A stretch of DNA of 64,000 nucleotides. Origin: Pseudodesulfovibrio pelocollis. Its GTDB lineage: Bacteria > Desulfobacterota > Desulfovibrionia > Desulfovibrionales > Desulfovibrionaceae. Positions 1 to 64,000 of the stretch are shown here, piece by piece. The notes beneath the pieces were generated by a model, which was not told the origin of the DNA, did not search any database, and saw only the letters and a list, made by a program, of their open reading frames with translations. The position numbers were made by a program, and so were the translations under genes. Within the stretch, counting starts at the first letter, position 1. Every line of letters starts with the position of its first letter. Location: contig NZ_JASTWE010000013.1 in the NCBI RefSeq assembly GCF_030282845.1, positions 1-64,000 of the forward strand, in the 5' to 3' direction.

Positions 1-428
1 CGCTTCATGTCCTTGCGCTTGCAGACCACGAACTGCACGGTCACCGGCCCTGCCGAGCCCTCGCCCGCCACGGTGGTGATGCCAAAGCCCGCAGCCCGGA
101 TGGCCTGGGCGATCTCCGCACCGCGCCACGCGCTGATGATGCGCACCACCACGTTGCCAAGGGCCAGCTTCTTCTCGGCCCATATGCCCACCACGTTCCC
201 GCAGGCAAAACCAAGGGCGTAGCAGAAGCCGAGGATGGGTTCATCCCCCACCTTGAGCATCACCGCCGAGGTGCCGAAGACCCACAGGGTCATCTCAAGG
301 CAGCCCAGACAAAAGGCGGCCTTGGACTCGCCAAGCACGGTGACCATGGTCCTGACCGTGCCAAGGGTCAAGACAGCCACCTCGGCCAAAAAGACAAGCG
401 CTCCAAGGAGCAGGACATTTTCCATCAT
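1..428 (-). CDS. UPF0316 / DUF2179-type membrane protein (partial)
   Basis: The gene begins at two adjacent ATG codons (428 and 425) and runs off the left edge, leaving about 142 codons. The N terminus is hydrophobic (VLLLGALVFLAEVAVLTLGT), and at least one more membrane segment follows near residues 55-80. A soluble stretch then reads IISAWRGAEIAQAIRAAGFG and GVTTVAGEG-like sequence, matching the membrane part and the start of the cytoplasmic domain of UPF0316 proteins. The molecular function of the family is not established. It lies downstream of ilvC on the same strand, but a strong terminator stands between them, so it is probably transcribed separately. The C-terminal end is missing. Confidence 0.75.
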   Translation of the reverse strand, partial: MMENVLLLGALVFLAEVAVLTLGTVRTMVTVLGESKAAFCLGCLEMTLWVFGTSAVMLKVGDEPILGFCYALGFACGNVVGIWAEKKLALGNVVVRIISAWRGAEIAQAIRAAGFGITTVAGEGSAGPVTVQFVVCKRKDMK

Positions 429-505
429 TGCTTTTTCCCTCTCGGAAATTGTGAAGAGCGACTACTAAGGCCGCCATATACCCACGTCAAGAGGAATCTT
501 CGGAC

Positions 506-537
506 AAAAAAAGGGCGACCCCATTACGGGGCCGCCC
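506..537 (-). terminator. Rho-independent terminator downstream of ilvC
   Basis: Read on the minus strand, a ten-pair GC-rich stem with one mismatch and a five-base loop (513-537) is followed by seven consecutive T (512-506). It lies about 90 bases after the ilvC stop and closes the DUF465-ilvB-ilvN-ilvC unit. Confidence 0.85.
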
Positions 538-568
538 TGTGAAACGACAGCTCTATGGAAGCCGGGAA

Positions 569-1733
<1,165 letters not shown>

Positions 1734-2225
1734 TTATAGGTCGATCTGCATGGAACGCTGCATGGCAACGTTGCCCGTGCGGGCGATCTCCTTGATGCCG
1801 AACCGGCCGAGCAGGCTGACCAGCGCGCCGATCTTGCCCTGGTCGCCCGTGACCTCGATGGTCAACTCGTCGGTGCTGACGTCTACAACCTTGCACCGGA
1901 AGATGTCAACAATGCGCAGGATCTCGGCCCGCTTGGAGTCCTCCGCATTGACCTTGATCAGCACCATCTCCCGCTCCACTGACTTCATCTCCGTGAGATC
2001 CTTGACCTTGATGGTGGGGACCAGCTTGCGCAACTGCTTGACGATCTGCTCAATGATCTGGTCGTCGCCCTCGGCCACGATGGTCATGAGGGAAACGCCC
2101 TTCTCCAGCGTGGGCGCGACATTGAGCGAATAAATGTTGAAGCCCCGGCCGCTGAACAGCCCGGACACGCGCGAGAGGACACCCGGCTCGTTTTCGACCA
2201 TCACGGAAAGCGTGTGTTTCTTCAT
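1734..2225 (-). CDS. ilvN: Acetolactate synthase small (regulatory) subunit
   Basis: Regulatory subunit of acetohydroxyacid synthase, which binds the large subunit and gives valine feedback control. The 163-residue protein has an N-terminal ACT domain (HTLSVMVENEPGVLSRVSGL, about residues 3-75) and the C-terminal ACT-like domain typical of the IlvH type. The start at 2225 is preceded by GGAGAC at a good distance. It follows ilvB after ten bases, so the two are co-translated in one operon. The symbol ilvH would be equally valid; the length fits the longer IlvH class. Confidence 0.95.
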   Translation of the reverse strand: MKKHTLSVMVENEPGVLSRVSGLFSGRGFNIYSLNVAPTLEKGVSLMTIVAEGDDQIIEQIVKQLRKLVPTIKVKDLTEMKSVEREMVLIKVNAEDSKRAEILRIVDIFRCKVVDVSTDELTIEVTGDQGKIGALVSLLGRFGIKEIARTGNVAMQRSMQIDL

Positions 2226-2235
2226 CGTCTGTCTC

Positions 2236-3927
2236 CTAAACGAGCAGCATCTCGGTGAGCGAGGCACCGGCCGGGACCATGGGGTAGACATTCTCCTCCC
2301 TGGCCACGCGGATGTCCACGATGACCGGCTTGTCCAGGGCGAACGCCTCGCGCAGCGTCGATTCCACGTCCTTCTTCTCGGTCACGAGGAATCCGGCCGC
2401 GCCGTAGGCCTCGGCCAGCTTGACGAAGTCGGGCTGGGCGTCGAGGCAGGTCTCGCAATAGTTCTTCCGGTAAAAAAGCTCCTGCCACTGGCGGACCATG
2501 CCCAGATAGCCGTTGTTGAGGATGACGATCTTGACCGGCAGCTTGTTGCAGACCACGGTCATCATCTCCTGGATGCACATCTGGATGGAGCCGTCGCCCG
2601 CGATGTCTATGACCAGCTTGTCCGGGAAGGCGCGCTGGGCGCCCATGGCCGCGGGGAAGCCGTAGCCCATGGTGCCGAGCCCGCCCGAGGTGAGCAGCGT
2701 GTTGGGCTTGGTGTACTTGTAGAACTGGGCGGCCCACATCTGGTTCTGGCCCACCTCGGTGGCGATGATGGCGTCGCCCTTGGTGATCTCGTAAATCTTT
2801 TCCACCACATACTGCGGCTTGATGACCACGTCGTCGTCCTTGTAGGTCAGGGGGTGCTCCGCGCCCCAGGCCTGGACCTGATCGACCCACTCCTTATGGT
2901 CCGCCGCCCATTCGGTGTCGTCCAGCGATGCCTCGGACTCAGTTCGGAGTGCGGCCAGGGCCGCCTTGCAGTCTGCCACCAGGGGCACATGGACGGAGAC
3001 GTTCTTCTGGATCGAGGTGGGGTCCACGTCGATATGAATGATGGTCGCGTTGGGGGCAAAGGTGTCCACCTTGCCGGTGACCCGGTCGTCGAAGCGCGCG
3101 CCCACGGCCAGCAGCAGGTCGCAGTTGTTCACAGCCATGTTGGCCGCAAAGGTGCCGTGCATGCCCAACATGCCGAGGAAGAGCGGATCGTCGCCAGGGA
3201 AGGCCCCAAGGCCCATGAGGGTCGAGGTGACCGGGATGCGCAGGTTGCGGGCCAGCCAGGTCAGGTCCGCGTGGCTGCCCGAGGTGATCACCCCGCCGCC
3301 GGAATAGATGAGGGGCTTGCGAGCTTTCTTGAGTAGTTTCATGACCTTGCGCACCTGCCCCACATGCGGCTTGCTGGTGGGGTTGTAGCTGCGCATCTGC
3401 ACGGAATCGGGATAATTGAACTCGGCCACCTGCTGCATGACATCCTTGGGCAGGTCCACGAGGACCGGGCCGGGACGGCCGGAACGGGCCAGATAAAAGG
3501 CCTGTTTGACCGTCGCGGCCAGATCCTCGATATCCTGGACAAGGTAGTTGTGCTTGGTGCACGGCCTGGTGATGCCGACGATGTCGACCTCCTGGAAGGC
3601 GTCGTTGCCGATCAGGGCGCGCGGCACCTGTCCGGTCAAGATGACCACCGGGATGGAATCCATGTAGGCCGTGGCAATGCCAGTGACGGTGTTGGTGGCT
3701 CCGGGACCGGAAGTGACCAGACAGACCCCCACCCTGCCGGTTGCCCTGGCATAGCCGTCGGCCGCGTGGATGGCGCCCTGCTCGTGCCGCACCAGGATGT
3801 GTTCCACGGAGGAATTGGGGATCTCGTCATAGATGTCGATGACGGCTCCGCCCGGGAAACCGAACATGACCTCAACGCCTTCCTTCTCCAGACACTTGAG
3901 CAGCATCTGGGCCCCGGTCAATTTCAT
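2236..3927 (-). CDS. ilvB: Acetolactate synthase large (catalytic) subunit
   Basis: Thiamine-diphosphate enzyme that condenses two pyruvates, or pyruvate and 2-ketobutyrate, in the first common step of branched-chain amino acid synthesis. The 563-residue protein has the full architecture: N-terminal TPP-pyrimidine domain with the catalytic Glu in the [15 protein letters not shown] region (about 49-63), a central FAD-binding domain, and the C-terminal TPP motif beginning GDGSIQM and ending NN (about 435-465). The start at 3927 follows GGAGG and lies one base after the DUF465 stop, which implies translational coupling. Confidence 0.97.
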
Positions 3928-3928
3928 G

Positions 3929-4159
3929 CTACGCCTCCAGATTCCGATATTTGTCGAGAAGCGACTGCATCTTGGTCTTGCCCGCCAGCTTCTTCTTCTT
4001 GAGCTCCTTCACTTCCTGGGTCTCGGTGGGCGAGAGGAACGACTTGGTTTCCACCTTGTCGAGCAACTTTTCGTAAACGACATGCTGTTCCCAAAGAGCC
4101 CTCAGTTCGGGATCCTCGGCCCCGTACTTCTCGATGAGTTCAAGATCCTTGGCTTCCAT
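3929..4159 (-). CDS. DUF465 (YdcH-like) small helical protein
   Basis: A 76-residue, highly charged protein predicted to be a helical hairpin: [20 protein letters not shown], then [16 protein letters not shown], then a lysine-rich helix ([20 protein letters not shown]). The pattern of an 'H..YE..L..' first helix followed by 'LKKKKL..K' is typical of DUF465. The biochemical role of the family is unknown. It is immediately upstream of ilvB on the same strand with a one-base gap, so it is probably the first gene of the ilv message. No catalytic residues are apparent. Confidence 0.85.
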
Positions 4160-4181
4160 GTACCGCTCCTTTATTAACGGG

Positions 4182-4433
4182 TTAATGCGAGCAACCGGCC
4201 GGAGAGAGCCCGGCCCAGTCAGGCACCGCCGCCGCATCGAGAGCCAGGAGCTTCCTGCGGGTCGTCTGGCCCGACTCGATGCTCACCTGGCCCTTCTTCA
4301 CCTTCAACACATCCGCCACAAAGGCCACGAGCGCCTTGTTGGCCTTGTTGTCCACTGCCGGGGCGCGCAGCCTGATCCTGACGCACTGCTGGTAGACCCC
4401 GACGACCTCGCTCCTGCTGGCCCCGGGCTGCAC
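4182..4433 (-). CDS. DUF167 (YggU-like) protein, start uncertain
   Basis: The 83 codons from a GTG at 4433 encode the DUF167 core: VQPGASRSEVVGVY, RIRLRAPAVDNKANKALVAF and a C-terminal ESGQTTRRKLL strand. Function in the family is unknown. The family normally has 15-20 residues before VQPGASR, and here the in-frame codons upstream continue that homology (FVSRCGGGWRIAVW, ending at 4434). No ATG, GTG or TTG occurs in frame before the TGA at 4539-4541, so translation may start at a rare codon such as the ATT at 4488-4490, just after the DivIVA stop. The GTG is the only canonical start but would drop a conserved strand. Confidence 0.8.
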   Translation of the reverse strand: MQPGASRSEVVGVYQQCVRIRLRAPAVDNKANKALVAFVADVLKVKKGQVSIESGQTTRRKLLALDAAAVPDWAGLSPAGCSH

Positions 4434-4504
4434 CCAGACGGCGATGCGCCACCCGCCTCCGCATCTGCTGACAAACTCTGGAAGGGAAATATGACTGTCC
4501 CGCC

Positions 4505-5008
4505 TTATTCGACTTTCTTCAGATAGGTGAGCTTGGATTCAAGCTCCTCCACCTTGTCCCTGTCCGGATCGCTCATTTCGAGCATCTCCAGGTGGGACTT
4601 GAGCAACCCCTTGAGCTGCACCTCGAACTGGGTACGCCGCCGCTTGAGGTCCTCGATCTCCTCGTGAATCTGGGCCAGCCGGTTGTGCCCGCGCTGAACC
4701 GTGGCGTCTGCCTTGGCTCTGGCCTCGTCGAGCACGAGCTGGGCCTCCCTGGTGGCCGCGACTTTGAGATCATCCACCATCTTCTGGGTGCTCATAAGGG
4801 TGTCGCGCAGGGTTTCGTCCCGCTGCCGATACTCCTTGAGCGCCTGCTCCATCTGCTTGAGTTTCCTGCGCAGATTCTTGTGCGCCTCGGCAGACTCGCC
4901 CAGGACGTCGGCCAGCTCCAGCAGGAACTGGTCCACCTCCATGCGCGAGTACCCGATCAGGCTGCGCGAGAACTGCTTGTTGAGCAAATCGACCTTGGAA
5001 ATGGTCAC
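4505..5008 (-). CDS. DivIVA-domain coiled-coil protein
   Basis: This 167-residue protein begins with a DivIVA-type N-terminal module: TISKVDLLNKQFSRSLIGYS followed by RMEVDQFL. This module binds curved membrane at poles and septa in Gram-positive homologues. The rest is a long coiled coil (about residues 30-165, rich in E, K, R, Q and L). The start is a GTG at 5008 with a full AAGGAGG six bases upstream. Its neighbours are YggT and DUF167, an order widely seen around cell-division genes. In this Gram-negative its exact role is unknown; a scaffold for septal or polar positioning is an inference. Confidence 0.85.
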   Translation of the reverse strand: MTISKVDLLNKQFSRSLIGYSRMEVDQFLLELADVLGESAEAHKNLRRKLKQMEQALKEYRQRDETLRDTLMSTQKMVDDLKVAATREAQLVLDEARAKADATVQRGHNRLAQIHEEIEDLKRRRTQFEVQLKGLLKSHLEMLEMSDPDRDKVEELESKLTYLKKVE

Positions 5009-5032
5009 GGCAGACCTCCTTGACTCAGGGGA

Positions 5033-5341
5033 TTACATCGTCGGACCGCCGGCCAGGGAAAAGGCGAGGCGCATCAGGTTGCCGACCACGACGATTTCAC
5101 ACGCCTTGATGGCCAGAAGAACGACAATGGGAGACAGGTCGAACCCGCCCACCACGGCAAAGGGTATCCAACTGCGGACCTTGTAAAAGACCGGCTCGGT
5201 GACACCGCGCAGGAAACGCACGATGGGGTTGTAGGGATCGGGATTCACCCAGGAAAGCAGGGCGGAAATGATGACGATCCAGAAGTAGGCGTTGAGAACG
5301 ATGCCGAGGACGGTTGCGATAGCGCGGACAATCAAGTCCAT
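5033..5341 (-). CDS. YggT-family membrane protein
   Basis: A 102-residue integral membrane protein with two hydrophobic segments (about residues 5-30 and 65-95). Between them is the family signature SWVNPDPYNPIVRFLRGVTEPV, shown here in part: NPDPYNPIVRFL and TEPV. YggT proteins are linked to division-site organisation and osmotic stress, but the mechanism is not settled. GGAGG lies four bases before the ATG at 5341. It directly precedes the DivIVA-like gene on the same strand, consistent with a small cell-shape or division operon. Confidence 0.9.
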   Translation of the reverse strand: MDLIVRAIATVLGIVLNAYFWIVIISALLSWVNPDPYNPIVRFLRGVTEPVFYKVRSWIPFAVVGGFDLSPIVVLLAIKACEIVVVGNLMRLAFSLAGGPTM

Positions 5342-5430
5342 GAAGCCTCCAGAATGACGGGATAATTTTCAGTTTCCGCCAATGATGTCAATGATGATAA
5401 TTTTGCACACCAGGGTACAAGAATCAAGTC

Positions 5431-6111
5431 CTAATGCGACAGACCCGGTCCTTTGTAGCAGCGTTGCATGGCGGCCTTGATCTCCCAGAAGCTCTGGATG
5501 TGGATCTGGGCGCTCAGGCTGGCGTCGCGGTAGGCCCAAAAACGGACCTCTGCGGCGCGGGCCGTGCGCTCGTCCACCACCGAGTCGCCGATGAAGGCCA
5601 CCTCGTCCGGCGCGAGCCGATGCGCGGCCATGATCCGGTGCACACCCTCGGGGTGCGGCTTGGGAGTGGCCACCTTGCCCGAGGTGATGACAGGGAAGAA
5701 GAACCCCTCAAGGTCCATGTGCTTGAGGATGAAGTCCATGCTGTCTGTACGGCTGGTGTTCACGGCCAGCTTGAAGCCCGCGCCGCGCAGCCACCACAGG
5801 AATTCCCGGACCCCCTCGCTACGCCGCAGGTAGGGAAGCAGCGTGGTGGCGTCGAACTCCCGGATGATCTCCCACGCCCTGGAGTTCAACTCGCCCGGGG
5901 CGATGAACCGGACGGAATCCTTGTGGGTGCGGGTGTGAACGTAGTGTTTCTCCTCGTCGCTCAGGGGCGGCAGGCCGAGGCGCTCCTTGATCATGCCGTA
6001 GTAGCGCATGTTGGCTTCAAAGGAGTCGATGAGTACCCCGTCGCAGTCGAAGACGATGCACTTGAGTCCCTGTAGCAGACGGGGATTCATGAGTTGGTTG
6101 GCAAGGGCCAT
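5431..6111 (-). CDS. HAD-family phosphatase
   Basis: A 226-residue haloacid-dehalogenase-superfamily hydrolase. Motif I is FDCDGVLID (about residues 20-28, nucleophile and acid/base Asp), motif II lies in NTSRTD, the motif III lysine in KPHPEG, and motif IV in IGDSVVDE. The small helical cap between motifs I and II makes it phosphoglycolate-phosphatase-like (subfamily IA), but the substrate cannot be read from the sequence. GGAG is five bases upstream of the ATG at 6111. It follows the 266-residue unknown gene after 14 bases and is probably co-transcribed with it. Confidence 0.9.
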   Translation of the reverse strand: MALANQLMNPRLLQGLKCIVFDCDGVLIDSFEANMRYYGMIKERLGLPPLSDEEKHYVHTRTHKDSVRFIAPGELNSRAWEIIREFDATTLLPYLRRSEGVREFLWWLRGAGFKLAVNTSRTDSMDFILKHMDLEGFFFPVITSGKVATPKPHPEGVHRIMAAHRLAPDEVAFIGDSVVDERTARAAEVRFWAYRDASLSAQIHIQSFWEIKAAMQRCYKGPGLSH

Positions 6112-6125
6112 GCGCTCTCCCGTGG

Positions 6126-6926
6126 CTAGCCGATGATGGCGATGGTCAGTTCCCGCTCCGTGTCCGGCATGGACTTCAGCGGCTTGCGCCGCCCGGCGAA
6201 GCGCCAGGCTGGCTGCGTGGCCACCCGCGCCCCCTCGGGCAGCCCGGACTCCGGGTCGGCGGTCTCAAAGACGATATCCGCATCGGCCCAGGCCGCGATG
6301 ATGGCGGGCTCGGCGCAGACCAGCACGGCGTCCCCGGGCAGCAGCGTCGGCAGGGCCTCGATCATGCGCTGCCAGGGCAGGGGCATGGCTTGGCCGTCGG
6401 TCACTCCGCCGGTGTGGCTGTGGGCATTGCCCAGAATGAGCATACGCTCGTCGGCCCGATCCTCGTCGTCGAGCCCCAGAGCCGTGTCCATGGACCGCCA
6501 CGACGCCTTCACGCCCTGCTCCAGCCCCGCAAGCTCGATGGCCTTCTCCTCGAAGAACCAGGCCAGGAGCATGATGAACTGGGCGCGGGCCATGGCCTCG
6601 CCCCGGCCTTGCCCCTCGCCCTGGTCCGGCGTCTCGGCAAACCGGCGCAGGAGCTGGGACTGAATGGAGGCGGCCGATCCCTCATAGAATTCGTCCGGGG
6701 TCATGGCCCCGAAATAGGCCATCTCGCCGGGGTCCTTGAACTGCTCGCCAAAACTGACGCAGTCGCGGATCAGGGCGGCGGCGGTCCGGGGGTCCAGGGG
6801 CAGCCCCTCGGGCCTGAAGCCGCCTTCCACCGGCGCTTCGGTCATGCCCGGGTCAAAAAAACGCAGTCCCGGCAGATGGCCTGACCGGGACAGGGTCGGA
6901 TGCATATGAGGAAATGACAGCAGCAT
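6126..6926 (-). CDS. Conserved protein of unknown function (266 aa)
   Basis: I do not recognise a family for this protein. The start at 6926 is chosen because AAGGAG stands seven bases upstream; longer in-frame starts lack a site. It is soluble and acidic, with no signal peptide. There is a helical part in the middle (MARAQFIMLLAWFFEEKAIE) followed by DTALGLDDEDRADERMLILG and a C-terminal beta-rich half ending ERELTIAIIG. Upstream it is translationally close to the Cys-rich 132-residue gene, whose stop lies about 20 bases before this start. The two look like a functional pair. Confidence 0.75.
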   Translation of the reverse strand: MLLSFPHMHPTLSRSGHLPGLRFFDPGMTEAPVEGGFRPEGLPLDPRTAAALIRDCVSFGEQFKDPGEMAYFGAMTPDEFYEGSAASIQSQLLRRFAETPDQGEGQGRGEAMARAQFIMLLAWFFEEKAIELAGLEQGVKASWRSMDTALGLDDEDRADERMLILGNAHSHTGGVTDGQAMPLPWQRMIEALPTLLPGDAVLVCAEPAIIAAWADADIVFETADPESGLPEGARVATQPAWRFAGRRKPLKSMPDTERELTIAIIG

Positions 6927-6946
6927 GAACGGGCTCCTTGCTTTCA

Positions 6947-7345
6947 TCAATCGGGTCCATCGGATTGCGGGCCGGACTGGACGGGCCGCGGCAGCCGGAA
7001 ATGGCGGCAGCGTCCCTCGCACGGTGGAAGCGCCAGGCAGCATAGCCCGTCGCGCACATGGGCGCAGGCGGGCAGTTCCGCCCCGCCGCCCGACGCATAA
7101 TGGTCGCAGTCCAGGGACCGGACCATACGGGTGAACCGGCGCTCCCACAGGATCGCCACCTGCTCCTGGCCGAGTTCGAACCGCTCGGCCCGGACCAGGA
7201 AATCGTCAAAGGCCGACTCCCAGCGGGCAATGGCCCGGCATCGCCATGTCGAGCAGTACCCGGGGTTGAGGTGCTCCTCGTAAAGGCAACGGCCACGCGC
7301 GTGGTGTCGGCACTCGTCGCCGGGCAAGGGCAGAATGTCGGCCAT
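6947..7345 (-). CDS. Cysteine/histidine-rich protein of unknown function (132 aa)
   Basis: The protein has many paired Cys and His residues: CRHHARGRC near residues 12-20, YCSTWRC near 30-36, a later CDHY, and CAHVRDGLCC followed by CEGRCRHF near the C terminus. This pattern suggests a zinc or iron-sulphur binding fold, though I cannot name a family. The C-terminal tail is proline- and glycine-rich. The ATG at 7345 follows GGGAGA. It is upstream of, and nearly contiguous with, the 266-residue unknown gene. It reads away from tatA across a 224-base divergent intergenic region. Confidence 0.7.
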   Translation of the reverse strand: MADILPLPGDECRHHARGRCLYEEHLNPGYCSTWRCRAIARWESAFDDFLVRAERFELGQEQVAILWERRFTRMVRSLDCDHYASGGGAELPACAHVRDGLCCLALPPCEGRCRHFRLPRPVQSGPQSDGPD

Positions 7346-7489
7346 GGGTCTCCCTGGATGACGGCCCGGACAACGCGCCGGGACGGCCGTCCTCCATCGT
7401 CTGGATGATGTAAAGCCCGGAGGCAGGATTGTAAAGGCGCAACAGGGTTTTTCACTCCGTGGCGATGTCATGGGAAAAGTTCCATCTTC

Positions 7490-7518
7490 TTGACCTGACC
7501 CCGGGGCGGGTGTATAGC
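7490..7518 (+). promoter_or_regulatory. Sigma-70-like promoter of tatA
   Basis: TTGACC (7490-7495) and TATAGC (7513-7518) are separated by exactly 17 bases, and the expected transcript start is about 45 bases before the tatA ATG. It lies in the divergent region between the Cys-rich gene and tatA. This is predicted from sequence match only. Confidence 0.55.
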
Positions 7519-7569
7519 CTCTGACAATTCACGGTTTGACGCATCAATACCACCTTTGGAGGCTTTCTT

Positions 7570-7770
7570 ATGATCGGCGGATTCGGAGTATGGGAACTGT
7601 TGATTATCCTCGTCATCGTGCTGGTCATCTTTGGCGCCAAGAAGCTGCCTGAAATCGGCGGCGGCATCGGCAAGGCCATCAGCAACTTCAAGAAGGCCAC
7701 CAATGAGCCCGACGAGATCGACGTCACCCCGAAGTCAGAAGAGAAAAAAGAAGAAAAGAAGGACGATTAG
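7570..7770 (+). CDS. tatA: Sec-independent translocase subunit TatA
   Basis: TatA forms the pore or membrane-thinning component of twin-arginine export in the inner membrane. The 66-residue protein has the standard layout. It comprises a short N terminus, one transmembrane helix ([20 protein letters not shown], about residues 8-27), the [10 protein letters not shown] hinge, an amphipathic helix ([10 protein letters not shown]) and a charged Glu/Lys tail. GGAGG stands seven bases upstream of the ATG. It is monocistronic here, with its own promoter and a terminator. TatB and TatC are not in this window; TatE is a less likely name because of the length and tail. Confidence 0.93.
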
Positions 7771-7807
7771 CCAGACCCACCACTGGCATCACCAGGGCGC
7801 ATATTTC

Positions 7808-7841
7808 GCGTCCGGCCGCTTCGGCGGCCGGACGCTTTCTT
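7808..7841 (+). terminator. Terminator of tatA
   Basis: A perfect 12-bp stem (7808-7819 with 7824-7835) is closed by a UUCG tetraloop in the stable C(UUCG)G context and followed by TTTCTT. It lies 37 bases after the tatA stop. Confidence 0.9.
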
Positions 7842-7884
7842 GTGCACCGAGCCTGATCGAATCCCCCCGCCGAATCACTCCCCC

Positions 7885-7926
7885 AAAAGACCCCCCGGAA
7901 GCCGCGCAACAGCGACTTCCGGGGGG
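7885..7926 (-). terminator. Terminator for the exported-protein pair
   Basis: On the minus strand an 11-bp GC-rich stem (7916-7926 with 7891-7901) is followed by TCTTTT. It lies about 30 bases beyond the stop of the 299-residue gene. Confidence 0.8.
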
Positions 7927-7954
7927 CCTGTTAAAACCATGCGCGTCAAGGATG

Positions 7955-8854
7955 CTACTGACCGACCTCGGTCAGCCGGTGCGTCAGGCCGCGCTGCGGA
8001 AGATAGCCGCCAAGCAGCATGGCAAAGCGCTCGCCGCTGACCAGACGCAGGTTCCAGCTCGCCCCCACCCCGGAGGGCTGCATGTCCAGCTCCACCAGTT
8101 GCACCTCCTGCACGGCCGAGTCCCAGCCGCGCAGCACCCTGTCGAACTCCAGGGCGGCATCGGACGAAAACCAGCCCGCCACAGAGAGTTCGCGCATGTC
8201 GGTGCGCAGGGCCGCGGCCTCGGGCCGGGTGAAGAACCGGCCCCACAGGTCGAACCAGACAGTGGTCATGTTCTTGCCCCTGGCGGTCCAGCGGTCGGCG
8301 CCGGCGTCGAGATGGGCCAGGAACACGCCCTCGGCCCCCTTCTCCAGGGTGAAGACCGGCGTGCCAGCCGCCTCGCGGCGAAGGCCTGTCAGGGTGACGA
8401 GATCCATCAGGGCGCTCCCCTCCTCCCCGGTCAGATTCTGGGGCAGAACCAGATTCAACGGCTGCGGGGCCGACAGGGTGGAATAGAACCCCATCTGCCT
8501 GAGGCCTTCCCGCAGGGCTGTCCTGTCGATGATCACGTCGAGGTTAAGTATCAGACCGGCGTCCATGGCCTCGGACGAGACGATATTATAGCCCTGCACA
8601 TAGGGCTTGGCGTGCTCGACCATGTACAGCCGCAGCAGTTCGGCCCGGACCTCGTCAAGTTCGGCCGGAAGCATGGTGCGCGCCTCGTCCACCACTGCCT
8701 GGGCAAAACCCTCGGCCATGGCCCCCTCGCGCAGCTGCATGGGGGAGACTCCGGCCTCGCCCGCCTTGAAAACCCGCACCGAGGCCGCCTGCGCCGTGCT
8801 GGCGAGCAGGCACAGCCACAGGCCGGTCAGCAAAATATTCCGAATAATCCGCAT
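7955..8854 (-). CDS. Exported protein of unknown function (299 aa)
   Basis: A classical signal peptide (MRIIRNILLTGLWLCLL, then ASTAQA before cleavage near residue 23) directs the protein to the periplasm. The mature part has no membrane segment and no motif I can assign. It contains an internal region DAGLILNLDVIIDRTALREGL and a beta-rich C terminus with QEVQLVELDMQPSG. It begins two bases after the stop of the upstream 310-residue exported protein, so the two are translationally coupled. A role in envelope or surface-organelle assembly is possible, but the sequence does not show it. Confidence 0.75.
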   Translation of the reverse strand: MRIIRNILLTGLWLCLLASTAQAASVRVFKAGEAGVSPMQLREGAMAEGFAQAVVDEARTMLPAELDEVRAELLRLYMVEHAKPYVQGYNIVSSEAMDAGLILNLDVIIDRTALREGLRQMGFYSTLSAPQPLNLVLPQNLTGEEGSALMDLVTLTGLRREAAGTPVFTLEKGAEGVFLAHLDAGADRWTARGKNMTTVWFDLWGRFFTRPEAAALRTDMRELSVAGWFSSDAALEFDRVLRGWDSAVQEVQLVELDMQPSGVGASWNLRLVSGERFAMLLGGYLPQRGLTHRLTEVGQ

Positions 8855-8856
8855 GG

Positions 8857-9789
8857 CTACTCCTCTGTCTGCGGCAAGGTGGTGTCTGGCACCGGGATCG
8901 CGCCGTGGCCGCTCGCCAAGGGGTCGATGACGATGACCACCCGGCACTGGTCCACGGCATCGCCCACACGCATCATGGCCTGGATGAGACGGGCCATGGG
9001 GGACGAAACCACCAGATCGGTCCGCCACGAGCCAAAGGTGCTCAGGGCCCGGACCACCAGCGGATTGTCGCCCACCCGCTCGCGCAGGGCCGCCCGGTCG
9101 TCGGTGGAGGCATACGCGGCCACCCCCCTGGCGATGGCGTTGGCCCGGCTGACCAGGAAGGGTCCATAGGCCGCCACGCCGTCCTGGCCGTAGATGACCG
9201 GGGCCATGGCCGGGATCGCCCGCAATCCACGGGCATCCACGATCACCCCGGTATAGCCGCGGGTGCCGATCCCGGCCTCCTCGGGCGGGCCGTCGCCTTC
9301 AAAGGCCAAGTTTCCCTCCATGGAGGTGGGCATCCGGGGCGGTATGCCGCTCTGGAACTGGATGCTGGTGGGCAGGACAAGCTCGGCCAACGCGCCGCGA
9401 AGCCGCTCTGTCACGCGCACCTCGCCCCCGTTGTCAAACACCGCCGGACGCTTGAGGGGAGAATTCTGGACAAGGCCGCGCACACGGGCTGCCGCGTCCT
9501 CGTCCTCGGCCAGATAGGCGCTCACCGTGCCCCTGGCGTCAATGCGCACGGCCAGGATGATGTCGAGGAGCTGTTTTCGCGCCTGACTCACCGCCATGCG
9601 GACCGAGAGCGGCGACGGCTCGCCGCCGTCCTCGCCATGCTCCAGCGCACGGACCACCTCGACCTCGCCGCTGCCCCAGGCGATGGTGCCCCCATCGCCC
9701 ACAGGCTGCACCAAACCCTCAAAGGCGAAGGACCGGACGGAAAACGTCAGGACCATCGCCACCATCAACACCAGTCGCAATGAATACAT
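8857..9789 (-). CDS. Exported LPP20/FlgP-like protein (310 aa)
   Basis: A signal peptide (MYSLRLVLMVAMVLTFSV, cleavage after SFA near residue 24) is followed by two regions. The first (GTIAWGSGEVEVVRAL, then many A/R/L residues) resembles the LPP20-like fold found in FlgP and FlgT-type envelope proteins. The second has GVIVDARGLRAIPAMAPVIY, a pattern seen in such exported proteins. I call the resemblance tentative. No lipobox cysteine is present, so the product is probably soluble in the periplasm. The start at 9789 avoids an unconvincing upstream Cys-rich extension. It is coupled to the 299-residue gene downstream. Confidence 0.65.
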   Translation of the reverse strand: MYSLRLVLMVAMVLTFSVRSFAFEGLVQPVGDGGTIAWGSGEVEVVRALEHGEDGGEPSPLSVRMAVSQARKQLLDIILAVRIDARGTVSAYLAEDEDAAARVRGLVQNSPLKRPAVFDNGGEVRVTERLRGALAELVLPTSIQFQSGIPPRMPTSMEGNLAFEGDGPPEEAGIGTRGYTGVIVDARGLRAIPAMAPVIYGQDGVAAYGPFLVSRANAIARGVAAYASTDDRAALRERVGDNPLVVRALSTFGSWRTDLVVSSPMARLIQAMMRVGDAVDQCRVVIVIDPLASGHGAIPVPDTTLPQTEE

Positions 9790-9936
9790 AGGCTGCAAGC
9801 TTCCTTGAATCAGGGTGCGCGAACCGCAACCGGCCCCGCAAACGCAGCCACGCATGTATCGCGCCTGCCGCATTTGCGCAAGCCGCTTGCAGGGCGTTGC
9901 GCCGGATGGGCAGGACAGGCGTGTCCGCTGCCGCCC

Positions 9937-11775
9937 TTACTCCTCTCTGGAAAACCTGATGGACGCGGCCAGGGACACGACAACAATCGCCCCCAGGTTG
10001 TGGGTCAGGGCCCCGAGGATGGGTGTGAGCAACCCGGCCGAGCTGGCCATGACCGAAACGATGTTGATGGCGAAGCTGATCAGGATGCCGATCCTGATGA
10101 TCCGCGCCATCTTGCGGGCAAGGCGAACCAGGAACGGCAGCTGCTCCAGCCTGTCGTTCAGCAGGACTATGTCGGCTGTCTCCAGGGCGACATCCGAACC
10201 GCGAAGCCCCATGGCGATGCCGGTGGATGCCGCCTTCAGGGCCGGGGCGTCGTTGATGCCGTCGCCTATGTAGACAGTCTTGCCCCGGTCGTACTCCCTG
10301 ATTCTGTCCAACTTCTCGTCGGGTTTCTGGGAGGCGTGGTATTGCCCGATGCCGACCCGCTCGGCAATGGTGCGCACCGGCAGGGGCTGATCGCCGGAGA
10401 TGATCACCAGATCCCTGATCCCTTCGGCGCGAAGCTGGCGCATGGTTTCGGCCGCCGTCTCCCTGGGGTTGTCCAGAAGACTTATGGTTCCGGCCACTTC
10501 GCCATCCACCAGCACATCAACCATTGTGTATCCGCTCTCATCCACGGCCTGGCTCCCGGTGACCTCGATCCGCATGCCATTGACATGGCCGCAAACCCCG
10601 CTGCCCGCTTCGGTGCAAATCTCCGTGGCGGGATCGAGGCGAGAGCCCATGGCCTTGGCCCGGGCCACGATGGCAAGGCCCAGGGGATGCAGGCTCCCCA
10701 CTTCGACAGCGGCTGCCAGGCGCAGCACCTCCTCCTCGCTCCGGCCCCGGGCCGGTCTGACGGCGACGACCTCCGGCTCTCCACTGGTGAGGGTCCCGGT
10801 CTTGTCGAAGAAGAATCCGGTGGCAGTGGCCAGATTCTCCAGATACCTGCCGCCCTTGACCAGAATGCCCGACTTGGCCGCGCGCCCGATGGCGGCCACG
10901 GCGGAGACCGGGCTGGCCAGCAGAAACGAGCAGGGGCAGCCGACAATGAGTACGGTGATGGAGCGGGTGACATCCCTGGTGACCACATAGGTGAGCACGG
11001 CGATGGCCAGGATGGCGGGCGTGAACCAGGAGGCGTATCTGTCCACGATCCTGGCGCTCTCGGTCTTTTGACCTTCCGCGGCCTCCACCATCTGGATTAT
11101 CCGCCCGATGGTGGAATCCTCACCGACCCGGTCGGCCCGGACCCGGATGAAGCCGTCAATGCAGGCGGTTCCCGCAAACACCGCATCGCCGAGCACCTTG
11201 GCCACCGGAATGGACTCGCCGGTTATGGACGCCTCGTTGACCGAGGTTTTCCCCTGGATGACGGTCCCGTCAACCGGGATGGTGTCTCCGGCCCTGATGA
11301 CGAGGACATCGCCCCTCTTCATGTCCCTGACCCTGGTGACCACCTCCCTGCCGTCAACCTCCAGCATGGCGGTTTCGGGCGTGACCTCCATGAGGGCGCG
11401 GATGGAGTTGCGCGCGCTGTCGCTGACCGCCTCTTCGATGAGGGTTCCGAAGACCATGATGACGCTGACCACGGCACCCTCAAGATAATTGCCCGTGACC
11501 AGACAGGCGATGATGGCCATGCTGACCAGCTCGTCCACGTTGATCTTCCTGGCCAGAATCCCCCTGCCTGCCTCCAGGATGATGGGCAGGCCGTTTATGA
11601 CGATGGAGACGATCAGCAACGCGCTTCCCCAGGAAAGGGCGGGCAGAAACGGGATCGTCACGTCTTCGAAAACAAAGGCGGTGGGAATGAGCGCCGCCCC
11701 GCCAAGCAGCTTCAGAAAATCCCCGGAGCGAAACAGCTCCCTGTAGACCTGGAGACCAGAGTGGCGTCCAATCAT
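9937..11775 (-). CDS. Heavy-metal P1B-type ATPase
   Basis: This ATP-driven metal exporter has 612 residues. It shows the actuator motif (TGES, about residue 185), the CPC metal motif in TM6 (GCPCSFLLASP, about 279-289), the phosphorylated Asp in DKTGTLT (about 324), the HP dipeptide (SLHPLG, about 362) and GDGINDAPALK. There is no N-terminal HMA domain or Cys-rich metal site. TM8 reads THNLGA (about 591), where Zn/Cd pumps of the ZntA type have an Asp, so metal specificity is unclear. GGAG sits six bases before the ATG at 11775; the ATG four codons earlier lacks a site. Two palindromes lie just upstream. Confidence 0.92.
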   Translation of the reverse strand: MIGRHSGLQVYRELFRSGDFLKLLGGAALIPTAFVFEDVTIPFLPALSWGSALLIVSIVINGLPIILEAGRGILARKINVDELVSMAIIACLVTGNYLEGAVVSVIMVFGTLIEEAVSDSARNSIRALMEVTPETAMLEVDGREVVTRVRDMKRGDVLVIRAGDTIPVDGTVIQGKTSVNEASITGESIPVAKVLGDAVFAGTACIDGFIRVRADRVGEDSTIGRIIQMVEAAEGQKTESARIVDRYASWFTPAILAIAVLTYVVTRDVTRSITVLIVGCPCSFLLASPVSAVAAIGRAAKSGILVKGGRYLENLATATGFFFDKTGTLTSGEPEVVAVRPARGRSEEEVLRLAAAVEVGSLHPLGLAIVARAKAMGSRLDPATEICTEAGSGVCGHVNGMRIEVTGSQAVDESGYTMVDVLVDGEVAGTISLLDNPRETAAETMRQLRAEGIRDLVIISGDQPLPVRTIAERVGIGQYHASQKPDEKLDRIREYDRGKTVYIGDGINDAPALKAASTGIAMGLRGSDVALETADIVLLNDRLEQLPFLVRLARKMARIIRIGILISFAINIVSVMASSAGLLTPILGALTHNLGAIVVVSLAASIRFSREE

Positions 11776-11792
11776 CGTCAACTCCATTTTGC

Positions 11793-11845
11793 TTGATAGT
11801 CAAACCAATTTGGCCGACTTAGCACCAGGATAGTTTGATTGTCAA
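11793..11845. promoter_or_regulatory. Paired TTGA-N3-TCAA palindromes, candidate operators
   Basis: Two perfect palindromes of form TTGA-N3-TCAA lie at 11793-11803 and 11835-11845, with centres 42 bases apart, about four helical turns. Flanking bases also match (CTTGA...TCAAAC in one orientation and GTTTGA...TCAAG in the other). They lie 18 to 70 bases upstream of the P-type ATPase start, where a metal-responsive repressor or activator would bind. The regulator is not in the window. Confidence 0.5.
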
Positions 11846-11978
11846 GATTCTTTGACGTCGAAATGGAAATTGACCAGCGCCGGGCCGGATGGCGACCATC
11901 AATTGACTGAACAGGGGGATGAAAGGAGTTGAAAAGTGCGGAAAGGTGGGGCTCGGACTGCCCGAAGCCGTGGGGGGA

Positions 11979-12950
11979 CTATTGCTGGCGGGCGGCCAGC
12001 CAGTCGGCAACGCAGTCGGCCACGGCCTGGTTCTCGCCCGGGGCGAACCAGCGGATGCCGGGCTCCTTGGCGAACCATGTCATTTGGCGCTTGGCATAGG
12101 CCCGGGTGTTCTTGATCCACAGGGCGCGCGCCTGCCCAAGGGTGGTCTGGCCGCGCAGGAAGGCGAGCAATTCGGCGCAGCCGATGCCTGTCCAGCCCGG
12201 GGCTTCCGGGTCTGGATGCCTGGCAAAGGCCTGCCTGGCCTCATCCACGGCCCCGGCGGCCAGCATGGCATCGATTCGCCCGGCCAGATGCGGCTCAAGC
12301 TCGGCCAGGGGCAGGCGCAGGCCCACCTTGAGGGCGTCAAAGGGCGCGGGCGCGTGATCGCTCCGGGTGTGCCACCAGGTCATGGTCCGGCTCGTGGCCA
12401 GCAGCACCTCGGCGGCCCGGGCGTTGCGCTGGGTGTCGTTGGGATGGATTCTGGCAGCGTAATCCGGGTCGGTCTTCGCAAGCTCGGCGTGCAGGCGCTG
12501 CGGACCTTGGGCGCGCACCCGTTCCAGCACGGCCCGGCGGATGTCGTCCGGTATCTCCGGGATGGGCGCGATACCCGAGAGCAGCGAGCGCAGATACAGC
12601 CCGGTGCCGCCCACCAGGATGGGCAGCCGGCCCTGGGCGTGCACCCCGGCGATGGCCTCCAGGGCCAGTTCCACGAACCGGGCCGCTGTCATCCGCTCAT
12701 CCGTGGCCAGGAACCCGTAGAGCAAATGCGGACAGGCCGCCCGCTCCACCTCATCGGGCTGGGCCGTGATGATGGGAAAATCCGCGTATACCTGCCGCGA
12801 ATCGAAATTGATGACGCTGGCCGCCATGCGCCGGGCCACGGCGATGGCCGCCGCAGTCTTGCCCGTGCCGGTAGGGCCGAGCAGGCAGAGTATGGGCGGG
12901 ACAGAAGACGAGCCAGAGGCCGGGGCAGAGGCCGGAGACGACGCGGTCAC
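11979..12950 (-). CDS. miaA: tRNA dimethylallyltransferase
   Basis: MiaA adds a dimethylallyl group to A37 of tRNAs that read UNN codons. The product has 323 residues, typical for the family. The P-loop GPTGTGKTAAA (about residues 25-35), NFDSRQVYAD (about 47-56) and GGTGLYLRSLL (about 111-121) are all present. The proposed GTG start at 12950 lies seven bases before the coaD stop in the direction of translation and gives an 18-residue Ser/Ala-rich leader before the P-loop. It is the last gene of the beta-CASP/rsmD/coaD/miaA operon. Confidence 0.93.
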   Translation of the reverse strand: MTASSPASAPASGSSSVPPILCLLGPTGTGKTAAAIAVARRMAASVINFDSRQVYADFPIITAQPDEVERAACPHLLYGFLATDERMTAARFVELALEAIAGVHAQGRLPILVGGTGLYLRSLLSGIAPIPEIPDDIRRAVLERVRAQGPQRLHAELAKTDPDYAARIHPNDTQRNARAAEVLLATSRTMTWWHTRSDHAPAPFDALKVGLRLPLAELEPHLAGRIDAMLAAGAVDEARQAFARHPDPEAPGWTGIGCAELLAFLRGQTTLGQARALWIKNTRAYAKRQMTWFAKEPGIRWFAPGENQAVADCVADWLAARQQ

Positions 12951-12957
12951 GACCGGC

Positions 12958-13476
12958 TCACGCCCCTTCCCCGCAGCCGTATCCGAGCCCGAGCTTGACA
13001 TTGAGGGCCTTGACCACCGGGCCGGGCACCAGTCCGCAGACATCGCCGCCATACTGGGCCACTTCCTTGACGATGGTCGAGCTCAGGTACATCCAACGGA
13101 AATCGGTCATCATGAACACAGTCTCGATGTCGCGGTTGAGCTTGCGGTTCATCAGCGCCATCTGGAACTCGTATTCGAAGTCGGACACGGCGCGCAGGCC
13201 GCGCATGATTACGCCTGCCCGCTTCGCCTCCACGTAGTCGATGAGCAGGGAGTCAAAGGACTCGACAATGATATGAGGATCGTCGCGGAAGACCTCCTTG
13301 GCCAGGGCCACCCGCTCGTCGAGGGAAAAGAGTGTCTTCTTGGGCGTGCTCCCGGCAATGGCCAGGATAATGTCCTCGAAGACCTTGCGTCCGCGCCTGA
13401 TCAGGCTGACGTGGCCCATGGTCAGGGGGTCGAAGGTTCCGGGATAGACAGCCAGCTTGGGGTTCAGTTCCGCCAT
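12958..13476 (-). CDS. coaD: Phosphopantetheine adenylyltransferase
   Basis: CoaD transfers AMP from ATP to 4'-phosphopantetheine in coenzyme A synthesis. The 172-residue protein has the nucleotidyltransferase signature YPGTFDPLTMGHVSLIRR (about residues 11-28, with the T/HxGH-type motif GH). It also has the MRGLRAVSDFEYEFQMALMN substrate segment and the C-terminal SSTIVKEVA motif. It overlaps the end of rsmD by 13 bases, which indicates translational coupling. This pairing is common in Proteobacteria. Confidence 0.96.
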   Translation of the reverse strand: MAELNPKLAVYPGTFDPLTMGHVSLIRRGRKVFEDIILAIAGSTPKKTLFSLDERVALAKEVFRDDPHIIVESFDSLLIDYVEAKRAGVIMRGLRAVSDFEYEFQMALMNRKLNRDIETVFMMTDFRWMYLSSTIVKEVAQYGGDVCGLVPGPVVKALNVKLGLGYGCGEGA

Positions 13477-14024
13477 AGGAGTATCCTGGTCTGACCGTAT
13501 TCGCGGTCGGTTACGAGTTCCAGCCCGGCCACGGGGGCGGCGGTCGGCGCGGTCACGGACGTTTCCACCTCGGCCAGGACGAACCCGCCCGGGGCGACCC
13601 AGCCGGTGGCCAGCGCCTTGTCCAGGGTCGGGATGAGCAGATCCCGGCCGTAGGGCGGGTCGATGAAGACAAGGTCAAAGGGCGCGTCCGGCGGATTGGA
13701 CAATACCATGAAAATGTCCCTGGACACCACCCTGGCCCGCGATTTTTCCACGCCGAGGTCCGCGAGATTGGCGCGGATGAGGGCGGCGGCCCGGGGGTTC
13801 TTCTCGATGAACCAGACCAGGTGCGCGCCCCGGCTCAGGCACTCGATGCCCAGGCTGCCGCTGCCCGCGAACATGTCCGCCGCCCGGACAGCGGAAAAAT
13901 CCACCCCCCGGGCCGCGAGCATGGAGAAGACCGACTCGCGCACCTTCATGGTGGCGGGCCGGTAGCCCGGCCCCTCGCAGGTCTTGATGGACCGTCCCCT
14001 GAAGCGACCGCCGACCACGCGCAC
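13464..14024 (-). CDS. rsmD: 16S rRNA (guanine-966-N2) methyltransferase
   Basis: RsmD methylates G966 of 16S rRNA using S-adenosylmethionine. The 186-residue protein has MRVVGGRFRGRSI at the N terminus, RPATMKVRESVFSML (RNA-binding segment), the SAM site DMFAGSGSLGIECLSRG (about residues 50-66) and the catalytic (N/D)PPY motif as FIDPPYG (about 118-124). The start codon is GTG at 14024, with GGAG nine bases upstream inside the end of the beta-CASP gene. The stop overlaps coaD. Confidence 0.95.
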   Translation of the reverse strand: MRVVGGRFRGRSIKTCEGPGYRPATMKVRESVFSMLAARGVDFSAVRAADMFAGSGSLGIECLSRGAHLVWFIEKNPRAAALIRANLADLGVEKSRARVVSRDIFMVLSNPPDAPFDLVFIDPPYGRDLLIPTLDKALATGWVAPGGFVLAEVETSVTAPTAAPVAGLELVTDREYGQTRILLWRN

Positions 14025-14027
14025 CAG

Positions 14028-15635
14028 CTACATCTCCGAGATGAGTTCCACGAGGTTGCGATTGACGTCGAGCAGCCTGTCGCGCAGATCCACCTGATCC
14101 ACCCACGGACGGTTCTGTACGTCCTTGGCCCGCTTGCGAAGCTCCTCGTAGAGGTTCTCGGAATCGCGCAGCAGGAACTCCCAGTCCACGCGGGGACGGG
14201 CCACGGCCATGTCCACCACGGCCGCCATCTCGTGGCCGGGAACCAGGTCAAGCACTTCCATGTATTCGGGAATGTGGACCTCGAATCCGTAGCGCTGGCC
14301 GATGAGGTCGCCGAATTCCTTCTGCACCTCGGCCTCGCCGTGGACGAGGATGACCTGGACGTTTCGGCCCTGCATGGAGCCCAGCCAGTTCATCAGGTCG
14401 TCCTGCCCGGCGTGGCCCGAGAAGCTGTTGATGGTGAAGACCTTGGCCGCGACGGCCACCTCCTCGTTGAACAGGCGGATCTTCTTGGCCCCGCCGAGAA
14501 TCTTGCGGCCGGGAGTGCCCACGCCCTGCCAGCCCACGAAGACGACGCTGGCCCCTGGCCGCCACAGGTTGTGGCGCAGGTGGTGCTTGACCCGGCCCGC
14601 GTTGGCCATGCCGCTGGCAGAGATGACCACGGCCGACCCCTTGGACTCGTTGATGGCCTGGGACTGCTCGCGGCTCTCGGTGAAGTGCAGGTTGGGCAGA
14701 TCCAGGGGATGCTCGCCGTTTTCAATGTATTCCCTGGTGATTTCATCAAAATATTCAGGATGTTTTCTGAATATCTCCGTGGCCCGGATGGCCAGGGGGC
14801 TGTCCAGGTAGACAGGCATGTCGTGGGGCAGCCTGCCCTGCTTGCGCAGCAGGAAGAGGCTGTAGATAATCTGCTGAGAGCGCTCCACGGCAAAGGCCGG
14901 GATGATCACCTTCTCCTTTTTGGCGTAGCTGTACTCGATGGCCTTGGCCAGTTCGTCGAGGCTGCGTTCCTTGTCCGGGTGGTTGCGGTTGCCGTAGGTG
15001 GACTCGAGGAAGATGTAGTCCGCGCCCTCCATGGCGTCCGGGTCCGGCACGATGAGCTGTTCCGGGCGGCCGAGATCGCCGGAAAACACGGCCTTGGTTC
15101 GCCTGCCCTCGTGGTCGTATTCGATCTCGATGAAGGCGGAGCCGAGGATGTGCCCCGCGTTCTTGTAGGTCACCCTGATGCCCGGCGCGGGCTCGAAGGT
15201 CTTGTCGTAGTCCACCTTGGCCAGCAGGGGGATGGTGTTTTCGGCGTCACCGATGGAATAGAGGGGCTTGTGCGTCTTCGATCCGGTTCGCAGGGATTTC
15301 CTGTTGAGCCACTCGGCCTCCATCTCCTGGATATAGGCGCTGTCGAGGAGCATGATCTCCACGAGGTCCCTGGTCGGCCCGGTGCAGTAGACGGGATTCC
15401 TGAACCCCTTGGAGACCATGGCGGGCAGCAGCCCGCTGTGGTCGATGTGGGCGTGGGTGAGCAGGATGAAATCGAGCTTCTTGGGCCCGTACTCGTCCAG
15501 GTTCCAGTTGCGTTTCTCGATTTCCCTGTTGCCCTGGTGCAGGCCGCAGTCCAGAGCAAACCGCGCGCCCGCGCACTCGATGATGTAGCAGGAGCCGCTC
15601 ACGGTTCGGGCCGCTCCCATGAATGTGACCTTCAT
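14028..15635 (-). CDS. Metallo-beta-lactamase / beta-CASP ribonuclease
   Basis: A 535-residue member of the CPSF73-like, RNA-specific MBL group. It has the MBL zinc ligands HAHIDHSG (about residues 61-68), a second His (NAGHILGSAF) and Asp in SGDLG. The beta-CASP cap carries motif A (FLESTYGNR), the motif B histidine region (FTINSFSGHAGQDDL) and an extended C-terminal helical tail. It probably processes or degrades RNA in the cytoplasm; the exact target is not readable. The ATG at 15635 has AGGA six bases upstream, which is better than the ATG five codons earlier. First gene of the rsmD-coaD-miaA operon. Confidence 0.92.
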   Translation of the reverse strand: MKVTFMGAARTVSGSCYIIECAGARFALDCGLHQGNREIEKRNWNLDEYGPKKLDFILLTHAHIDHSGLLPAMVSKGFRNPVYCTGPTRDLVEIMLLDSAYIQEMEAEWLNRKSLRTGSKTHKPLYSIGDAENTIPLLAKVDYDKTFEPAPGIRVTYKNAGHILGSAFIEIEYDHEGRRTKAVFSGDLGRPEQLIVPDPDAMEGADYIFLESTYGNRNHPDKERSLDELAKAIEYSYAKKEKVIIPAFAVERSQQIIYSLFLLRKQGRLPHDMPVYLDSPLAIRATEIFRKHPEYFDEITREYIENGEHPLDLPNLHFTESREQSQAINESKGSAVVISASGMANAGRVKHHLRHNLWRPGASVVFVGWQGVGTPGRKILGGAKKIRLFNEEVAVAAKVFTINSFSGHAGQDDLMNWLGSMQGRNVQVILVHGEAEVQKEFGDLIGQRYGFEVHIPEYMEVLDLVPGHEMAAVVDMAVARPRVDWEFLLRDSENLYEELRKRAKDVQNRPWVDQVDLRDRLLDVNRNLVELISEM

Positions 15636-15823
15636 CAAAAATCCTCGCATCCCCCTCCGGGCGGTTCCCGCAGGAATAATCCGCTTCCGAAAGGGAAAAA
15701 ATCGGTGTAATGAAACGGTTGCAGAGAGCGGGACCCGGTCGCCGCTCCCCGGTCTACATGCCCCATAATGGGCAATGAGGCAACAAATCCCTCAAGGTCC
15801 CCAACACCTGACAAGGAGTACGC

Positions 15824-16483
15824 ATGATCCACCGTTCCAAGCAGTACATGATTGATGACCTTTCCATGCAGGAGTCCTGGCGGCTCTTCAAGATAATGGC
15901 CGAGATCGTGGACGGGTTCGAGACCCTGTCCGACATCGGCCCGGCCGTCTCCATGTTCGGTTCGGCCCGGGTCAAGCCGGACCACCCGCTCTACAAGCAG
16001 ACCGAGCAGCTGTCCAAGATGCTTTCCAAGGCCGGGTTCTCGGTCATCACCGGCGGCGGTCCCGGCCTCATGGAGGCGGGCAACAAGGGCGCCTTCGAGA
16101 ACGGCGGCGAGTCCATCGGCCTGCACATCCACCTGCCCATGGAGCAGCACAACAACCCCTTCATGAATGTCCGCTGCGACTTCCGCTACTTCTTCATCCG
16201 CAAGCTCATGTTCATCAAGTACGCCATGGCCTATGTGGCCCTGCCCGGCGGCTACGGCACTCTGGACGAGCTGGCCGAGGCCCTGGTGCTCATCCAGACC
16301 CACCGCATCAAGCCCTTCCCCATCGTGCTCATGGGCACCGAGTTCTGGGGCGGCCTCATCGACTGGTTCCGCGACCAACTGGTGGCCAACAAGTTCTGCG
16401 AAGAGGAAGACCTGGACCTCTTCAAGGTCACCGACGACCCCAAGGAAGCCGTGGCCTACATCAAGAAGCACGTCGTCCTGTAG
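15824..16483 (+). CDS. LOG-family protein (putative nucleotide 5'-monophosphate phosphoribohydrolase)
   Basis: A 219-residue Rossmann-fold protein with both LOG (lonely guy) motifs: GGGPGLMEAGNKGA (about residues 86-99) and PGGYGTLDELAEAL (about 144-157). The family hydrolyses nucleotide monophosphates to base and ribose-5-phosphate; some members make cytokinins. An N-terminal helical extension (about 40 residues) is typical of the longer TIGR00730 subclass. AAGGAG stands five bases before the ATG. The EamA-type exporter gene follows 18 bases after the stop, so the two may form an operon. Confidence 0.9.
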   Translation: MIHRSKQYMIDDLSMQESWRLFKIMAEIVDGFETLSDIGPAVSMFGSARVKPDHPLYKQTEQLSKMLSKAGFSVITGGGPGLMEAGNKGAFENGGESIGLHIHLPMEQHNNPFMNVRCDFRYFFIRKLMFIKYAMAYVALPGGYGTLDELAEALVLIQTHRIKPFPIVLMGTEFWGGLIDWFRDQLVANKFCEEEDLDLFKVTDDPKEAVAYIKKHVVL

Positions 16484-16501
16484 CCGGGCCGCGCCCACGC
16501 C

Positions 16502-17401
16502 GTGAACGCCCGGACAAAGGCCCTGCTCTTCGGCCTGGCCACGGTGGCCGTATGGTCCACCGTGGCCTCGGCCTTCAAGCTCACCCTGCGCCACCTCGAC
16601 CCGTTCCAGCTGCTTTTGTGCGCCTGCGCGGCGTCGCTGCTCGCCCTGGCGGCCATCCTGGCGGCCCGGGGCGGGCTTGGCGCGGCCCTGCGCGTCCCGG
16701 CCGGAGACATGGCCCGCTGCGCCCTGCTCGGCGCCCTCAACCCGGCCCTGTACTACATAATCCTGTTCATGGCCTACGATCTGCTCCCGGCCCAGGAGGC
16801 ACAGCCCCTCAACTACACCTGGGCCATCACCCTGACCCTGCTCTCCGTGCCGCTGCTGGGCCAGCGCCTGCGGCTGGCGGACGCGGCGGCCATCCTGGTC
16901 AGCTACGCGGGCGTAGTGGTCATCTCCACCCACGGCGACCCGCTGTCCATGGCCTTCTCCGACTCCCTGGGCGTGGCCCTGGCCCTGGGCTCGACCATCA
17001 TCTGGGCCCTATACTGGATATACAACACCCGCAGCGCCCTTGATCCGGTCACGGGGCTGTTTCTCAACTTCCTCTTCGGCCTGCCTGTAATCCTCGCGGC
17101 CACCCTGATCTTTTCGGAACTGCCGCCCCTGACCCCGGCCGGATTGCTGAGCGCGGCCTACGTGGGCGTCTTCGAGATGGGCGTGACCTTCGCCATGTGG
17201 CTGACGGCCATGAAATACGCGGCCATGCCCGACGGCGGCGGCACGGCCCGGGTGGCCAACCTCATCTTTCTCTCGCCCTTTCTCTCCCTAGTCTTCATCC
17301 ACTTCCTGGTGGGCGAGGATATTCTGCCCTCCACCCTCTTTGGCCTTGGCTTCATCATCGCTGGAAACGTGCTGATGCGGCTTGGCTCAAGGACCAGTTG
17401 A
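16502..17401 (+). CDS. DMT/EamA-family transporter
   Basis: A 299-residue integral membrane protein with about ten hydrophobic helices and two EamA repeats (roughly residues 5-135 and 155-295). The second repeat ends ...LGLGFIIAGNVLMRL-like, as in drug/metabolite exporters. Substrate is not predictable; export of an amino acid or metabolite is usual for the family. The start is a GTG at 16502 with no clear Shine-Dalgarno sequence, which fits translation coupled to the preceding LOG gene. Confidence 0.88.
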   Translation: MNARTKALLFGLATVAVWSTVASAFKLTLRHLDPFQLLLCACAASLLALAAILAARGGLGAALRVPAGDMARCALLGALNPALYYIILFMAYDLLPAQEAQPLNYTWAITLTLLSVPLLGQRLRLADAAAILVSYAGVVVISTHGDPLSMAFSDSLGVALALGSTIIWALYWIYNTRSALDPVTGLFLNFLFGLPVILAATLIFSELPPLTPAGLLSAAYVGVFEMGVTFAMWLTAMKYAAMPDGGGTARVANLIFLSPFLSLVFIHFLVGEDILPSTLFGLGFIIAGNVLMRLGSRTS

Positions 17402-17413
17402 AACATTGACGGC

Positions 17414-17450
17414 AAAACGGGCGGGAAAGGCGCATCGCCCTCCCCGCCCG
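17414..17450 (-). terminator. Terminator of the Cache chemoreceptor gene
   Basis: An eight-bp GC stem (17443-17450 with 17418-17425) with inner pairing in the loop is followed on the minus strand by TTTT. It lies between two converging genes and most clearly serves the chemoreceptor. Confidence 0.65.
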
Positions 17451-17470
17451 AAACGATGACTCCGCCCCGA

Positions 17471-19189
17471 TCAACCCACACGCACGTCGGCGGCGATGAC
17501 GCCGAGAATCCGGCCGTCCCGGTCGAAGAAAGGGCTGGACACGGTGATGCAGCTCTCGCCCGAGGCGGACGACTCATAGACATCCGAGATGAAGAAGGTC
17601 CGGTTCTCCATGGCCCCGGTGAACCAGGGCCGCGTGGACCACTGCGAGCCAACGGCACCCGCGTCCTCGCCGTAGCCCGTGACCTTGCCGCCCAGGTTGC
17701 TGACCAGCTGGCGCCCCTTTTCGTCCGTGATATAGAGAAGTTCGAGGAAGTCGTTGGCCTTCAGGGCGCGGCGCATGGTGCCTTCCATGCTTGCACGCTC
17801 GCGCGACTGGACATCGCGCGATGCGGCCAGTTCGCCGATGACCTCCTGCACCCTGCCCTTGCCCACCAGCCGGAACATGTCGGTCATGGTGGCCAGATCC
17901 TCCACCCGCTCTGCCAGCACGGTCACGGCCCGGGCCGCCTCGGCCATGGCCTTGCCCGTGGTGGCGGAGATGGTGTGGACCTCGGTGATGGTCCGGGTCA
18001 CGTCCTCGCTGGCTATGGACTGCTGGGACGCGGCCGAGGCAATGGCCCGGATGCGGTCGGCACTGGTGCCCGCGTAGGTCACGATCTCGTCCAGGGCCTC
18101 GCCCGATTCCTGGGCCAGGGCGGCGGCCGCGTCGGTCAGGCCGCCCATTTCCCTGACACCGACCACGGTCTGGCGCACCTGCTCCTGAATGCCCTCGATG
18201 GCCACGCCCACGTCGCGGGTGGCGACCATGGTCTTTTCGGCCAGCTTGCGCACCTCGTCGGCCACCACGGCAAAGCCGCGCCCGGCCTCGCCCGCCCGGG
18301 CCGCCTCGATGGCCGCATTGAGCGCAAGCAGATTGGTCTGGTCGGCAATGTCTGAAATGACGCCCATGATCCGGCCCACGCCCTCGGCCTGGCTGCCCAG
18401 CCCGGACACGCGCTCGGCCAGGGAGCGGGAGTTGTCGGCCACCGAGCGGATGGAGCCCAGGGTGCGCGAGACCACCTCGGCCCCGCCCCGGGCGTATTCC
18501 ATGGCCCGCTCGGCATCGGCGGCGGCAGCATCGGCGTTCATGGCCGTCTCGGTCACCGAGGCGTTCATCTCCTCCATGGCCGAGGCCGCCTCGGAGATAA
18601 AGCGCTGCTGATCGGCCGCGCCCCGGCTGGCCGTGTCCGCCGCCGTGTCGAGGAGCCCCGACTGGTCGCGGATGGCCCGCACCGACACGTCAAGCGACTC
18701 GGCGGCCGAGAGCAGCCCGTGGCAGCGGGCCGCCTCGCCCTGCTCCCGCGCTGCGGCCGCAATGTCCAGGGCGGATTTCGCCTTGGCCGACGCCTCGCGG
18801 GCTACATTTTCGCTCCCTGCGGCCTGCCTCTCTAACTCTCTAGTGAAGCTGACAATTTGGTGCATGGCTCCGGCCATCTTCCCAATATTGTCATTGCCCG
18901 CCCTGGGCAGGACCACCTGCGATCCGCCTGCCGCGATTTTTTGCAGCGAAATTGCCAACTCATTGTATTTTTTTGATGTCATGCGCGAGGCGACAACAGC
19001 GCCGAGCACGGTTCCAAGCACTGCCAGCAACCCGGCACCAACCAGCGCCCAGGTCAGAACGCCCACCCGGGCTGACAGAATTGTCACTTCCCCAGACCCG
19101 GCCAGCGCGGGCACCACCCCGGCAACCACCCCGGCGCACACCGCTGCGGCAGGCAGGCATCTCGCCAAAAACACGGACTTTTCCATCAT
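17471..19189 (-). CDS. Methyl-accepting chemotaxis protein with C-terminal Cache domain
   Basis: A 572-residue chemoreceptor. Two membrane helices at the N terminus (about residues 3-25 and 40-62) are joined by only about 15 residues, so there is almost no periplasmic domain. A coiled-coil region follows, then the signalling hairpin ([20 protein letters not shown], about 341-360). After the receptor core, residues about 468-572 form a Cache/PDC-like domain: [33 protein letters not shown] and [11 protein letters not shown]. This places a normally extracytoplasmic ligand fold in the cytoplasm. GGAG precedes three adjacent ATGs (19192, 19189, 19186), so the exact start is uncertain by a codon or two. 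Confidence 0.9.
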
Positions 19190-19262
19190 CATTTCTCCAC
19201 TTCCCCATTTGAATTTCACTGCAAGCGATGCGCAACCAGAGCAAATGCGGGGCCAAAATGAA

Positions 19263-19289
19263 CAGGCCGCCGGAATTTCCGGCGGCCTG
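19263..19289 (-). terminator. Hairpin, probable terminator of the rsfS-gpmI operon
   Basis: A near-perfect inverted repeat (CAGGCCGCCGGAA and its complement) forms a 12-bp stem. On the minus strand it is followed by TTCATTTT. It lies between the stop of the small zinc-ribbon gene and the chemoreceptor start. Confidence 0.55.
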
Positions 19290-19304
19290 GGCTGTCTTGT
19301 CGAA

Positions 19305-19324
19305 ATATTGAATTAATTCAATAT
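19305..19324. promoter_or_regulatory. 20-bp perfect AT-rich palindrome
   Basis: The sequence ATATTGAATTAATTCAATAT is a perfect palindrome lying about 115 bases upstream of the Cache chemoreceptor start, in a sharply AT-rich patch. It could be a regulator operator or part of an A+T-rich promoter. The binding protein is unknown. Confidence 0.5.
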
Positions 19325-19403
19325 AAATATTTGACTCTAGAGAAAATCCAGAAAAAAACGCGAAGGATGCCGGGGCGGTTCCGCCTCAGGGCTGGTCCCC
19401 ATG

Positions 19404-19646
19404 CTACAGGAAATCGGGATCAATGGAGGCCTTGCCGCCCGCGAGGATGAGCCTGAAATAGCGGATGGTCCTGTCGTCCACGGGCACGATGGGAAAGTTC
19501 TCGCGACAGGTGTCGCACTGGGCCATGGCCGGACGCGAGGGGGCGATGAGCGGCACCTCGCGGCTGCAATGGGGGCAGGGATAGAGGAAGATCAGCTCCA
19601 TGCCTGCGGGTTTCACCGGGGTCAGGGGTTTTTTGGATGCGGACAT
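19404..19646 (-). CDS. Small zinc-ribbon-like protein (80 aa)
   Basis: The product contains two CxxC pairs, CPHC (about residues 24-27) and CDTC (about 44-47), spaced 16 residues apart as in a zinc ribbon. The C-terminal part reads DDRTIRYFRLILAGGKASID. No family name is recognised. The ATG at 19646 follows AAAGGATAGG. It starts four bases after the gpmI stop, so it belongs to the rsfS-gpmI transcript. Confidence 0.75.
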   Translation of the reverse strand: MSASKKPLTPVKPAGMELIFLYPCPHCSREVPLIAPSRPAMAQCDTCRENFPIVPVDDRTIRYFRLILAGGKASIDPDFL

Positions 19647-19650
19647 GGAC

Positions 19651-21180
19651 CTATCCTTTCCTCGCGAGGTTTCTGCCGGTCATGGCGGGCGGCGCGTCGA
19701 TGCCCCACAGGGCAAGAATGGTGGGGGCGATGTCGCCAAGGATGCCTTCCTCAAGGACGGTCACCCCGCCCCCCTCCTCGATGAGCACCAGCGGCACGGG
19801 GTTGGTGGAATGGGCCGTGTGCGGGGTGCCGTCCCCGGCCAGCATCTGCTCCGCGTTGCCATGGTCGGCCGTGAGCAGTACCCGGCCGCCCTGCTCGAGC
19901 ACGGCCGCGACGATGCGGCCCACGCAGCCGTCCACCACCTCGCAGGCGGTGCGCGCGGCGGCCATGACGCCGGTGTGGCCCACCATGTCGAGATTGGCCA
20001 GATTGCATACGCACAGGTCGTAGTCGGGCAGCCGCTCGATGAGGGCTTCGGCCACCTCGGCCGCGCTCATCTGCGGTTTGAGATCATAGGTGGCCACCTC
20101 GCGCGGCGAGGGGATCATCACCCTGTCCTCGCCGGAAAACGGCTCCTCGCGCCCACAGTTGAGGAAATAAGTGACGTGTGCGTACTTCTCGGTCTCGGCG
20201 ATGCGCAATTGGCGCAGGCCCAGCCCGGAGACCACCTCGCCCAGCGTTCCCTCATAGCTTTGGGGCGCAAAGGCGGCGGGCAGGGGCGTGCCCTCCTCGT
20301 ACCGGGTCATGGAGGCGAACCCGGCCAGCCGTGGCACCACGGGCCTCTCGAACTCCGCAAAGGCGGGGTCGAAGATGGCCCGGCTGATCTGGCGCGCCCT
20401 GTCGGCGCGGAAATTGAAAAAGAACAGCCCATCGCCGTCGCCGATGGTCCCGTTCACCCCGGAGATGACGCCCGGCTTGACGAATTCGTCGGTCTCGCCC
20501 GCGTCGTAGGCGGCCCGGATGCCGGTCAGAGGATCGGCCATGGCCACGCCCTCGCCGCAGATCAGGGCGCGGTAGGCCACCGCGTTGCGCTCCCAGCGCC
20601 TGTCACGGTCCATGGCCCAGAAACGACCGCTGACCGTGGCCACGCGGCCCACGCCCAGGGACTCCATCCGCTCCATCAACTGGCGCGTGTACTCAAGCCC
20701 GCTCGAAGGCGGCGTGTCGCGACCGTCGAGAAAGACATGGACAAAGACCTCGGCCACCCCCTCGCGCCGGGCCATTTCGAGCAGGGCGTGGATGTGGTTG
20801 TGATGGCTGTGGACCCCGCCGTCCGAGACCAGCCCCATGAGGTGCAGCCGCCCGCTCCCGGCCCTTGTCCGGGCCATGAGCTCCTTGAGCACCGCGTTCT
20901 CCATGATGGAGCCGTCCTCGATGGCCATGTCGATGCGGGTCATGTCCTGATAGATGACGCGCCCGCCGCCGATGTTCATGTGCCCCACCTCGGAATTGCC
21001 CATGAACCCGTCGGGCAATCCCACGGCGCGGCCCGAGCAGGTCAGCCGGGTGGACGGATGGTCGGCCAGCAGCCGGTCCAGATGGGGGGTGGCTGCGCGG
21101 GCGACGCAATTGCCCTCTGCGTCCGGAGCGATGCCCCATCCATCGAGGATAAGCAGCAGGGTCTTCTTGGGCTTGACCAT
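19651..21180 (-). CDS. gpmI: 2,3-bisphosphoglycerate-independent phosphoglycerate mutase
   Basis: GpmI interconverts 3- and 2-phosphoglycerate in glycolysis and gluconeogenesis, using two Mn ions. The 509-residue length is normal. The alkaline-phosphatase-like core is present: LLILDGWGIAPDAEGN (metal Asp, about residues 9-24), the catalytic Ser in MGNSEVGHMNIGGGR (about 60-74) and the C-terminal metal ligands NLDMVGHTG and TADHGNAEQM. GGAG precedes the ATG at 21180. It is flanked by rsfS upstream and a small zinc-ribbon gene downstream on the same strand. Confidence 0.96.
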   Translation of the reverse strand: MVKPKKTLLLILDGWGIAPDAEGNCVARAATPHLDRLLADHPSTRLTCSGRAVGLPDGFMGNSEVGHMNIGGGRVIYQDMTRIDMAIEDGSIMENAVLKELMARTRAGSGRLHLMGLVSDGGVHSHHNHIHALLEMARREGVAEVFVHVFLDGRDTPPSSGLEYTRQLMERMESLGVGRVATVSGRFWAMDRDRRWERNAVAYRALICGEGVAMADPLTGIRAAYDAGETDEFVKPGVISGVNGTIGDGDGLFFFNFRADRARQISRAIFDPAFAEFERPVVPRLAGFASMTRYEEGTPLPAAFAPQSYEGTLGEVVSGLGLRQLRIAETEKYAHVTYFLNCGREEPFSGEDRVMIPSPREVATYDLKPQMSAAEVAEALIERLPDYDLCVCNLANLDMVGHTGVMAAARTACEVVDGCVGRIVAAVLEQGGRVLLTADHGNAEQMLAGDGTPHTAHSTNPVPLVLIEEGGGVTVLEEGILGDIAPTILALWGIDAPPAMTGRNLARKG

Positions 21181-21192
21181 CGTATTCTCCGG

Positions 21193-21564
21193 TCAGGCGC
21201 TGGTGGCGACCCTGGGGGCCTCGGACCACATGCCCTCGATGTTGTAGAACTCGCGCGACTCGCTCTGGAAGATGTGGATGAGCACGTCGTTCAGGTCCAT
21301 GAGGACCCACTCGCCCGACTGGTAGCCCTCCATGCCCAGGAACTCGATGGCGTTCTCCGAGGCACGGGCCAGCACGGCGTCGGCCAGGGCCTGGGCGTGC
21401 TTCATGCCCCGGGCCGACACGACGATGGTCACGTCCGTGACCGAACTGAGCCCGGCCACGTTCATGATGATGATGTCCGCTCCCTGCTTCTCGTCCAGCC
21501 ATCCGGCCAGGAGCCTGGCTTTGTCGAGACCTTCCATTGAACTGAATTTGTTTTCTTTTTTCAT
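21193..21564 (-). CDS. rsfS: Ribosomal silencing factor RsfS
   Basis: RsfS (Iojap/YbeB family) binds ribosomal protein uL14 and blocks subunit joining when nutrients are short. The 123-residue protein has the family features KGADIIIMNV-like strand, VTDVTIVVSARGMKHAQALAD and the conserved GEWVLMDLNDVLIHIFQ, where YQSGEWVLMDLNDV is the core, ending in EFYNIEGMWSEAP. It precedes gpmI with a 12-base gap, an arrangement often seen in related genomes. Confidence 0.94.
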   Translation of the reverse strand: MKKENKFSSMEGLDKARLLAGWLDEKQGADIIIMNVAGLSSVTDVTIVVSARGMKHAQALADAVLARASENAIEFLGMEGYQSGEWVLMDLNDVLIHIFQSESREFYNIEGMWSEAPRVATSA

Positions 21565-21586
21565 TTATCCAACGTACATGAGGTTA

Positions 21587-22186
21587 TCACGAACCCGACG
21601 CGCCGCCGGGATGGCGGCCGACGATCAGTTCGTCAAGACTGCGCTTTGGCACATGGTGTCTACCGTCCGTGCCGCGCCAATACTCGATTTTTCCGTCCGG
21701 GGGAAGGGTTTCCACCACCACTTCCTCGGCCGGAACACCCAGGGCCAGGACCAGCAGCACCTCGAAACTGTCGGCAAGGCCGAGGATATCCGCCAGCTTG
21801 CCGCGGTTGACAGTGCCGATGATGCAGCCGCCAAGGCCCATGTCGGCCGCGCCGAGCATGATGGTCTGGGCGGCGATGCCGTGGTCGCATCCGGGCGAGT
21901 CGGCGATGTCCCGGTCGAGCAGGACCACGATGTAGCCCGTGGGCCGCTGGCCCGGGCCCGGACCGGGCCAGTCCTTGAAATACCCGGCCCAGCCGAGCAG
22001 TGGAAATATCCGGGCGCACAGTGCCTCGTCCGCCACCACCACGTATTTCAGCGGTTGCAGGTTCCTGCCCGAGGGTGTCAGCCGGGCCAGATCGACCAAC
22101 CCGGCCAGGGTCTGCACGCCCACCGGCCTTGACTCATCGAAGACGCGCCGGGTGCGGCTCCCGGCCACCAATTCCTTGAAGTTCAT
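21587..22186 (-). CDS. Nitroreductase-family protein
   Basis: A 199-residue FMN-dependent oxidoreductase of the nitroreductase superfamily. It has the N-terminal FMN site (SRTRRVFDESRPV and LTPSGRNLQPLKYVVV) and the central GIAAQTIMLGAADMGLGGCI helix. The C-terminal ALGVPAEEVVVE-type segment is also typical. Substrate is not predictable. AGGAGG lies five bases upstream of the ATG at 22186; the longer open frame upstream is not supported. It is upstream of rsfS on the same strand and may be co-transcribed. Confidence 0.9.
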   Translation of the reverse strand: MNFKELVAGSRTRRVFDESRPVGVQTLAGLVDLARLTPSGRNLQPLKYVVVADEALCARIFPLLGWAGYFKDWPGPGPGQRPTGYIVVLLDRDIADSPGCDHGIAAQTIMLGAADMGLGGCIIGTVNRGKLADILGLADSFEVLLVLALGVPAEEVVVETLPPDGKIEYWRGTDGRHHVPKRSLDELIVGRHPGGASGS

Positions 22187-22527
22187 TCCCGCCTCCTCTG
22201 CCTCTGACGCGAGGGCTTGACGCCATCCCTGCACACAACCTTGCCCCAAGGCGCACCGCGAGTCCACCCCGCAAACGACCCGGATGCAGGCCGCCGCGAG
22301 GCTGACCAACCGCCGCAAACCGCATAACCGCTTGACTCGACACGGCACATGGGGCAGAGTTCCGGCTATGAAATTTCCCCAGCGGCCGCGCCATTTCCCG
22401 CCTGTGTTTTCCCGCCACAGGCCAGGGGAGACGAGCGGCGCACCTCGCCGATAGCGACCACGGACTTGAGGGGCCGTGGTTTTCCATTTCGATCATTGCG
22501 GCCGATCAGGGCCAAGGAGGACCCAGC
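22187..22527. other. Divergent intergenic region (341 bp)
   Basis: The region separates the nitroreductase (minus) from the phenylacetate-CoA ligase (plus) and must hold both promoters. I find no convincing -35/-10 pair with correct spacing and no coding sequence that can be supported. An AAGGAGG ribosome binding site for the plus-strand gene is at its right end. Confidence 0.5.
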
Positions 22528-23832
22528 ATGATTTTCGACGTGAAAAACGAAACCCTGCCCCGAGAGGACATGGAGCGGCTCCAGCTCAGGCGACTTCAGG
22601 CGCTGTGCGAGCGCGTCTATGTCAACGTACCGTTCTACAAGAAAAAATTTGACGAAAAGGGACTCAAGCCCACAGACATCCGCACCCTTGAGGATGTCCG
22701 CCTGCTGCCCTTCACCGACAAGCAGGACCTGCGCAACCACTATCCCTTTGGCATGTTCGCGGTCAGCCGCGACCAGATCGTGCGCATCCACTCATCCTCC
22801 GGCACCACCGGCAAGGCCACCGTGGTGGGCTACACCAAGCGCGACCTCGAAACCTGGGGCCAACTCATGGCCCGCTCCTTCGTGGCCGCCGGAGCCACGC
22901 CCAAGGACATGATCCACAACGCCTACGGCTACGGCCTTTTCACCGGCGGCCTGGGCGCGCACTTCGGCGGCGAGACCCTGGGTGCGGCCGTGGTGCCCGT
23001 CTCGGGCGGAGCCACCCGCAGGCAGGTCATGCTGCTCAAGGACTTCGAGTCCGACGTCATCTGCTGTACCCCCTCCTACGCCCTGTTCCTGGCCGAAAGC
23101 GCCGCTGAGATGGGCATCGACATCCGCAAGCTGCCCCTGCGCATCGGCATCTTCGGGGCCGAGCCCTGGACCGAGGAGATGCGCCGCGACATCGAGGCCA
23201 AGCTGGGCATCAAGGCCATCGACATCTACGGCCTGTCCGAGGTCATGGGCCCCGGCGTGGCCATCGAGTGCGAGGACGCCCAGGACGGGCTGCACATCCA
23301 GGAGGACCACTTCCTGGCCGAGACCATCGACCCGGACTCGGGCGAGGTGCTCGCCCCGGGCCAGGAGGGCGAGCTGGTCTTCACCACCCTGACCAAGGAG
23401 GGCATCCCGCTGCTCCGCTACCGCACCCGCGACCTGACCACCCTGAACACCACCCCCTGCCGGTGTGGCCGGACCACGACCCGCATGCGCCGCGTCACCG
23501 GCCGCAGCGACGACATGCTGATCATCCGGGGCGTCAACGTGTTCCCGTCCCAGATCGAGTCCATCCTCATCGAGACCGAGGGGTTGACCCCCCACTACCA
23601 GCTCATCATCGAGCGCCATGGCAACATGGACACCCTTGAGGTCCAGGTGGAGGTCAACGAATCCATGTTCTCGGACGAGATTAAGAATTTACAACGGGTG
23701 GAATCAAAGGTAACCAAGAACATCAAGGAGTTCCTCGGCGTGACGGCCAAGGTCAAGCTCGTCGAGCCCAAGACCATCGCCCGCTCCGAGGGCAAGGCCA
23801 AGCGCATCATCGACAAGAGAAACGAAGGCTAA
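22528..23832 (+). CDS. Phenylacetate-CoA ligase-like AMP-forming enzyme
   Basis: A 434-residue adenylate-forming CoA ligase of the PaaK type. It has the Ser/Thr-rich AMP-binding loop [15 protein letters not shown] (about residues 89-103), [11 protein letters not shown] (about 233-243) and the C-terminal [20 protein letters not shown] hinge (about 328-347). It makes aryl-CoA from phenylacetate or another aryl acid, with ATP. In such anaerobes this gene and the following ACT-domain gene often accompany indolepyruvate oxidoreductase, which suggests a role in aromatic amino acid or aryl acid metabolism; that partner is not in the window. AGGAGG lies seven bases before the ATG. Confidence 0.92.
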
Positions 23833-23859
23833 CCTGTGCCAAATAGCGAGGATACCACC

Positions 23860-24291
23860 ATGAAAGTCGATCAACTCTCCATATTTCTCGAAAACCGCGC
23901 CGGCCGGCTGGCCGAGGTCACCCGCCTGCTGAGCGAGGCGGGCGTCAACATCCGCGCCCTGTCCCTGGCCGACACCTCGGACTTCGGCATCCTGCGCCTC
24001 ATCGTCTCGGACTTCGAGACCGCCAAGGCCACGCTCAAGGAAAACGGCTTCACCGTGGGCCGCACCTCGGTGGTGGCCGTGGAGATCACCGACAAGCCGG
24101 GCGGACTGCACGCCATCCTGAGCATGCTCCAGGAGGAAGGCATCAACGTGGAATACATGTACGCCTTCGTCACCCAGAGCGGCGACCGGGCCGTGCTCAT
24201 CTTCCGCTTCGACCGCACGGACCAGGGCATCGAACTGCTGCAAAAGAACGGCATCAACGTCATCAGCGGCGACAAGCTCTACACCCTGTAG
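23860..24291 (+). CDS. Tandem ACT-domain protein
   Basis: A 143-residue protein made of two ACT domains. The first begins [20 protein letters not shown] (about residues 4-23). The second begins [20 protein letters not shown] (about 71-90). ACT domains bind amino acids. It follows the PaaK-like gene closely and is probably a regulatory or sensing partner of aryl-CoA formation. GAGG eight bases upstream supports the ATG at 23860 over a GTG eight codons earlier. A strong terminator follows. Confidence 0.92.
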
Positions 24292-24311
24292 ACCGCCACA
24301 CGACACGTCCA

Positions 24312-24341
24312 GGGGGGAGCCTTCGGGCTCCCCTCTTTTTT
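24312..24341 (+). terminator. Terminator of the paaK-ACT operon
   Basis: An eight-bp perfect stem (GGGGAGCC with GGCTCCCC) with a TTCG tetraloop is followed by TCTTTTTT. It lies 20 bases after the ACT gene stop. Confidence 0.92.
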
Positions 24342-24771
24342 GATCGTTCGCCTGGCATCACCCATGGTTTGGTTCGATCTGAAGCCATGACCGTATGTCT
24401 GCGCCCTGAGGCTGGGCAGTTGACATGGTTTCGCCGCAGAAGTAGCAACTTCGAACGATACACGTTCAACTTGCCCACTCAGGAGGTTTTTTTACTTCGC
24501 TCATTGTTGGATAGTGCGCCAACGGCCTCGGACAAAAAAGCCGACAGCTAGGCGACTGCAACATCATGCCACCATCCGGCCGTGACGATTCGTTTTGGCC
24601 GGTCCATTGTCTGCCCGAGCCCCGCGTTTCGGCCCTGGTCTTCTGTTTCGCCCTTTGTCCGGGGCCCCCTCTCATCTCTCAATGCAATTGCCCCTGGAGT
24701 GTCATGCTGCGTCAAGCGCATGGCAAACTCTATTCTTGCTAATGCCAATAATGAGATACGAGCTGAAAACT
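24342..24771. other. Region without a supported gene before rsgA
   Basis: About 430 bases with lower GC than the surroundings. Open frames here are short (up to about 60 codons) and lack a credible ribosome binding site or homology that I recognise. The region must hold the rsgA promoter. Several in-frame upstream ATGs could extend rsgA, but that extension does not look like the protein family. Confidence 0.4.
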
Positions 24772-25875
24772 ATGAACAAAGCAACAATGCGAGACGATTC
24801 TCATCCTCTTACCCGGCTCGGTTGGAGTTCCTTCTTTCATAATCAACTGGAAGCCCTGGGCTACGGCCTTGAGGACATTGCGCGAGTCACCAGCGTCAGG
24901 AGGGGAGGCTTTCTTGTCAGCCAAGGCAAGGGAGAGACACTCGTGAATGCGTCGGGCGCACTGGCCCATCGGCAAGGACTGTATCCCGCCGCCGGAGACT
25001 GGGTTGTGCTTAACGGTTCGGTCCTGTGCGACGTGTTGCCTCGCAGGAACGCCCTCGCACGCGGTGCGGCAGGGGCTCGCGGCAAAAATGACGGAGCGGC
25101 CAGGCGTGAGCAGGTGATGGCTGCCAACCTGGACACGGTGCTGATCGTCTGCGGTCTGGACCAGGATTTCAACCCGGCTCGAATAGAGCGTTATCTGACC
25201 CTGATCTACAATTGCGGACTCAGGCCAGCCATCGTTCTGACCAAGGCCGACCTCCACCCAGCGCCCGCCGACTGCGGGGTCGAAATCGAGGCCATGGCCT
25301 TCGACGTGCCGATCCACCTAATCTCGGCGGCCGACCAGACCGGGCTGGCAGAGCTGGAGCCCTACATTGCTCCCGGCAACACCATAGCCCTTATTGGCTC
25401 CTCAGGCGCGGGCAAATCCACCCTGGTCAACCGGCTCGCAGGCAAAGAGGTGCGGCTGGCCGGAGCAGTGAGCCAAAGCGACGGCAAGGGCATACACACA
25501 ACAACCTCCAGGGATATGGTCTTCATGCCCCAGGGCGGCATGATTATCGACAACCCCGGCATCCGCGAAGTCGCCTTTCTGGATGATCAGGGCGGCGTGG
25601 ACGCGGCCTTTCCGGATATAGAGCTATTGGCCAAGGACTGCCGCTTTTCGGACTGCTCCCATGCTCATGAGCCAGGATGCCGGGTCTTGTCCGCAGTGGA
25701 CTCGGGAGAACTGAAGCCGGAACGGTTCGCCAGTTGGAGAAAAATGAAGCGCGAGCTTGAGTACGCGGCACAGCGCCAGATCAAGAACCCCGAGCGCATA
25801 GAAAAAGAGCGCTGGAAGGGAGTTGCGACTCTGGTCAGATCCATCAAGAAAAACAGAAAACTCGGCGGCAAGTAA
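24772..25875 (+). CDS. rsgA: Ribosome small-subunit GTPase A (circularly permuted GTPase)
   Basis: RsgA checks late 30S ribosome maturation. The 367-residue protein shows the permuted motif order: G4 (VLTKADL, about residues 154-160), then G1 P-loop (GSSGAGKSTLVNRL, about 208-221), then G3 (DNPGIREV). An N-terminal OB fold precedes them (GDWVVLNGSVLCDVLPRR region). A C-terminal zinc site follows with CRFSDCSHAHEPGC. The start at 24772 fits family length, but the Shine-Dalgarno sequence is weak. Base composition is lower in GC than neighbours and the long empty region before it may indicate transfer. Confidence 0.9.
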   Translation: MNKATMRDDSHPLTRLGWSSFFHNQLEALGYGLEDIARVTSVRRGGFLVSQGKGETLVNASGALAHRQGLYPAAGDWVVLNGSVLCDVLPRRNALARGAAGARGKNDGAARREQVMAANLDTVLIVCGLDQDFNPARIERYLTLIYNCGLRPAIVLTKADLHPAPADCGVEIEAMAFDVPIHLISAADQTGLAELEPYIAPGNTIALIGSSGAGKSTLVNRLAGKEVRLAGAVSQSDGKGIHTTTSRDMVFMPQGGMIIDNPGIREVAFLDDQGGVDAAFPDIELLAKDCRFSDCSHAHEPGCRVLSAVDSGELKPERFASWRKMKRELEYAAQRQIKNPERIEKERWKGVATLVRSIKKNRKLGGK

Positions 25876-25878
25876 TGC

Positions 25879-25906
25879 AATGGGCCGACACATTCGTCGG
25901 CCCATT
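25879..25906 (+). terminator. Hairpin terminator after rsgA
   Basis: An 11-bp perfect stem (25879-25889 with 25896-25906) and six-base loop lie immediately after the rsgA stop. Only three T follow, so termination may be partial. Confidence 0.6.
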
Positions 25907-26089
25907 TACCAACCAACCCCGATCATGCCGAATCGGCCTGAAATTGCGGAATATCTGGATAAGTCGGCAAGAACGCTTTGTCGAAGCACGGGGAGGTTCG
26001 CCCAAACCGGATAAATCTTTTCCGCTCGACGCTTTACCTGGCCTTCCGGCCGGACTATGATCGTTTCTCATCCAAAAAACGAGGACTCC

Positions 26090-27550
26090 ATGCCCCCCCA
26101 CGGCCTGATCCGGCACGATGAATACCAGTGGCACCTGCCCATGACCGGCGACATGCGCGTCCCGGCCATCGCCTTCGGCAGCCTTGAACTGGTGCAGGCC
26201 ATGGACGACAAGACCCTGACCCAGCTGCGCAACGTGGCCTGCCTACCGGGCATCGTGCATGCGGCCATGGCCATGCCCGACGCCCATTCGGGCTACGGCT
26301 TCCCCATCGGCGGGGTGGCCGCCTTTGATCCGGCCCGGGATGGCGTGGTCTCCATGGGGGGTGTGGGCTTTGACATCGCCTGCGGGGTGCGCACCCTGCT
26401 CACCGGGCTGACCCGTGACGACATCCTGGCCCGGCGCGAGGAGCTGGCCGACGCCCTCTTCCACGCCGTGCCCTCCGGGGTGGGCCAAGGCGGCACGATC
26501 ATCCTCGAAGGCGATGGCCTCGCGGCCATGCTCGAAGGCGGCGCGGCCTGGGCCGTGGGCCAGGGCTACGGCCTGCCTGCGGATCTCGCACGCATCGAGG
26601 ACACCGGCCGCATGCCCGGGGCCATGCCCGGCCACGTCTCGCCCCACGCCCGCAGGCGCATGCGCGACCAGTTGGGCACGCTGGGCTCCGGCAACCACTA
26701 TCTTGAAGTGCAATGGGTCGAGAAGGTGCTTGATCCGGCCAGGGGAGCGGCCTTTGGCCTGAAGGAGGGGGACGCCGTGGTCTCCATCCACTGCGGCTCG
26801 CGCGGCCTGGGCCACCAGATCGGCCAGGACTTCATCGACGAGCTGGCCCCCTCGGGCAAGATCCGGCGCAAGGGCAAGGGGGCCGGGCCCAATCCGTATC
26901 TTCCGGTGGCGGACCGCGAGCTGGTCTGCGCCCCCCTCGACTCGGAGCCGGGCCGCCGCTACCTCGGGGCCATGCGCGCGGGCATCAACTGCGCCCTGGC
27001 CAACCGGCAGGTCATCACCCACCTCGTGCGCCAGGTCTTTGCCGATCTCTTCCCCGCCGCGCGCCTCGACCTGCTCTTTGATGTGTCCCACAACACCTGC
27101 CGGGCCGAGCGCCACACGGTGGACGGCAGGGACAAGACCCTGTTCGTCCATCGCAAGGGAGCCACCCGGGCTCTCGGCCCCGGCCACCCGGACCTGCCCG
27201 CCGCCCTGCGCGAGGCGGGCCAGCCCGTACTGGTGGGCGGGTCCATGGGCACGGCCTCCTATATCCTGGCCGGAACCGCCGAGGGCGAGGCCAAGAGCTT
27301 TGCCTCGGCCTGCCACGGCGCAGGCCGGGCCTTGAGCCGCACCGAGGCCCGCCGCCGCTTTGTCGGCCCCGATCTGATGGAGACGCTGCGCCACCAGGGC
27401 GTCTTTGTCCGCACAAAGTCGAGCCGGGGTCTTGCCGAAGAGGCACCGGCGGCGTACAAGGATATTGATGCAGTAACATCCAGTGCCGCCGGGGCTGGAC
27501 TGGCCGCGCCAGTGGCCAGGACACTCCCCCTGGTGTGCGTCAAGGGGTAG
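26090..27550 (+). CDS. rtcB: RNA-splicing ligase RtcB
   Basis: RtcB joins RNA ends bearing 2',3'-cyclic phosphate (or 3'-phosphate) to 5'-OH ends, using GTP and Mn. The 486-residue protein keeps the conserved segments: AMPDAHSGYGFPIGGVA, GFDIACGVRTL (metal Cys), GTLGSGNHYLEVQ, IHCGSRGLGHQ, FDVSHNTCRAE and HRKGATRA. The C-terminal GTP-binding SACHGAGRALSR with the guanylated His is also present. The ATG at 26090 has GAGG five bases upstream. There is no RtcA, RtcR or archease nearby; an Hpt gene follows at once, which is an unusual partner. Confidence 0.95.
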   Translation: MPPHGLIRHDEYQWHLPMTGDMRVPAIAFGSLELVQAMDDKTLTQLRNVACLPGIVHAAMAMPDAHSGYGFPIGGVAAFDPARDGVVSMGGVGFDIACGVRTLLTGLTRDDILARREELADALFHAVPSGVGQGGTIILEGDGLAAMLEGGAAWAVGQGYGLPADLARIEDTGRMPGAMPGHVSPHARRRMRDQLGTLGSGNHYLEVQWVEKVLDPARGAAFGLKEGDAVVSIHCGSRGLGHQIGQDFIDELAPSGKIRRKGKGAGPNPYLPVADRELVCAPLDSEPGRRYLGAMRAGINCALANRQVITHLVRQVFADLFPAARLDLLFDVSHNTCRAERHTVDGRDKTLFVHRKGATRALGPGHPDLPAALREAGQPVLVGGSMGTASYILAGTAEGEAKSFASACHGAGRALSRTEARRRFVGPDLMETLRHQGVFVRTKSSRGLAEEAPAAYKDIDAVTSSAAGAGLAAPVARTLPLVCVKG

Positions 27551-27555
27551 TACCA

Positions 27556-27984
27556 ATGAACAAGACCTCGACACAAACCGCCGGACAGGAGCAGGCCGCC
27601 GCAATGGGGCACACCGCTCTGGCCACTTCCGCCCTTCCGGGGTCTGTCGAGGTTGTCAGTGCCGGTTTCCTCAAATCCATGTCCGGCAAGACCGGCTTTC
27701 TCAAGCGCATGTTCACGGTCTTCATCGCCCAGGAGCCCAAGCGAGTGGCCGAGATCAGGGACGCCATCGAAGCGGGCGACACCGAGCGACTGCGCCATCT
27801 GGCCCACGCCCTCAAGGGCGGCGCGGCCACCATGGGCGTGGAGCGTGTGCGAGACTGTTGCCTGATGATAGAAAAAGCCTCGAAAGCCGACGACATGGAC
27901 AGTGCCAGAGCGCACCTGGACGAGCTTGAGCGGGAGATCCGCAGCGCCTACGCCTTCATGTTCAACTATCTGGCCGAACACTGA
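27556..27984 (+). CDS. Hpt (histidine phosphotransfer) domain protein
   Basis: A 142-residue single-domain phosphotransfer protein. The Hpt signature HLAHALKGGAATMGVERVRD is at about residues 77-96; the second His (in HALKGG) is the phosphoacceptor. Four-helix-bundle character continues to the C terminus. It begins six bases after the rtcB stop, with AAGGGG spanning that stop, so it is co-translated with rtcB. No kinase or response regulator is adjacent, so its partners must be elsewhere. The N-terminal 30 residues are low complexity. Confidence 0.88.
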   Translation: MNKTSTQTAGQEQAAAMGHTALATSALPGSVEVVSAGFLKSMSGKTGFLKRMFTVFIAQEPKRVAEIRDAIEAGDTERLRHLAHALKGGAATMGVERVRDCCLMIEKASKADDMDSARAHLDELEREIRSAYAFMFNYLAEH

Positions 27985-28001
27985 CCCCGCCTCCCCTGAC
28001 G

Positions 28002-28036
28002 AAAAAAGGGTCTGCCGAAAATCATCCGGCAGACCC
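28002..28036 (-). terminator. Terminator between converging genes
   Basis: A ten-bp perfect stem (28008-28017 with 28027-28036) followed by six T on the minus strand. It serves the acyltransferase gene and may also slow transcription from the Hpt gene on plus. Confidence 0.85.
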
Positions 28037-28059
28037 CGTATCATTCTCGGAGTGACAAA

Positions 28060-28701
28060 TCAGGTCAGAGCATCGAGTTTTTCCTTCAGCCGGGCGCGCT
28101 CCATGGTCAGGGCGTCCGCGTCCAGCTTGCCGGGGGTCACGGCATAGGGTTCGCCGACCACCATCCGGCAGCGCGTCAAGGGATACGGCAGCTGAAATCT
28201 GTCCCAGGCGTTGGCAAAGACCTTGGACCGGGCCGGGAAGGCGCGGATGGGCACGATCATGGCCCCGGCGTGCCGGGCCAGGAAGACCGCGCCGTCCTTG
28301 GGCTCGTGGCGCGGCCCGCAGGGGCCGTCCACGGCAAAGACCGCCTTCAGATTCTCCCTTCGCATGACGTGCTTGGCCTGAAGCAGCGCGCGCATGCCGC
28401 CCCTGGAGCTTGAGCCGCGCACCGTGGTCTGACCCAGGCTCTCCATGACCCCGGCCACGAACTGTCCATCCGTGCTTTGGCTGACCACGCCCAACAGCCC
28501 GGAGATGTTCACGCAGCCGTACCCGGCGATGGAGAACAGTTCGTCATGCCACAGGGCGATGACCAGCCGCTGGCCCCCCCTGTTCAGGGCGAGTATCTCT
28601 TCGAGATTAGGGCTGACCGTGAAGCGCATGGAGCGAATCCACGCCTTGAACAGCAAGGCCGTGAAGGGGGCAAGACGCACCGGATCTATGGGAATTTGCA
28701 T
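28060..28701 (-). CDS. DUF374 / lysophospholipid acyltransferase-like protein
   Basis: A 213-residue membrane-associated acyltransferase of the DUF374 group, related to LpxL-type acyltransferases. It shows LVIALWHDELF (HxxxxD/E-like active site, about residues 47-57), VRGSSSRGGMRALL (about 94-107) and FAVDGPCGPRHEPKDG (about 121-136). It probably transfers an acyl chain in lipid A or phospholipid synthesis at the inner membrane; the specific reaction is not known for DUF374. The start has no strong ribosome binding site. Confidence 0.88.
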   Translation of the reverse strand: MQIPIDPVRLAPFTALLFKAWIRSMRFTVSPNLEEILALNRGGQRLVIALWHDELFSIAGYGCVNISGLLGVVSQSTDGQFVAGVMESLGQTTVRGSSSRGGMRALLQAKHVMRRENLKAVFAVDGPCGPRHEPKDGAVFLARHAGAMIVPIRAFPARSKVFANAWDRFQLPYPLTRCRMVVGEPYAVTPGKLDADALTMERARLKEKLDALT

Positions 28702-28785
28702 TGGCGAGTGTATCCTTGCGCCAATGCCTACGTCCGCGATGAAATAATTGCAAGAATTTAAATGTGTTATTTTGACGACAATCCA

Positions 28786-30156
28786 TCAGTGGCGCAGATC
28801 CGACCCCGGCACGGCGCGCCCCAGCGGCGCGCGCCCCACGCCGGGCCAGATGCGCACCAGGCCGAACCCGGCGCGCATGACCGTCCACAGCACCGTGATC
28901 CACCAGATGACCACCAGCACCTGGGCCGGTTGCACCAGCTCCAGGGCCCAGACCATGCCCCCGCAGACCACCGAGGCCGCCACCATGGCGTTCCTCAGAT
29001 AGCGGAAATCCCCAGTCCCCCAGTGGATGCCGTCCGTGGCGAAAGAGAGCGCGCCCACGGGCTGCATCAGGGCGACCACCACCCAGGCCGGGCCGAACAC
29101 GGCCATGGCCGTGGGCGGCACCAGCAGCCAGGCCACGCCCGACGTGCCCGCGAGCATGGCGCAGCCGAGCACCGCCCCGGTGCCCAGGCTCCACAGACAG
29201 ACCCGCCCGGCCACCCGCCGCGCCTGCCCCATATCGCCCGAGCCGAGAAAGTAGCCCACGAGGCTCTGGCCGGTGATGGCAAAGGCGTCGAGGAACATGG
29301 CCGTGAAGATGAAAGTCTGGCGGATGGCCTGATAGGCCGCGCCCTCGTCGGCCCCGGCCTTGTTGGCCACCCGGGTGCACAGGGCCAGGAAGACCAGCAG
29401 CACCCCGGTGCGCACGAAGAGGTCGCCGCCGATGCGCACCAGCTTGGCCGCCCCGGCACCGCGCACCCGGCGCGTCAGGCCCAGCCGGGTCGAAACGGCG
29501 GCCAACACCCAGAAGGCTCCGACATACTGGCTGATGGTGCTGGCAATGGCCGCCCCGGCCACGCCCATGGACGGCACCGGACCCGCGCCAAAGACCAGCA
29601 GCCAGTCGAGCAGCACATTGAGCACGTTGATGCCCACGGCCACCAGCAGCGGCGTGCGCATGTCCTGCACCCCGCGCAGCGCCCCGAAACAGGTCAGGCA
29701 GACCAGCACGGCGGGCGCGCCCAGCAGGCGGTGGAACATGTACTCGTGCGAATATCCCACCACGTCGCCCGTGGCTCCGAGCAGCCCGGCAAAGACATCG
29801 AGAAACGGCATGGAGCACAGCGCCAGAACGATGCCGATGGCCGCGGCCATGAAGGCAGCCAGTGAGGCCACCTTGACCGCGTGACCGCGATCACCGCGCC
29901 CGAGGGCCTGGGCCACCTCGGTCTGGGTGCCGATGCCGAGGAAGGCGAAGGCCCAGAATATGGACGAGAAGGCCACGGTGCCGATGCCCAGGGCGGCCAC
30001 CGGCTCGGAGCCGGGCAGCCGGGCCACGAAGGCCGTATCGGCCAGCCCTGTCAGCGGCTCGGCCACCAGGGAAAAGAGCACGGGCACGGCCAGCCGCATG
30101 AGCGTCCTGTCCGGGGCCGTGACAAAGGGATGCTCGTCAGGAGCCAACTCGCGCAT
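28786..30156 (-). CDS. MATE-family efflux transporter
   Basis: A 456-residue protein with about 12 hydrophobic helices in two similar halves. It has the MATE pattern (VPVLFSLVAEPLTGLADTAF near residues 22-41 and LFVRTGVLLVFLALC in the second half). It probably exports cationic drugs or metabolites in exchange for Na or H. GGAGG seven bases before the ATG at 30156 selects this start over a TTG six codons earlier. It reads away from the cardiolipin synthase gene. Confidence 0.92.
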   Translation of the reverse strand: MRELAPDEHPFVTAPDRTLMRLAVPVLFSLVAEPLTGLADTAFVARLPGSEPVAALGIGTVAFSSIFWAFAFLGIGTQTEVAQALGRGDRGHAVKVASLAAFMAAAIGIVLALCSMPFLDVFAGLLGATGDVVGYSHEYMFHRLLGAPAVLVCLTCFGALRGVQDMRTPLLVAVGINVLNVLLDWLLVFGAGPVPSMGVAGAAIASTISQYVGAFWVLAAVSTRLGLTRRVRGAGAAKLVRIGGDLFVRTGVLLVFLALCTRVANKAGADEGAAYQAIRQTFIFTAMFLDAFAITGQSLVGYFLGSGDMGQARRVAGRVCLWSLGTGAVLGCAMLAGTSGVAWLLVPPTAMAVFGPAWVVVALMQPVGALSFATDGIHWGTGDFRYLRNAMVAASVVCGGMVWALELVQPAQVLVVIWWITVLWTVMRAGFGLVRIWPGVGRAPLGRAVPGSDLRH

Positions 30157-30253
30157 CGTGTGCCCTCCTCGCAAGGCACACGCTGATCATAAATCCATGC
30201 CCGAAGCAAGCATGGAGATTCCACTTCATGGAAAAACCTGATACCGCAAGCTC

Positions 30254-31702
30254 ATGGAGTCCACAGACATTCATTTCATGGTCGGCCTGATCAGCATTGT
30301 CTACACCTGCGTCCAGATCGTGGCCATCTACACGGCCGTGATGGCCGTGCGCGACACGCGCACCCCGCAGGGGTCTGTCGCCTGGGCCATCTCCCTGGTC
30401 ACCTTCCCGCTGATCTCGCTGCCGTTGTACTGGGTTTTCGGCCGCAGAAAATTCAACGGCTATGTGGAGGCCATGCGCACGGGAGAGAAGCAGTTCCGGG
30501 AAATGGTCAGGAACCGGCATGACCTGCCCCGGGTCCGGGCGCTCTCTGCCCGGCACAGGCCAGACGCGCCGCGCTGCTCCTTCGAGACCATGGCGGGCAT
30601 CCCCTTTATGGCCGGCAATGAACTGGAGCTGCTGGTGGACGGCGAGGCTACCTTCGAGTCCATATTCCGCTCCATCGAGGCAGCCGAGCGATACATCCTC
30701 ATCCAGTTCTTCATCGTCCGTGCCGATGGCCTGGGGGCCAGACTGCGCGATCTGCTGCTCAGGAAGGCAGCTCAGGGCGTGCAGATCAAATTCCTCTACG
30801 ACGAAATCGGCTGCAACGACACGCCCGCCCTGTTCTGGCGCTCCATGATCGAGGCGGGCATCGAGGTCCAGCCCTTCAACACCACCAAGGGGCGCGGCAA
30901 CCGCTTCCAGCTCAACTTCCGCAACCATCGCAAGATTGTCATCGTGGACGGCCACACCGCCTTCGTGGGCGGCCTCAACGTCGGCGACGAATACCTCGGC
31001 CTGTCAAAAAAAACTGGCCCCTGGCGCGACACCCACCTGCGCATCACCGGCCCGGCCGTGCTCGGGGTGCGCTTAAGCTTCACCAAGGATTGGTACTGGG
31101 CCACGCGCGAACTCTACGACCTGGACCTGTCCATGCCAAAGACCAAGGGCAAGGCCGAGGTGCTGACCCTGGCCACCGGCCCGGCCGATGACCTGGAATC
31201 CTGCTCCCTCATGTTCATCCGGGCCATCAACGCCTCCAAGAAACGCTTCTGGATCGCCAGCCCCTACTACGTGCCGGACAGCGCAGTGACCAAGGCCCTG
31301 CAACTGGCCGCCATGCGCGGGGTGGACGTGCGCATCATGCTGCCCAGAAAGGCGGACCACCTGCTGGTCTACCTGGCCGGATACTCCAGCCTGCACGACT
31401 TAAGCAGCGTGCCCGGCATCCGCGTCTACCGCTACACCAAGGGTTTTCTGCACGAAAAGGTCTTTCTGGTGGACGACGAGCTTGCCGCCGTGGGCACGGC
31501 CAACCTCGACAACCGCTCGTTCCGCCTCAACTTCGAGATGACCATAATGGTGGAAGACCGCGCCTTCTGCGCCCAGGTGGAGCAGATGTTCCTCACCGAC
31601 TTCAAGGGCTGCGTGGAAACAGGCACCGACGAATACGCCCGCAAGAGCGTACCCTACCAGACCGCCGTCAAGTTCGCCCGGTTGTTATCGCCGATATTGT
31701 GA
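30254..31702 (+). CDS. cls: Cardiolipin synthase (phospholipase D family)
   Basis: This inner-membrane enzyme joins phosphatidylglycerol molecules to make cardiolipin. The 482-residue protein has two N-terminal membrane helices (about residues 8-30 and 42-62). It carries two HKD motifs: NHRKIVIVDGHTAFVGGLN (about 223-241) and HEKVFLVDDELAAVGTANLD (about 398-417). The layout matches ClsA-type synthases. No clear Shine-Dalgarno sequence precedes the ATG, so a start at residue 9 is also possible. Confidence 0.93.
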   Translation: MESTDIHFMVGLISIVYTCVQIVAIYTAVMAVRDTRTPQGSVAWAISLVTFPLISLPLYWVFGRRKFNGYVEAMRTGEKQFREMVRNRHDLPRVRALSARHRPDAPRCSFETMAGIPFMAGNELELLVDGEATFESIFRSIEAAERYILIQFFIVRADGLGARLRDLLLRKAAQGVQIKFLYDEIGCNDTPALFWRSMIEAGIEVQPFNTTKGRGNRFQLNFRNHRKIVIVDGHTAFVGGLNVGDEYLGLSKKTGPWRDTHLRITGPAVLGVRLSFTKDWYWATRELYDLDLSMPKTKGKAEVLTLATGPADDLESCSLMFIRAINASKKRFWIASPYYVPDSAVTKALQLAAMRGVDVRIMLPRKADHLLVYLAGYSSLHDLSSVPGIRVYRYTKGFLHEKVFLVDDELAAVGTANLDNRSFRLNFEMTIMVEDRAFCAQVEQMFLTDFKGCVETGTDEYARKSVPYQTAVKFARLLSPIL

Positions 31703-31754
31703 GGGGTCGGTTGGTTGGCTCCTGATTTCGCCCTGACCAGCGGCTTGATCAGAA

Positions 31755-33113
31755 TTACCGTCTGAAGCGGTTCCGCAGCGCAAAGGCAAACAAGGCCGCC
31801 TGGACGGTGATGAAAATCTGCCAAAGGACCATCAAGAGGCGGGTGACCACCCAGACATCGCTGCCGGGATGCTCCCGCATGAGCGGCAGATAATACAGCA
31901 TGCTGCCAGGGAAGAGGACTGGCAGCGCGGGCAACAATACCAGAACGGCAAGCCAGAAAAGCGCATGAAATGGTTTCTCGCCATACCCACTAGAATACTT
32001 GTAGAGCCACAGAGCCCGAAAAGTCAGCCTCTCGGCAGCAGCGTTGAAAAATGGCGACAACCACATAACAAGCGCCGCAAAGAACGTCTTCACCGAAAGG
32101 CAATTTCGCTCCAACCGGCAAGCCTTCCAGGCGTCTTTTACCGCAGCCCCCTGCCCGACCTCCATCAATGTCTGCCGTATAGGCTTTGTCGCCTCGCCTA
32201 GAAGCTTCAACTGCGCCTCTTTCTCCGCAACATGCCACTTGGAGGCCTCGTACTCGTTGTTCTCGGCCTTGTACTTGGCCTTCATCCGCTGGTAAAAATC
32301 GCGGGTTGATTGCAGCCTTCCGGGATCAGCTTCAGTACGCGCCTTGATGCGCCCGTTCTTCTCCCACGAAGAGTTGATGAAATGGATGTGCGTGAGATCG
32401 CGCTGATCAACAAGATCAAGGCAGGTGGGATCGCAGTTTTCGAAGATAATGGCTGAAGGGGGTACAGTGCTATAGGCGAATTTGAGAATGGCATCATTTG
32501 TTTTGATTGAGTCAAAACGGATCGGACCATTGAATTGTGCTGATGAAAAATCTGCATTCCCACCGAATCTAGCTTCGATGAAAGATACAGCCCTCCCGAA
32601 ACGAGCTTCGCGGAAAAATGCGCCCCCCCCAAAGCGGGCTTTGCCGAAATATGCGTCCCCCCTGAAGCTGGTTTCGATGAAAACTGCTTCCCCCTCGAAT
32701 CTAGCTTCGTTCAAAAATGCGAACTCCCCAAAGCTGGCTTTGTGGAAAACAGCTCCCCCTCCAAATCTGGCTTCGATGAAAAATGCGAACCGCCCGAAGC
32801 AGGCTTTGTCAAAAACTGCGCCCCTCTTGAAGCGGGCTTTCTCGAAGGAAATATTAGGTAATGCACTACCTGATTCAAAACAAATATCTCCAGGGAAAAT
32901 GGTTCCGCTCAGGTCGCACGAAGCCTTTTCGTTTTCTAGATCAATGACGGCCTGAATTCGTTCCGACACATGTCCGTTGAATGCATCAACGGACATGCCC
33001 TTGTGCTCTGCCGGGGCATGGAACAGGCAATATACGTTGCCATCCTCCGGGTCAGTATAGACAACCGGTTGCGGGTCATTCCATCCGTGCTCTTCACATT
33101 TGCAGCAGGCCAT
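31755..33113 (-). CDS. Pentapeptide-repeat membrane protein with N-terminal Cys cluster
   Basis: A 452-residue protein with three parts. First, an N-terminal Cys/His cluster (MACCKCEEHG, later YCLFH) that looks like a metal site. Second, ten 11-residue repeats at about residues 86-195 with Phe at positions 5 and 10 (for example GGAVFHKASFG, GEAVFIETSFR), a 5+6 form of the pentapeptide beta-helix. Third, a helical region and two C-terminal membrane helices (about 375-402 and 415-440). GGAG six bases upstream favours the ATG at 33113 over one 12 codons earlier. Its GC is clearly lower than neighbours, suggesting transfer. Function unknown. Confidence 0.85.
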   Translation of the reverse strand: MACCKCEEHGWNDPQPVVYTDPEDGNVYCLFHAPAEHKGMSVDAFNGHVSERIQAVIDLENEKASCDLSGTIFPGDICFESGSALPNISFEKARFKRGAVFDKACFGRFAFFIEARFGGGAVFHKASFGEFAFLNEARFEGEAVFIETSFRGDAYFGKARFGGGAFFREARFGRAVSFIEARFGGNADFSSAQFNGPIRFDSIKTNDAILKFAYSTVPPSAIIFENCDPTCLDLVDQRDLTHIHFINSSWEKNGRIKARTEADPGRLQSTRDFYQRMKAKYKAENNEYEASKWHVAEKEAQLKLLGEATKPIRQTLMEVGQGAAVKDAWKACRLERNCLSVKTFFAALVMWLSPFFNAAAERLTFRALWLYKYSSGYGEKPFHALFWLAVLVLLPALPVLFPGSMLYYLPLMREHPGSDVWVVTRLLMVLWQIFITVQAALFAFALRNRFRR

Positions 33114-33251
33114 CAGCTTCTCCGGATTATCCGATTTGCAAAAAAGCATATAGAATCAGCCACAGCCGCACAAGCCCTTCGACCTCTCCCGCTCCTGCGC
33201 TCCCGCCTGTTGGCGGTTCACCATCTCCATATCGGCCTGAAACTGCAAAAG

Positions 33252-33279
33252 AAAAAAGGAGCCTCCTTCCGAAGACTCC
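33252..33279 (-). terminator. Terminator of dapB
   Basis: On the minus strand a nine-pair stem with a GGAA tetraloop (33279-33258) is followed by six T (33257-33252). It lies 28 bases after the dapB stop. Confidence 0.82.
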
Positions 33280-33306
33280 CATTCAATTCCCAAAAATCCC
33301 GACCGG

Positions 33307-34086
33307 CTACAAGATGTCGGCCATGGTGTAGAGTCTGCCGGGCTTTTGCCCGGCCAGCCATTTGGCGGCTCGCAGGGCGCCGGTGGCAAAGGTGTCGCGG
33401 GAGTGGGCGCGGTGGGTGATCTCGATGCGCTCGCCGGGGCCGAAGAAATACATGGTGTGGTCGCCGAACACGTCGCCGCCGCGCAGGGTCTGCACGCCGA
33501 TCTCATTGTGGGGCCGCTCGCCGATGATGCCGTCGCGGCAGTGGCGCTTGACCTCGTCGTAGTCCCAGCCGCGCGCCTCGGCCAAGCACTGGGCCAGCTT
33601 GAGGGCCGTGCCGCTTGGCGAATCCTTCTTCATCTTGTGATGGGTCTCCACCATCTCCATGTCGTAGTCCGGGCCGAGCAGCCGGACCAGGGCGGGCAGC
33701 ACCTTGAGCAGGACATTGACGCCAACAGACATGTTGGGCGCCCAGAACAGGGGCACGTCCCTGGCGATGGTCGCCAGCTCGGCCTGCTGGGCCTTGTCCA
33801 GGCCAGTGGTGCCTATGACCACCGGGTTGCCGAACCGGGCCGCTATCCCGGCCATGGCCACGGACGAGGCCGGGGTCGTGAAATCCACCACCACCGCGCC
33901 CGGCACCTGGGGCAGCAGCTCTTCGAGACAATCCGAGGCGATGCACCCGACATGGTCGATGCCGCCCGCATTGCCCTCGCGCTCGCACGCGCCCACGAGG
34001 TTGAGTTCCTCATCCGCCAGGGCCATATTGACCAGGGTGTCGCCCATGCGACCCTTTGCGCCCAAAATGACGACATTGGTAGCCAT
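33307..34086 (-). CDS. dapB: 4-hydroxy-tetrahydrodipicolinate reductase
   Basis: DapB reduces 4-hydroxy-tetrahydrodipicolinate with NAD(P)H in lysine and diaminopimelate synthesis. The 259-residue protein has the nucleotide loop [12 protein letters not shown] (about residues 8-19), [11 protein letters not shown] (about 90-100), and the catalytic signature [16 protein letters not shown] (about 146-161, with the His-His and Lys). GGAG upstream supports the ATG at 34086, eight codons inside the longest open frame. It follows ligA on the same strand after 33 bases and is probably co-transcribed. Confidence 0.96.
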
Positions 34087-34119
34087 TGCGCCTCTCCTTG
34101 CTTGTATCATGTTGAAAAA

Positions 34120-36177
<2,058 letters not shown>

Positions 36178-36203
36178 TTAAACAATCAAACACAATGCAT
36201 CCC

Positions 36204-38201
<1,998 letters not shown>

Positions 38202-38288
38202 TCGCTTCCCGCACCCTGTGCTTGAGAAAAACCGTCAAAAGACGTAGTGCTGGAACATACCCCGTAATCACACGACCGGAGCAGTTCC

Positions 38289-38756
38289 ATGGATATCGAC
38301 ATCATTCCCCCGCAATCGCCGCCGCCCGTGGCCCATGCCCATACCCTGTCCATGGTGGTCAAGAGCTTCAAGGGACGCCGGAACGTGGAGGTGCATCTCT
38401 TCCGGGGCCGCTGGAGCGAGGCGGACGAGGCGTCGCTGCCCTGGAGCGATCTGATCGACGGCCCGGTTCCCGGACATGGCGAGGCGGCCAGACGGCTGGT
38501 CATGGAGGCGTTTACCGACGCCGAGCGCGACCGCGTCGTAGACTATCTGAAGGCGCAGTATTCCACAAGACTCACGGCCATCCGGTCCATGCCGCTGTGC
38601 TTCCCCGTCCCGGCCGGGCTGTGCGGCCTGTCCGAGGCCCAGCCGGGCAAGAGCGTGGGATTCATTGATTTTGAAAAAATTCCGAGCTACCGGCTCGATC
38701 TCCCGCTTCGGGGGTACTTCGACCTGAGCCTGCACCCGCCCATCGTGGGAGAATAG
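38289..38756 (+). CDS. Conserved protein of unknown function (155 aa)
   Basis: I do not recognise a family. The protein begins MDIDIIPPQSPPPVAHAHTL and contains SFKGRRNVEVHLFRGRWSEA. A central helix reads RRLVMEAFTDAERDRVVDYL and a C-terminal segment LDLPLRGYFDLSLHPP. There is no signal peptide or membrane segment. GGAG lies seven bases before the ATG. It is divergent from uvrB and convergent with aat, and its coding base pattern matches its neighbours, which supports it as a real gene. Confidence 0.75.
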   Translation: MDIDIIPPQSPPPVAHAHTLSMVVKSFKGRRNVEVHLFRGRWSEADEASLPWSDLIDGPVPGHGEAARRLVMEAFTDAERDRVVDYLKAQYSTRLTAIRSMPLCFPVPAGLCGLSEAQPGKSVGFIDFEKIPSYRLDLPLRGYFDLSLHPPIVGE

Positions 38757-38774
38757 ACAGGACGCGCGGCAGCA

Positions 38775-39467
38775 TCACCTGTCGTCGTCCAGCACCCAGT
38801 GGCCAAAGCGCGTGGGGTGCGACATGGCCTCGCGCAGCAGGACCAGGAAGCGGAAGCGCAACATCTCCTCGGCCCCGAAGCGGAGCATGTGCGCCGTGGT
38901 CTGCTGGCAGTCGATGAGGCTGAAATCCCATCGGGCCAGTTGGCGCGCGAGCACGGCAAAGGCCGCCTTGGAGGCATCTGGCACCGCATGGAACATGGAC
39001 TCGCCGAAGAACGCCGAACCAAGAGATACCCCGTACAACCCGCCGACCAGCTTGCCATCGCGCCACGCCTCAACGCTGTGGGCGTAGCCGAGATCGTGCA
39101 GCGCCATGTAGGCATCCACCATTTCGGGCACGAGCCAGGTGCCCTGCTGCCCGGGCCTGGGCACCTGGCCGCAGGCGCGGATGACCGCCCCGAAGGCGGT
39201 GTCCATGGTAAAGGTGAAGGTGCCGCGATCAAGCACCCGACGCAGACTGCGCGAGAGATGCAGCCCCTTTGGCCGCAGCACCAGCCGGGGATCGGTGGAC
39301 CACCAGAGGATGGGCGAATCCTCGCCGTACCAGGGGAATATGCCGGCCGCATAGGCGGCCAGCAGCCGTTGGGGGCTGAGGTCGCCGCCCACGGCCAGCA
39401 GGCCGTCGGGCTCGGCCTCCTCCGGGTTGGGAAAGATGGGTTCCTCGAAAAGCCTGTAAATGGTCAT
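38775..39467 (-). CDS. aat: Leucyl/phenylalanyl-tRNA-protein transferase
   Basis: Aat attaches Leu or Phe from tRNA to proteins starting with Arg or Lys, making an N-degron. The 230-residue protein has FPNPEEAEPDGLLAVGGDLS, GIFPWYGEDSPILWWSTDPR (about residues 41-60) and the SVEAWRDGKLVGGLYGVSLG block (about 150-169). All are typical of the family. GAGG four bases upstream supports the ATG at 39467. It lies directly downstream of clpS and clpA, whose products read and degrade these degrons. Confidence 0.96.
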   Translation of the reverse strand: MTIYRLFEEPIFPNPEEAEPDGLLAVGGDLSPQRLLAAYAAGIFPWYGEDSPILWWSTDPRLVLRPKGLHLSRSLRRVLDRGTFTFTMDTAFGAVIRACGQVPRPGQQGTWLVPEMVDAYMALHDLGYAHSVEAWRDGKLVGGLYGVSLGSAFFGESMFHAVPDASKAAFAVLARQLARWDFSLIDCQQTTAHMLRFGAEEMLRFRFLVLLREAMSHPTRFGHWVLDDDR

Positions 39468-39483
39468 GGCGCCTCAAACACAG

Positions 39484-39503
39484 GGGGCGGCTCGCGCCGC
39501 CCC
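39484..39503 (-). terminator. GC-rich hairpin between clpA and aat
   Basis: An eight-bp perfect stem (GGGGCGGC with GCCGCCCC) and a four-base loop lie between the clpA stop and the aat ribosome binding site. There is no T tract, so it may attenuate, stabilise or merely separate the two coding parts. Confidence 0.4.
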
Positions 39504-39528
39504 GCAGTGGTGATTTCGTGTCGCCGCG

Positions 39529-41880
39529 CTACTGCCTGCCCCCGACGGGCTCGTAGGTGAAGACAAACTCGCCCGAGCTATCGCGGCCTGCGCCGGAAAC
39601 GGGCTTGCCGCCCTTCCCCGCCTTGCCCCCCTTGCCAGCCTTACCGACCAGGGACACGGTGACAACCCCGCCCTTGGACAATTCGCCAAAGAGCAGTTCG
39701 TCGGCAATGACGTCCTTGATCTCGGTCTGGATGACGCGGCCCATGGGCCGTGCGCCCATGTCCGGGTCGTGGCCCATCTCGGCCAGCCGGGCGCGGACCT
39801 CGGGAGTCAGGGTGACCACTACCCGCCTGTCCTGCAACTGGTCGTTGAGTTCCTTGAGGAACTTGTCCACGATCATCTCCATGACCGGCTGCTCCAGGGA
39901 CTTGAAGGCCACGATGGAATCGAGCCGGTTGCGGAACTCTGGACTGAAAAGCTTTTCAAGGGCCTTCAGGGCCCCGCCCTTGCGGTCGGAATCCTTGTCG
40001 CGCTGGAAGCCGATGGCCCCCTTGGAGAGTTCGCGCGCCCCCGCGTTGGAGGTCATGAGCAGGATGACGTGGCGAAAATCCGCCTTGCGCCCGTTGTTGT
40101 CGGTCAGGGTGGCGTAGTCCATGACCTGGAGCAGGATGTTGAAGACATCCGGGTGCGCCTTCTCGATCTCGTCGAAAAGCACCACGCAGTGCGGCTTCTT
40201 GCGCACGCCCTCGGTGAGCAGGCCGCCCTGGTCGAAACCGACATAGCCCGGAGGCGCGCCGATGAGCCGGGCCACGGCGTGCTTTTCCATGTATTCGCTC
40301 ATGTCGAAGCGCAGGAAGCTGATGCCGAGCACCTTGGCCAGTTGGCGGGCCAGCTCGGTCTTGCCCACGCCTGTGGGACCGGTGAGCAGGAAGCTGCCCA
40401 CCGGGCGGCCCACCTGACGCATGCCCGCCCGGGAGCGCTTGATGGACTTGGCCAGCGCCCGCACCGCCTCGTCCTGGCCGAAGACCACGGACTTGAGATC
40501 ATCCTCCAGGTGCTGGAGCCGAGAGCGGTCGGAAACGGTCAGCCTGCGGGCCGGGATGCGGGCCATGCGGGCCACGACCTTTTCGATGTCCGCCACCTTG
40601 ATCCGGTCGCCCTTGCGCGAGCGCACCGAGAGCTTGTAGAGCGCGCCCACCTCGTCCATGACGTCGATGGCCTTGTCCGGCAGGTGCCTGTCGGTGATGT
40701 AGCGGTCCGACAGTTCGGCTGCGGCCTTGAGGGAGAAGTGAGTGTAGTTGACGCCGTGGAACTTCTCGTAATGGGGCTTGAGGCCCTTAAGGATGGCCAC
40801 GGTCTCGTCCACGCTCGGCTCGGCGATCTCGATCTTCTGGAACCGGCGCGACAGGGCGCGGTCCTTCTCGAAATGGTTCTTGTACTCCTCGAAGGTGGTG
40901 GAGCCGATGCAGCGGATCTCGCCCGACTGGAGCAGGGGCTTGAGGATGTTGGATGCGTCCATGCTGCCGCCGCTGACCGAGCCTGCTCCGACGATGGTGT
41001 GGATCTCGTCCACGAAGAGGATGGCCCCCTTGGTGGCCTTGAGCTGGGCCAGGACACTCTTGAGCCGGGCCTCGAAATCGCCGCGATACTTGGTGCCCGC
41101 CAGGAGCGAGCCCATGTCCAGGGCGTAGACCTCGGATTCGAGGAAATCCCCCGGAACCTGGCCCTCGACGATCATCAGGGCCAGGCCCTCGGCCATGGCC
41201 GTCTTGCCCACGCCCGGATCGCCCACGAAAATGGGGTTGTTCTTGCGGCGGCGCGAGAGCACCTGCACCGTGCGCTCAAGCTCTGCGGCCCGGCCGATGA
41301 GGGGGTCGATGAGCCCCTGGGCGGCCCGCTCGGTGAGGTTGACCGTGTATTCCTCAAGGGGGCTCTTCTTGTCGGCGCGCTTGCCGTCAGCAGGCTCGGG
41401 CCTCGGCTGGCGCCGGTCGCCGCCCAGGTCGCTCCACTCCTCGCCCGTGGACATGCCGTGGGAGATGAACTCCAGAATGTCCAGGCGGGACACGTCGTGG
41501 GTGCGCAGGAAATAGACGGCGTAGGAGTCCTCCTCGTCGAACATGGCGGCCAGCACGTCGCCCACCTCGACCACGCTCTTGCCCGAAGCCTTCTTCTGCC
41601 ACACGGCGCGTTGCAGCACGCGGCGCACGCCCAGGGTCTGGATGACCTCGGTCTCGGTGTTCTCGGGCAGGGCCTCCATGTTTTCCACGAAGAACCGGCC
41701 CAGCTGATCGCGCAGCCTGTCCATCTCCGCGCCGCAGGCTTCGAGGATTTCCTCTCCCTGCTCGCCGGTGGCAATGGCAAAGAGCAGGTGCTCCAGCGTC
41801 AGGAATTCATGGTTGCGCCGCCTGACTTCGTTGACCGCAGCCGTCAATGCGCTTTCGAGTTCCTTGCTCAGCATCGTCAT
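39529..41880 (-). CDS. clpA: ATP-dependent Clp protease ATP-binding subunit ClpA
   Basis: ClpA is the AAA+ unfoldase of ClpAP. The 783-residue protein has N-terminal Clp repeats ([20 protein letters not shown]). The first AAA module has Walker A ([15 protein letters not shown], about residues 218-232) and Walker B ([12 protein letters not shown]). The second AAA module has Walker A ([14 protein letters not shown], about 497-510) and Walker B ([14 protein letters not shown]), and the chain ends with a C-terminal D2-small domain. The tail is Gly/Lys-rich ([13 protein letters not shown]). AAGGTG precedes the ATG at 41880, two bases after the clpS stop, so the two are coupled. Confidence 0.96.
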
Positions 41881-41882
41881 CG

Positions 41883-42197
41883 CTATTCACCTTCCATGCT
41901 GCACTTGAGGGGAAAACCCGCACTCCTCGCCAGCCTGTGGACCATGTCCACCTTGGTTTCGGCCACCTCGGCGGTGTATGTGCCGCAAACGCCATAGCCC
42001 TGGTTGTGCACGGCCAGCATGATGGCCGTGGCCTGGGCCTCGTTCTTGCGAAACACGCGCACCAGGACCTCCACCACGAAATCCATGGTCGTATAGTCGT
42101 CGTTATGCAAAAGAACCTTGTACTTCCGGGGCTCCCTGACCTCCCGCTCGTCACGAAGTCCGGGGGTGGCCTGATCGCCTGTCAAGGGTTCACTCAT
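41883..42197 (-). CDS. clpS: ATP-dependent Clp protease adaptor ClpS
   Basis: ClpS recognises N-degron residues (Leu, Phe, Tyr, Trp) and delivers substrates to ClpAP. The 104-residue protein has the conserved KYKVLLHNDDYTTMDFVVEV (about residues 25-44, including NDD(Y) and the substrate pocket) and the C-terminal VDMVHRLARSAGFPLKCSME (about 83-102). GGAG lies eight bases before the ATG. First gene of clpS-clpA-aat. Confidence 0.96.
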   Translation of the reverse strand: MSEPLTGDQATPGLRDEREVREPRKYKVLLHNDDYTTMDFVVEVLVRVFRKNEAQATAIMLAVHNQGYGVCGTYTAEVAETKVDMVHRLARSAGFPLKCSMEGE

Positions 42198-42275
42198 CGG
42201 TCGCTCTCCGCCATTCCTCGGTTTTCTTCAAGGTCCAATATAAATTCCTTTGCCCCGCCTGTCGAGGGACGAATG

Positions 42276-42875
42276 TCATTCTCTGCCGATTTCCGCCAGC
42301 AGCGCGGCCTTTTCGGCCGGGGGGAAGACGAAATTCTCGTCGGGCTCAAGCCCCATGGCCGCGCACCGCTCAAGATTCAGGGCATGATAGGTGGCCCTGG
42401 TGGATGTCTCGGGATCGAGGCCCAGGGCAGCGGCGCACCGGGGCACCGTGGTTTCATCGCCCTCGATCTCGACGAAATCGCCGTAAGGCAGATGGTCCAG
42501 ACACACGGTGCAGCCGTCGAAGCGCCACTTCTCCCGCACCTTCTCGTAGGCAAAGGCCACGTCAAACCCCACGGCCTCAAGGGCCGCGCGCATGGTGGCG
42601 AAATCGCCCACCGTGGTCTCAAGCTCCTCGAAGACCTTGAGGACGGAGTCAACGGCCTCGCCGGGCGGACGCTTGACCGTGAGCACGGCCTGTCCCTGCC
42701 GCAGCCGCAGCCGCAGCAGCACACCGGCCGCCCGAAGTTGCCGCCCCGGCCCGTCGAAGACCAGGTTGGACTCGAAGTAGCGTCCGCCGCAGGGGGCACC
42801 GCCGTCGGCAGCCAGCCTCCGGCGTAGCGCATCCAGGTCCGCATCGGCGTATTTCAATTCGCATTCAAGGGCCAT
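42276..42875 (-). CDS. CYTH-domain protein (class IV adenylate cyclase or triphosphatase)
   Basis: A 199-residue CYTH-superfamily protein. The ExExK signature is ECELK at residues 4-8. Charged beta-barrel strands follow: LRAAGVLLRLRLRQGQAVLT (about 48-67), KVFEELETTV and CLDHLPYGDFVEIEG (about 124-138). CYTH proteins bind triphosphates; members include adenylate cyclase class IV and thiamine triphosphatase, and this one cannot be assigned to either. AGGAGGGG seven bases upstream supports the ATG. It is divergent from crcB. Confidence 0.9.
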   Translation of the reverse strand: MALECELKYADADLDALRRRLAADGGAPCGGRYFESNLVFDGPGRQLRAAGVLLRLRLRQGQAVLTVKRPPGEAVDSVLKVFEELETTVGDFATMRAALEAVGFDVAFAYEKVREKWRFDGCTVCLDHLPYGDFVEIEGDETTVPRCAAALGLDPETSTRATYHALNLERCAAMGLEPDENFVFPPAEKAALLAEIGRE

Positions 42876-42920
42876 TGGCTTTCCCCTCCTGTCTTGCTAT
42901 GGTCCGGCCACGGTACCGAC

Positions 42921-43298
42921 ATGATGATGAAACTCCTCTATCTCTCCCTGGGCGGCGCGGCCGGAACAGTGTCGCGCTACTGGCTCTCCGGCGTGGCCCA
43001 GCGGCTGGTCGGCACGGGCTTTCCGCTGGGAACCTTCGCGGTCAACATGGTCGGCTGCCTGTTCTTCGGGGCCATCTGGGGCTATCTTGAAAACCGGCTG
43101 CTCCCCGGAAGCCATGTGCGCATCCTGGCCCTGACGGGCTTCATGGGCGCGTTCACCACCTTTTCCACATACATGTTCGAGACGGCCGAACTGGTCAAGA
43201 TCGGCCAGTACGCCATGGCCCTGCTCAACGTGGTCGGCCAAAGCGTGGCCGGGCTGGCCCTGGTCCTGGCTGGCATCGCGCTGGGGCGGCTGATCTAG
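42921..43298 (+). CDS. crcB: Fluoride efflux transporter CrcB (Fluc)
   Basis: CrcB is a dual-topology fluoride channel. The 125-residue protein has four membrane segments. It carries GGAAGTVSRYWLS (about residues 11-23), FPLGTFAVNMVGCLFFG (about 34-50, with the conserved GTxxxN) and LTGFMGAFTTFSTYMFE (about 73-89, with the fluoride-coordinating Phe box). Three ATGs occur together at the start, without a strong ribosome binding site. I see no fluoride riboswitch in the 45-base leader. It is followed by DUF190 with 17 bases between. Confidence 0.92.
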   Translation: MMMKLLYLSLGGAAGTVSRYWLSGVAQRLVGTGFPLGTFAVNMVGCLFFGAIWGYLENRLLPGSHVRILALTGFMGAFTTFSTYMFETAELVKIGQYAMALLNVVGQSVAGLALVLAGIALGRLI

Positions 43299-43315
43299 CG
43301 CCACCGGAGGAAACC

Positions 43316-43663
43316 ATGAAGCTTCTGGAACAAGCCGAACGCATCCGCATCTACATCGGCGAGGACGACACGCACGAGGGGCGCCCCCTGGCCGAAGTCA
43401 TCGTGGAACGCGCCAGGGCCATGGGGCTGGCCGGGGCCACGGTCTTTCGGGGCCTGAGCGGCTTCGGGGCCAACAGCCGCATCCACACGGCCAGGATTCT
43501 GCGCCTGTCCGAGGACCTGCCGGTGGTGGTTGAGATCGTGGATCACCCGGAGCGGCTGGCCCCGCTGATGGAGGCCCTGGACACCATGATGACCGAGGGC
43601 ATGATCACCACGGAGCCGGTGCGGGTGATAGCCTATCGCCACAGCGCCAAGGTGGCCGGATAA
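43316..43663 (+). CDS. DUF190 protein, CrcB partner
   Basis: A 115-residue PII-like alpha/beta protein of the DUF190 family. It begins RIRIYIGEDDTHEGRPLAEV, continues ATVFRGLSGFGANSRIHTAR (about residues 42-61) and ends PVRVIAYRHS. DUF190 genes are often next to crcB, as here, and are presumed to modulate fluoride or ion response, but no mechanism is established. GGAGG precedes the ATG. It converges on cheB with two bases between stops. Confidence 0.9.
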   Translation: MKLLEQAERIRIYIGEDDTHEGRPLAEVIVERARAMGLAGATVFRGLSGFGANSRIHTARILRLSEDLPVVVEIVDHPERLAPLMEALDTMMTEGMITTEPVRVIAYRHSAKVAG

Positions 43664-43665
43664 GT

Positions 43666-44736
43666 CTAGCCGCAGGCGCGCACGATTTCGGCGGCAATGC
43701 CCTGCAGGGGCAGGACCTTGTGGACGCCGCCGAGCTTGATGGCCTCCTGGGGCATGCCGAAGACCACGCAGGTGGCCTCGTTCTGGGCGATGGTGAATGC
43801 TCCGGCGTCGTAGAGTTCCTTCATGCCCTTGGCCCCGTCGTCGCCCATGCCGGTCATGATGGCGGCCACCACATTGGCCCCGCCGTACTGCGCGCCAGAG
43901 CGGAACAGCACATCCACCGAAGGCCGGTGGCGCGAGACGAGCGGCCCGGCCTTGACTTCCACATAATATCTGGCCCCGCTGCGCTTGAGCAGCATGTGCA
44001 TGTTGCCCGGGGCGATGAGTGCCTGCCCGCGCAGCATGGAGTCGCCGTCCGCGGCCTCCTTGACCGTGATGGCACAGATGGCGTTGAGCCGCTTGGCAAA
44101 GGCGGCCGTGAAATGCTCGGGCATGTGCTGGACGATGGCGATGGGCGGACAGCCCGGAGGCTGCGCCTCTAGGAAGACACGAAGCGCCTCGGTGCCGCCG
44201 GTGGACGCGCCCACCAGGCATATCTTCTCGGTGGTGGTCAGGGCGTGTGGTCGGGTCATGGGCAATACGGCATCCGCGTTGAGTTTGGGGCTGATCTTGA
44301 TGGGCTGGGCCGCTGCGGTGAACTTCCTGGGGCGGGCGATGGCAGCGGCCTTGACCTTGTCGATGAGCAGGATGCTCGATTCTTCCAGAAATTTCTTGGT
44401 GCCCACCCGTGGCTTGGTGATGATCTCCACCGCGCCGTATTCCAGTGCCTTGAGGGCGTTGCTCGTCCCGTGCTCGGCCACTGATGAACAGATGACCACC
44501 GGGATGGGATGCTGCTTCATGAGCTTTTGCAGGAAGGTCAGCCCGTCCATGCGCGGCATCTCGATATCCAGGGTGATGACGTCCGGCACCTCGCTCTTGA
44601 GGCGCTGGGCCGCGACATAGGGATCGACGGCCGTCCCGATGACCTCGATCCCCGGGTCCGAGGAGAGGATTTCCTCCAGGGTCTTGCGGACCACGGCGGA
44701 GTCATCGACTATGAGTACGCGAATCTTCTTTGCCAT
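43666..44736 (-). CDS. cheB: Chemotaxis response regulator protein-glutamate methylesterase CheB
   Basis: CheB removes methyl groups from (and deamidates) chemoreceptors after phosphorylation by CheA. The 356-residue protein has a receiver domain ([14 protein letters not shown], phosphoacceptor Asp in [11 protein letters not shown] near residue 55). A linker follows, then the methylesterase with Ser in [11 protein letters not shown] (about 173-183), His in [11 protein letters not shown], and Asp in [12 protein letters not shown] (about 296-307). A GGGG-rich ribosome site favours the ATG at 44736 over a GTG two codons earlier. It follows cheA after 31 bases. Confidence 0.95.
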
Positions 44737-44767
44737 GCGCACCCCCCTTGAAGTACTCGTTCAATCC

Positions 44768-46996
44768 TCAGCTGGTTTCGGCGATGACCCGCCGGACCAG
44801 ACTCGGAATGTCCAGGATGAGCGCGATGGAGCCATCGCCCTTGATGGTGGCCCCGGAAATGCCCTCAACGTCCTTGTAGACGCGGCTCAAGCTCTTGATG
44901 ACGGTCTGGTGCTCGCCGATGACCGTGTCCACCACGATGCCCACGCGGCTTCCCTCCACGCCGGTGATGACGATCTGCTCGATGGGCGGGTTCTCCCCGT
45001 CCACGGCGAACCATTCGCGCAGATGGATGTAGGGGACGATTTCGCCGCGCAGGTGCAGGATGCGCTGCCTCGAACTTTCGTCCATGTCGCTGGCGGACAG
45101 TTCCACGCACTCCTCCACCAGGGAGAGCGGAATGACGTAGTACTCGTCGCTCACCCGCACCTGTAGGCCGTCGATGATGGCCAGGGTCAGCGGCAGGCGG
45201 ATGGTGATGGACGTGCCCTTGCCCAGGGTGGAGTCGATGTCGATGACGCCGCGCAAGGAGTCGATGGCCCGCTTGACCACGTCCATGCCCACGCCCCGGC
45301 CCGAGACATTGGTGACCGTCTTGGCCGTGGAAAATCCGGGCTCGAAGATGAGCTTGAGCAGATCCTTTTTGGACAACTCGGCGTCGGCCGATATGAGCCC
45401 CCGCTCGATGCCCTTTTCCCTGATGATGGAAGGGTCCATGCCCCGGCCATCGTCATTGATGCGGATGAGCACCTCGCCGCCGGAGTGCTCGGCCGAGAGA
45501 TAGATGGTCCCGTGGGCGGGCTTGCCATGCCTCCGCCGCTCCTCGGGCGGCTCGAGGCCATGGTCGATGCTGTTACGCAGCAGATGGACCAGGGGATCGG
45601 CCAGCCGCTCGATGACGGTCTTGTCCAGCTCGGTGTCCGCGCCCACGGTGGTCAGGACGATCTCCTTGCCGAGGTTGGCCGAAAGATCGCGCACCAGTCG
45701 GCGGAACTTGCTGAAGGAGGTGCCGATGGGCAGCATGCGAATGCCCAGGGTGGAGTCGCGCAGCTCGTCGCTCAGGCGCTCCAGTTCCTCGGCCAGGGCG
45801 GTCATGACCGGATCGCTGCGCTCGCTGACCACCTGGGTGATCTGCGCCTGGACGATGACCAGCTCGCCCACGAGGTCCACGAGATAGTCGAGCTTGTCCG
45901 CCGCCACCCGGATGCTGGAGAGGGCCTCCTGCTGCTTGCGGCTGGCGTCGGCCTCCTTGGCCTCGGCCTGCCGCCGCACGGCCAGCTCCACCTTCTCGGG
46001 CGGCACTTTGCCCTCTTCAGCCAGAATCTGACCCAGGGGTTTTTGCTTCTTGAGGGCTTCCTGAATGTCCGCCTCGGTCACGTCGCCGCACTTGACGAGT
46101 ATCTCTCCGAGCCTGGGCGGTCCCGCGTCCTCGTCCTCGCACAAGCCGTCGTCGTCCGCGACTTGCTGCGACGCGACGGGCTGCGGCCCGGTCGGCTGCG
46201 AAACAACGGGCTCGGCCGGGGGAGCGCCCGTGACCGGCACCGGATCACCCACCTCGTCCAGTATCTCCACGTCGAGGTCGGCATCGGCGAAAAAGAAGAT
46301 GTCGCGCACGCTGTCCGCGTCGATGTCAGTGGTCAGCCCCAGCTCCCAGCCGCCGAACACGGTTTCCACGGGACGGCCGATGATGTGAAACTCTCCGACC
46401 CCGGCCAGCTCCAGAAAGAGCGACTCCAGCCGGGCCTCGTCCGGTTCCTCGCCCGAGCGGGGTGTCAGGCCGATGCGATACAGGCGGCGGCCCGGTGAGG
46501 ATGCTGGCGGGGCGGCCGTCTCCCCGGCATCTCCGTCATCTGCGGCATCTCTGGCCGCGACCGATTCGTCGTCCCCGGCATCCTCATTCACTGCTGTGGC
46601 GGGAGCGGACGGCGACCCGCCCGAGGCCAGGGTCTGGAGGCCGTCGAGGATGGCCCGGCGCTCGACCGGGTCCACGTCATCTCCCTCGGCCGCGCCGAGC
46701 ATGAGTTTGATGTGGTCGCGCGAGCGCAGGGCCAGACCGCACAGTTCGGGCGTCACCTCAAGCAGGTTGTTGCGGACCATGTCAAAGGTGGACTCCACCT
46801 CGTGGGTGAAGGCCGCGATGTCCTCGAACCCGAACATGGACCCCGAACCCTTGATGGTGTGCAGGGCGCGGAAAATCTGGTTGACCATGTCCATGTCGTC
46901 CGGGGATTCCTCAAGCTCGAGCAGCGCCCCCTCCAGTTCGCCCAGGAGGTCGTAGGCCTCTTCCTTGAATATCTGTCTGTTGAGATCGTCGGACAT
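44768..46996 (-). CDS. cheA: Chemotaxis histidine kinase CheA with extra GspE-N-like module
   Basis: CheA is the kinase of the chemosensory array. The 742-residue protein has an Hpt domain with His46 in ALHTIKGSG. A region at about 170-250 resembles the regulator-binding P2 domain. An unusual repeat at about 295-345 reads LGEILVKCGDVTEADIQEAL then LGQILAEEGKVPPEKVELAV. It resembles the N-terminal module of GspE/MshE. The dimerisation helices (about 355-420), the kinase core (LRNSIDHGLEPPEER, NDDGRGMD, GRGVGMDVVK) and a C-terminal CheW-like domain follow. AGGAG is eight bases before the ATG. No CheW or CheY gene is adjacent. Confidence 0.95.
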   Translation of the reverse strand: MSDDLNRQIFKEEAYDLLGELEGALLELEESPDDMDMVNQIFRALHTIKGSGSMFGFEDIAAFTHEVESTFDMVRNNLLEVTPELCGLALRSRDHIKLMLGAAEGDDVDPVERRAILDGLQTLASGGSPSAPATAVNEDAGDDESVAARDAADDGDAGETAAPPASSPGRRLYRIGLTPRSGEEPDEARLESLFLELAGVGEFHIIGRPVETVFGGWELGLTTDIDADSVRDIFFFADADLDVEILDEVGDPVPVTGAPPAEPVVSQPTGPQPVASQQVADDDGLCEDEDAGPPRLGEILVKCGDVTEADIQEALKKQKPLGQILAEEGKVPPEKVELAVRRQAEAKEADASRKQQEALSSIRVAADKLDYLVDLVGELVIVQAQITQVVSERSDPVMTALAEELERLSDELRDSTLGIRMLPIGTSFSKFRRLVRDLSANLGKEIVLTTVGADTELDKTVIERLADPLVHLLRNSIDHGLEPPEERRRHGKPAHGTIYLSAEHSGGEVLIRINDDGRGMDPSIIREKGIERGLISADAELSKKDLLKLIFEPGFSTAKTVTNVSGRGVGMDVVKRAIDSLRGVIDIDSTLGKGTSITIRLPLTLAIIDGLQVRVSDEYYVIPLSLVEECVELSASDMDESSRQRILHLRGEIVPYIHLREWFAVDGENPPIEQIVITGVEGSRVGIVVDTVIGEHQTVIKSLSRVYKDVEGISGATIKGDGSIALILDIPSLVRRVIAETS

Positions 46997-47128
46997 TCGT
47001 CTCGCTCCTCAATGTTCATCGCAATACGCGCACGACAAAATCATCTCGTCCGTCCCTGTGCCACTATCACAGGAAGCGTTGGTCAAAGCCCATTATAAAG
47101 TGCGTTCGCGCGTGAAAAAAATGGAGTC

Positions 47129-49198
47129 TTACGCCTTGCCGTGAAAAACGATTTCCGCCCTGGCCGTGGTCTCGTCAAAGGGCTTCACCTTGATGGAAAC
47201 CTTCTCTCCCTTGAACTCGGCCGCGCCCAGCAGGATGCCCTCGAAATAGTCGAACAGCCCTCGGCTCGACTTGTAGTTCATGAACAGCTCGCCCCCTTTG
47301 TCCTCATAGGTGAAGACCGGCGGCTTGATGCCCGGCTGGTCCTTGGTCAGTTGGGCGTGGACATCGTTCATGCGCAGATAGAATTCCTTGAGGGATTCCT
47401 TCTTGAAATGACGCGGGTACATCTCGTGGAACCGCTTGATGGAGAACTTGCCGAACTCGATGAAGAATGCGCGCACAGTGATTGAGGCCCTGGCGGCCGC
47501 GATCTCGGCCATCTGGAGCATCGCCTGATCCGGATAGCTCTCGGTGGGCAGGAACACGGGGCTGCCCATCTCCTTTTGCACGGCCTCATAAACCTTGTCC
47601 CCGTAAGTCTTGCGGACAAACGCCTGGGCGAGCTTGGGCAGCACGCCCTTCATCCGCCCCTCGGACTCGCGCAGCCGGGTGCCGCTGCCACCGTCGCGGA
47701 ATTCGTTGGACACGTCGAGCAGTTCCTGGGCCAGCCCGGCCAGTTCGCGGGTGGCACTGGCCGCCTGCCCGGCGGCCTCGTCCGCCTCGCCCGCGATCTC
47801 GGCGATCTCCTCGATGCTGCGGCCAATGTCCTCGGACGCGGACGACTGCTGCTCTGCAGCCGTGGCGATCTGGGCCACCCGGCCGACCATGTCGCCGATG
47901 CTTCCCATGATGTGCTGCAGGGCCTCGCCCGCCTGATTGGACAGGCCGGTGCTCTCCCCCACCCGTTTCTCTGTCCGGCGCATGGCCTCGGTGGCGTGGC
48001 GGGAGCGGGACTGAATGGTGCCGATGGCCTCCTCCACCTCCTTGGTGGCGGCCATGGTCTTCTCGGCCAGCTTGCGCACCTCGTCGGCCACCACGGCGAA
48101 ACCGCGACCGGCCTCGCCCGCGCGCGCCGCCTCGATGGCCGCGTTGAGGGCCAAAAGATTGGTCTGGTCCGCGATGTCGTTGATCACGCCGATGATCCGG
48201 CCGATCTCCCCGGCCTGGGCGTCGAGTTCGCCGATCTCGTGGCCGAGCTGCTTGGCGGCCTCGGCCACCTCGTTGATCGCCTCCACGGCGCGTGAAACCA
48301 TGGACGCGCCCTCGGTGGCCGATTCCTGGGCCTTGGCCGCCGCGTCGCTGGTGGCGCTGGCGTTTCTGGCCACCTCGATGACCGTGGCCGTCATCTCCTC
48401 CATGGCCGTGGCTACAGACGAGGTCTGGCTGCGCTGTTTCTGCGCGCCCTGGGCCTGCTCGTCGGCAGCGGCCGAAAGCAATTCCGTGGCCGAGGCCACA
48501 TGCTCGGCCAGGGTGCTGATCTGCTGCCCGGCCTGGGCCATGCGTTCGCGCTGGCGCTCCACCTCGCGCCGCTGCTCCACGGCCTCGGCCAGATCCACGA
48601 AGGAAGTGACCGCGCCAACCATCTCCCCGGCCGCGTCATGCACCGGCGAGACAAAGCATTTCAGGCTGGCCTGCCGACCATCCCACAGCGTGACCTCGGC
48701 GTCCTGGGCCACGGGCTTGCCGGAGCGCAGCGCCTTTTCGGTCAGGGAGTCGCCCTTGCCGTACATGGCCTTCCCCACCGCAAACCCGACCACCTGGGTG
48801 GACGGCTTGCCGAGCATGTCGAGCAGGGCCTTGTTGGCCAGCAGGATGCGCCCCTCGCGATTGCACAGAAGGGCGGGATTGCCCAGGGCCTTGAGGGCGG
48901 TCTCAAGCAGGGCCTTTTCGCCCCGTAGCGTGTCCACGGCCTGATCCAGTCCGGCGAGGGCAGGCGGCAGGGGATCGCTCTGGCCGCCTTCGGCCAGGGA
49001 CCGGGCCAGGGACCCGGCCGCCTCGCTCAGGCGGGCCTCGCTTCGGGCCACGAGCCACGCCGCTGCGGCCACGAGCAGCGCGATCAGCGCCGCGCCGAAA
49101 CCGAAGGCGGCCCAGCCGCCGACAAGGGTGGCCCCGGCGAATACCGCGATGGCCGTACATCCCAAAATCACAATAAAGCCGCGAGGACCGATGAGCAT
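47129..49198 (-). CDS. Methyl-accepting chemotaxis protein with C-terminal H-NOX haem domain
   Basis: A 689-residue receptor. Two membrane helices lie at about residues 5-52 with a very short loop, so it has no large periplasmic sensor. A PAS-like domain follows (about 98-205), then the signalling hairpin ([20 protein letters not shown], about 341-360). The C-terminal H-NOX domain (about 516-683) starts [10 protein letters not shown]. It keeps the haem ligand His614 in NDVHAQLTK, the haem-carboxylate motif YKSSR (Y642, S644, R646) and Tyr651 in FDYF. GGAG at good spacing supports the ATG at 49198 over an upstream TTG. cheA follows after 132 bases. Confidence 0.93.
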
Positions 49199-49346
49199 GG
49201 GTGTCACTCCGTTTGCCAAACGCCGTCATGGCGCGGGATCGGGTTCACAAATATCATGGATTACCGCGCAATTAGTACGCGCTATCCAGGGAAAAGGCAA
49301 TTGCAGGGAGGAAAAAACGGCAAAAAGACGCAAACGGCTCTGGGCA

Positions 49347-49877
49347 TCAGCCCAGGGTCTTCTTGCGCAACAGCCGGATGGCCCGGCGCTGGCGATAGCG
49401 CCTGATGATGAAAAGCGACAGGAAATAGGTGGCCACGGTGGCTGGAATGCCCACGGCCAACCCCCCGGCGAACATGACCAGGAACAGGTCCCAGCCCGCG
49501 TTGATGAGCTGCTCCATCTCCAGCCTGGAGGCATCAAAGGTCACACCCTCCACGCCGGTGACGGCCCGGCCCACCTTGAAGAGAAAGAAGTAGAACGGGA
49601 CCATGGTGGCCGCGTTGGAATAGCAGGTGGCCAGCCACGCGGCCAGTTTGTTGACCCGGAAGGCGAAGGCCAGGGCCACCACCACCACGGACTGGAAGGG
49701 CATGATGGGCATGGCCCCGATGAACATGCCAAGGGCCATGGCCGCGGCCAGATTGCGGGGCGATGAATTCTGCCGCATCAGGCGCAGATACCACAGACGG
49801 CTCCAGCGCTTGGCCCCGGTCCACCAGTCGGCCTTGCGCTGCCGAAGCGGTATCCTGTCTCGACGCGGTGCGTTCAA
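49347..49877 (-). CDS. DUF2062 membrane protein
   Basis: A 176-residue protein with three hydrophobic segments (about residues 46-72, 85-105 and 130-158). It has the DUF2062 pattern SSPRNLAAAMALGMFIGAMP and KLAAWLATCYSNAATMVPFY. The family has no assigned function. The start is a TTG at 49877, chosen because GGAG lies six bases upstream, overlapping the end of fusA; there is no ATG nearby. It ends the fusA transcript. A short hairpin (CTGGGC-TGAT-GCCCAG) overlaps its stop codon. Confidence 0.85.
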   Translation of the reverse strand: MNAPRRDRIPLRQRKADWWTGAKRWSRLWYLRLMRQNSSPRNLAAAMALGMFIGAMPIMPFQSVVVVALAFAFRVNKLAAWLATCYSNAATMVPFYFFLFKVGRAVTGVEGVTFDASRLEMEQLINAGWDLFLVMFAGGLAVGIPATVATYFLSLFIIRRYRQRRAIRLLRKKTLG

Positions 49878-49880
49878 GGG

Positions 49881-51932
49881 CTACTCCAGCACGTCGAAGC
49901 GGGAGAAGGTCATGACGAATCCGGCCCGGCCCTGGGTGGCGGAGCGCAGGTCGGTGGAAAAGCCGAAGAGTCGACCCAGCGGAGCCAGCCCCTGGACGAC
50001 CTTTTGCCCGGCCCGGTCAAGCATGTTTTCGATCTTGGCTCCCTTGGAGCCGAGCAGACCGACCACATCGCCAACGAACTCCTCGGGCACGGAAATCTCA
50101 AGCCACATGATGGGTTCGAGCAGCCGGGGCGTGGCGGCGGCCAGCGCGTCCTTGAGGGCCATCATGGCGGCCATGCGGTAGCCCACCGGACCGGACTCGC
50201 CATCTCTGCGCCCGAGGGCAAGCACCCGCACGCGGACATCCTGGACCGGGTATCCCCGGACCACGCCGCTTTGCAGACAGTCTGTCACGCCCTCTTCCAC
50301 GGCCGTCAGCCAGGGGGCGGGCCACTGGTCGGGATCGACCTCGAAGACGATGTCGCGGCCCTCGCCGCGGGCCAGGGGCTCCACGGACAGGGCCACCTCG
50401 CCAAAATGCGTCTCCTCGCCCAGTTCGCGCCGGAACTGCGCCTCGGCCCGCGCCCGGGCGGCCACGGTCTCGTGATAGACCACCTGGGGCTTGCCCGCGC
50501 GGGGGTCAAGCCTGTACTCGCGCCGCAGCCGCTCCAGGACCACCTCCAGGTGCAGTTCGCCCATGCCGGAGAGGATGATCTGCCCGGTCTCCTCGTCGTG
50601 CTTGAGGTCCAGGGTGGGGTCTTCGAGCAGGTATTTCTCCAGCACCTCGTCGAGCTTGTCGCCCTCCTCTGTGTTGCGCGGCTCGATGGCCAGGGAGATG
50701 ACCGGCTTGTAGTCGCCGATCTGCTCAAGCAGGATCGGAGCCTCGCGCAGACACAGGGTGTCGCCGGTGCGGGCGTACTTCATGCCCGCCGCGCCCACCA
50801 TGTCGCCCGCATAGGCGGTGTCGATCTTTTCCCTGCGGCCCGCGTGCAGGCGGAAGAGGCGGGCCACCCGCTCGTCCTGGTCCTGGGTGATGTTCCAGAC
50901 CGTGTCGCCCGCATTCAGCTGGCCCGAATACAGGCGCATCATGGCCAGCTTGCGGCCGGAATCCATGGTCACCTTGAAGACCAGGGCTGAAAGGGGTTCC
51001 TTGGCCGAGACGGGAAACGACTTCCGGTTGCCGGTTTCGGGGTCCACGCCCGTGGCCGGGGGCACGTCCAGGGGGCTTGGCAGATAGTCGCGGATGGCGT
51101 CCATCACCGGCTGCACGCCGATGTTGCGCAGGGCCGAGCCGACCAGCACGGGCACGATGGCCCGGGCCAGGGTGGCCTTGCGCAGGGCTGCGCGGACGCG
51201 CGCCGGATCCAGCGGCTCGCCCGAAAGGTAGATGTCGAAAATCTCCTCGTCCTGCTCGGCAGCGGCTTCGATGAGCCTGTCGCGCCAGGGAGCGACACGG
51301 TCACGCTCCTCTTCGGTGAGATCGGTGCGGGTGAACTCCAGGCCGCTCGTGGTCTGATCAAAGCGGTACTTTCGCATCTCCACCAGGTCGAAGACCCCCG
51401 CGAACTCGGTGCCCTCGCCCTCGGGAAACTGCACGGGCAGCGGATTGGCGCGCAGCTTGGTCCGGATGGACTCCACCACGGCCTCGAAATCGGCCCCGGG
51501 CCGGTCCATCTTGTTGACAAAGGCGAGCTTGGGCACATGGTAGGACTCGCTCTGCCGCCACACGGTCTCGGACTGGGGCTGGACGCCGCTGACCCCGCAG
51601 AACACGCCCACCGCGCCGTCGAGCACGCGCAGCGAGCGCTCCACCTCGATGGTGAAATCCACATGGCCGGGGGTGTCGATGATGTTGATCATGCACGGCC
51701 CCCACTGACAGGAGGTCACGGCCGAGGTGATGGTGATGCCGCGCTCCTGTTCCTCGGGCATGTAGTCCATGGTGGCGGTGCCCTCATGGACCTCGCCGAG
51801 CCGGTGGATCTTGCCGGAATAATACAGGATGCGCTCAGTCAGCGTGGTCTTGCCCGCGTCAATGTGGGCGATGATGCCGATATTGCGCAGTGCGGCGAGG
51901 GTTTTGGCCGAGGGGGCGTTGCTCTTGCTCAC
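49881..51932 (-). CDS. Elongation factor G paralogue
   Basis: A 683-residue translational GTPase of the EF-G class. It has G1 [14 protein letters not shown] (about residues 19-32), switch [13 protein letters not shown]3 DTPGHVDF and G4 NKMDRPG (about 142-148). Domains II-V include [14 protein letters not shown] (about 466-479) and the domain IV/V part. The gene is not in a str operon with ribosomal proteins; it lies between an unknown gene and DUF2062, so it is probably a second EF-G with a specialised role (recycling or stress). The start is GTG at 51932, with GGAG six bases upstream, just after the TGA of the preceding gene. Confidence 0.9.
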
Positions 51933-51933
51933 G

Positions 51934-52815
51934 TCACTCTCCGGTGGTCCAGGCGACGGACTGGTACTGGAAATGCTCCGGGTGCAGGTCGGGCCAGATC
52001 CAGCACCCCTCCTGCCCGGGACCGAAGACGACCCTGGCCCTGCCCAGCGTCTGTTCCGCCCGGGCCGCCGGGACGTAGGCCACCTCCATGATGGCGTCCA
52101 GGAAGTTGTCGAACCCGTCGCCTTCGTAGGAAAAATTCTCGGCGGGCAGCTCCGGTTCGACCCCGAAGACGCTGAATACGATGTCAGGATGGATGAAGGC
52201 CAGGGCCTCCAGGTCAAAGGTGTCCGGCCCCTCCATCCAGACAGCGGCGGCCCGGGTGTAGCGCGGCCGCCAAAAGGAGATGCGCGAAGCAGCCTGCAAC
52301 TCGTTGGTCTTGATGACCGCGGCCCTGGGGCCGAGCACGGCCACCGCGCCGGGGCGATTGGTCTCCCGCAGTTCGCCGAACAGCCGCCGGGCCTGTAGCT
52401 CGGACATGTCCACCACCTGTTCCTGCCCGGCCAGTTCGAGCCCGGTCAGGATGGCCTTGCGCCAGGGGGTGCCGTTGCTCACCCGCACGGCCAGGACGTT
52501 GCCGACCCCGACCGCGATGGGCGGTATCAACGCGGCCAGAAGCCGGGAGGGGGAGAACAGGCTGCCGTCAAAGAGAATCACGGCGAAATCCACGGCCTCG
52601 GCCACCTGGCGGGAATCAAAGCCCGAGCGCCAGCGCAGGGCCAGCTCGCCGCGCGTGGCCTTGCGCGGGCCGTACCAGTCGTGCAGCCGGGCGATGCCGG
52701 TCTTCATCCACGCCCTGTTGCGGTTCGAGATGTCGGCATAGGCACGCGCGAACAGCTCGTCGTCGGGGACAAGCTCGCCAACCCAGTCGGGAAAGGAAAA
52801 GGATGGATTTCGCAT
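51934..52815 (-). CDS. Conserved protein of unknown function (293 aa)
   Basis: I do not recognise a family. The protein is soluble. An N-terminal helical part has [20 protein letters not shown] and [21 protein letters not shown] central hydrophobic segment [20 protein letters not shown] is followed by [18 protein letters not shown]. The C-terminal third has [20 protein letters not shown]-like sequence and [17 protein letters not shown]. Its stop is two bases before the EF-G paralogue start, so the two are coupled. The distribution of such glycine-rich loops could fit an NAD- or nucleotide-binding fold, but this is a guess. Confidence 0.75.
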
Positions 52816-52851
52816 ACGCCGGATGCGGCATGGAGCCGCGCGGTTAACCGG

Positions 52852-53580
52852 TTACAGCCACTTCTTGAGCCAGAGCAGCCAACTGCCCTGGATACGCTGT
52901 CGCTCCTCCTCGGAGAGGGTCTTCTGGTACTCGAAATAGGAGTATTCCGCCCTGCCCCTGGCATAATCGCGCAGGTCCGGCACGTCCGGGAAGTTTTCCA
53001 CCACGTACTGATAGCGATGCCAGGCCGGGCCGTACTGGCCGGTTCGCCAGAAGAAATCGGCCACATAGACCTCGTGCTCGGACAGGATGCGGCGGCCCCT
53101 GACGATCATGTCCGCCGAGGCTTGGGCATACTCCGAATCCGGGTAGGTCTCCTGGAGCCGGTAGAAATACTCAAGCCCTTCCTTGATGTTCTCCTGCCTG
53201 CGGTCGATGGAGGTGAAGAGATTGAAGTCGGCATTGCCTATCTGGAAGAGGACATAGGGAATGGACTCGTGGCTCGGGTGCAGGGCCTCGAACTCCTTGT
53301 AGGCGTCCAGGGCCAGCAGGTATTCCTCGTCAAGGTAGTAGGCATCGCCAAGGCCAAGCTCCGCCCTCAGGGCATAGGGGCTGAAGGGGAACCGGTCCTT
53401 GAGCAGGGAGAAGTATTTCTGCGCGTCGTTGTATTCCTTGGCAGCCATGGCGTCCACGCCCGCCTCGTACAATTCCTGGGCGGTGTCCGTGGGCGGCGGC
53501 AGGAAATACATGTCGATCAGGGCGCAGCCCGACGCCAGCCAAAGAAAAAGAATGGACGCAATGAGACGGGACGACCGCAT
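52852..53580 (-). CDS. bamD: Outer membrane assembly lipoprotein BamD
   Basis: BamD is the essential TPR lipoprotein of the beta-barrel assembly machine in Gram-negative outer membranes. The 242-residue precursor has a lipobox LASGC (Cys at residue 19). TPR-like repeats follow: LYEAGVDAMAAKEYNDAQKY, YALRAELGLGDAYYLDEEYL, and later [25 protein letters not shown] precedes the ATG at 53580. Its presence confirms a diderm cell. It follows trxB and precedes the 293-residue unknown gene on the same strand. Confidence 0.93.
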   Translation of the reverse strand: MRSSRLIASILFLWLASGCALIDMYFLPPPTDTAQELYEAGVDAMAAKEYNDAQKYFSLLKDRFPFSPYALRAELGLGDAYYLDEEYLLALDAYKEFEALHPSHESIPYVLFQIGNADFNLFTSIDRRQENIKEGLEYFYRLQETYPDSEYAQASADMIVRGRRILSEHEVYVADFFWRTGQYGPAWHRYQYVVENFPDVPDLRDYARGRAEYSYFEYQKTLSEEERQRIQGSWLLWLKKWL

Positions 53581-53588
53581 GATGGCTC

Positions 53589-54509
53589 CTACTGGCCGAG
53601 CTGTTCGAGATAGGAGAAGGCGGCGGTGGCGGCGGTGGCGCCGTCGCCCACTGCCGAGGCCACCTGGCGGCACATCTTCGAGCGGATGTCGCCCGCCGCG
53701 AAGACGCCGGGGATGTTGGTGCGCATCTCCACATCGGTAATGACGCCGTTGCGGTCCTTTTCCACCGCCTCGGGCACGAAATCCATGATCGGCTCGAATC
53801 CGACAAAGATGAAGGCACCGTCCACGACCAACTGCCTGCGCTCGCCGCTTTTCAGGTCGTGCAGGGCCAGGGATTCGAGGTTGCTGTGGCCCACGATCTC
53901 CTCGACCACCGTGCTGCGCATCACCTCGATCTTCTCGTGGGTGAAGCACTTCTCTTGATAGCAGAGCAGGCCCCGGAAGTCGTCACGCCGGTGAATGAGG
54001 TAGATCTTGTTCACCAGCCGGGCCAGATACAGGGCCTCCTCCAGGGCGGAGTTGCCGCCGCCGATGACGGCCACGTCTTGGTCGCGGAAGAAGTTGCCAT
54101 CGCACAGGGCGCAATAGGACACGCCCCGGCCCACCAGCCGGTCCTCGCCGGGCACGCCGAGTTTGCGGTAGCGCGAACCGGTGGCGAGGATGATGGCCCG
54201 GGCCTGGATGACCTCCTCGCCCACCTTGATGGTGTGGATGGGCTGGCCCAACTCGATGCTCCTGACCTCGTCGTTGACGCGCTCAAGGGGATAGCTCTCC
54301 AGATGGGCGGCGAACTTGTCGGCCAGCTCCCACCCCTGAAGGCCCGAGGGAAACCCCGGGTAATTCTCTATCTCCGAGGTCATAAGCACCTGCCCGCCCG
54401 GGGAGAGCTTCTCCACCATGGCGGTCTTCACGCCCGCGCGCAAAAGATAAAGGGCAGCCGTCATCCCTGCCGGGCCGCCCCCTATGACAACGGCGTCATA
54501 CAACTTCAT
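53589..54509 (-). CDS. trxB: Thioredoxin reductase
   Basis: TrxB reduces thioredoxin with NADPH via FAD and a redox disulphide. The 306-residue protein has the FAD site AVVIGGGPAGMTAALYLLRAG (shown here as GGGPAGMTAA, about residues 10-19). It has the redox pair in YCALCDG (about 132-138, more often CATC in the family), the NADPH site VIGGGNSALEEAL (about 150-162) and the C-terminal GVFAAGDIR (about 274-282). It overlaps the region just after trxA, with three bases between stop and start. The trxA-trxB-bamD order suggests co-transcription. Confidence 0.95.
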   Translation of the reverse strand: MKLYDAVVIGGGPAGMTAALYLLRAGVKTAMVEKLSPGGQVLMTSEIENYPGFPSGLQGWELADKFAAHLESYPLERVNDEVRSIELGQPIHTIKVGEEVIQARAIILATGSRYRKLGVPGEDRLVGRGVSYCALCDGNFFRDQDVAVIGGGNSALEEALYLARLVNKIYLIHRRDDFRGLLCYQEKCFTHEKIEVMRSTVVEEIVGHSNLESLALHDLKSGERRQLVVDGAFIFVGFEPIMDFVPEAVEKDRNGVITDVEMRTNIPGVFAAGDIRSKMCRQVASAVGDGATAATAAFSYLEQLGQ

Positions 54510-54512
54510 CGA

Positions 54513-54833
54513 CTATAGCGCCTTCTTCGCGATCATTTCCTTGATGCTGCTCTTGGACACGGCTCCGGTGCTCTGGTCCACCACCTCGCCATCCTTGAAG
54601 AGAATCAGGGTGGGGATGGCGCGGATGCCGTACTTGCCGGGGGTGGCGGAGTTCTCGTCCACGTTCATCTTGACGATCTTGACCTGACCCGAATACTCCT
54701 CGGCCAGTTCGTCGATGACAGGCCCCATGGCCCGGCAGGGGCCGCACCAAGGGGCCCAGAAATCGATGAGAACAGGGACATCGCTCTGCAGAACTTCCTG
54801 CTCAAAATTACCGTCGGTGATCTGATTGGCCAT
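54513..54833 (-). CDS. trxA: Thioredoxin
   Basis: Thioredoxin is the main cytoplasmic dithiol reductant. The 106-residue protein has the active site [13 protein letters not shown] (CGPC, about residues 30-33), the cis-Pro in [13 protein letters not shown] (about 71-83) and normal length. AAGGAG precedes the ATG at 54833. It is the first gene of the trxA-trxB-bamD cluster and has a candidate promoter at 54962-54991. Confidence 0.97.
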
Positions 54834-54961
54834 GGAATTCTCCTTTTGCGCCGTCTCCCGCCATCGTGTCGCGGCCGTGTCGAGGACTCGACCCGGAAAC
54901 TGTCCCGAAACCGGGACCGAACGTGATAGCCGGAGGCGGCTCGGGTTCAAGATATTTTTCT

Positions 54962-54991
54962 AAAATATGTTTCGGAGCGCCCTGCTGTCAA
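54962..54991 (-). promoter_or_regulatory. Sigma-70-like promoter upstream of trxA
   Basis: On the minus strand a consensus TTGACA (54991-54986) is followed after 18 bases by TATTTT (54967-54962). A second, weaker pair, TTGAAC (54950-54945) and TATCAC (54928-54923) 16 bases apart, lies just downstream. Either could drive the trx operon. Confidence 0.45.
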
Positions 54992-55005
54992 GGCGCAGCC
55001 GATAA

Positions 55006-56100
55006 TTAACACTCCCCGGCCCGTTTGTCACCGCAAACGGACCAGTCCTCGGGGATCGCCCTGCCGCGCGGCACCGCCTCCAGACCGAGATCGTGACCAT
55101 ACCCGGCCCGTGCAAGAAGCCACCCGGCGTAGGCGATCATGGCCGCGTTATCCGTACACAGCGAAAGACCGGGCAGGGTCAGTTCCACCCCGGCCGCCCC
55201 GGCCACCTCGGCCATGGTCCGGCGCACGGCCGAGTTTGCGGCCACGCCCCCGGCCACGATCAGGCTGCGCACTCCATCCGTGCGCTTAAGGGCGCGCTCC
55301 ACCTTGATCTTCAGCGTCTGGGCCACGCTCCAGTTGAAGGAGGCGCAAACGCGGGCCAGCTCTTGCCTGCGCGCGCCGCTGACTCCGGCCAGCCCCTGGC
55401 CCCCGGCCATTTCGTCGAGGACCAGCCCGGGATGGGCGGCCACATGATTGGCCACCGCGGTCTTCAGGCCGCTGAAGCTGAAGTCCAGGTTGTCATTGTC
55501 CACGTAGGGACGCGGGAAGAGCGCAGTGTCCGGCTCTCCCTCGCTGGCGAGCATGTCGATGAAGCGGCCGCCGGGATAGACGATGTTGAGCAGCTTGGCC
55601 ACCTTGTCAAAGGCCTCACCGGCGGCGTCGTCCAGGGTGCGGCCCATCAGCTCGACGTCCGTGGCTGAACGCATGAGATAGATATGGGTATGCCCCCCCG
55701 AAACAAGCAGGCCCAGCGCCGGAAAGCGCAGCTCCCCTTCCAGGCCCGGGGCCAGCAGATGGGCCATGAGGTGGTTGACCCCGATGAGGGGCGCTCCCGT
55801 GGCCAGGGACAGCCCCTTGGCAAAGCTCAGACCCACCAGCAGGCTGCCGAGCAGCCCCGGCCCGCGCGCCACGGCGACCCGGTCGATGTCTGCCGGTGCC
55901 AGCCCGGTGTCGGCCATCAGTTCATCGAAAAGGCGCGGCAGCACGCGCAGATGCTCGCGCGAGGCGATCTCGGGCACCACGCCGCCAAAGAGCGCGTGGA
56001 CGTCGATCTGCGTGGCCAGACGCTCTGCGACCAGCCGCCCGTCCTCGACCAGGGCCACGGCGGTCTCGTCGCAGGAGGTCTCGATTCCGAGGATGCGCAT
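55006..56100 (-). CDS. tsaD: tRNA N6-adenosine threonylcarbamoyltransferase TsaD
   Basis: TsaD makes the t6A base at tRNA position 37 with TsaB and TsaE. The 364-residue ASKHA-fold protein begins [20 protein letters not shown]. It has the metal site [14 protein letters not shown] (HxxxH, about residues 108-121) and the catalytic [10 protein letters not shown] (about 133-142). [14 protein letters not shown] and [11 protein letters not shown] complete the set. Start and the stop of fbp overlap by one base (TAATG), so it is coupled to fbp. Confidence 0.96.
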
Positions 56101-57128
56101 TACCGGCTTTTCTTTCTTCGCTCGGCGTTGAAAATGTCCTGCACCACCCTGACATCGTTGAGGGAGCCACAGAAGAAAGGCACGCGCTGGTGCAGGTGAT
56201 CGGGTTCGATGTCGAGGATGCGGTTGGCCCCGTCAGTGGCCAGCCCGCCCGCCTGCTCCACGATGAAGGCCATGGGGTTGCATTCGCAGGTCAGGCGCAG
56301 CTTGCCAGTGGGCTTTTTCGGGTCGCGCAGGTCGGCGGGGTACATGAAAATGCCGCCGTACAGGAGATTGCGGTGAATGTCGGCCACCAGGGAGCCTATG
56401 TAACGGCCGCTGTAAGGCTTGTGCAGGGCGTTCTTGGGCGACTTGAAATAGTCCAGCGCCTTCTTGGTGTCGCGGTCCCAGTACCGCTCATAGCCCTCGT
56501 TGACCGAATATATCTTGCCCTGCTCCGGGATGCGGATGTTGGGATGCGAGAGCAGGAACTCGCCCACACTCGGGTCCAGGGTGAACCCGTGGACCCCGTC
56601 GCCCGAGGTGAACACAAGCATGGTGGACGAGCCGTAAAGAATGTATCCTGCCGCAACCTGCTCGCTGCCCTTCTGGAGCACATCGCTGGACATGAGCGGC
56701 CCCTGCGGGTCGCTCTTGCGCTTGAGGATGGAAAAGATGGTGCCGATGTTGACGTTGACGTCGATGTTGGACGAGCCGTCCAGGGGATCGAAGATGATGA
56801 TGTAGTCGCCGCGCGGCAGGGACTCGGGCACCTCGATGATGTCCGCGTTCTCCTCGGAGGCCATGGCGCAGAGTACGCCCGATCGCGCCAGCCGGTGGAT
56901 GAGGATACGGTTGGCGTAGTCGTCGAGTTTCTTGACCTCCTCGCCCTGGATGTTCACGTCGCCGGTGAAGCCGAGGATGTCCACCAGCCCGGCCTTGGTC
57001 ACCGCGCGGGTGATGATCTTGGCCGAAAGGACCAGTTCGTTGAAGAGCCGGGTGAACTGCCCGGTGGCCCCGGGGACCATCTTCTGGTGCAGGAGAATGT
57101 GCTCCGTCACCGTGACCTGCTGCGGCAT
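56100..57128 (-). CDS. fbp: Fructose-1,6-bisphosphatase class I
   Basis: FBPase catalyses the last regulated step of gluconeogenesis. The 342-residue form begins [16 protein letters not shown]. It has the metal-binding [14 protein letters not shown] (about residues 107-120), [12 protein letters not shown] and the C-terminal [17 protein letters not shown] block (about 287-303). Two starts have good ribosome sites: 57128 (AGGAAG) and 57155 (GGAGG, nine codons longer). I prefer 57128 because the family normally starts close to this point. Downstream tsaD overlaps by one base. Confidence 0.94.
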
Positions 57129-57179
57129 TGTCACTTCCTTTGTCCTCGGGTTCATGTACTCGCCTCCCCACGCGCTCAT

Positions 57180-57974
57180 CTAGAAGAACCACCAGGATTT
57201 TTTGGACGCCGTGGGGTCAACGCTTTCAGTGGCGTAGACATAGCTGCTGTCGCCGATGTAGCGCACAAGCCAGGTATAGTGTTTGTCCCCGACCTCCACC
57301 TGCCCTTCCACCTCTTTCCTGAGGATGTCCTCCCACGGCAGGGCGAGCAGGGACTCCTCGTCCACGTCAGCCCCGCGCGACCACACGCCGCCGCCAGGAT
57401 GGATGATGATCAGTTCCTCGGGCGAGGGGCTGAGGCCGAGCAGAGTCCGGGGATCAAAGCCCACGGCGATGAGGCCCCGAAACTCGACGTCCTTGAAATA
57501 GGGCCGCCCGATGTACAGTTCCGGGCCGAGATCGGAGTAGTCCACCACGGTCAGCAGGGTGATATCGCGCCAGACGGCCTCGAAGACGAGGGGATTCTCG
57601 ATCTTCTTCACCGGCACCTCGGGCTGCATGAAGATGATGTTTCCCTCATCATCGGTGACCAGAACGCGATGCGCCCAGGGGAACCGGGCCAACAGCAGGT
57701 CCATCCAGTCCACGTCCGGGATGGTGTCGGTACTGTTGACGAACCGGCCAAGGGAAGTCAGGGGGCCGTCCACGGGCGTGAAGAGCCGGGCCAGCTTCTC
57801 CTGGTTGGGATTGCTGAACTGGTAGCTGTCGGTGTCGATCTGCGGCGGCGGGTCAATGTAATCCTTGGTGGTTTCCCAGGATTTCTTGACATACTTGGTG
57901 GTCGATCTCCACGTGGAACAACCGGACAGGCTCAGGGCCAAAACCAAAAGCACGAATACGCTGGTATACTTCAT
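57180..57974 (-). CDS. Lipoprotein of unknown function (264 aa)
   Basis: A signal peptide with lipobox LSGC (Cys at residue 19) anchors the protein in the envelope. The mature part is mostly beta with acidic loops: FPWAHRVLVTDDEGNIIFMQ, DYSDLGPELYIGRPYFKDVE and PEELIIIHPGGGVWSRGADV. It has Cache/PAS-like character, but I cannot name a family. It ends TASKKSWWFF. It is co-directional with the TPR gene upstream and fbp downstream. The ribosome site is weak. Confidence 0.8.
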   Translation of the reverse strand: MKYTSVFVLLVLALSLSGCSTWRSTTKYVKKSWETTKDYIDPPPQIDTDSYQFSNPNQEKLARLFTPVDGPLTSLGRFVNSTDTIPDVDWMDLLLARFPWAHRVLVTDDEGNIIFMQPEVPVKKIENPLVFEAVWRDITLLTVVDYSDLGPELYIGRPYFKDVEFRGLIAVGFDPRTLLGLSPSPEELIIIHPGGGVWSRGADVDEESLLALPWEDILRKEVEGQVEVGDKHYTWLVRYIGDSSYVYATESVDPTASKKSWWFF

Positions 57975-58045
57975 CTATTACCGATTGAGCCACACGACTT
58001 GGCGCACTGCCGCACGGCAACGCCCCATGGCGTGGTCGAGGGTTG

Positions 58046-58837
58046 TCAATTCTGGACCCGGGCCTCGAAACGCGCGGCCAGGGTTTCAAGGGTGCTGATG
58101 AGGCGGTTCTTGGCATGGACGCCAAAGGCGTCATCGCGCCTGCCCGGCTCCGGGGCCTCGGCCTGCCGCGCCTCAAGTTCGGTGATGCGGGCGGAAAGTT
58201 CGCTGCGTCGCTCGTCCGAAACGGATGAATGCAGCAATTCGCGGTAGATTTCAAGGGCACCGGCCACATCGCCTTGGGAGGCGAGCAGATCGGCCATGGT
58301 CTTGGTGCGGAACGAGCCCATGCCGGGCCGGGCCGGTTCGCCCCGGTCGCGCCTGAGGGGGACGCCTGCGGCAGCAGGCAGATAGGACGGCGGCGGGCAG
58401 TCCGAGGGCGGGGGCAGCGGCGCGCCCACCAGCCGGTCGGCCAGGGTGCTGATGCCCTCGAAGACCACATCGGTCCACTTGATGGTATCGCCGGTGAGGT
58501 TGGACGACACGAGCATCAGGAAGACAGCCAGGTCGCGCTGGTCCGCAGGCAGGCTCCTGGCCCAGCCGCGCCAGAAGGCGGGATAGTCGCGCAGGGAGTT
58601 GGTCACGCGCTCAAGCGGCTCGTGCATCTCTTCCTCGCGGCCCAGCTCGGTCAGAAGCTCCACCAGGAGCATGCGCGCCTCCAGATAGTCAGGATGCCTG
58701 TCCAGGCCGCGCTTGAGGGTAATGACAGCGTCCTCGGGATTGCCGTTTTCCACAAACAGCTTGGCCAGGGCGAAGAAAATTCTCGACCCCGGCTCAAGAG
58801 AGAGAACTTCCTGATACCACTCAATTTTCTTGTTCAT
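58046..58837 (-). CDS. TPR-repeat protein
   Basis: A 263-residue protein with tetratricopeptide-type helices near the N terminus (EWYQEVLSLEPGSRIFFALA, AKLFVENGNPEDAVITLKRG, RHPDYLEARMLLVELLTELG). A Pro/Arg-rich linker follows (about residues 135-175). A second TPR-like stretch reads TKTMADLLASQGDVAGALEI. It is probably a scaffold. It overlaps the end of the FtsB/DivIC-like gene by 17 bases, which points to coupled translation. The start at 58837 has GGAG nine bases upstream. Confidence 0.83.
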   Translation of the reverse strand: MNKKIEWYQEVLSLEPGSRIFFALAKLFVENGNPEDAVITLKRGLDRHPDYLEARMLLVELLTELGREEEMHEPLERVTNSLRDYPAFWRGWARSLPADQRDLAVFLMLVSSNLTGDTIKWTDVVFEGISTLADRLVGAPLPPPSDCPPPSYLPAAAGVPLRRDRGEPARPGMGSFRTKTMADLLASQGDVAGALEIYRELLHSSVSDERRSELSARITELEARQAEAPEPGRRDDAFGVHAKNRLISTLETLAARFEARVQN

Positions 58838-59144
58838 GGACTGCGTCTCCCGGCTGGTTGGCGGTGTCGTCAGGAAATATGTATAGGATTTCGTCGCGTT
58901 TGACAAAGTTCATGCGCTCGCGAATGACCTTCTCCTGGTATGTCGGGTCCGACTTCAACCGGCGAATCTCCTGGCTCAGGTCCAGGCTCCTCCTGTCCAC
59001 CGCCTCGATGCGCCCCTGGAGCAACTCATAGCGGCTCTTGAGTTCCAGATAGGCAAAGACGCCCTGATCGCTCCAGATCAGCCTGAACAGCAGAAACAGA
59101 TTGATGAAGAGCAGCAGTGCAACGATGACGATACGCCCGTGCAT
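58821..59144 (-). CDS. FtsB/DivIC-like septum formation initiator
   Basis: A 107-residue bitopic protein. It has a short N terminus, one membrane helix (RIVIVALLLFINLFLLFRLI, about residues 4-23), then a periplasmic coiled coil (RYELLQGRIEAVDRRSLDLS) and the family end KVIRERMNFVKRDEILYIFP. Proteins of this class join FtsL and FtsQ at the division septum. The name ftsB is plausible but not certain from sequence alone. Confidence 0.9.
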   Translation of the reverse strand: MHGRIVIVALLLFINLFLLFRLIWSDQGVFAYLELKSRYELLQGRIEAVDRRSLDLSQEIRRLKSDPTYQEKVIRERMNFVKRDEILYIFPDDTANQPGDAVHEQEN

Positions 59145-59148
59145 AGCC

Positions 59149-59427
59149 CTACTGGAGCCTGCGCCCCGGCTTGGCCACCGCGCCCATCCGGCCCAGGGGC
59201 CCCTGCAACTCCCGCAGGAAGTTGGCCGTCGCGCTCTCGATGCGCACCACATCCTCCTCGCTCAATTCCACCTTGTCGATCTTTTCGAGAAAGGCCTTGA
59301 GCACGGTGAATTCGTCGAGCAGGGAATTGCCGTGCTCCAGCTTTTCCAGCTGGGGCTCCAGGTCCAGAATTGTCTGGAGGCAGTTCGTGATCCGCACGAG
59401 ATGATTAACGGAATTGTGGTCGCTCAT
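59149..59427 (-). CDS. Small helical protein of unknown function (about 92 aa)
   Basis: A mostly helical, acidic protein: LVRITNCLQTILDLEPQLEK, LLDEFTVLKAFLEKIDKVEL and RIESATANFLRELQGPLG. No family is recognised. It lies between pgsA and the FtsB-like gene on the same strand, and its stop is four bases before the next start. The start is uncertain between ATGs at 59436 and 59427; neither has a strong Shine-Dalgarno sequence. Confidence 0.7.
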   Translation of the reverse strand: MSDHNSVNHLVRITNCLQTILDLEPQLEKLEHGNSLLDEFTVLKAFLEKIDKVELSEEDVVRIESATANFLRELQGPLGRMGAVAKPGRRLQ

Positions 59428-59447
59428 GATGGCCATCGTCTCGCTGT

Positions 59448-60032
59448 TCAATTCTCTGCAGTTTTTAACCACTTTTTATAGAAATTGTACAGATAATTCC
59501 CGCCTGAAAAAACCGTCAACACCAGGGCCACCCAGAGCAGTGCGTGGCCCACGGGCCTCGGGTCCCAGCCAAACAACGGATAATGGAAGATCAGGAATCC
59601 CGTGGCCAGGATCTGGAGCAGGGTCTTGGCCTTGCCGAATTTGTCTGCCGCGACCACCTCGCCCATCTCCGCGGCCACGGCGCGCATGCCGGTCACGGCC
59701 AGCTCGCGGCCGATGATGATGATCACCATCCACGCGGGCACGCGCCATTCCGGGCCGAGACGCACCAGCATGATCAGCACCGAGCAGATGAGCAGCTTGT
59801 CGGCCAGGGGGTCGAGGAACTTGCCAAGATTGGTGATGATGTTCTGCTCCCGGGCGATCTTGCCGTCGAGGTAGTCCGTGACCGAGGCCACGGCAAACAC
59901 CGCAAAGGCACCATACGCGCCAAACTTGAAACCGAACCACATCTCGAAATAGAGGAGCAGGACCACCACCGGCGCGGCAAGAATCCTGGCCATGGTCAGG
60001 CAATTGGGCAGATTGAAGATTTCTTTTCTCAT
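59448..60032 (-). CDS. pgsA: CDP-diacylglycerol-glycerol-3-phosphate phosphatidyltransferase
   Basis: PgsA makes phosphatidylglycerol phosphate at the inner membrane. The 194-residue protein has the CDP-alcohol phosphotransferase signature DYLDGKIAREQ...GKFLDPLADK, here TDYLDGKIARE and LGKFLDPLADKLL (about residues 52-85, carrying the DG-AR-G-D-D pattern). It has four to five hydrophobic helices. AGGTGG precedes the ATG. It is downstream of mrp with eight bases between. Confidence 0.93.
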   Translation of the reverse strand: MRKEIFNLPNCLTMARILAAPVVVLLLYFEMWFGFKFGAYGAFAVFAVASVTDYLDGKIAREQNIITNLGKFLDPLADKLLICSVLIMLVRLGPEWRVPAWMVIIIIGRELAVTGMRAVAAEMGEVVAADKFGKAKTLLQILATGFLIFHYPLFGWDPRPVGHALLWVALVLTVFSGGNYLYNFYKKWLKTAEN

Positions 60033-60040
60033 CGCACCAC

Positions 60041-60928
60041 CTAGGTGTTGGTCGAGGCGGCTTCGAGACTTTTCTGTGCCGCCTCGGCGATGGTGTCGGC
60101 CAACTGGATGAAGGCGCGCTTGGCAAAGGACTCCTCTTCAAGCAGTACCACAGGCATGCCCATATCGCCAGCAACAACCGTGGCCGGGTCCAGGGGGATG
60201 GCGCCCAGGAATTCCAGGCCGTACCGCTCGGCCAGATCCCGGCCCCCGCCCTTCTTGAACAGGTCGATGGACTCGTGGCAGTGCGGGCAGACCAGCCCGC
60301 TCATGTTCTCCACCACGCCGAGGACATTGGCCCGGGCATATTGCAGGAAATTTATGGACTTGCGCACATCGGACAGGGAAACTTCCTGGGGCGTGGTGAC
60401 CACCACGCACAGGGCCTCGGGCACGGTCTTGAGCACGGTCATGGGCTCGTCGCCAGTGCCCGGGGGCGAATCGACCACCAGGAAATCCAGCTTACCCCAC
60501 TGCACATCGGAAACAAACTGACGGATGGCCGAAGTCTTCATGGGACCGCGCCAGAGCACGGCCTGATCCGGGTCCTTGAGCAGGGATTCCATGGAGACCA
60601 CATGCAGGTTCTCGTTGTATTTCTTGGGCATGATCAAGGAGCCCCGGTCAATGTCCAGGGTGCCGGAGAGGCCGAGCAGGGTCGGCACGCTGGGGCCGTG
60701 GATGTCCACGTCCAGCAGGCCCACCTTGTAGCCCTTGGCGGCCAGGGCCGCGGCCACGTTGACCGAGACCGAGCTTTTGCCCACCCCGCCCTTGCCGCTC
60801 ATGATGAAGAGCTTGTACTTGATCTTCTGCAAGGTTGACCGGATCATTTCGTCCTGAATCACCATCTTGGCGCTCGCCTTGCCCTTCTCGCCGCCGCTGC
60901 CGCAAGAACCCGAACTGCAATCACTCAT
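60041..60928 (-). CDS. Mrp/NBP35-family iron-sulphur carrier ATPase
   Basis: A 295-residue P-loop NTPase of the Mrp (ApbC/NBP35) class, thought to carry Fe-S clusters. The deviant Walker A is MSGKGGVGKSSVSVNVA (about residues 43-59). DVDIHGPSVPTLLGL (about 73-87), DSPPGTGDEP (about 154-163) and the C-terminal CPHC pair (about 218-221) follow. The N terminus has CSSGSCGSGG. A start 15 codons earlier, overlapping the DUF368 stop, is also possible. It may pair with other redox proteins typical of sulphate reducers. Confidence 0.92.
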   Translation of the reverse strand: MSDCSSGSCGSGGEKGKASAKMVIQDEMIRSTLQKIKYKLFIMSGKGGVGKSSVSVNVAAALAAKGYKVGLLDVDIHGPSVPTLLGLSGTLDIDRGSLIMPKKYNENLHVVSMESLLKDPDQAVLWRGPMKTSAIRQFVSDVQWGKLDFLVVDSPPGTGDEPMTVLKTVPEALCVVVTTPQEVSLSDVRKSINFLQYARANVLGVVENMSGLVCPHCHESIDLFKKGGGRDLAERYGLEFLGAIPLDPATVVAGDMGMPVVLLEEESFAKRAFIQLADTIAEAAQKSLEAASTNT

Positions 60929-60969
60929 CACTTTGCTCACTTTATCGTTGTGTGCCACCTCAGGCGGCC

Positions 60970-61944
60970 TCATGCACGCTTTCCGCCACGGGACACACGG
61001 TCCAGCAGCAGGACGACAACCGCTCCGGCCAGGGCCAGAACGATGGCCATGAAAAATTCACCGTCCACACCCGGCATCACGTTCTGCTCGCGCAGCACGC
61101 GCTCCCTGCCGCCGATGACGGCGCTCTCAAGCACTTCCTTCCACGGCCAGACCTTTCTGAGGGCACCGAGCATGAAGCCCGTGAGCACGCTCACTGTGGC
61201 CGCCTGCCACCTGTGGAGAAGATAGTGCAGGACGCGCGAAAAGACAATTATGCCCGCCCCGGCCCCGCAGACGAAGACCGCGATGACCAGCAGGTTGTCC
61301 GCAGCCAGGGGATTCCTGAGGGCTCCGGTGATGTATTCGTACTTGCCCAGCATCAAAAGCAGGAAGGCCCCGCTGATGCCCGGCAGGATCATGGCGCAGA
61401 TGGCAATGGCCCCGCAGGCGAAGATGAAGGGCAGGGTCTCGGGCGTGGTCACCGGAATCATGCCCACCAGCAGGTAGCTGACCGCCGCGCCGAGCACCAC
61501 CAGGGCCGCGTTTGCCGCGCCCAGGGGCCGTATCTCGCCGCCGATCACGTAAACCGAGGCGGCGATGAGACCAAAGAAAAGCGCCCAGATTTCGATGGGA
61601 TGGCTGTGCAGTAGCGAATTCACCACATGGGCCATGCCGACCATTGCGGTGACTATGCCAAGGAGCAGGCAGACAAGAAAGCGCAGATGGACCGAGGCCA
61701 GCGCGCCGGGAAAGTCCAGGGCCAGCAGGCGGCGGACAAAGGCGGCGTCAAAGGAGCGGATGGCGTCCACGAGCTGGGTGTAGATGCCGGTGATGAAGGC
61801 GATGGTGCCGCCGGAAACGCCGGGGATGATGTCGGCCGTGCCCATGCACACCCCCTTGGCCCAGAGCAGCGCGGCCCCCCGCAGATCGCGCGGGCCGGGG
61901 CTGGCCATGAAGGCCCGGGCCAGGGTTGTCTTGTCGTCGGACAT
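60970..61944 (-). CDS. DUF368 membrane protein
   Basis: A 324-residue polytopic membrane protein (about eight helices). It has the DUF368 signature GVCMGTADIIPGVSGGTIAF (about residues 31-50) and an inverted-repeat-like second copy IAICAMILPGISGAFLLLML. The family is related to polyprenyl-phosphate translocases, and a lipid-carrier flipping role is likely. The ATG at 61944 has GGTGG eight bases upstream, overlapping the end of pcm. It ends near the start of mrp. Confidence 0.9.
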   Translation of the reverse strand: MSDDKTTLARAFMASPGPRDLRGAALLWAKGVCMGTADIIPGVSGGTIAFITGIYTQLVDAIRSFDAAFVRRLLALDFPGALASVHLRFLVCLLLGIVTAMVGMAHVVNSLLHSHPIEIWALFFGLIAASVYVIGGEIRPLGAANAALVVLGAAVSYLLVGMIPVTTPETLPFIFACGAIAICAMILPGISGAFLLLMLGKYEYITGALRNPLAADNLLVIAVFVCGAGAGIIVFSRVLHYLLHRWQAATVSVLTGFMLGALRKVWPWKEVLESAVIGGRERVLREQNVMPGVDGEFFMAIVLALAGAVVVLLLDRVSRGGKRA

Positions 61945-61949
61945 GCGGT

Positions 61950-62591
61950 CTACCACCCGTGCTGGCCGACGAGGTCCACGAAGGCCACGCCGCCTTGATC
62001 GGAGGGGGTGATCCGCCCGTCAACCTTCTCCACGAGCACCAGCCGCTGCACGCGCCGCGACTCGCCCACCGGGATGACCAGGCGGCCGGGATCGGCCAGT
62101 TGCTCGATCAGCGGCTCGGGCACGCCGGGGCCTCCGGCGGTGACGATGATGCGGTCATAGGGCGCGTGCTCCGGCCAGCCCATGGTTCCGTCGTCGAGCT
62201 TGAGCTTGATGGAGAACAGGCGCATGTCCGAGAACCGCTTGCGGGCGGCGGAAAAAAGCTTCCTGATGCGTTCCACGGTGTAGACGTCGGCCCCCATGTG
62301 GGCCAGCACGGCGGCCTGATAGCCCGAGCCGGTGCCGATTTCGAGCACGGTCATTCCCGGCTTGATCTCAAGCAGTTCGGACATGCGGGCCACGATATAT
62401 GGCTGGGATATGGTCTGCCCTTCGCCGATGGGCAGGGGGCCGTCGGAGTATGCCTTGCAGGCGAACGCCTCCTCCACGAAGAGGTGCCTGGGGAGCGATC
62501 GCATGGCGTCGAGCACGGCTGGATCGGCAACGCCGCGCGCCTCGATCTGCTCGCGCACCATGCGCTCTCTGGACCTCACCGGATCAACCAT
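61950..62591 (-). CDS. pcm: Protein-L-isoaspartate O-methyltransferase
   Basis: Pcm repairs isoaspartyl residues using S-adenosylmethionine. The 213-residue protein has the family start ([20 protein letters not shown]), the [20 protein letters not shown] block (about residues 52-71) and the SAM site [16 protein letters not shown] (about 79-94). The C-terminal [15 protein letters not shown] follows. GGAG five bases before the ATG at 62591 supports this start. Confidence 0.95.
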
Positions 62592-62788
62592 GCCATCTCC
62601 CGAAAAATGAACCCCGGCTCCCGGCGGAAGGCCCGCCCGGACACCAGCGAAATGTCTGGGGGATGCTGAACAGATTCCGCCACCAAAGTCAACCAAGCCG
62701 CCTGACCCGCCGATCAATCCCCGGCTGCTCCTTGACACGATGACGCCTTTGGTGTTGTCTGAAAACATTCACGAAACGGAGGATCTTC

Positions 62789-63217
62789 ATGCTCAGAGTC
62801 AAGGATCTCATGACCACGCCCGTCTTCTCCCTGCGGGAAACGGACTCCCTGCAAAGCGCCCGCTCGTTGATGGATCTCCAGCGAATCCGCCACATCCCCA
62901 TCGTGACCGTGGACAACATCTTCGCCGGACTGGTGACGCACCGGGATGTCCTGGCCGCCACCATTTCCGGGCTGGCCGAGATGGACCCCGAGACACAGAG
63001 CGAAATCGACGCGGGCATCCCCATCAAGGAAATAATGCGCTCGGACATCAAGACCGTGGACGAGAACTCCTCGCTCAGGATCGCGGCCCAGACCCTGCTC
63101 AACCACAAGTACGGCTGCCTGCCCGTGGTGCATGATGGTCAGCTCCGGGGCATCCTGACCGAGGCGGACTTCCTGCGCCTGACCATCAACCTGATGGACG
63201 CCCTGGACAAGGAGTAG
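62789..63217 (+). CDS. CBS-domain pair protein
   Basis: A 142-residue protein made of two CBS domains (about residues 1-65 and 75-140), for example RVKDLMTTPVFSLRETDSLQ and IKEIMRSDIKTVDENSSLRI. A CBS pair (Bateman module) binds adenine nucleotides and usually regulates a partner. It is a stand-alone protein here. GGAGG lies six bases before the ATG. A 124-bp inverted repeat begins immediately after its stop codon. Confidence 0.9.
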   Translation: MLRVKDLMTTPVFSLRETDSLQSARSLMDLQRIRHIPIVTVDNIFAGLVTHRDVLAATISGLAEMDPETQSEIDAGIPIKEIMRSDIKTVDENSSLRIAAQTLLNHKYGCLPVVHDGQLRGILTEADFLRLTINLMDALDKE

Positions 63218-63341
63218 CAGACTGTTCACAAACGGCGATCTGCGTCGTTGCCTCAAAAAGATCAAATCCTCGCGTACAGGAAGTACGCTTCGGCCTTGAC
63301 CTTTTTTCGCGCCTAGCATCTCACCATTTTTGAACAGTCTG
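63218..63341. repeat. 124-bp imperfect inverted repeat element
   Basis: The ends are a perfect 11-base inverted repeat (CAGACTGTTCA at 63218-63228 with TGAACAGTCTG at 63331-63341). The centre is GCGTAC-AGGAA-GTACGC. The arms between (about 60 bases each) are imperfect complements. The whole forms one long hairpin. It begins at the base after the CBS-gene stop codon. It could be a mobile miniature element, a dispersed repeat, a structured RNA, or a terminator. Confidence 0.7.
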
Positions 63342-63554
63342 CATGTGCTGCCTTTTTCAACGACCGCTCGCCTCACTCTTTGCCGAAGGCAGGCGAAACG
63401 GACTCCCAACTCCACGCGGACCGGAGCCGGACGCCCGCCCGCGCCCGGCCTCGGATTTCGTCCCCGATTACCCTTGTCTCCCGCTCCTGACTTGTATAGA
63501 GTAAGTCTAGAATTTTCCACACCCACACCTTCAGCAACAAAGAGAGTGGCAGTA
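63342..63554. other. Intergenic region before the last gene
   Basis: No coding sequence is supported. A TATAGA (63495-63500) lies about 55 bases before the next start, with a CTTGTC-like element 16 bases upstream, which could be its promoter. Confidence 0.35.
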
Positions 63555-64000
63555 AGATGAAAAAGGAAGGCAGCAAGGGATTTCCCGCCGCCCTAACGGC
63601 GGTCATCGTCGTTCTCGCCCTCGCGGCGGGCGGATTCATGCTCTTCAAGGATACCGACCCGCCGGTGATCGCCATCACGCCGGACGGACCCGACCTGGGC
63701 CGCGAGGCCAAAATCACGGTGACCATCGAAGACCCGGGCAGCGGCCTGAAGTCCATTGAAGTGGCCGTGGTCCAGAAGGGCAAGCGCACCGTGTTTGCGG
63801 AACGCGCCTTCCCCGGCGGCTCCATGCGCGCCGAGGAGACCATCGACCTGGCCAAGGGAGAGATCGCCGAGGGCGAATTCTCCATCGAGGTCACGGCCCG
63901 GGACGCCTCCATCTACCCCTTTGGCGCGGCCGGAATGTCCACCGCGCACAAGGACTATGTCTTCGACGCCACGCCGCCGCGCATCTTCGTGCAATCCCAC
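63555..64000 (+). CDS. Membrane-anchored protein, N-terminal part (possible M23 peptidase)
   Basis: The first 148 codons of a gene cut by the right edge. There is an N-terminal membrane anchor (AALTAVIVVLALAAGGFMLF, about residues 11-30). An Ig-like beta domain follows: DTDPPVIAITPDGPDLGREA, DPGSGLKSIEVAVVQKGKRT and VTARDASIYPF. Related genomes have M23-family peptidases with this N-terminal layout, but the catalytic domain lies outside the window, so this is an inference. The ribosome binding site is weak. Confidence 0.65.

Follow-up and report, generated by a model that had tools for sequence, protein, structure and literature searches.

The H-NOX proteins of Nostoc and Shewanella oneidensis are stand-alone proteins of the NO type. 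The Nostoc protein is described in this way in PMC7356049, which also describes a hydrogen-bond triad of Trp9, Asn74 and Tyr140 in Cs H-NOX. One review states that the O2-binding H-NOX domains of obligate anaerobes need Tyr140 and occur as fusions to membrane MCPs (PMC8738867), and another describes H-NOX as fused to C-terminal effectors (PMC8196705). The Tt/Cs (Caldanaerobacter) H-NOX also comes from an anaerobe and is joined to a methyl-accepting domain, and the O2-sensor role of Ct/Tt H-NOX is described as presumed and still undemonstrated (PMC9814294). An equivalent of Tyr140 is insufficient for O2 binding, because full-length sGC with a similar Tyr is reported not to bind O2 (PMC9592903), and because the Cb and Cs H-NOX domains, described as sharing the residues closest to the ligand, have O2 KD values about 1000-fold apart (53 μM versus 44 nM; PMC7356049). 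Published views of the O2-binding H-NOX pocket depend heavily on a single thermophile protein and its Trp/Asn/Tyr triad (PMC7356049).

Another known system is DcrH of Desulfovibrio vulgaris. Like the receptor reported here, it is a sulfate-reducer MCP with its sensor after the MCP domain, in its case one that binds O2 (PMC9388753). DcrH is described as having a di-iron haemerythrin, a HAMP domain and a periplasmic region (PMC9388753), whereas the present receptor has a haem H-NOX and a PAS domain. How a sensor located after the MCP hairpin controls CheA is described as an open question for DcrH (PMC9388753, PMC13401364), and the family of C-terminal H-NOX receptors raises this question as well. 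A term search of the main text of the latter source, a 2026 review of aerotaxis, returned neither H-NOX nor HNOX (PMC13401364). Our literature search, which took in few subscription papers and no patents, listed no paper on C-terminal H-NOX domains in Desulfovibrio receptors. In patents, a D. desulfuricans H-NOX is reportedly given as residues 728-899, which would put it at the C terminus; the domain order is therefore probably already known to some.

The literature already has a class of Tyr-bearing, MCP-fused, O2-binding H-NOX domains from obligate anaerobes; the locus reported here has the reverse domain order and other partners for the Tyr. What is new is a family rule behind the changes at Trp9 and Asn74, together with the joint decay of the exceptions to it. 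We think that this membrane-anchored receptor of an anaerobic sulfate reducer probably reads cytoplasmic O2 through the haem of its C-terminal H-NOX domain.

A chemoreceptor with a C-terminal H-NOX domain

The window, which is the whole stretch of 64,000 nucleotides of Pseudodesulfovibrio pelocollis DNA that was analysed, carries the receptor gene on its minus strand, with the following parts.

47129..49198 (-): whole gene of the 2TM-PAS-MCP-H-NOX chemoreceptor, 689 aa plus stop (ORF and Pfam)
49034..49186 (-): two predicted membrane helices, about residues 5-55 (hydropathy and full-length model, with helices at 5-26 and 29-70)
48578..48892 (-): PAS domain, residues 103-207 (Pfam PAS_4, 46.7 bits; BvgS PAS is the best solved relative, E 6.2e-07)
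47795..48349 (-): MCP signalling domain, residues 284-468 (Pfam PF00015, 162 bits; genome search match at the same place)
47132..47653 (-): H-NOX (HNOB) domain, residues 516-689 (Pfam PF07700, domain model and H-NOX structure matches)

The gene starts with an ATG at 49198, with a GGAG located 8 bases upstream, and ends with a stop codon at 47129-47131. An earlier note on this DNA had placed the gene correctly at 47129-49198 and left the strand, which is minus, unstated. The note had also described an H-NOX domain after the MCP hairpin and a PAS domain, and both were borne out by the Pfam order of PAS_4, MCPsignal and HNOB. The HNOB profile matched residues 517-671 over its full length (1-163 of 163) at 122.5 bits, compared to a curated cut-off of 25.5, and the MCPsignal profile PF00015 was covered from 1 to 171 of 172. 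The H-NOX domain thus comes after the MCP domain rather than before a C-terminal effector. Pfam, hydropathy and the full-length model all indicate a fusion of H-NOX to a membrane MCP, and the last two leave no room for a periplasmic domain between the helices. The full-length model had a pTM of only 0.36 and, therefore, we infer how the domains are placed in the receptor. A role of the PAS domain as an FAD or haem sensor was set aside; the only clear match in the sequence search was the PAS domain of BvgS.

Fold and haem pocket

The best solved relatives of the H-NOX domain by sequence were the Tt/Cs chains (E about 2e-15). Identical residues number 46 of 156 aligned with Tt H-NOX and 39 of 154 with Nostoc H-NOX, which is similar in fold but has Met at position 140. 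A model of the domain (42 sequences; haem is absent from the model) had a pLDDT of 94 and a pTM of 0.89, and Foldseek ranked a Tt/Cs entry first (E 1.6e-13). The model has the H-NOX fold, as seen in its superposition on 1u4h_A (Z 21.4, rmsd 2.2 over 172 residues) and on 2o09_A (Z 23.1, rmsd 1.6 over 171 residues). VIA-align gave Z values of 20.2-22.5 for Tt/Cs, 22.2-23.2 for Nostoc and 19.8-22.8 for Shewanella oneidensis H-NOX, the last of which is likened to the window domain by fold alone. Rows within 1 Z unit count as tied, so the best values for Tt (22.5) and Nostoc (23.2) are a tie and the fold does not separate O2-binding from NO-type H-NOX.

Alignment to solved H-NOX proteins, a check suggested in the earlier note, assigned the pocket residues as follows.

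47357..47359 (-): His614, predicted proximal haem ligand, equivalent to Tt His102
47261..47275 (-): YxSxR motif, Tyr642-Arg646
47246..47248 (-): Tyr651, predicted distal hydrogen-bond donor to O2, equivalent to Tt Tyr140
47441..47443 (-): Ser586, at the position of Tt Asn74
47627..47629 (-): Ala524, at the position of Tt Trp9

His614, Tyr642, Ser644, Arg646 and Tyr651 were found in the checked translation exactly where the note had put them. The first four provide the proximal His and YxSxR motif by which H-NOX proteins are recognized. Tyr651 provides the distal Tyr at position 140 that marks the O2-binding H-NOX domains of obligate anaerobes, and it is equated with Tt Tyr140 because FDYF in the query aligns with YDYF in Tt. 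The fold, haem His, YxSxR motif and Tyr140 are common to the window domain and Tt/Cs H-NOX (PDB 1u4h). Unlike Tt/Cs, the window H-NOX is C-terminal, the protein has a PAS domain before the MCP domain, and the Trp9/Asn74/Tyr140 triad is replaced by Ala524, Ser586 and Tyr651. The absence of both Tt partners of the Tyr counts against O2 as the ligand sensed, as do model Z values that are no nearer to Tt than to Nostoc.

H-NOX domains in related genomes

H-NOX matches were found in 37 of 60 genomes sampled from the genus and order, in 12 of 395 sampled from the phylum and, with 98 matches, in 97 of 288 genomes of the family, with the window's own genome counted in each set. All but one of the family matches (97/98) were in frames of at least 332 aa; the other, in G642, was in a frame of 222 aa. 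A scan of named genomes gave 41 H-NOX loci. The window's genome has one H-NOX and 18 MCP matches. One relative, G031, has two H-NOX receptors (L002 and L134), of which L002 is diverged, with 48% identity to the window domain.

A first count gave 76 distinct receptor-type domains, and weaker matches were then added before a recount. The final pocket count reduced 151 loci to 111 distinct domains, of which 7 are stand-alone and 104 were taken as receptor-type; many of the rows are near relatives and the counts are not independent events. L175 and L176 end before position 140, leaving 102 of the 104 readable there, and L176 is in a 147-aa frame with a presumed MCP fusion. Several other receptor-type rows are at contig ends or in broken frames, yet they follow an MCP helix end.

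Position 140 is Tyr in 100 and Phe in 2 of the 102 readable receptor-type domains, with the window protein included. Among all 104, position 74 is Thr in 90, Ser in 13 and Ala in 1, and never Asn, while position 9 is Met in 64, Ala in 17, Thr in 16, Val, Tyr and Ile in 2 each and Leu in 1, and never Trp. Of the 104, 103 retain the haem His, and all 102 domains that reach the YxSxR motif have it. The changed Trp9 and Asn74 positions pointed out in the earlier note were confirmed as Ala524 and Ser586, but they are not private to this protein, a view that the 104-domain count rules out. Given Thr or Ser at position 74 in 103 of 104 domains and no Trp at position 9, the two changes follow the rule of the C-terminal family, which is Tyr with Thr/Ser74, and are not an oddity of the window protein.

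Both exceptions at position 140 have other damage. The Phe row L052 has the sole Ala74 and a lost or degraded PGIKPP loop, and its sister L022 retains Tyr and Thr. The L052 sequence is identical to L174 from G017, which is the lowest-scoring untruncated match of the family set. In the other Phe row, L172, the haem His is changed to Tyr and the loop is also degraded. Thus, where the haem pocket is intact the Tyr140 equivalent hardly varies, and it is lost only alongside other pocket damage; this amounts to two events rather than a statistic, and could reflect general decay. The nearly fixed Thr or Ser at position 74, and the occurrence of the single Ala where the Tyr is lost, suggest that a hydroxyl partner has been retained.

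These residues also bear on whether the domain binds haem and O2 at all. The loss of the haem His in L172 means that decay does happen in the C-terminal family, and the window H-NOX could, by extension, be a structural relic without haem. We consider this very improbable, as the window protein has the haem His, the YxSxR motif and the conserved Pro, and the first two are kept across the family in the numbers given above. Another explanation is that O2 is bound weakly, or that autoxidation is fast, without Trp9 and Asn74, which would make the receptor a sensor of redox or haem state. The complete lack of Trp at position 9 and of Asn at position 74 in the 104 domains would agree with this, as would the 53 μM KD for O2 reported for the Tyr-bearing Cb H-NOX (PMC7356049). 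The retention of Thr or Ser at position 74, in which the lone Ala goes with loss of the Tyr, argues the other way, and we find this explanation unlikely. The roughly 100 distinct natural domains with the Tyr but with both partners swapped are a ready test of what determines O2 affinity and autoxidation.

Comparison with stand-alone and N-terminal H-NOX

None of the 7 stand-alone H-NOX proteins of the same phylum has Tyr at position 140, where Leu, Met or Val is found instead, and their residue at position 74 is Trp, Leu, Val or Cys. H-NOX proteins from a Sinorhizobium and a Comamonadaceae plasmid are also without Tyr140. The Tyr at this position in 100 of 102 receptor-type domains, compared to 0 of 7 stand-alone domains, is not due to chance. 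A Fisher test of Tyr against architecture gave p about 1e-12, a value obtained on related sequences and not usable as a probability. These counts, with the alignment of Tyr651 to Tt Tyr140, support in part the proposal of an oxygen-sensing H-NOX in the earlier note; O2 binding itself is something we infer from the sequence.

The receptor could instead be mainly an NO sensor, since NO binds all H-NOX proteins studied and the Tyr would only slow or tune ligands. NO, CO and O2 all bind Ct/Tt H-NOX (PMC9814294), the title of PDB entry 1xbn, which is a Tt chain, names a bacterial nitric oxide sensor, and the Tyr alone is described as no assurance of O2 binding (PMC9592903). Against this stand the Leu, Met or Val in 7 of 7 stand-alone proteins, the retention of the Tyr save in the two rows with decayed pockets, and the same-strand neighbours of the receptor gene, which are cheA and cheB and not a sensor kinase or cyclase gene. 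We regard a mainly NO-sensing role as rather doubtful and favour the sensing of O2.

The receptor of Acetoanaerobium noterae (L131) is like the window receptor in its MCP fusion and in keeping Tyr140 and YxSxR. In contrast, its H-NOX is N-terminal, followed by membrane helices and then the MCP domain, and it keeps Trp9 and Asn74. The clostridial N-terminal class consists of two sequences here, Tt and Acetoanaerobium, both with Trp/Asn/Tyr, and two scans of viral contigs for further N-terminal H-NOX receptors found no relative. A tree of 68 rows, thinned from the first count, groups 56 C-terminal rows (98/92) and groups Tt with Acetoanaerobium (100/99). The branch parting stand-alone from MCP-fused rows is weak (86/57), and the tree program warns of long branches meeting there. 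A single origin of Tyr140 would be compatible with this tree.

Chemotaxis neighbours and coupling to the kinase

Two chemotaxis genes, identified by profile searches, are on the same strand as the receptor.

44768..46996 (-): CheA kinase, directly downstream of the receptor, with an MshEN-like motif at residues ~295-343
43666..44742 (-): CheB methylesterase, 25 bases after cheA

Among the 41 named loci, cheA is directly behind the H-NOX receptor in 10, with cheB as well in 8 of these, and it is about 3 kb from the receptor in 6 more; some of the remaining 25 have little flanking sequence. Synteny ties the receptor to a downstream CheA only in the Pseudodesulfovibrio-like group. The distance from the hairpin tip motif to the start of H-NOX is 171-176 residues in 71 distinct proteins and exactly 173 in 44 of them. 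Such a short and fixed joint would suit a haem domain that acts mechanically and directly on the kinase-control helix.

If the receptor senses O2, its H-NOX haem would take O2 and probably NO and CO as well. Tyr651 would hydrogen-bond the haem-bound O2, presumably positioned by Ser586, or Thr in relatives, rather than by Asn74 and Trp9. On ligand binding, H-NOX could then move with respect to the MCP C-helix end, to which it is attached by a joint of almost constant length, and this movement may alter how active the neighbouring CheA is. The cells would probably respond by moving away from oxygen or by keeping within a narrow range of it.

The motif at residues ~295-343 of CheA is an MshEN-like c-di-GMP motif that scored 35.8 bits with NCBIfam NF053729, just below the cut-off of 38. 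By a strict pattern, an MshEN-like insert was found in 6 of 15 CheA proteins examined (L032, L035, L036, L037, L038 and L052). MshEN together with CheA is already mentioned in PMC5013675. The motif could let c-di-GMP act on CheA beside the gas receptor.

Other C-terminal sensors in the same genome

The window's genome also encodes a DcrH-like MCP with a C-terminal haemerythrin (L114 and L127 on contig C26, which lie in one 778-aa frame). The joint to the sensor in this protein is a long low-complexity stretch. The MCP hairpin of the H-NOX receptor is 45-49% identical to those of 8 comparable MCPs of its own genome, out of 17 other MCP loci of which 9 gave no protein by the tip pattern. A special kinship with the haemerythrin MCP was not found in this comparison, as its 46% identity is within the range of the 8 MCPs.

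Tentatively, the Desulfovibrionales receptors may be a separate lineage of O2-sensing H-NOX, with a distal network of Tyr140 and Thr/Ser74 in place of Asn74/Trp9, in which the sensor, attached by a joint of fixed length, drives the kinase from the C-terminal side of the MCP hairpin. Similar MCP chassis in the same cells might then be tailed by either H-NOX or haemerythrin.

A second MCP in the window, at 17471-19219 (-), has another C-terminal sensor arrangement, with a dCache-like domain after the MCP domain (a partial match of 46.3 bits, with a cut-off of 45). Lastly, a contig labelled Planctomycetaceae (L034) bears a Pseudodesulfovibrio-type receptor with a neighbouring cheA and is probably misbinned.
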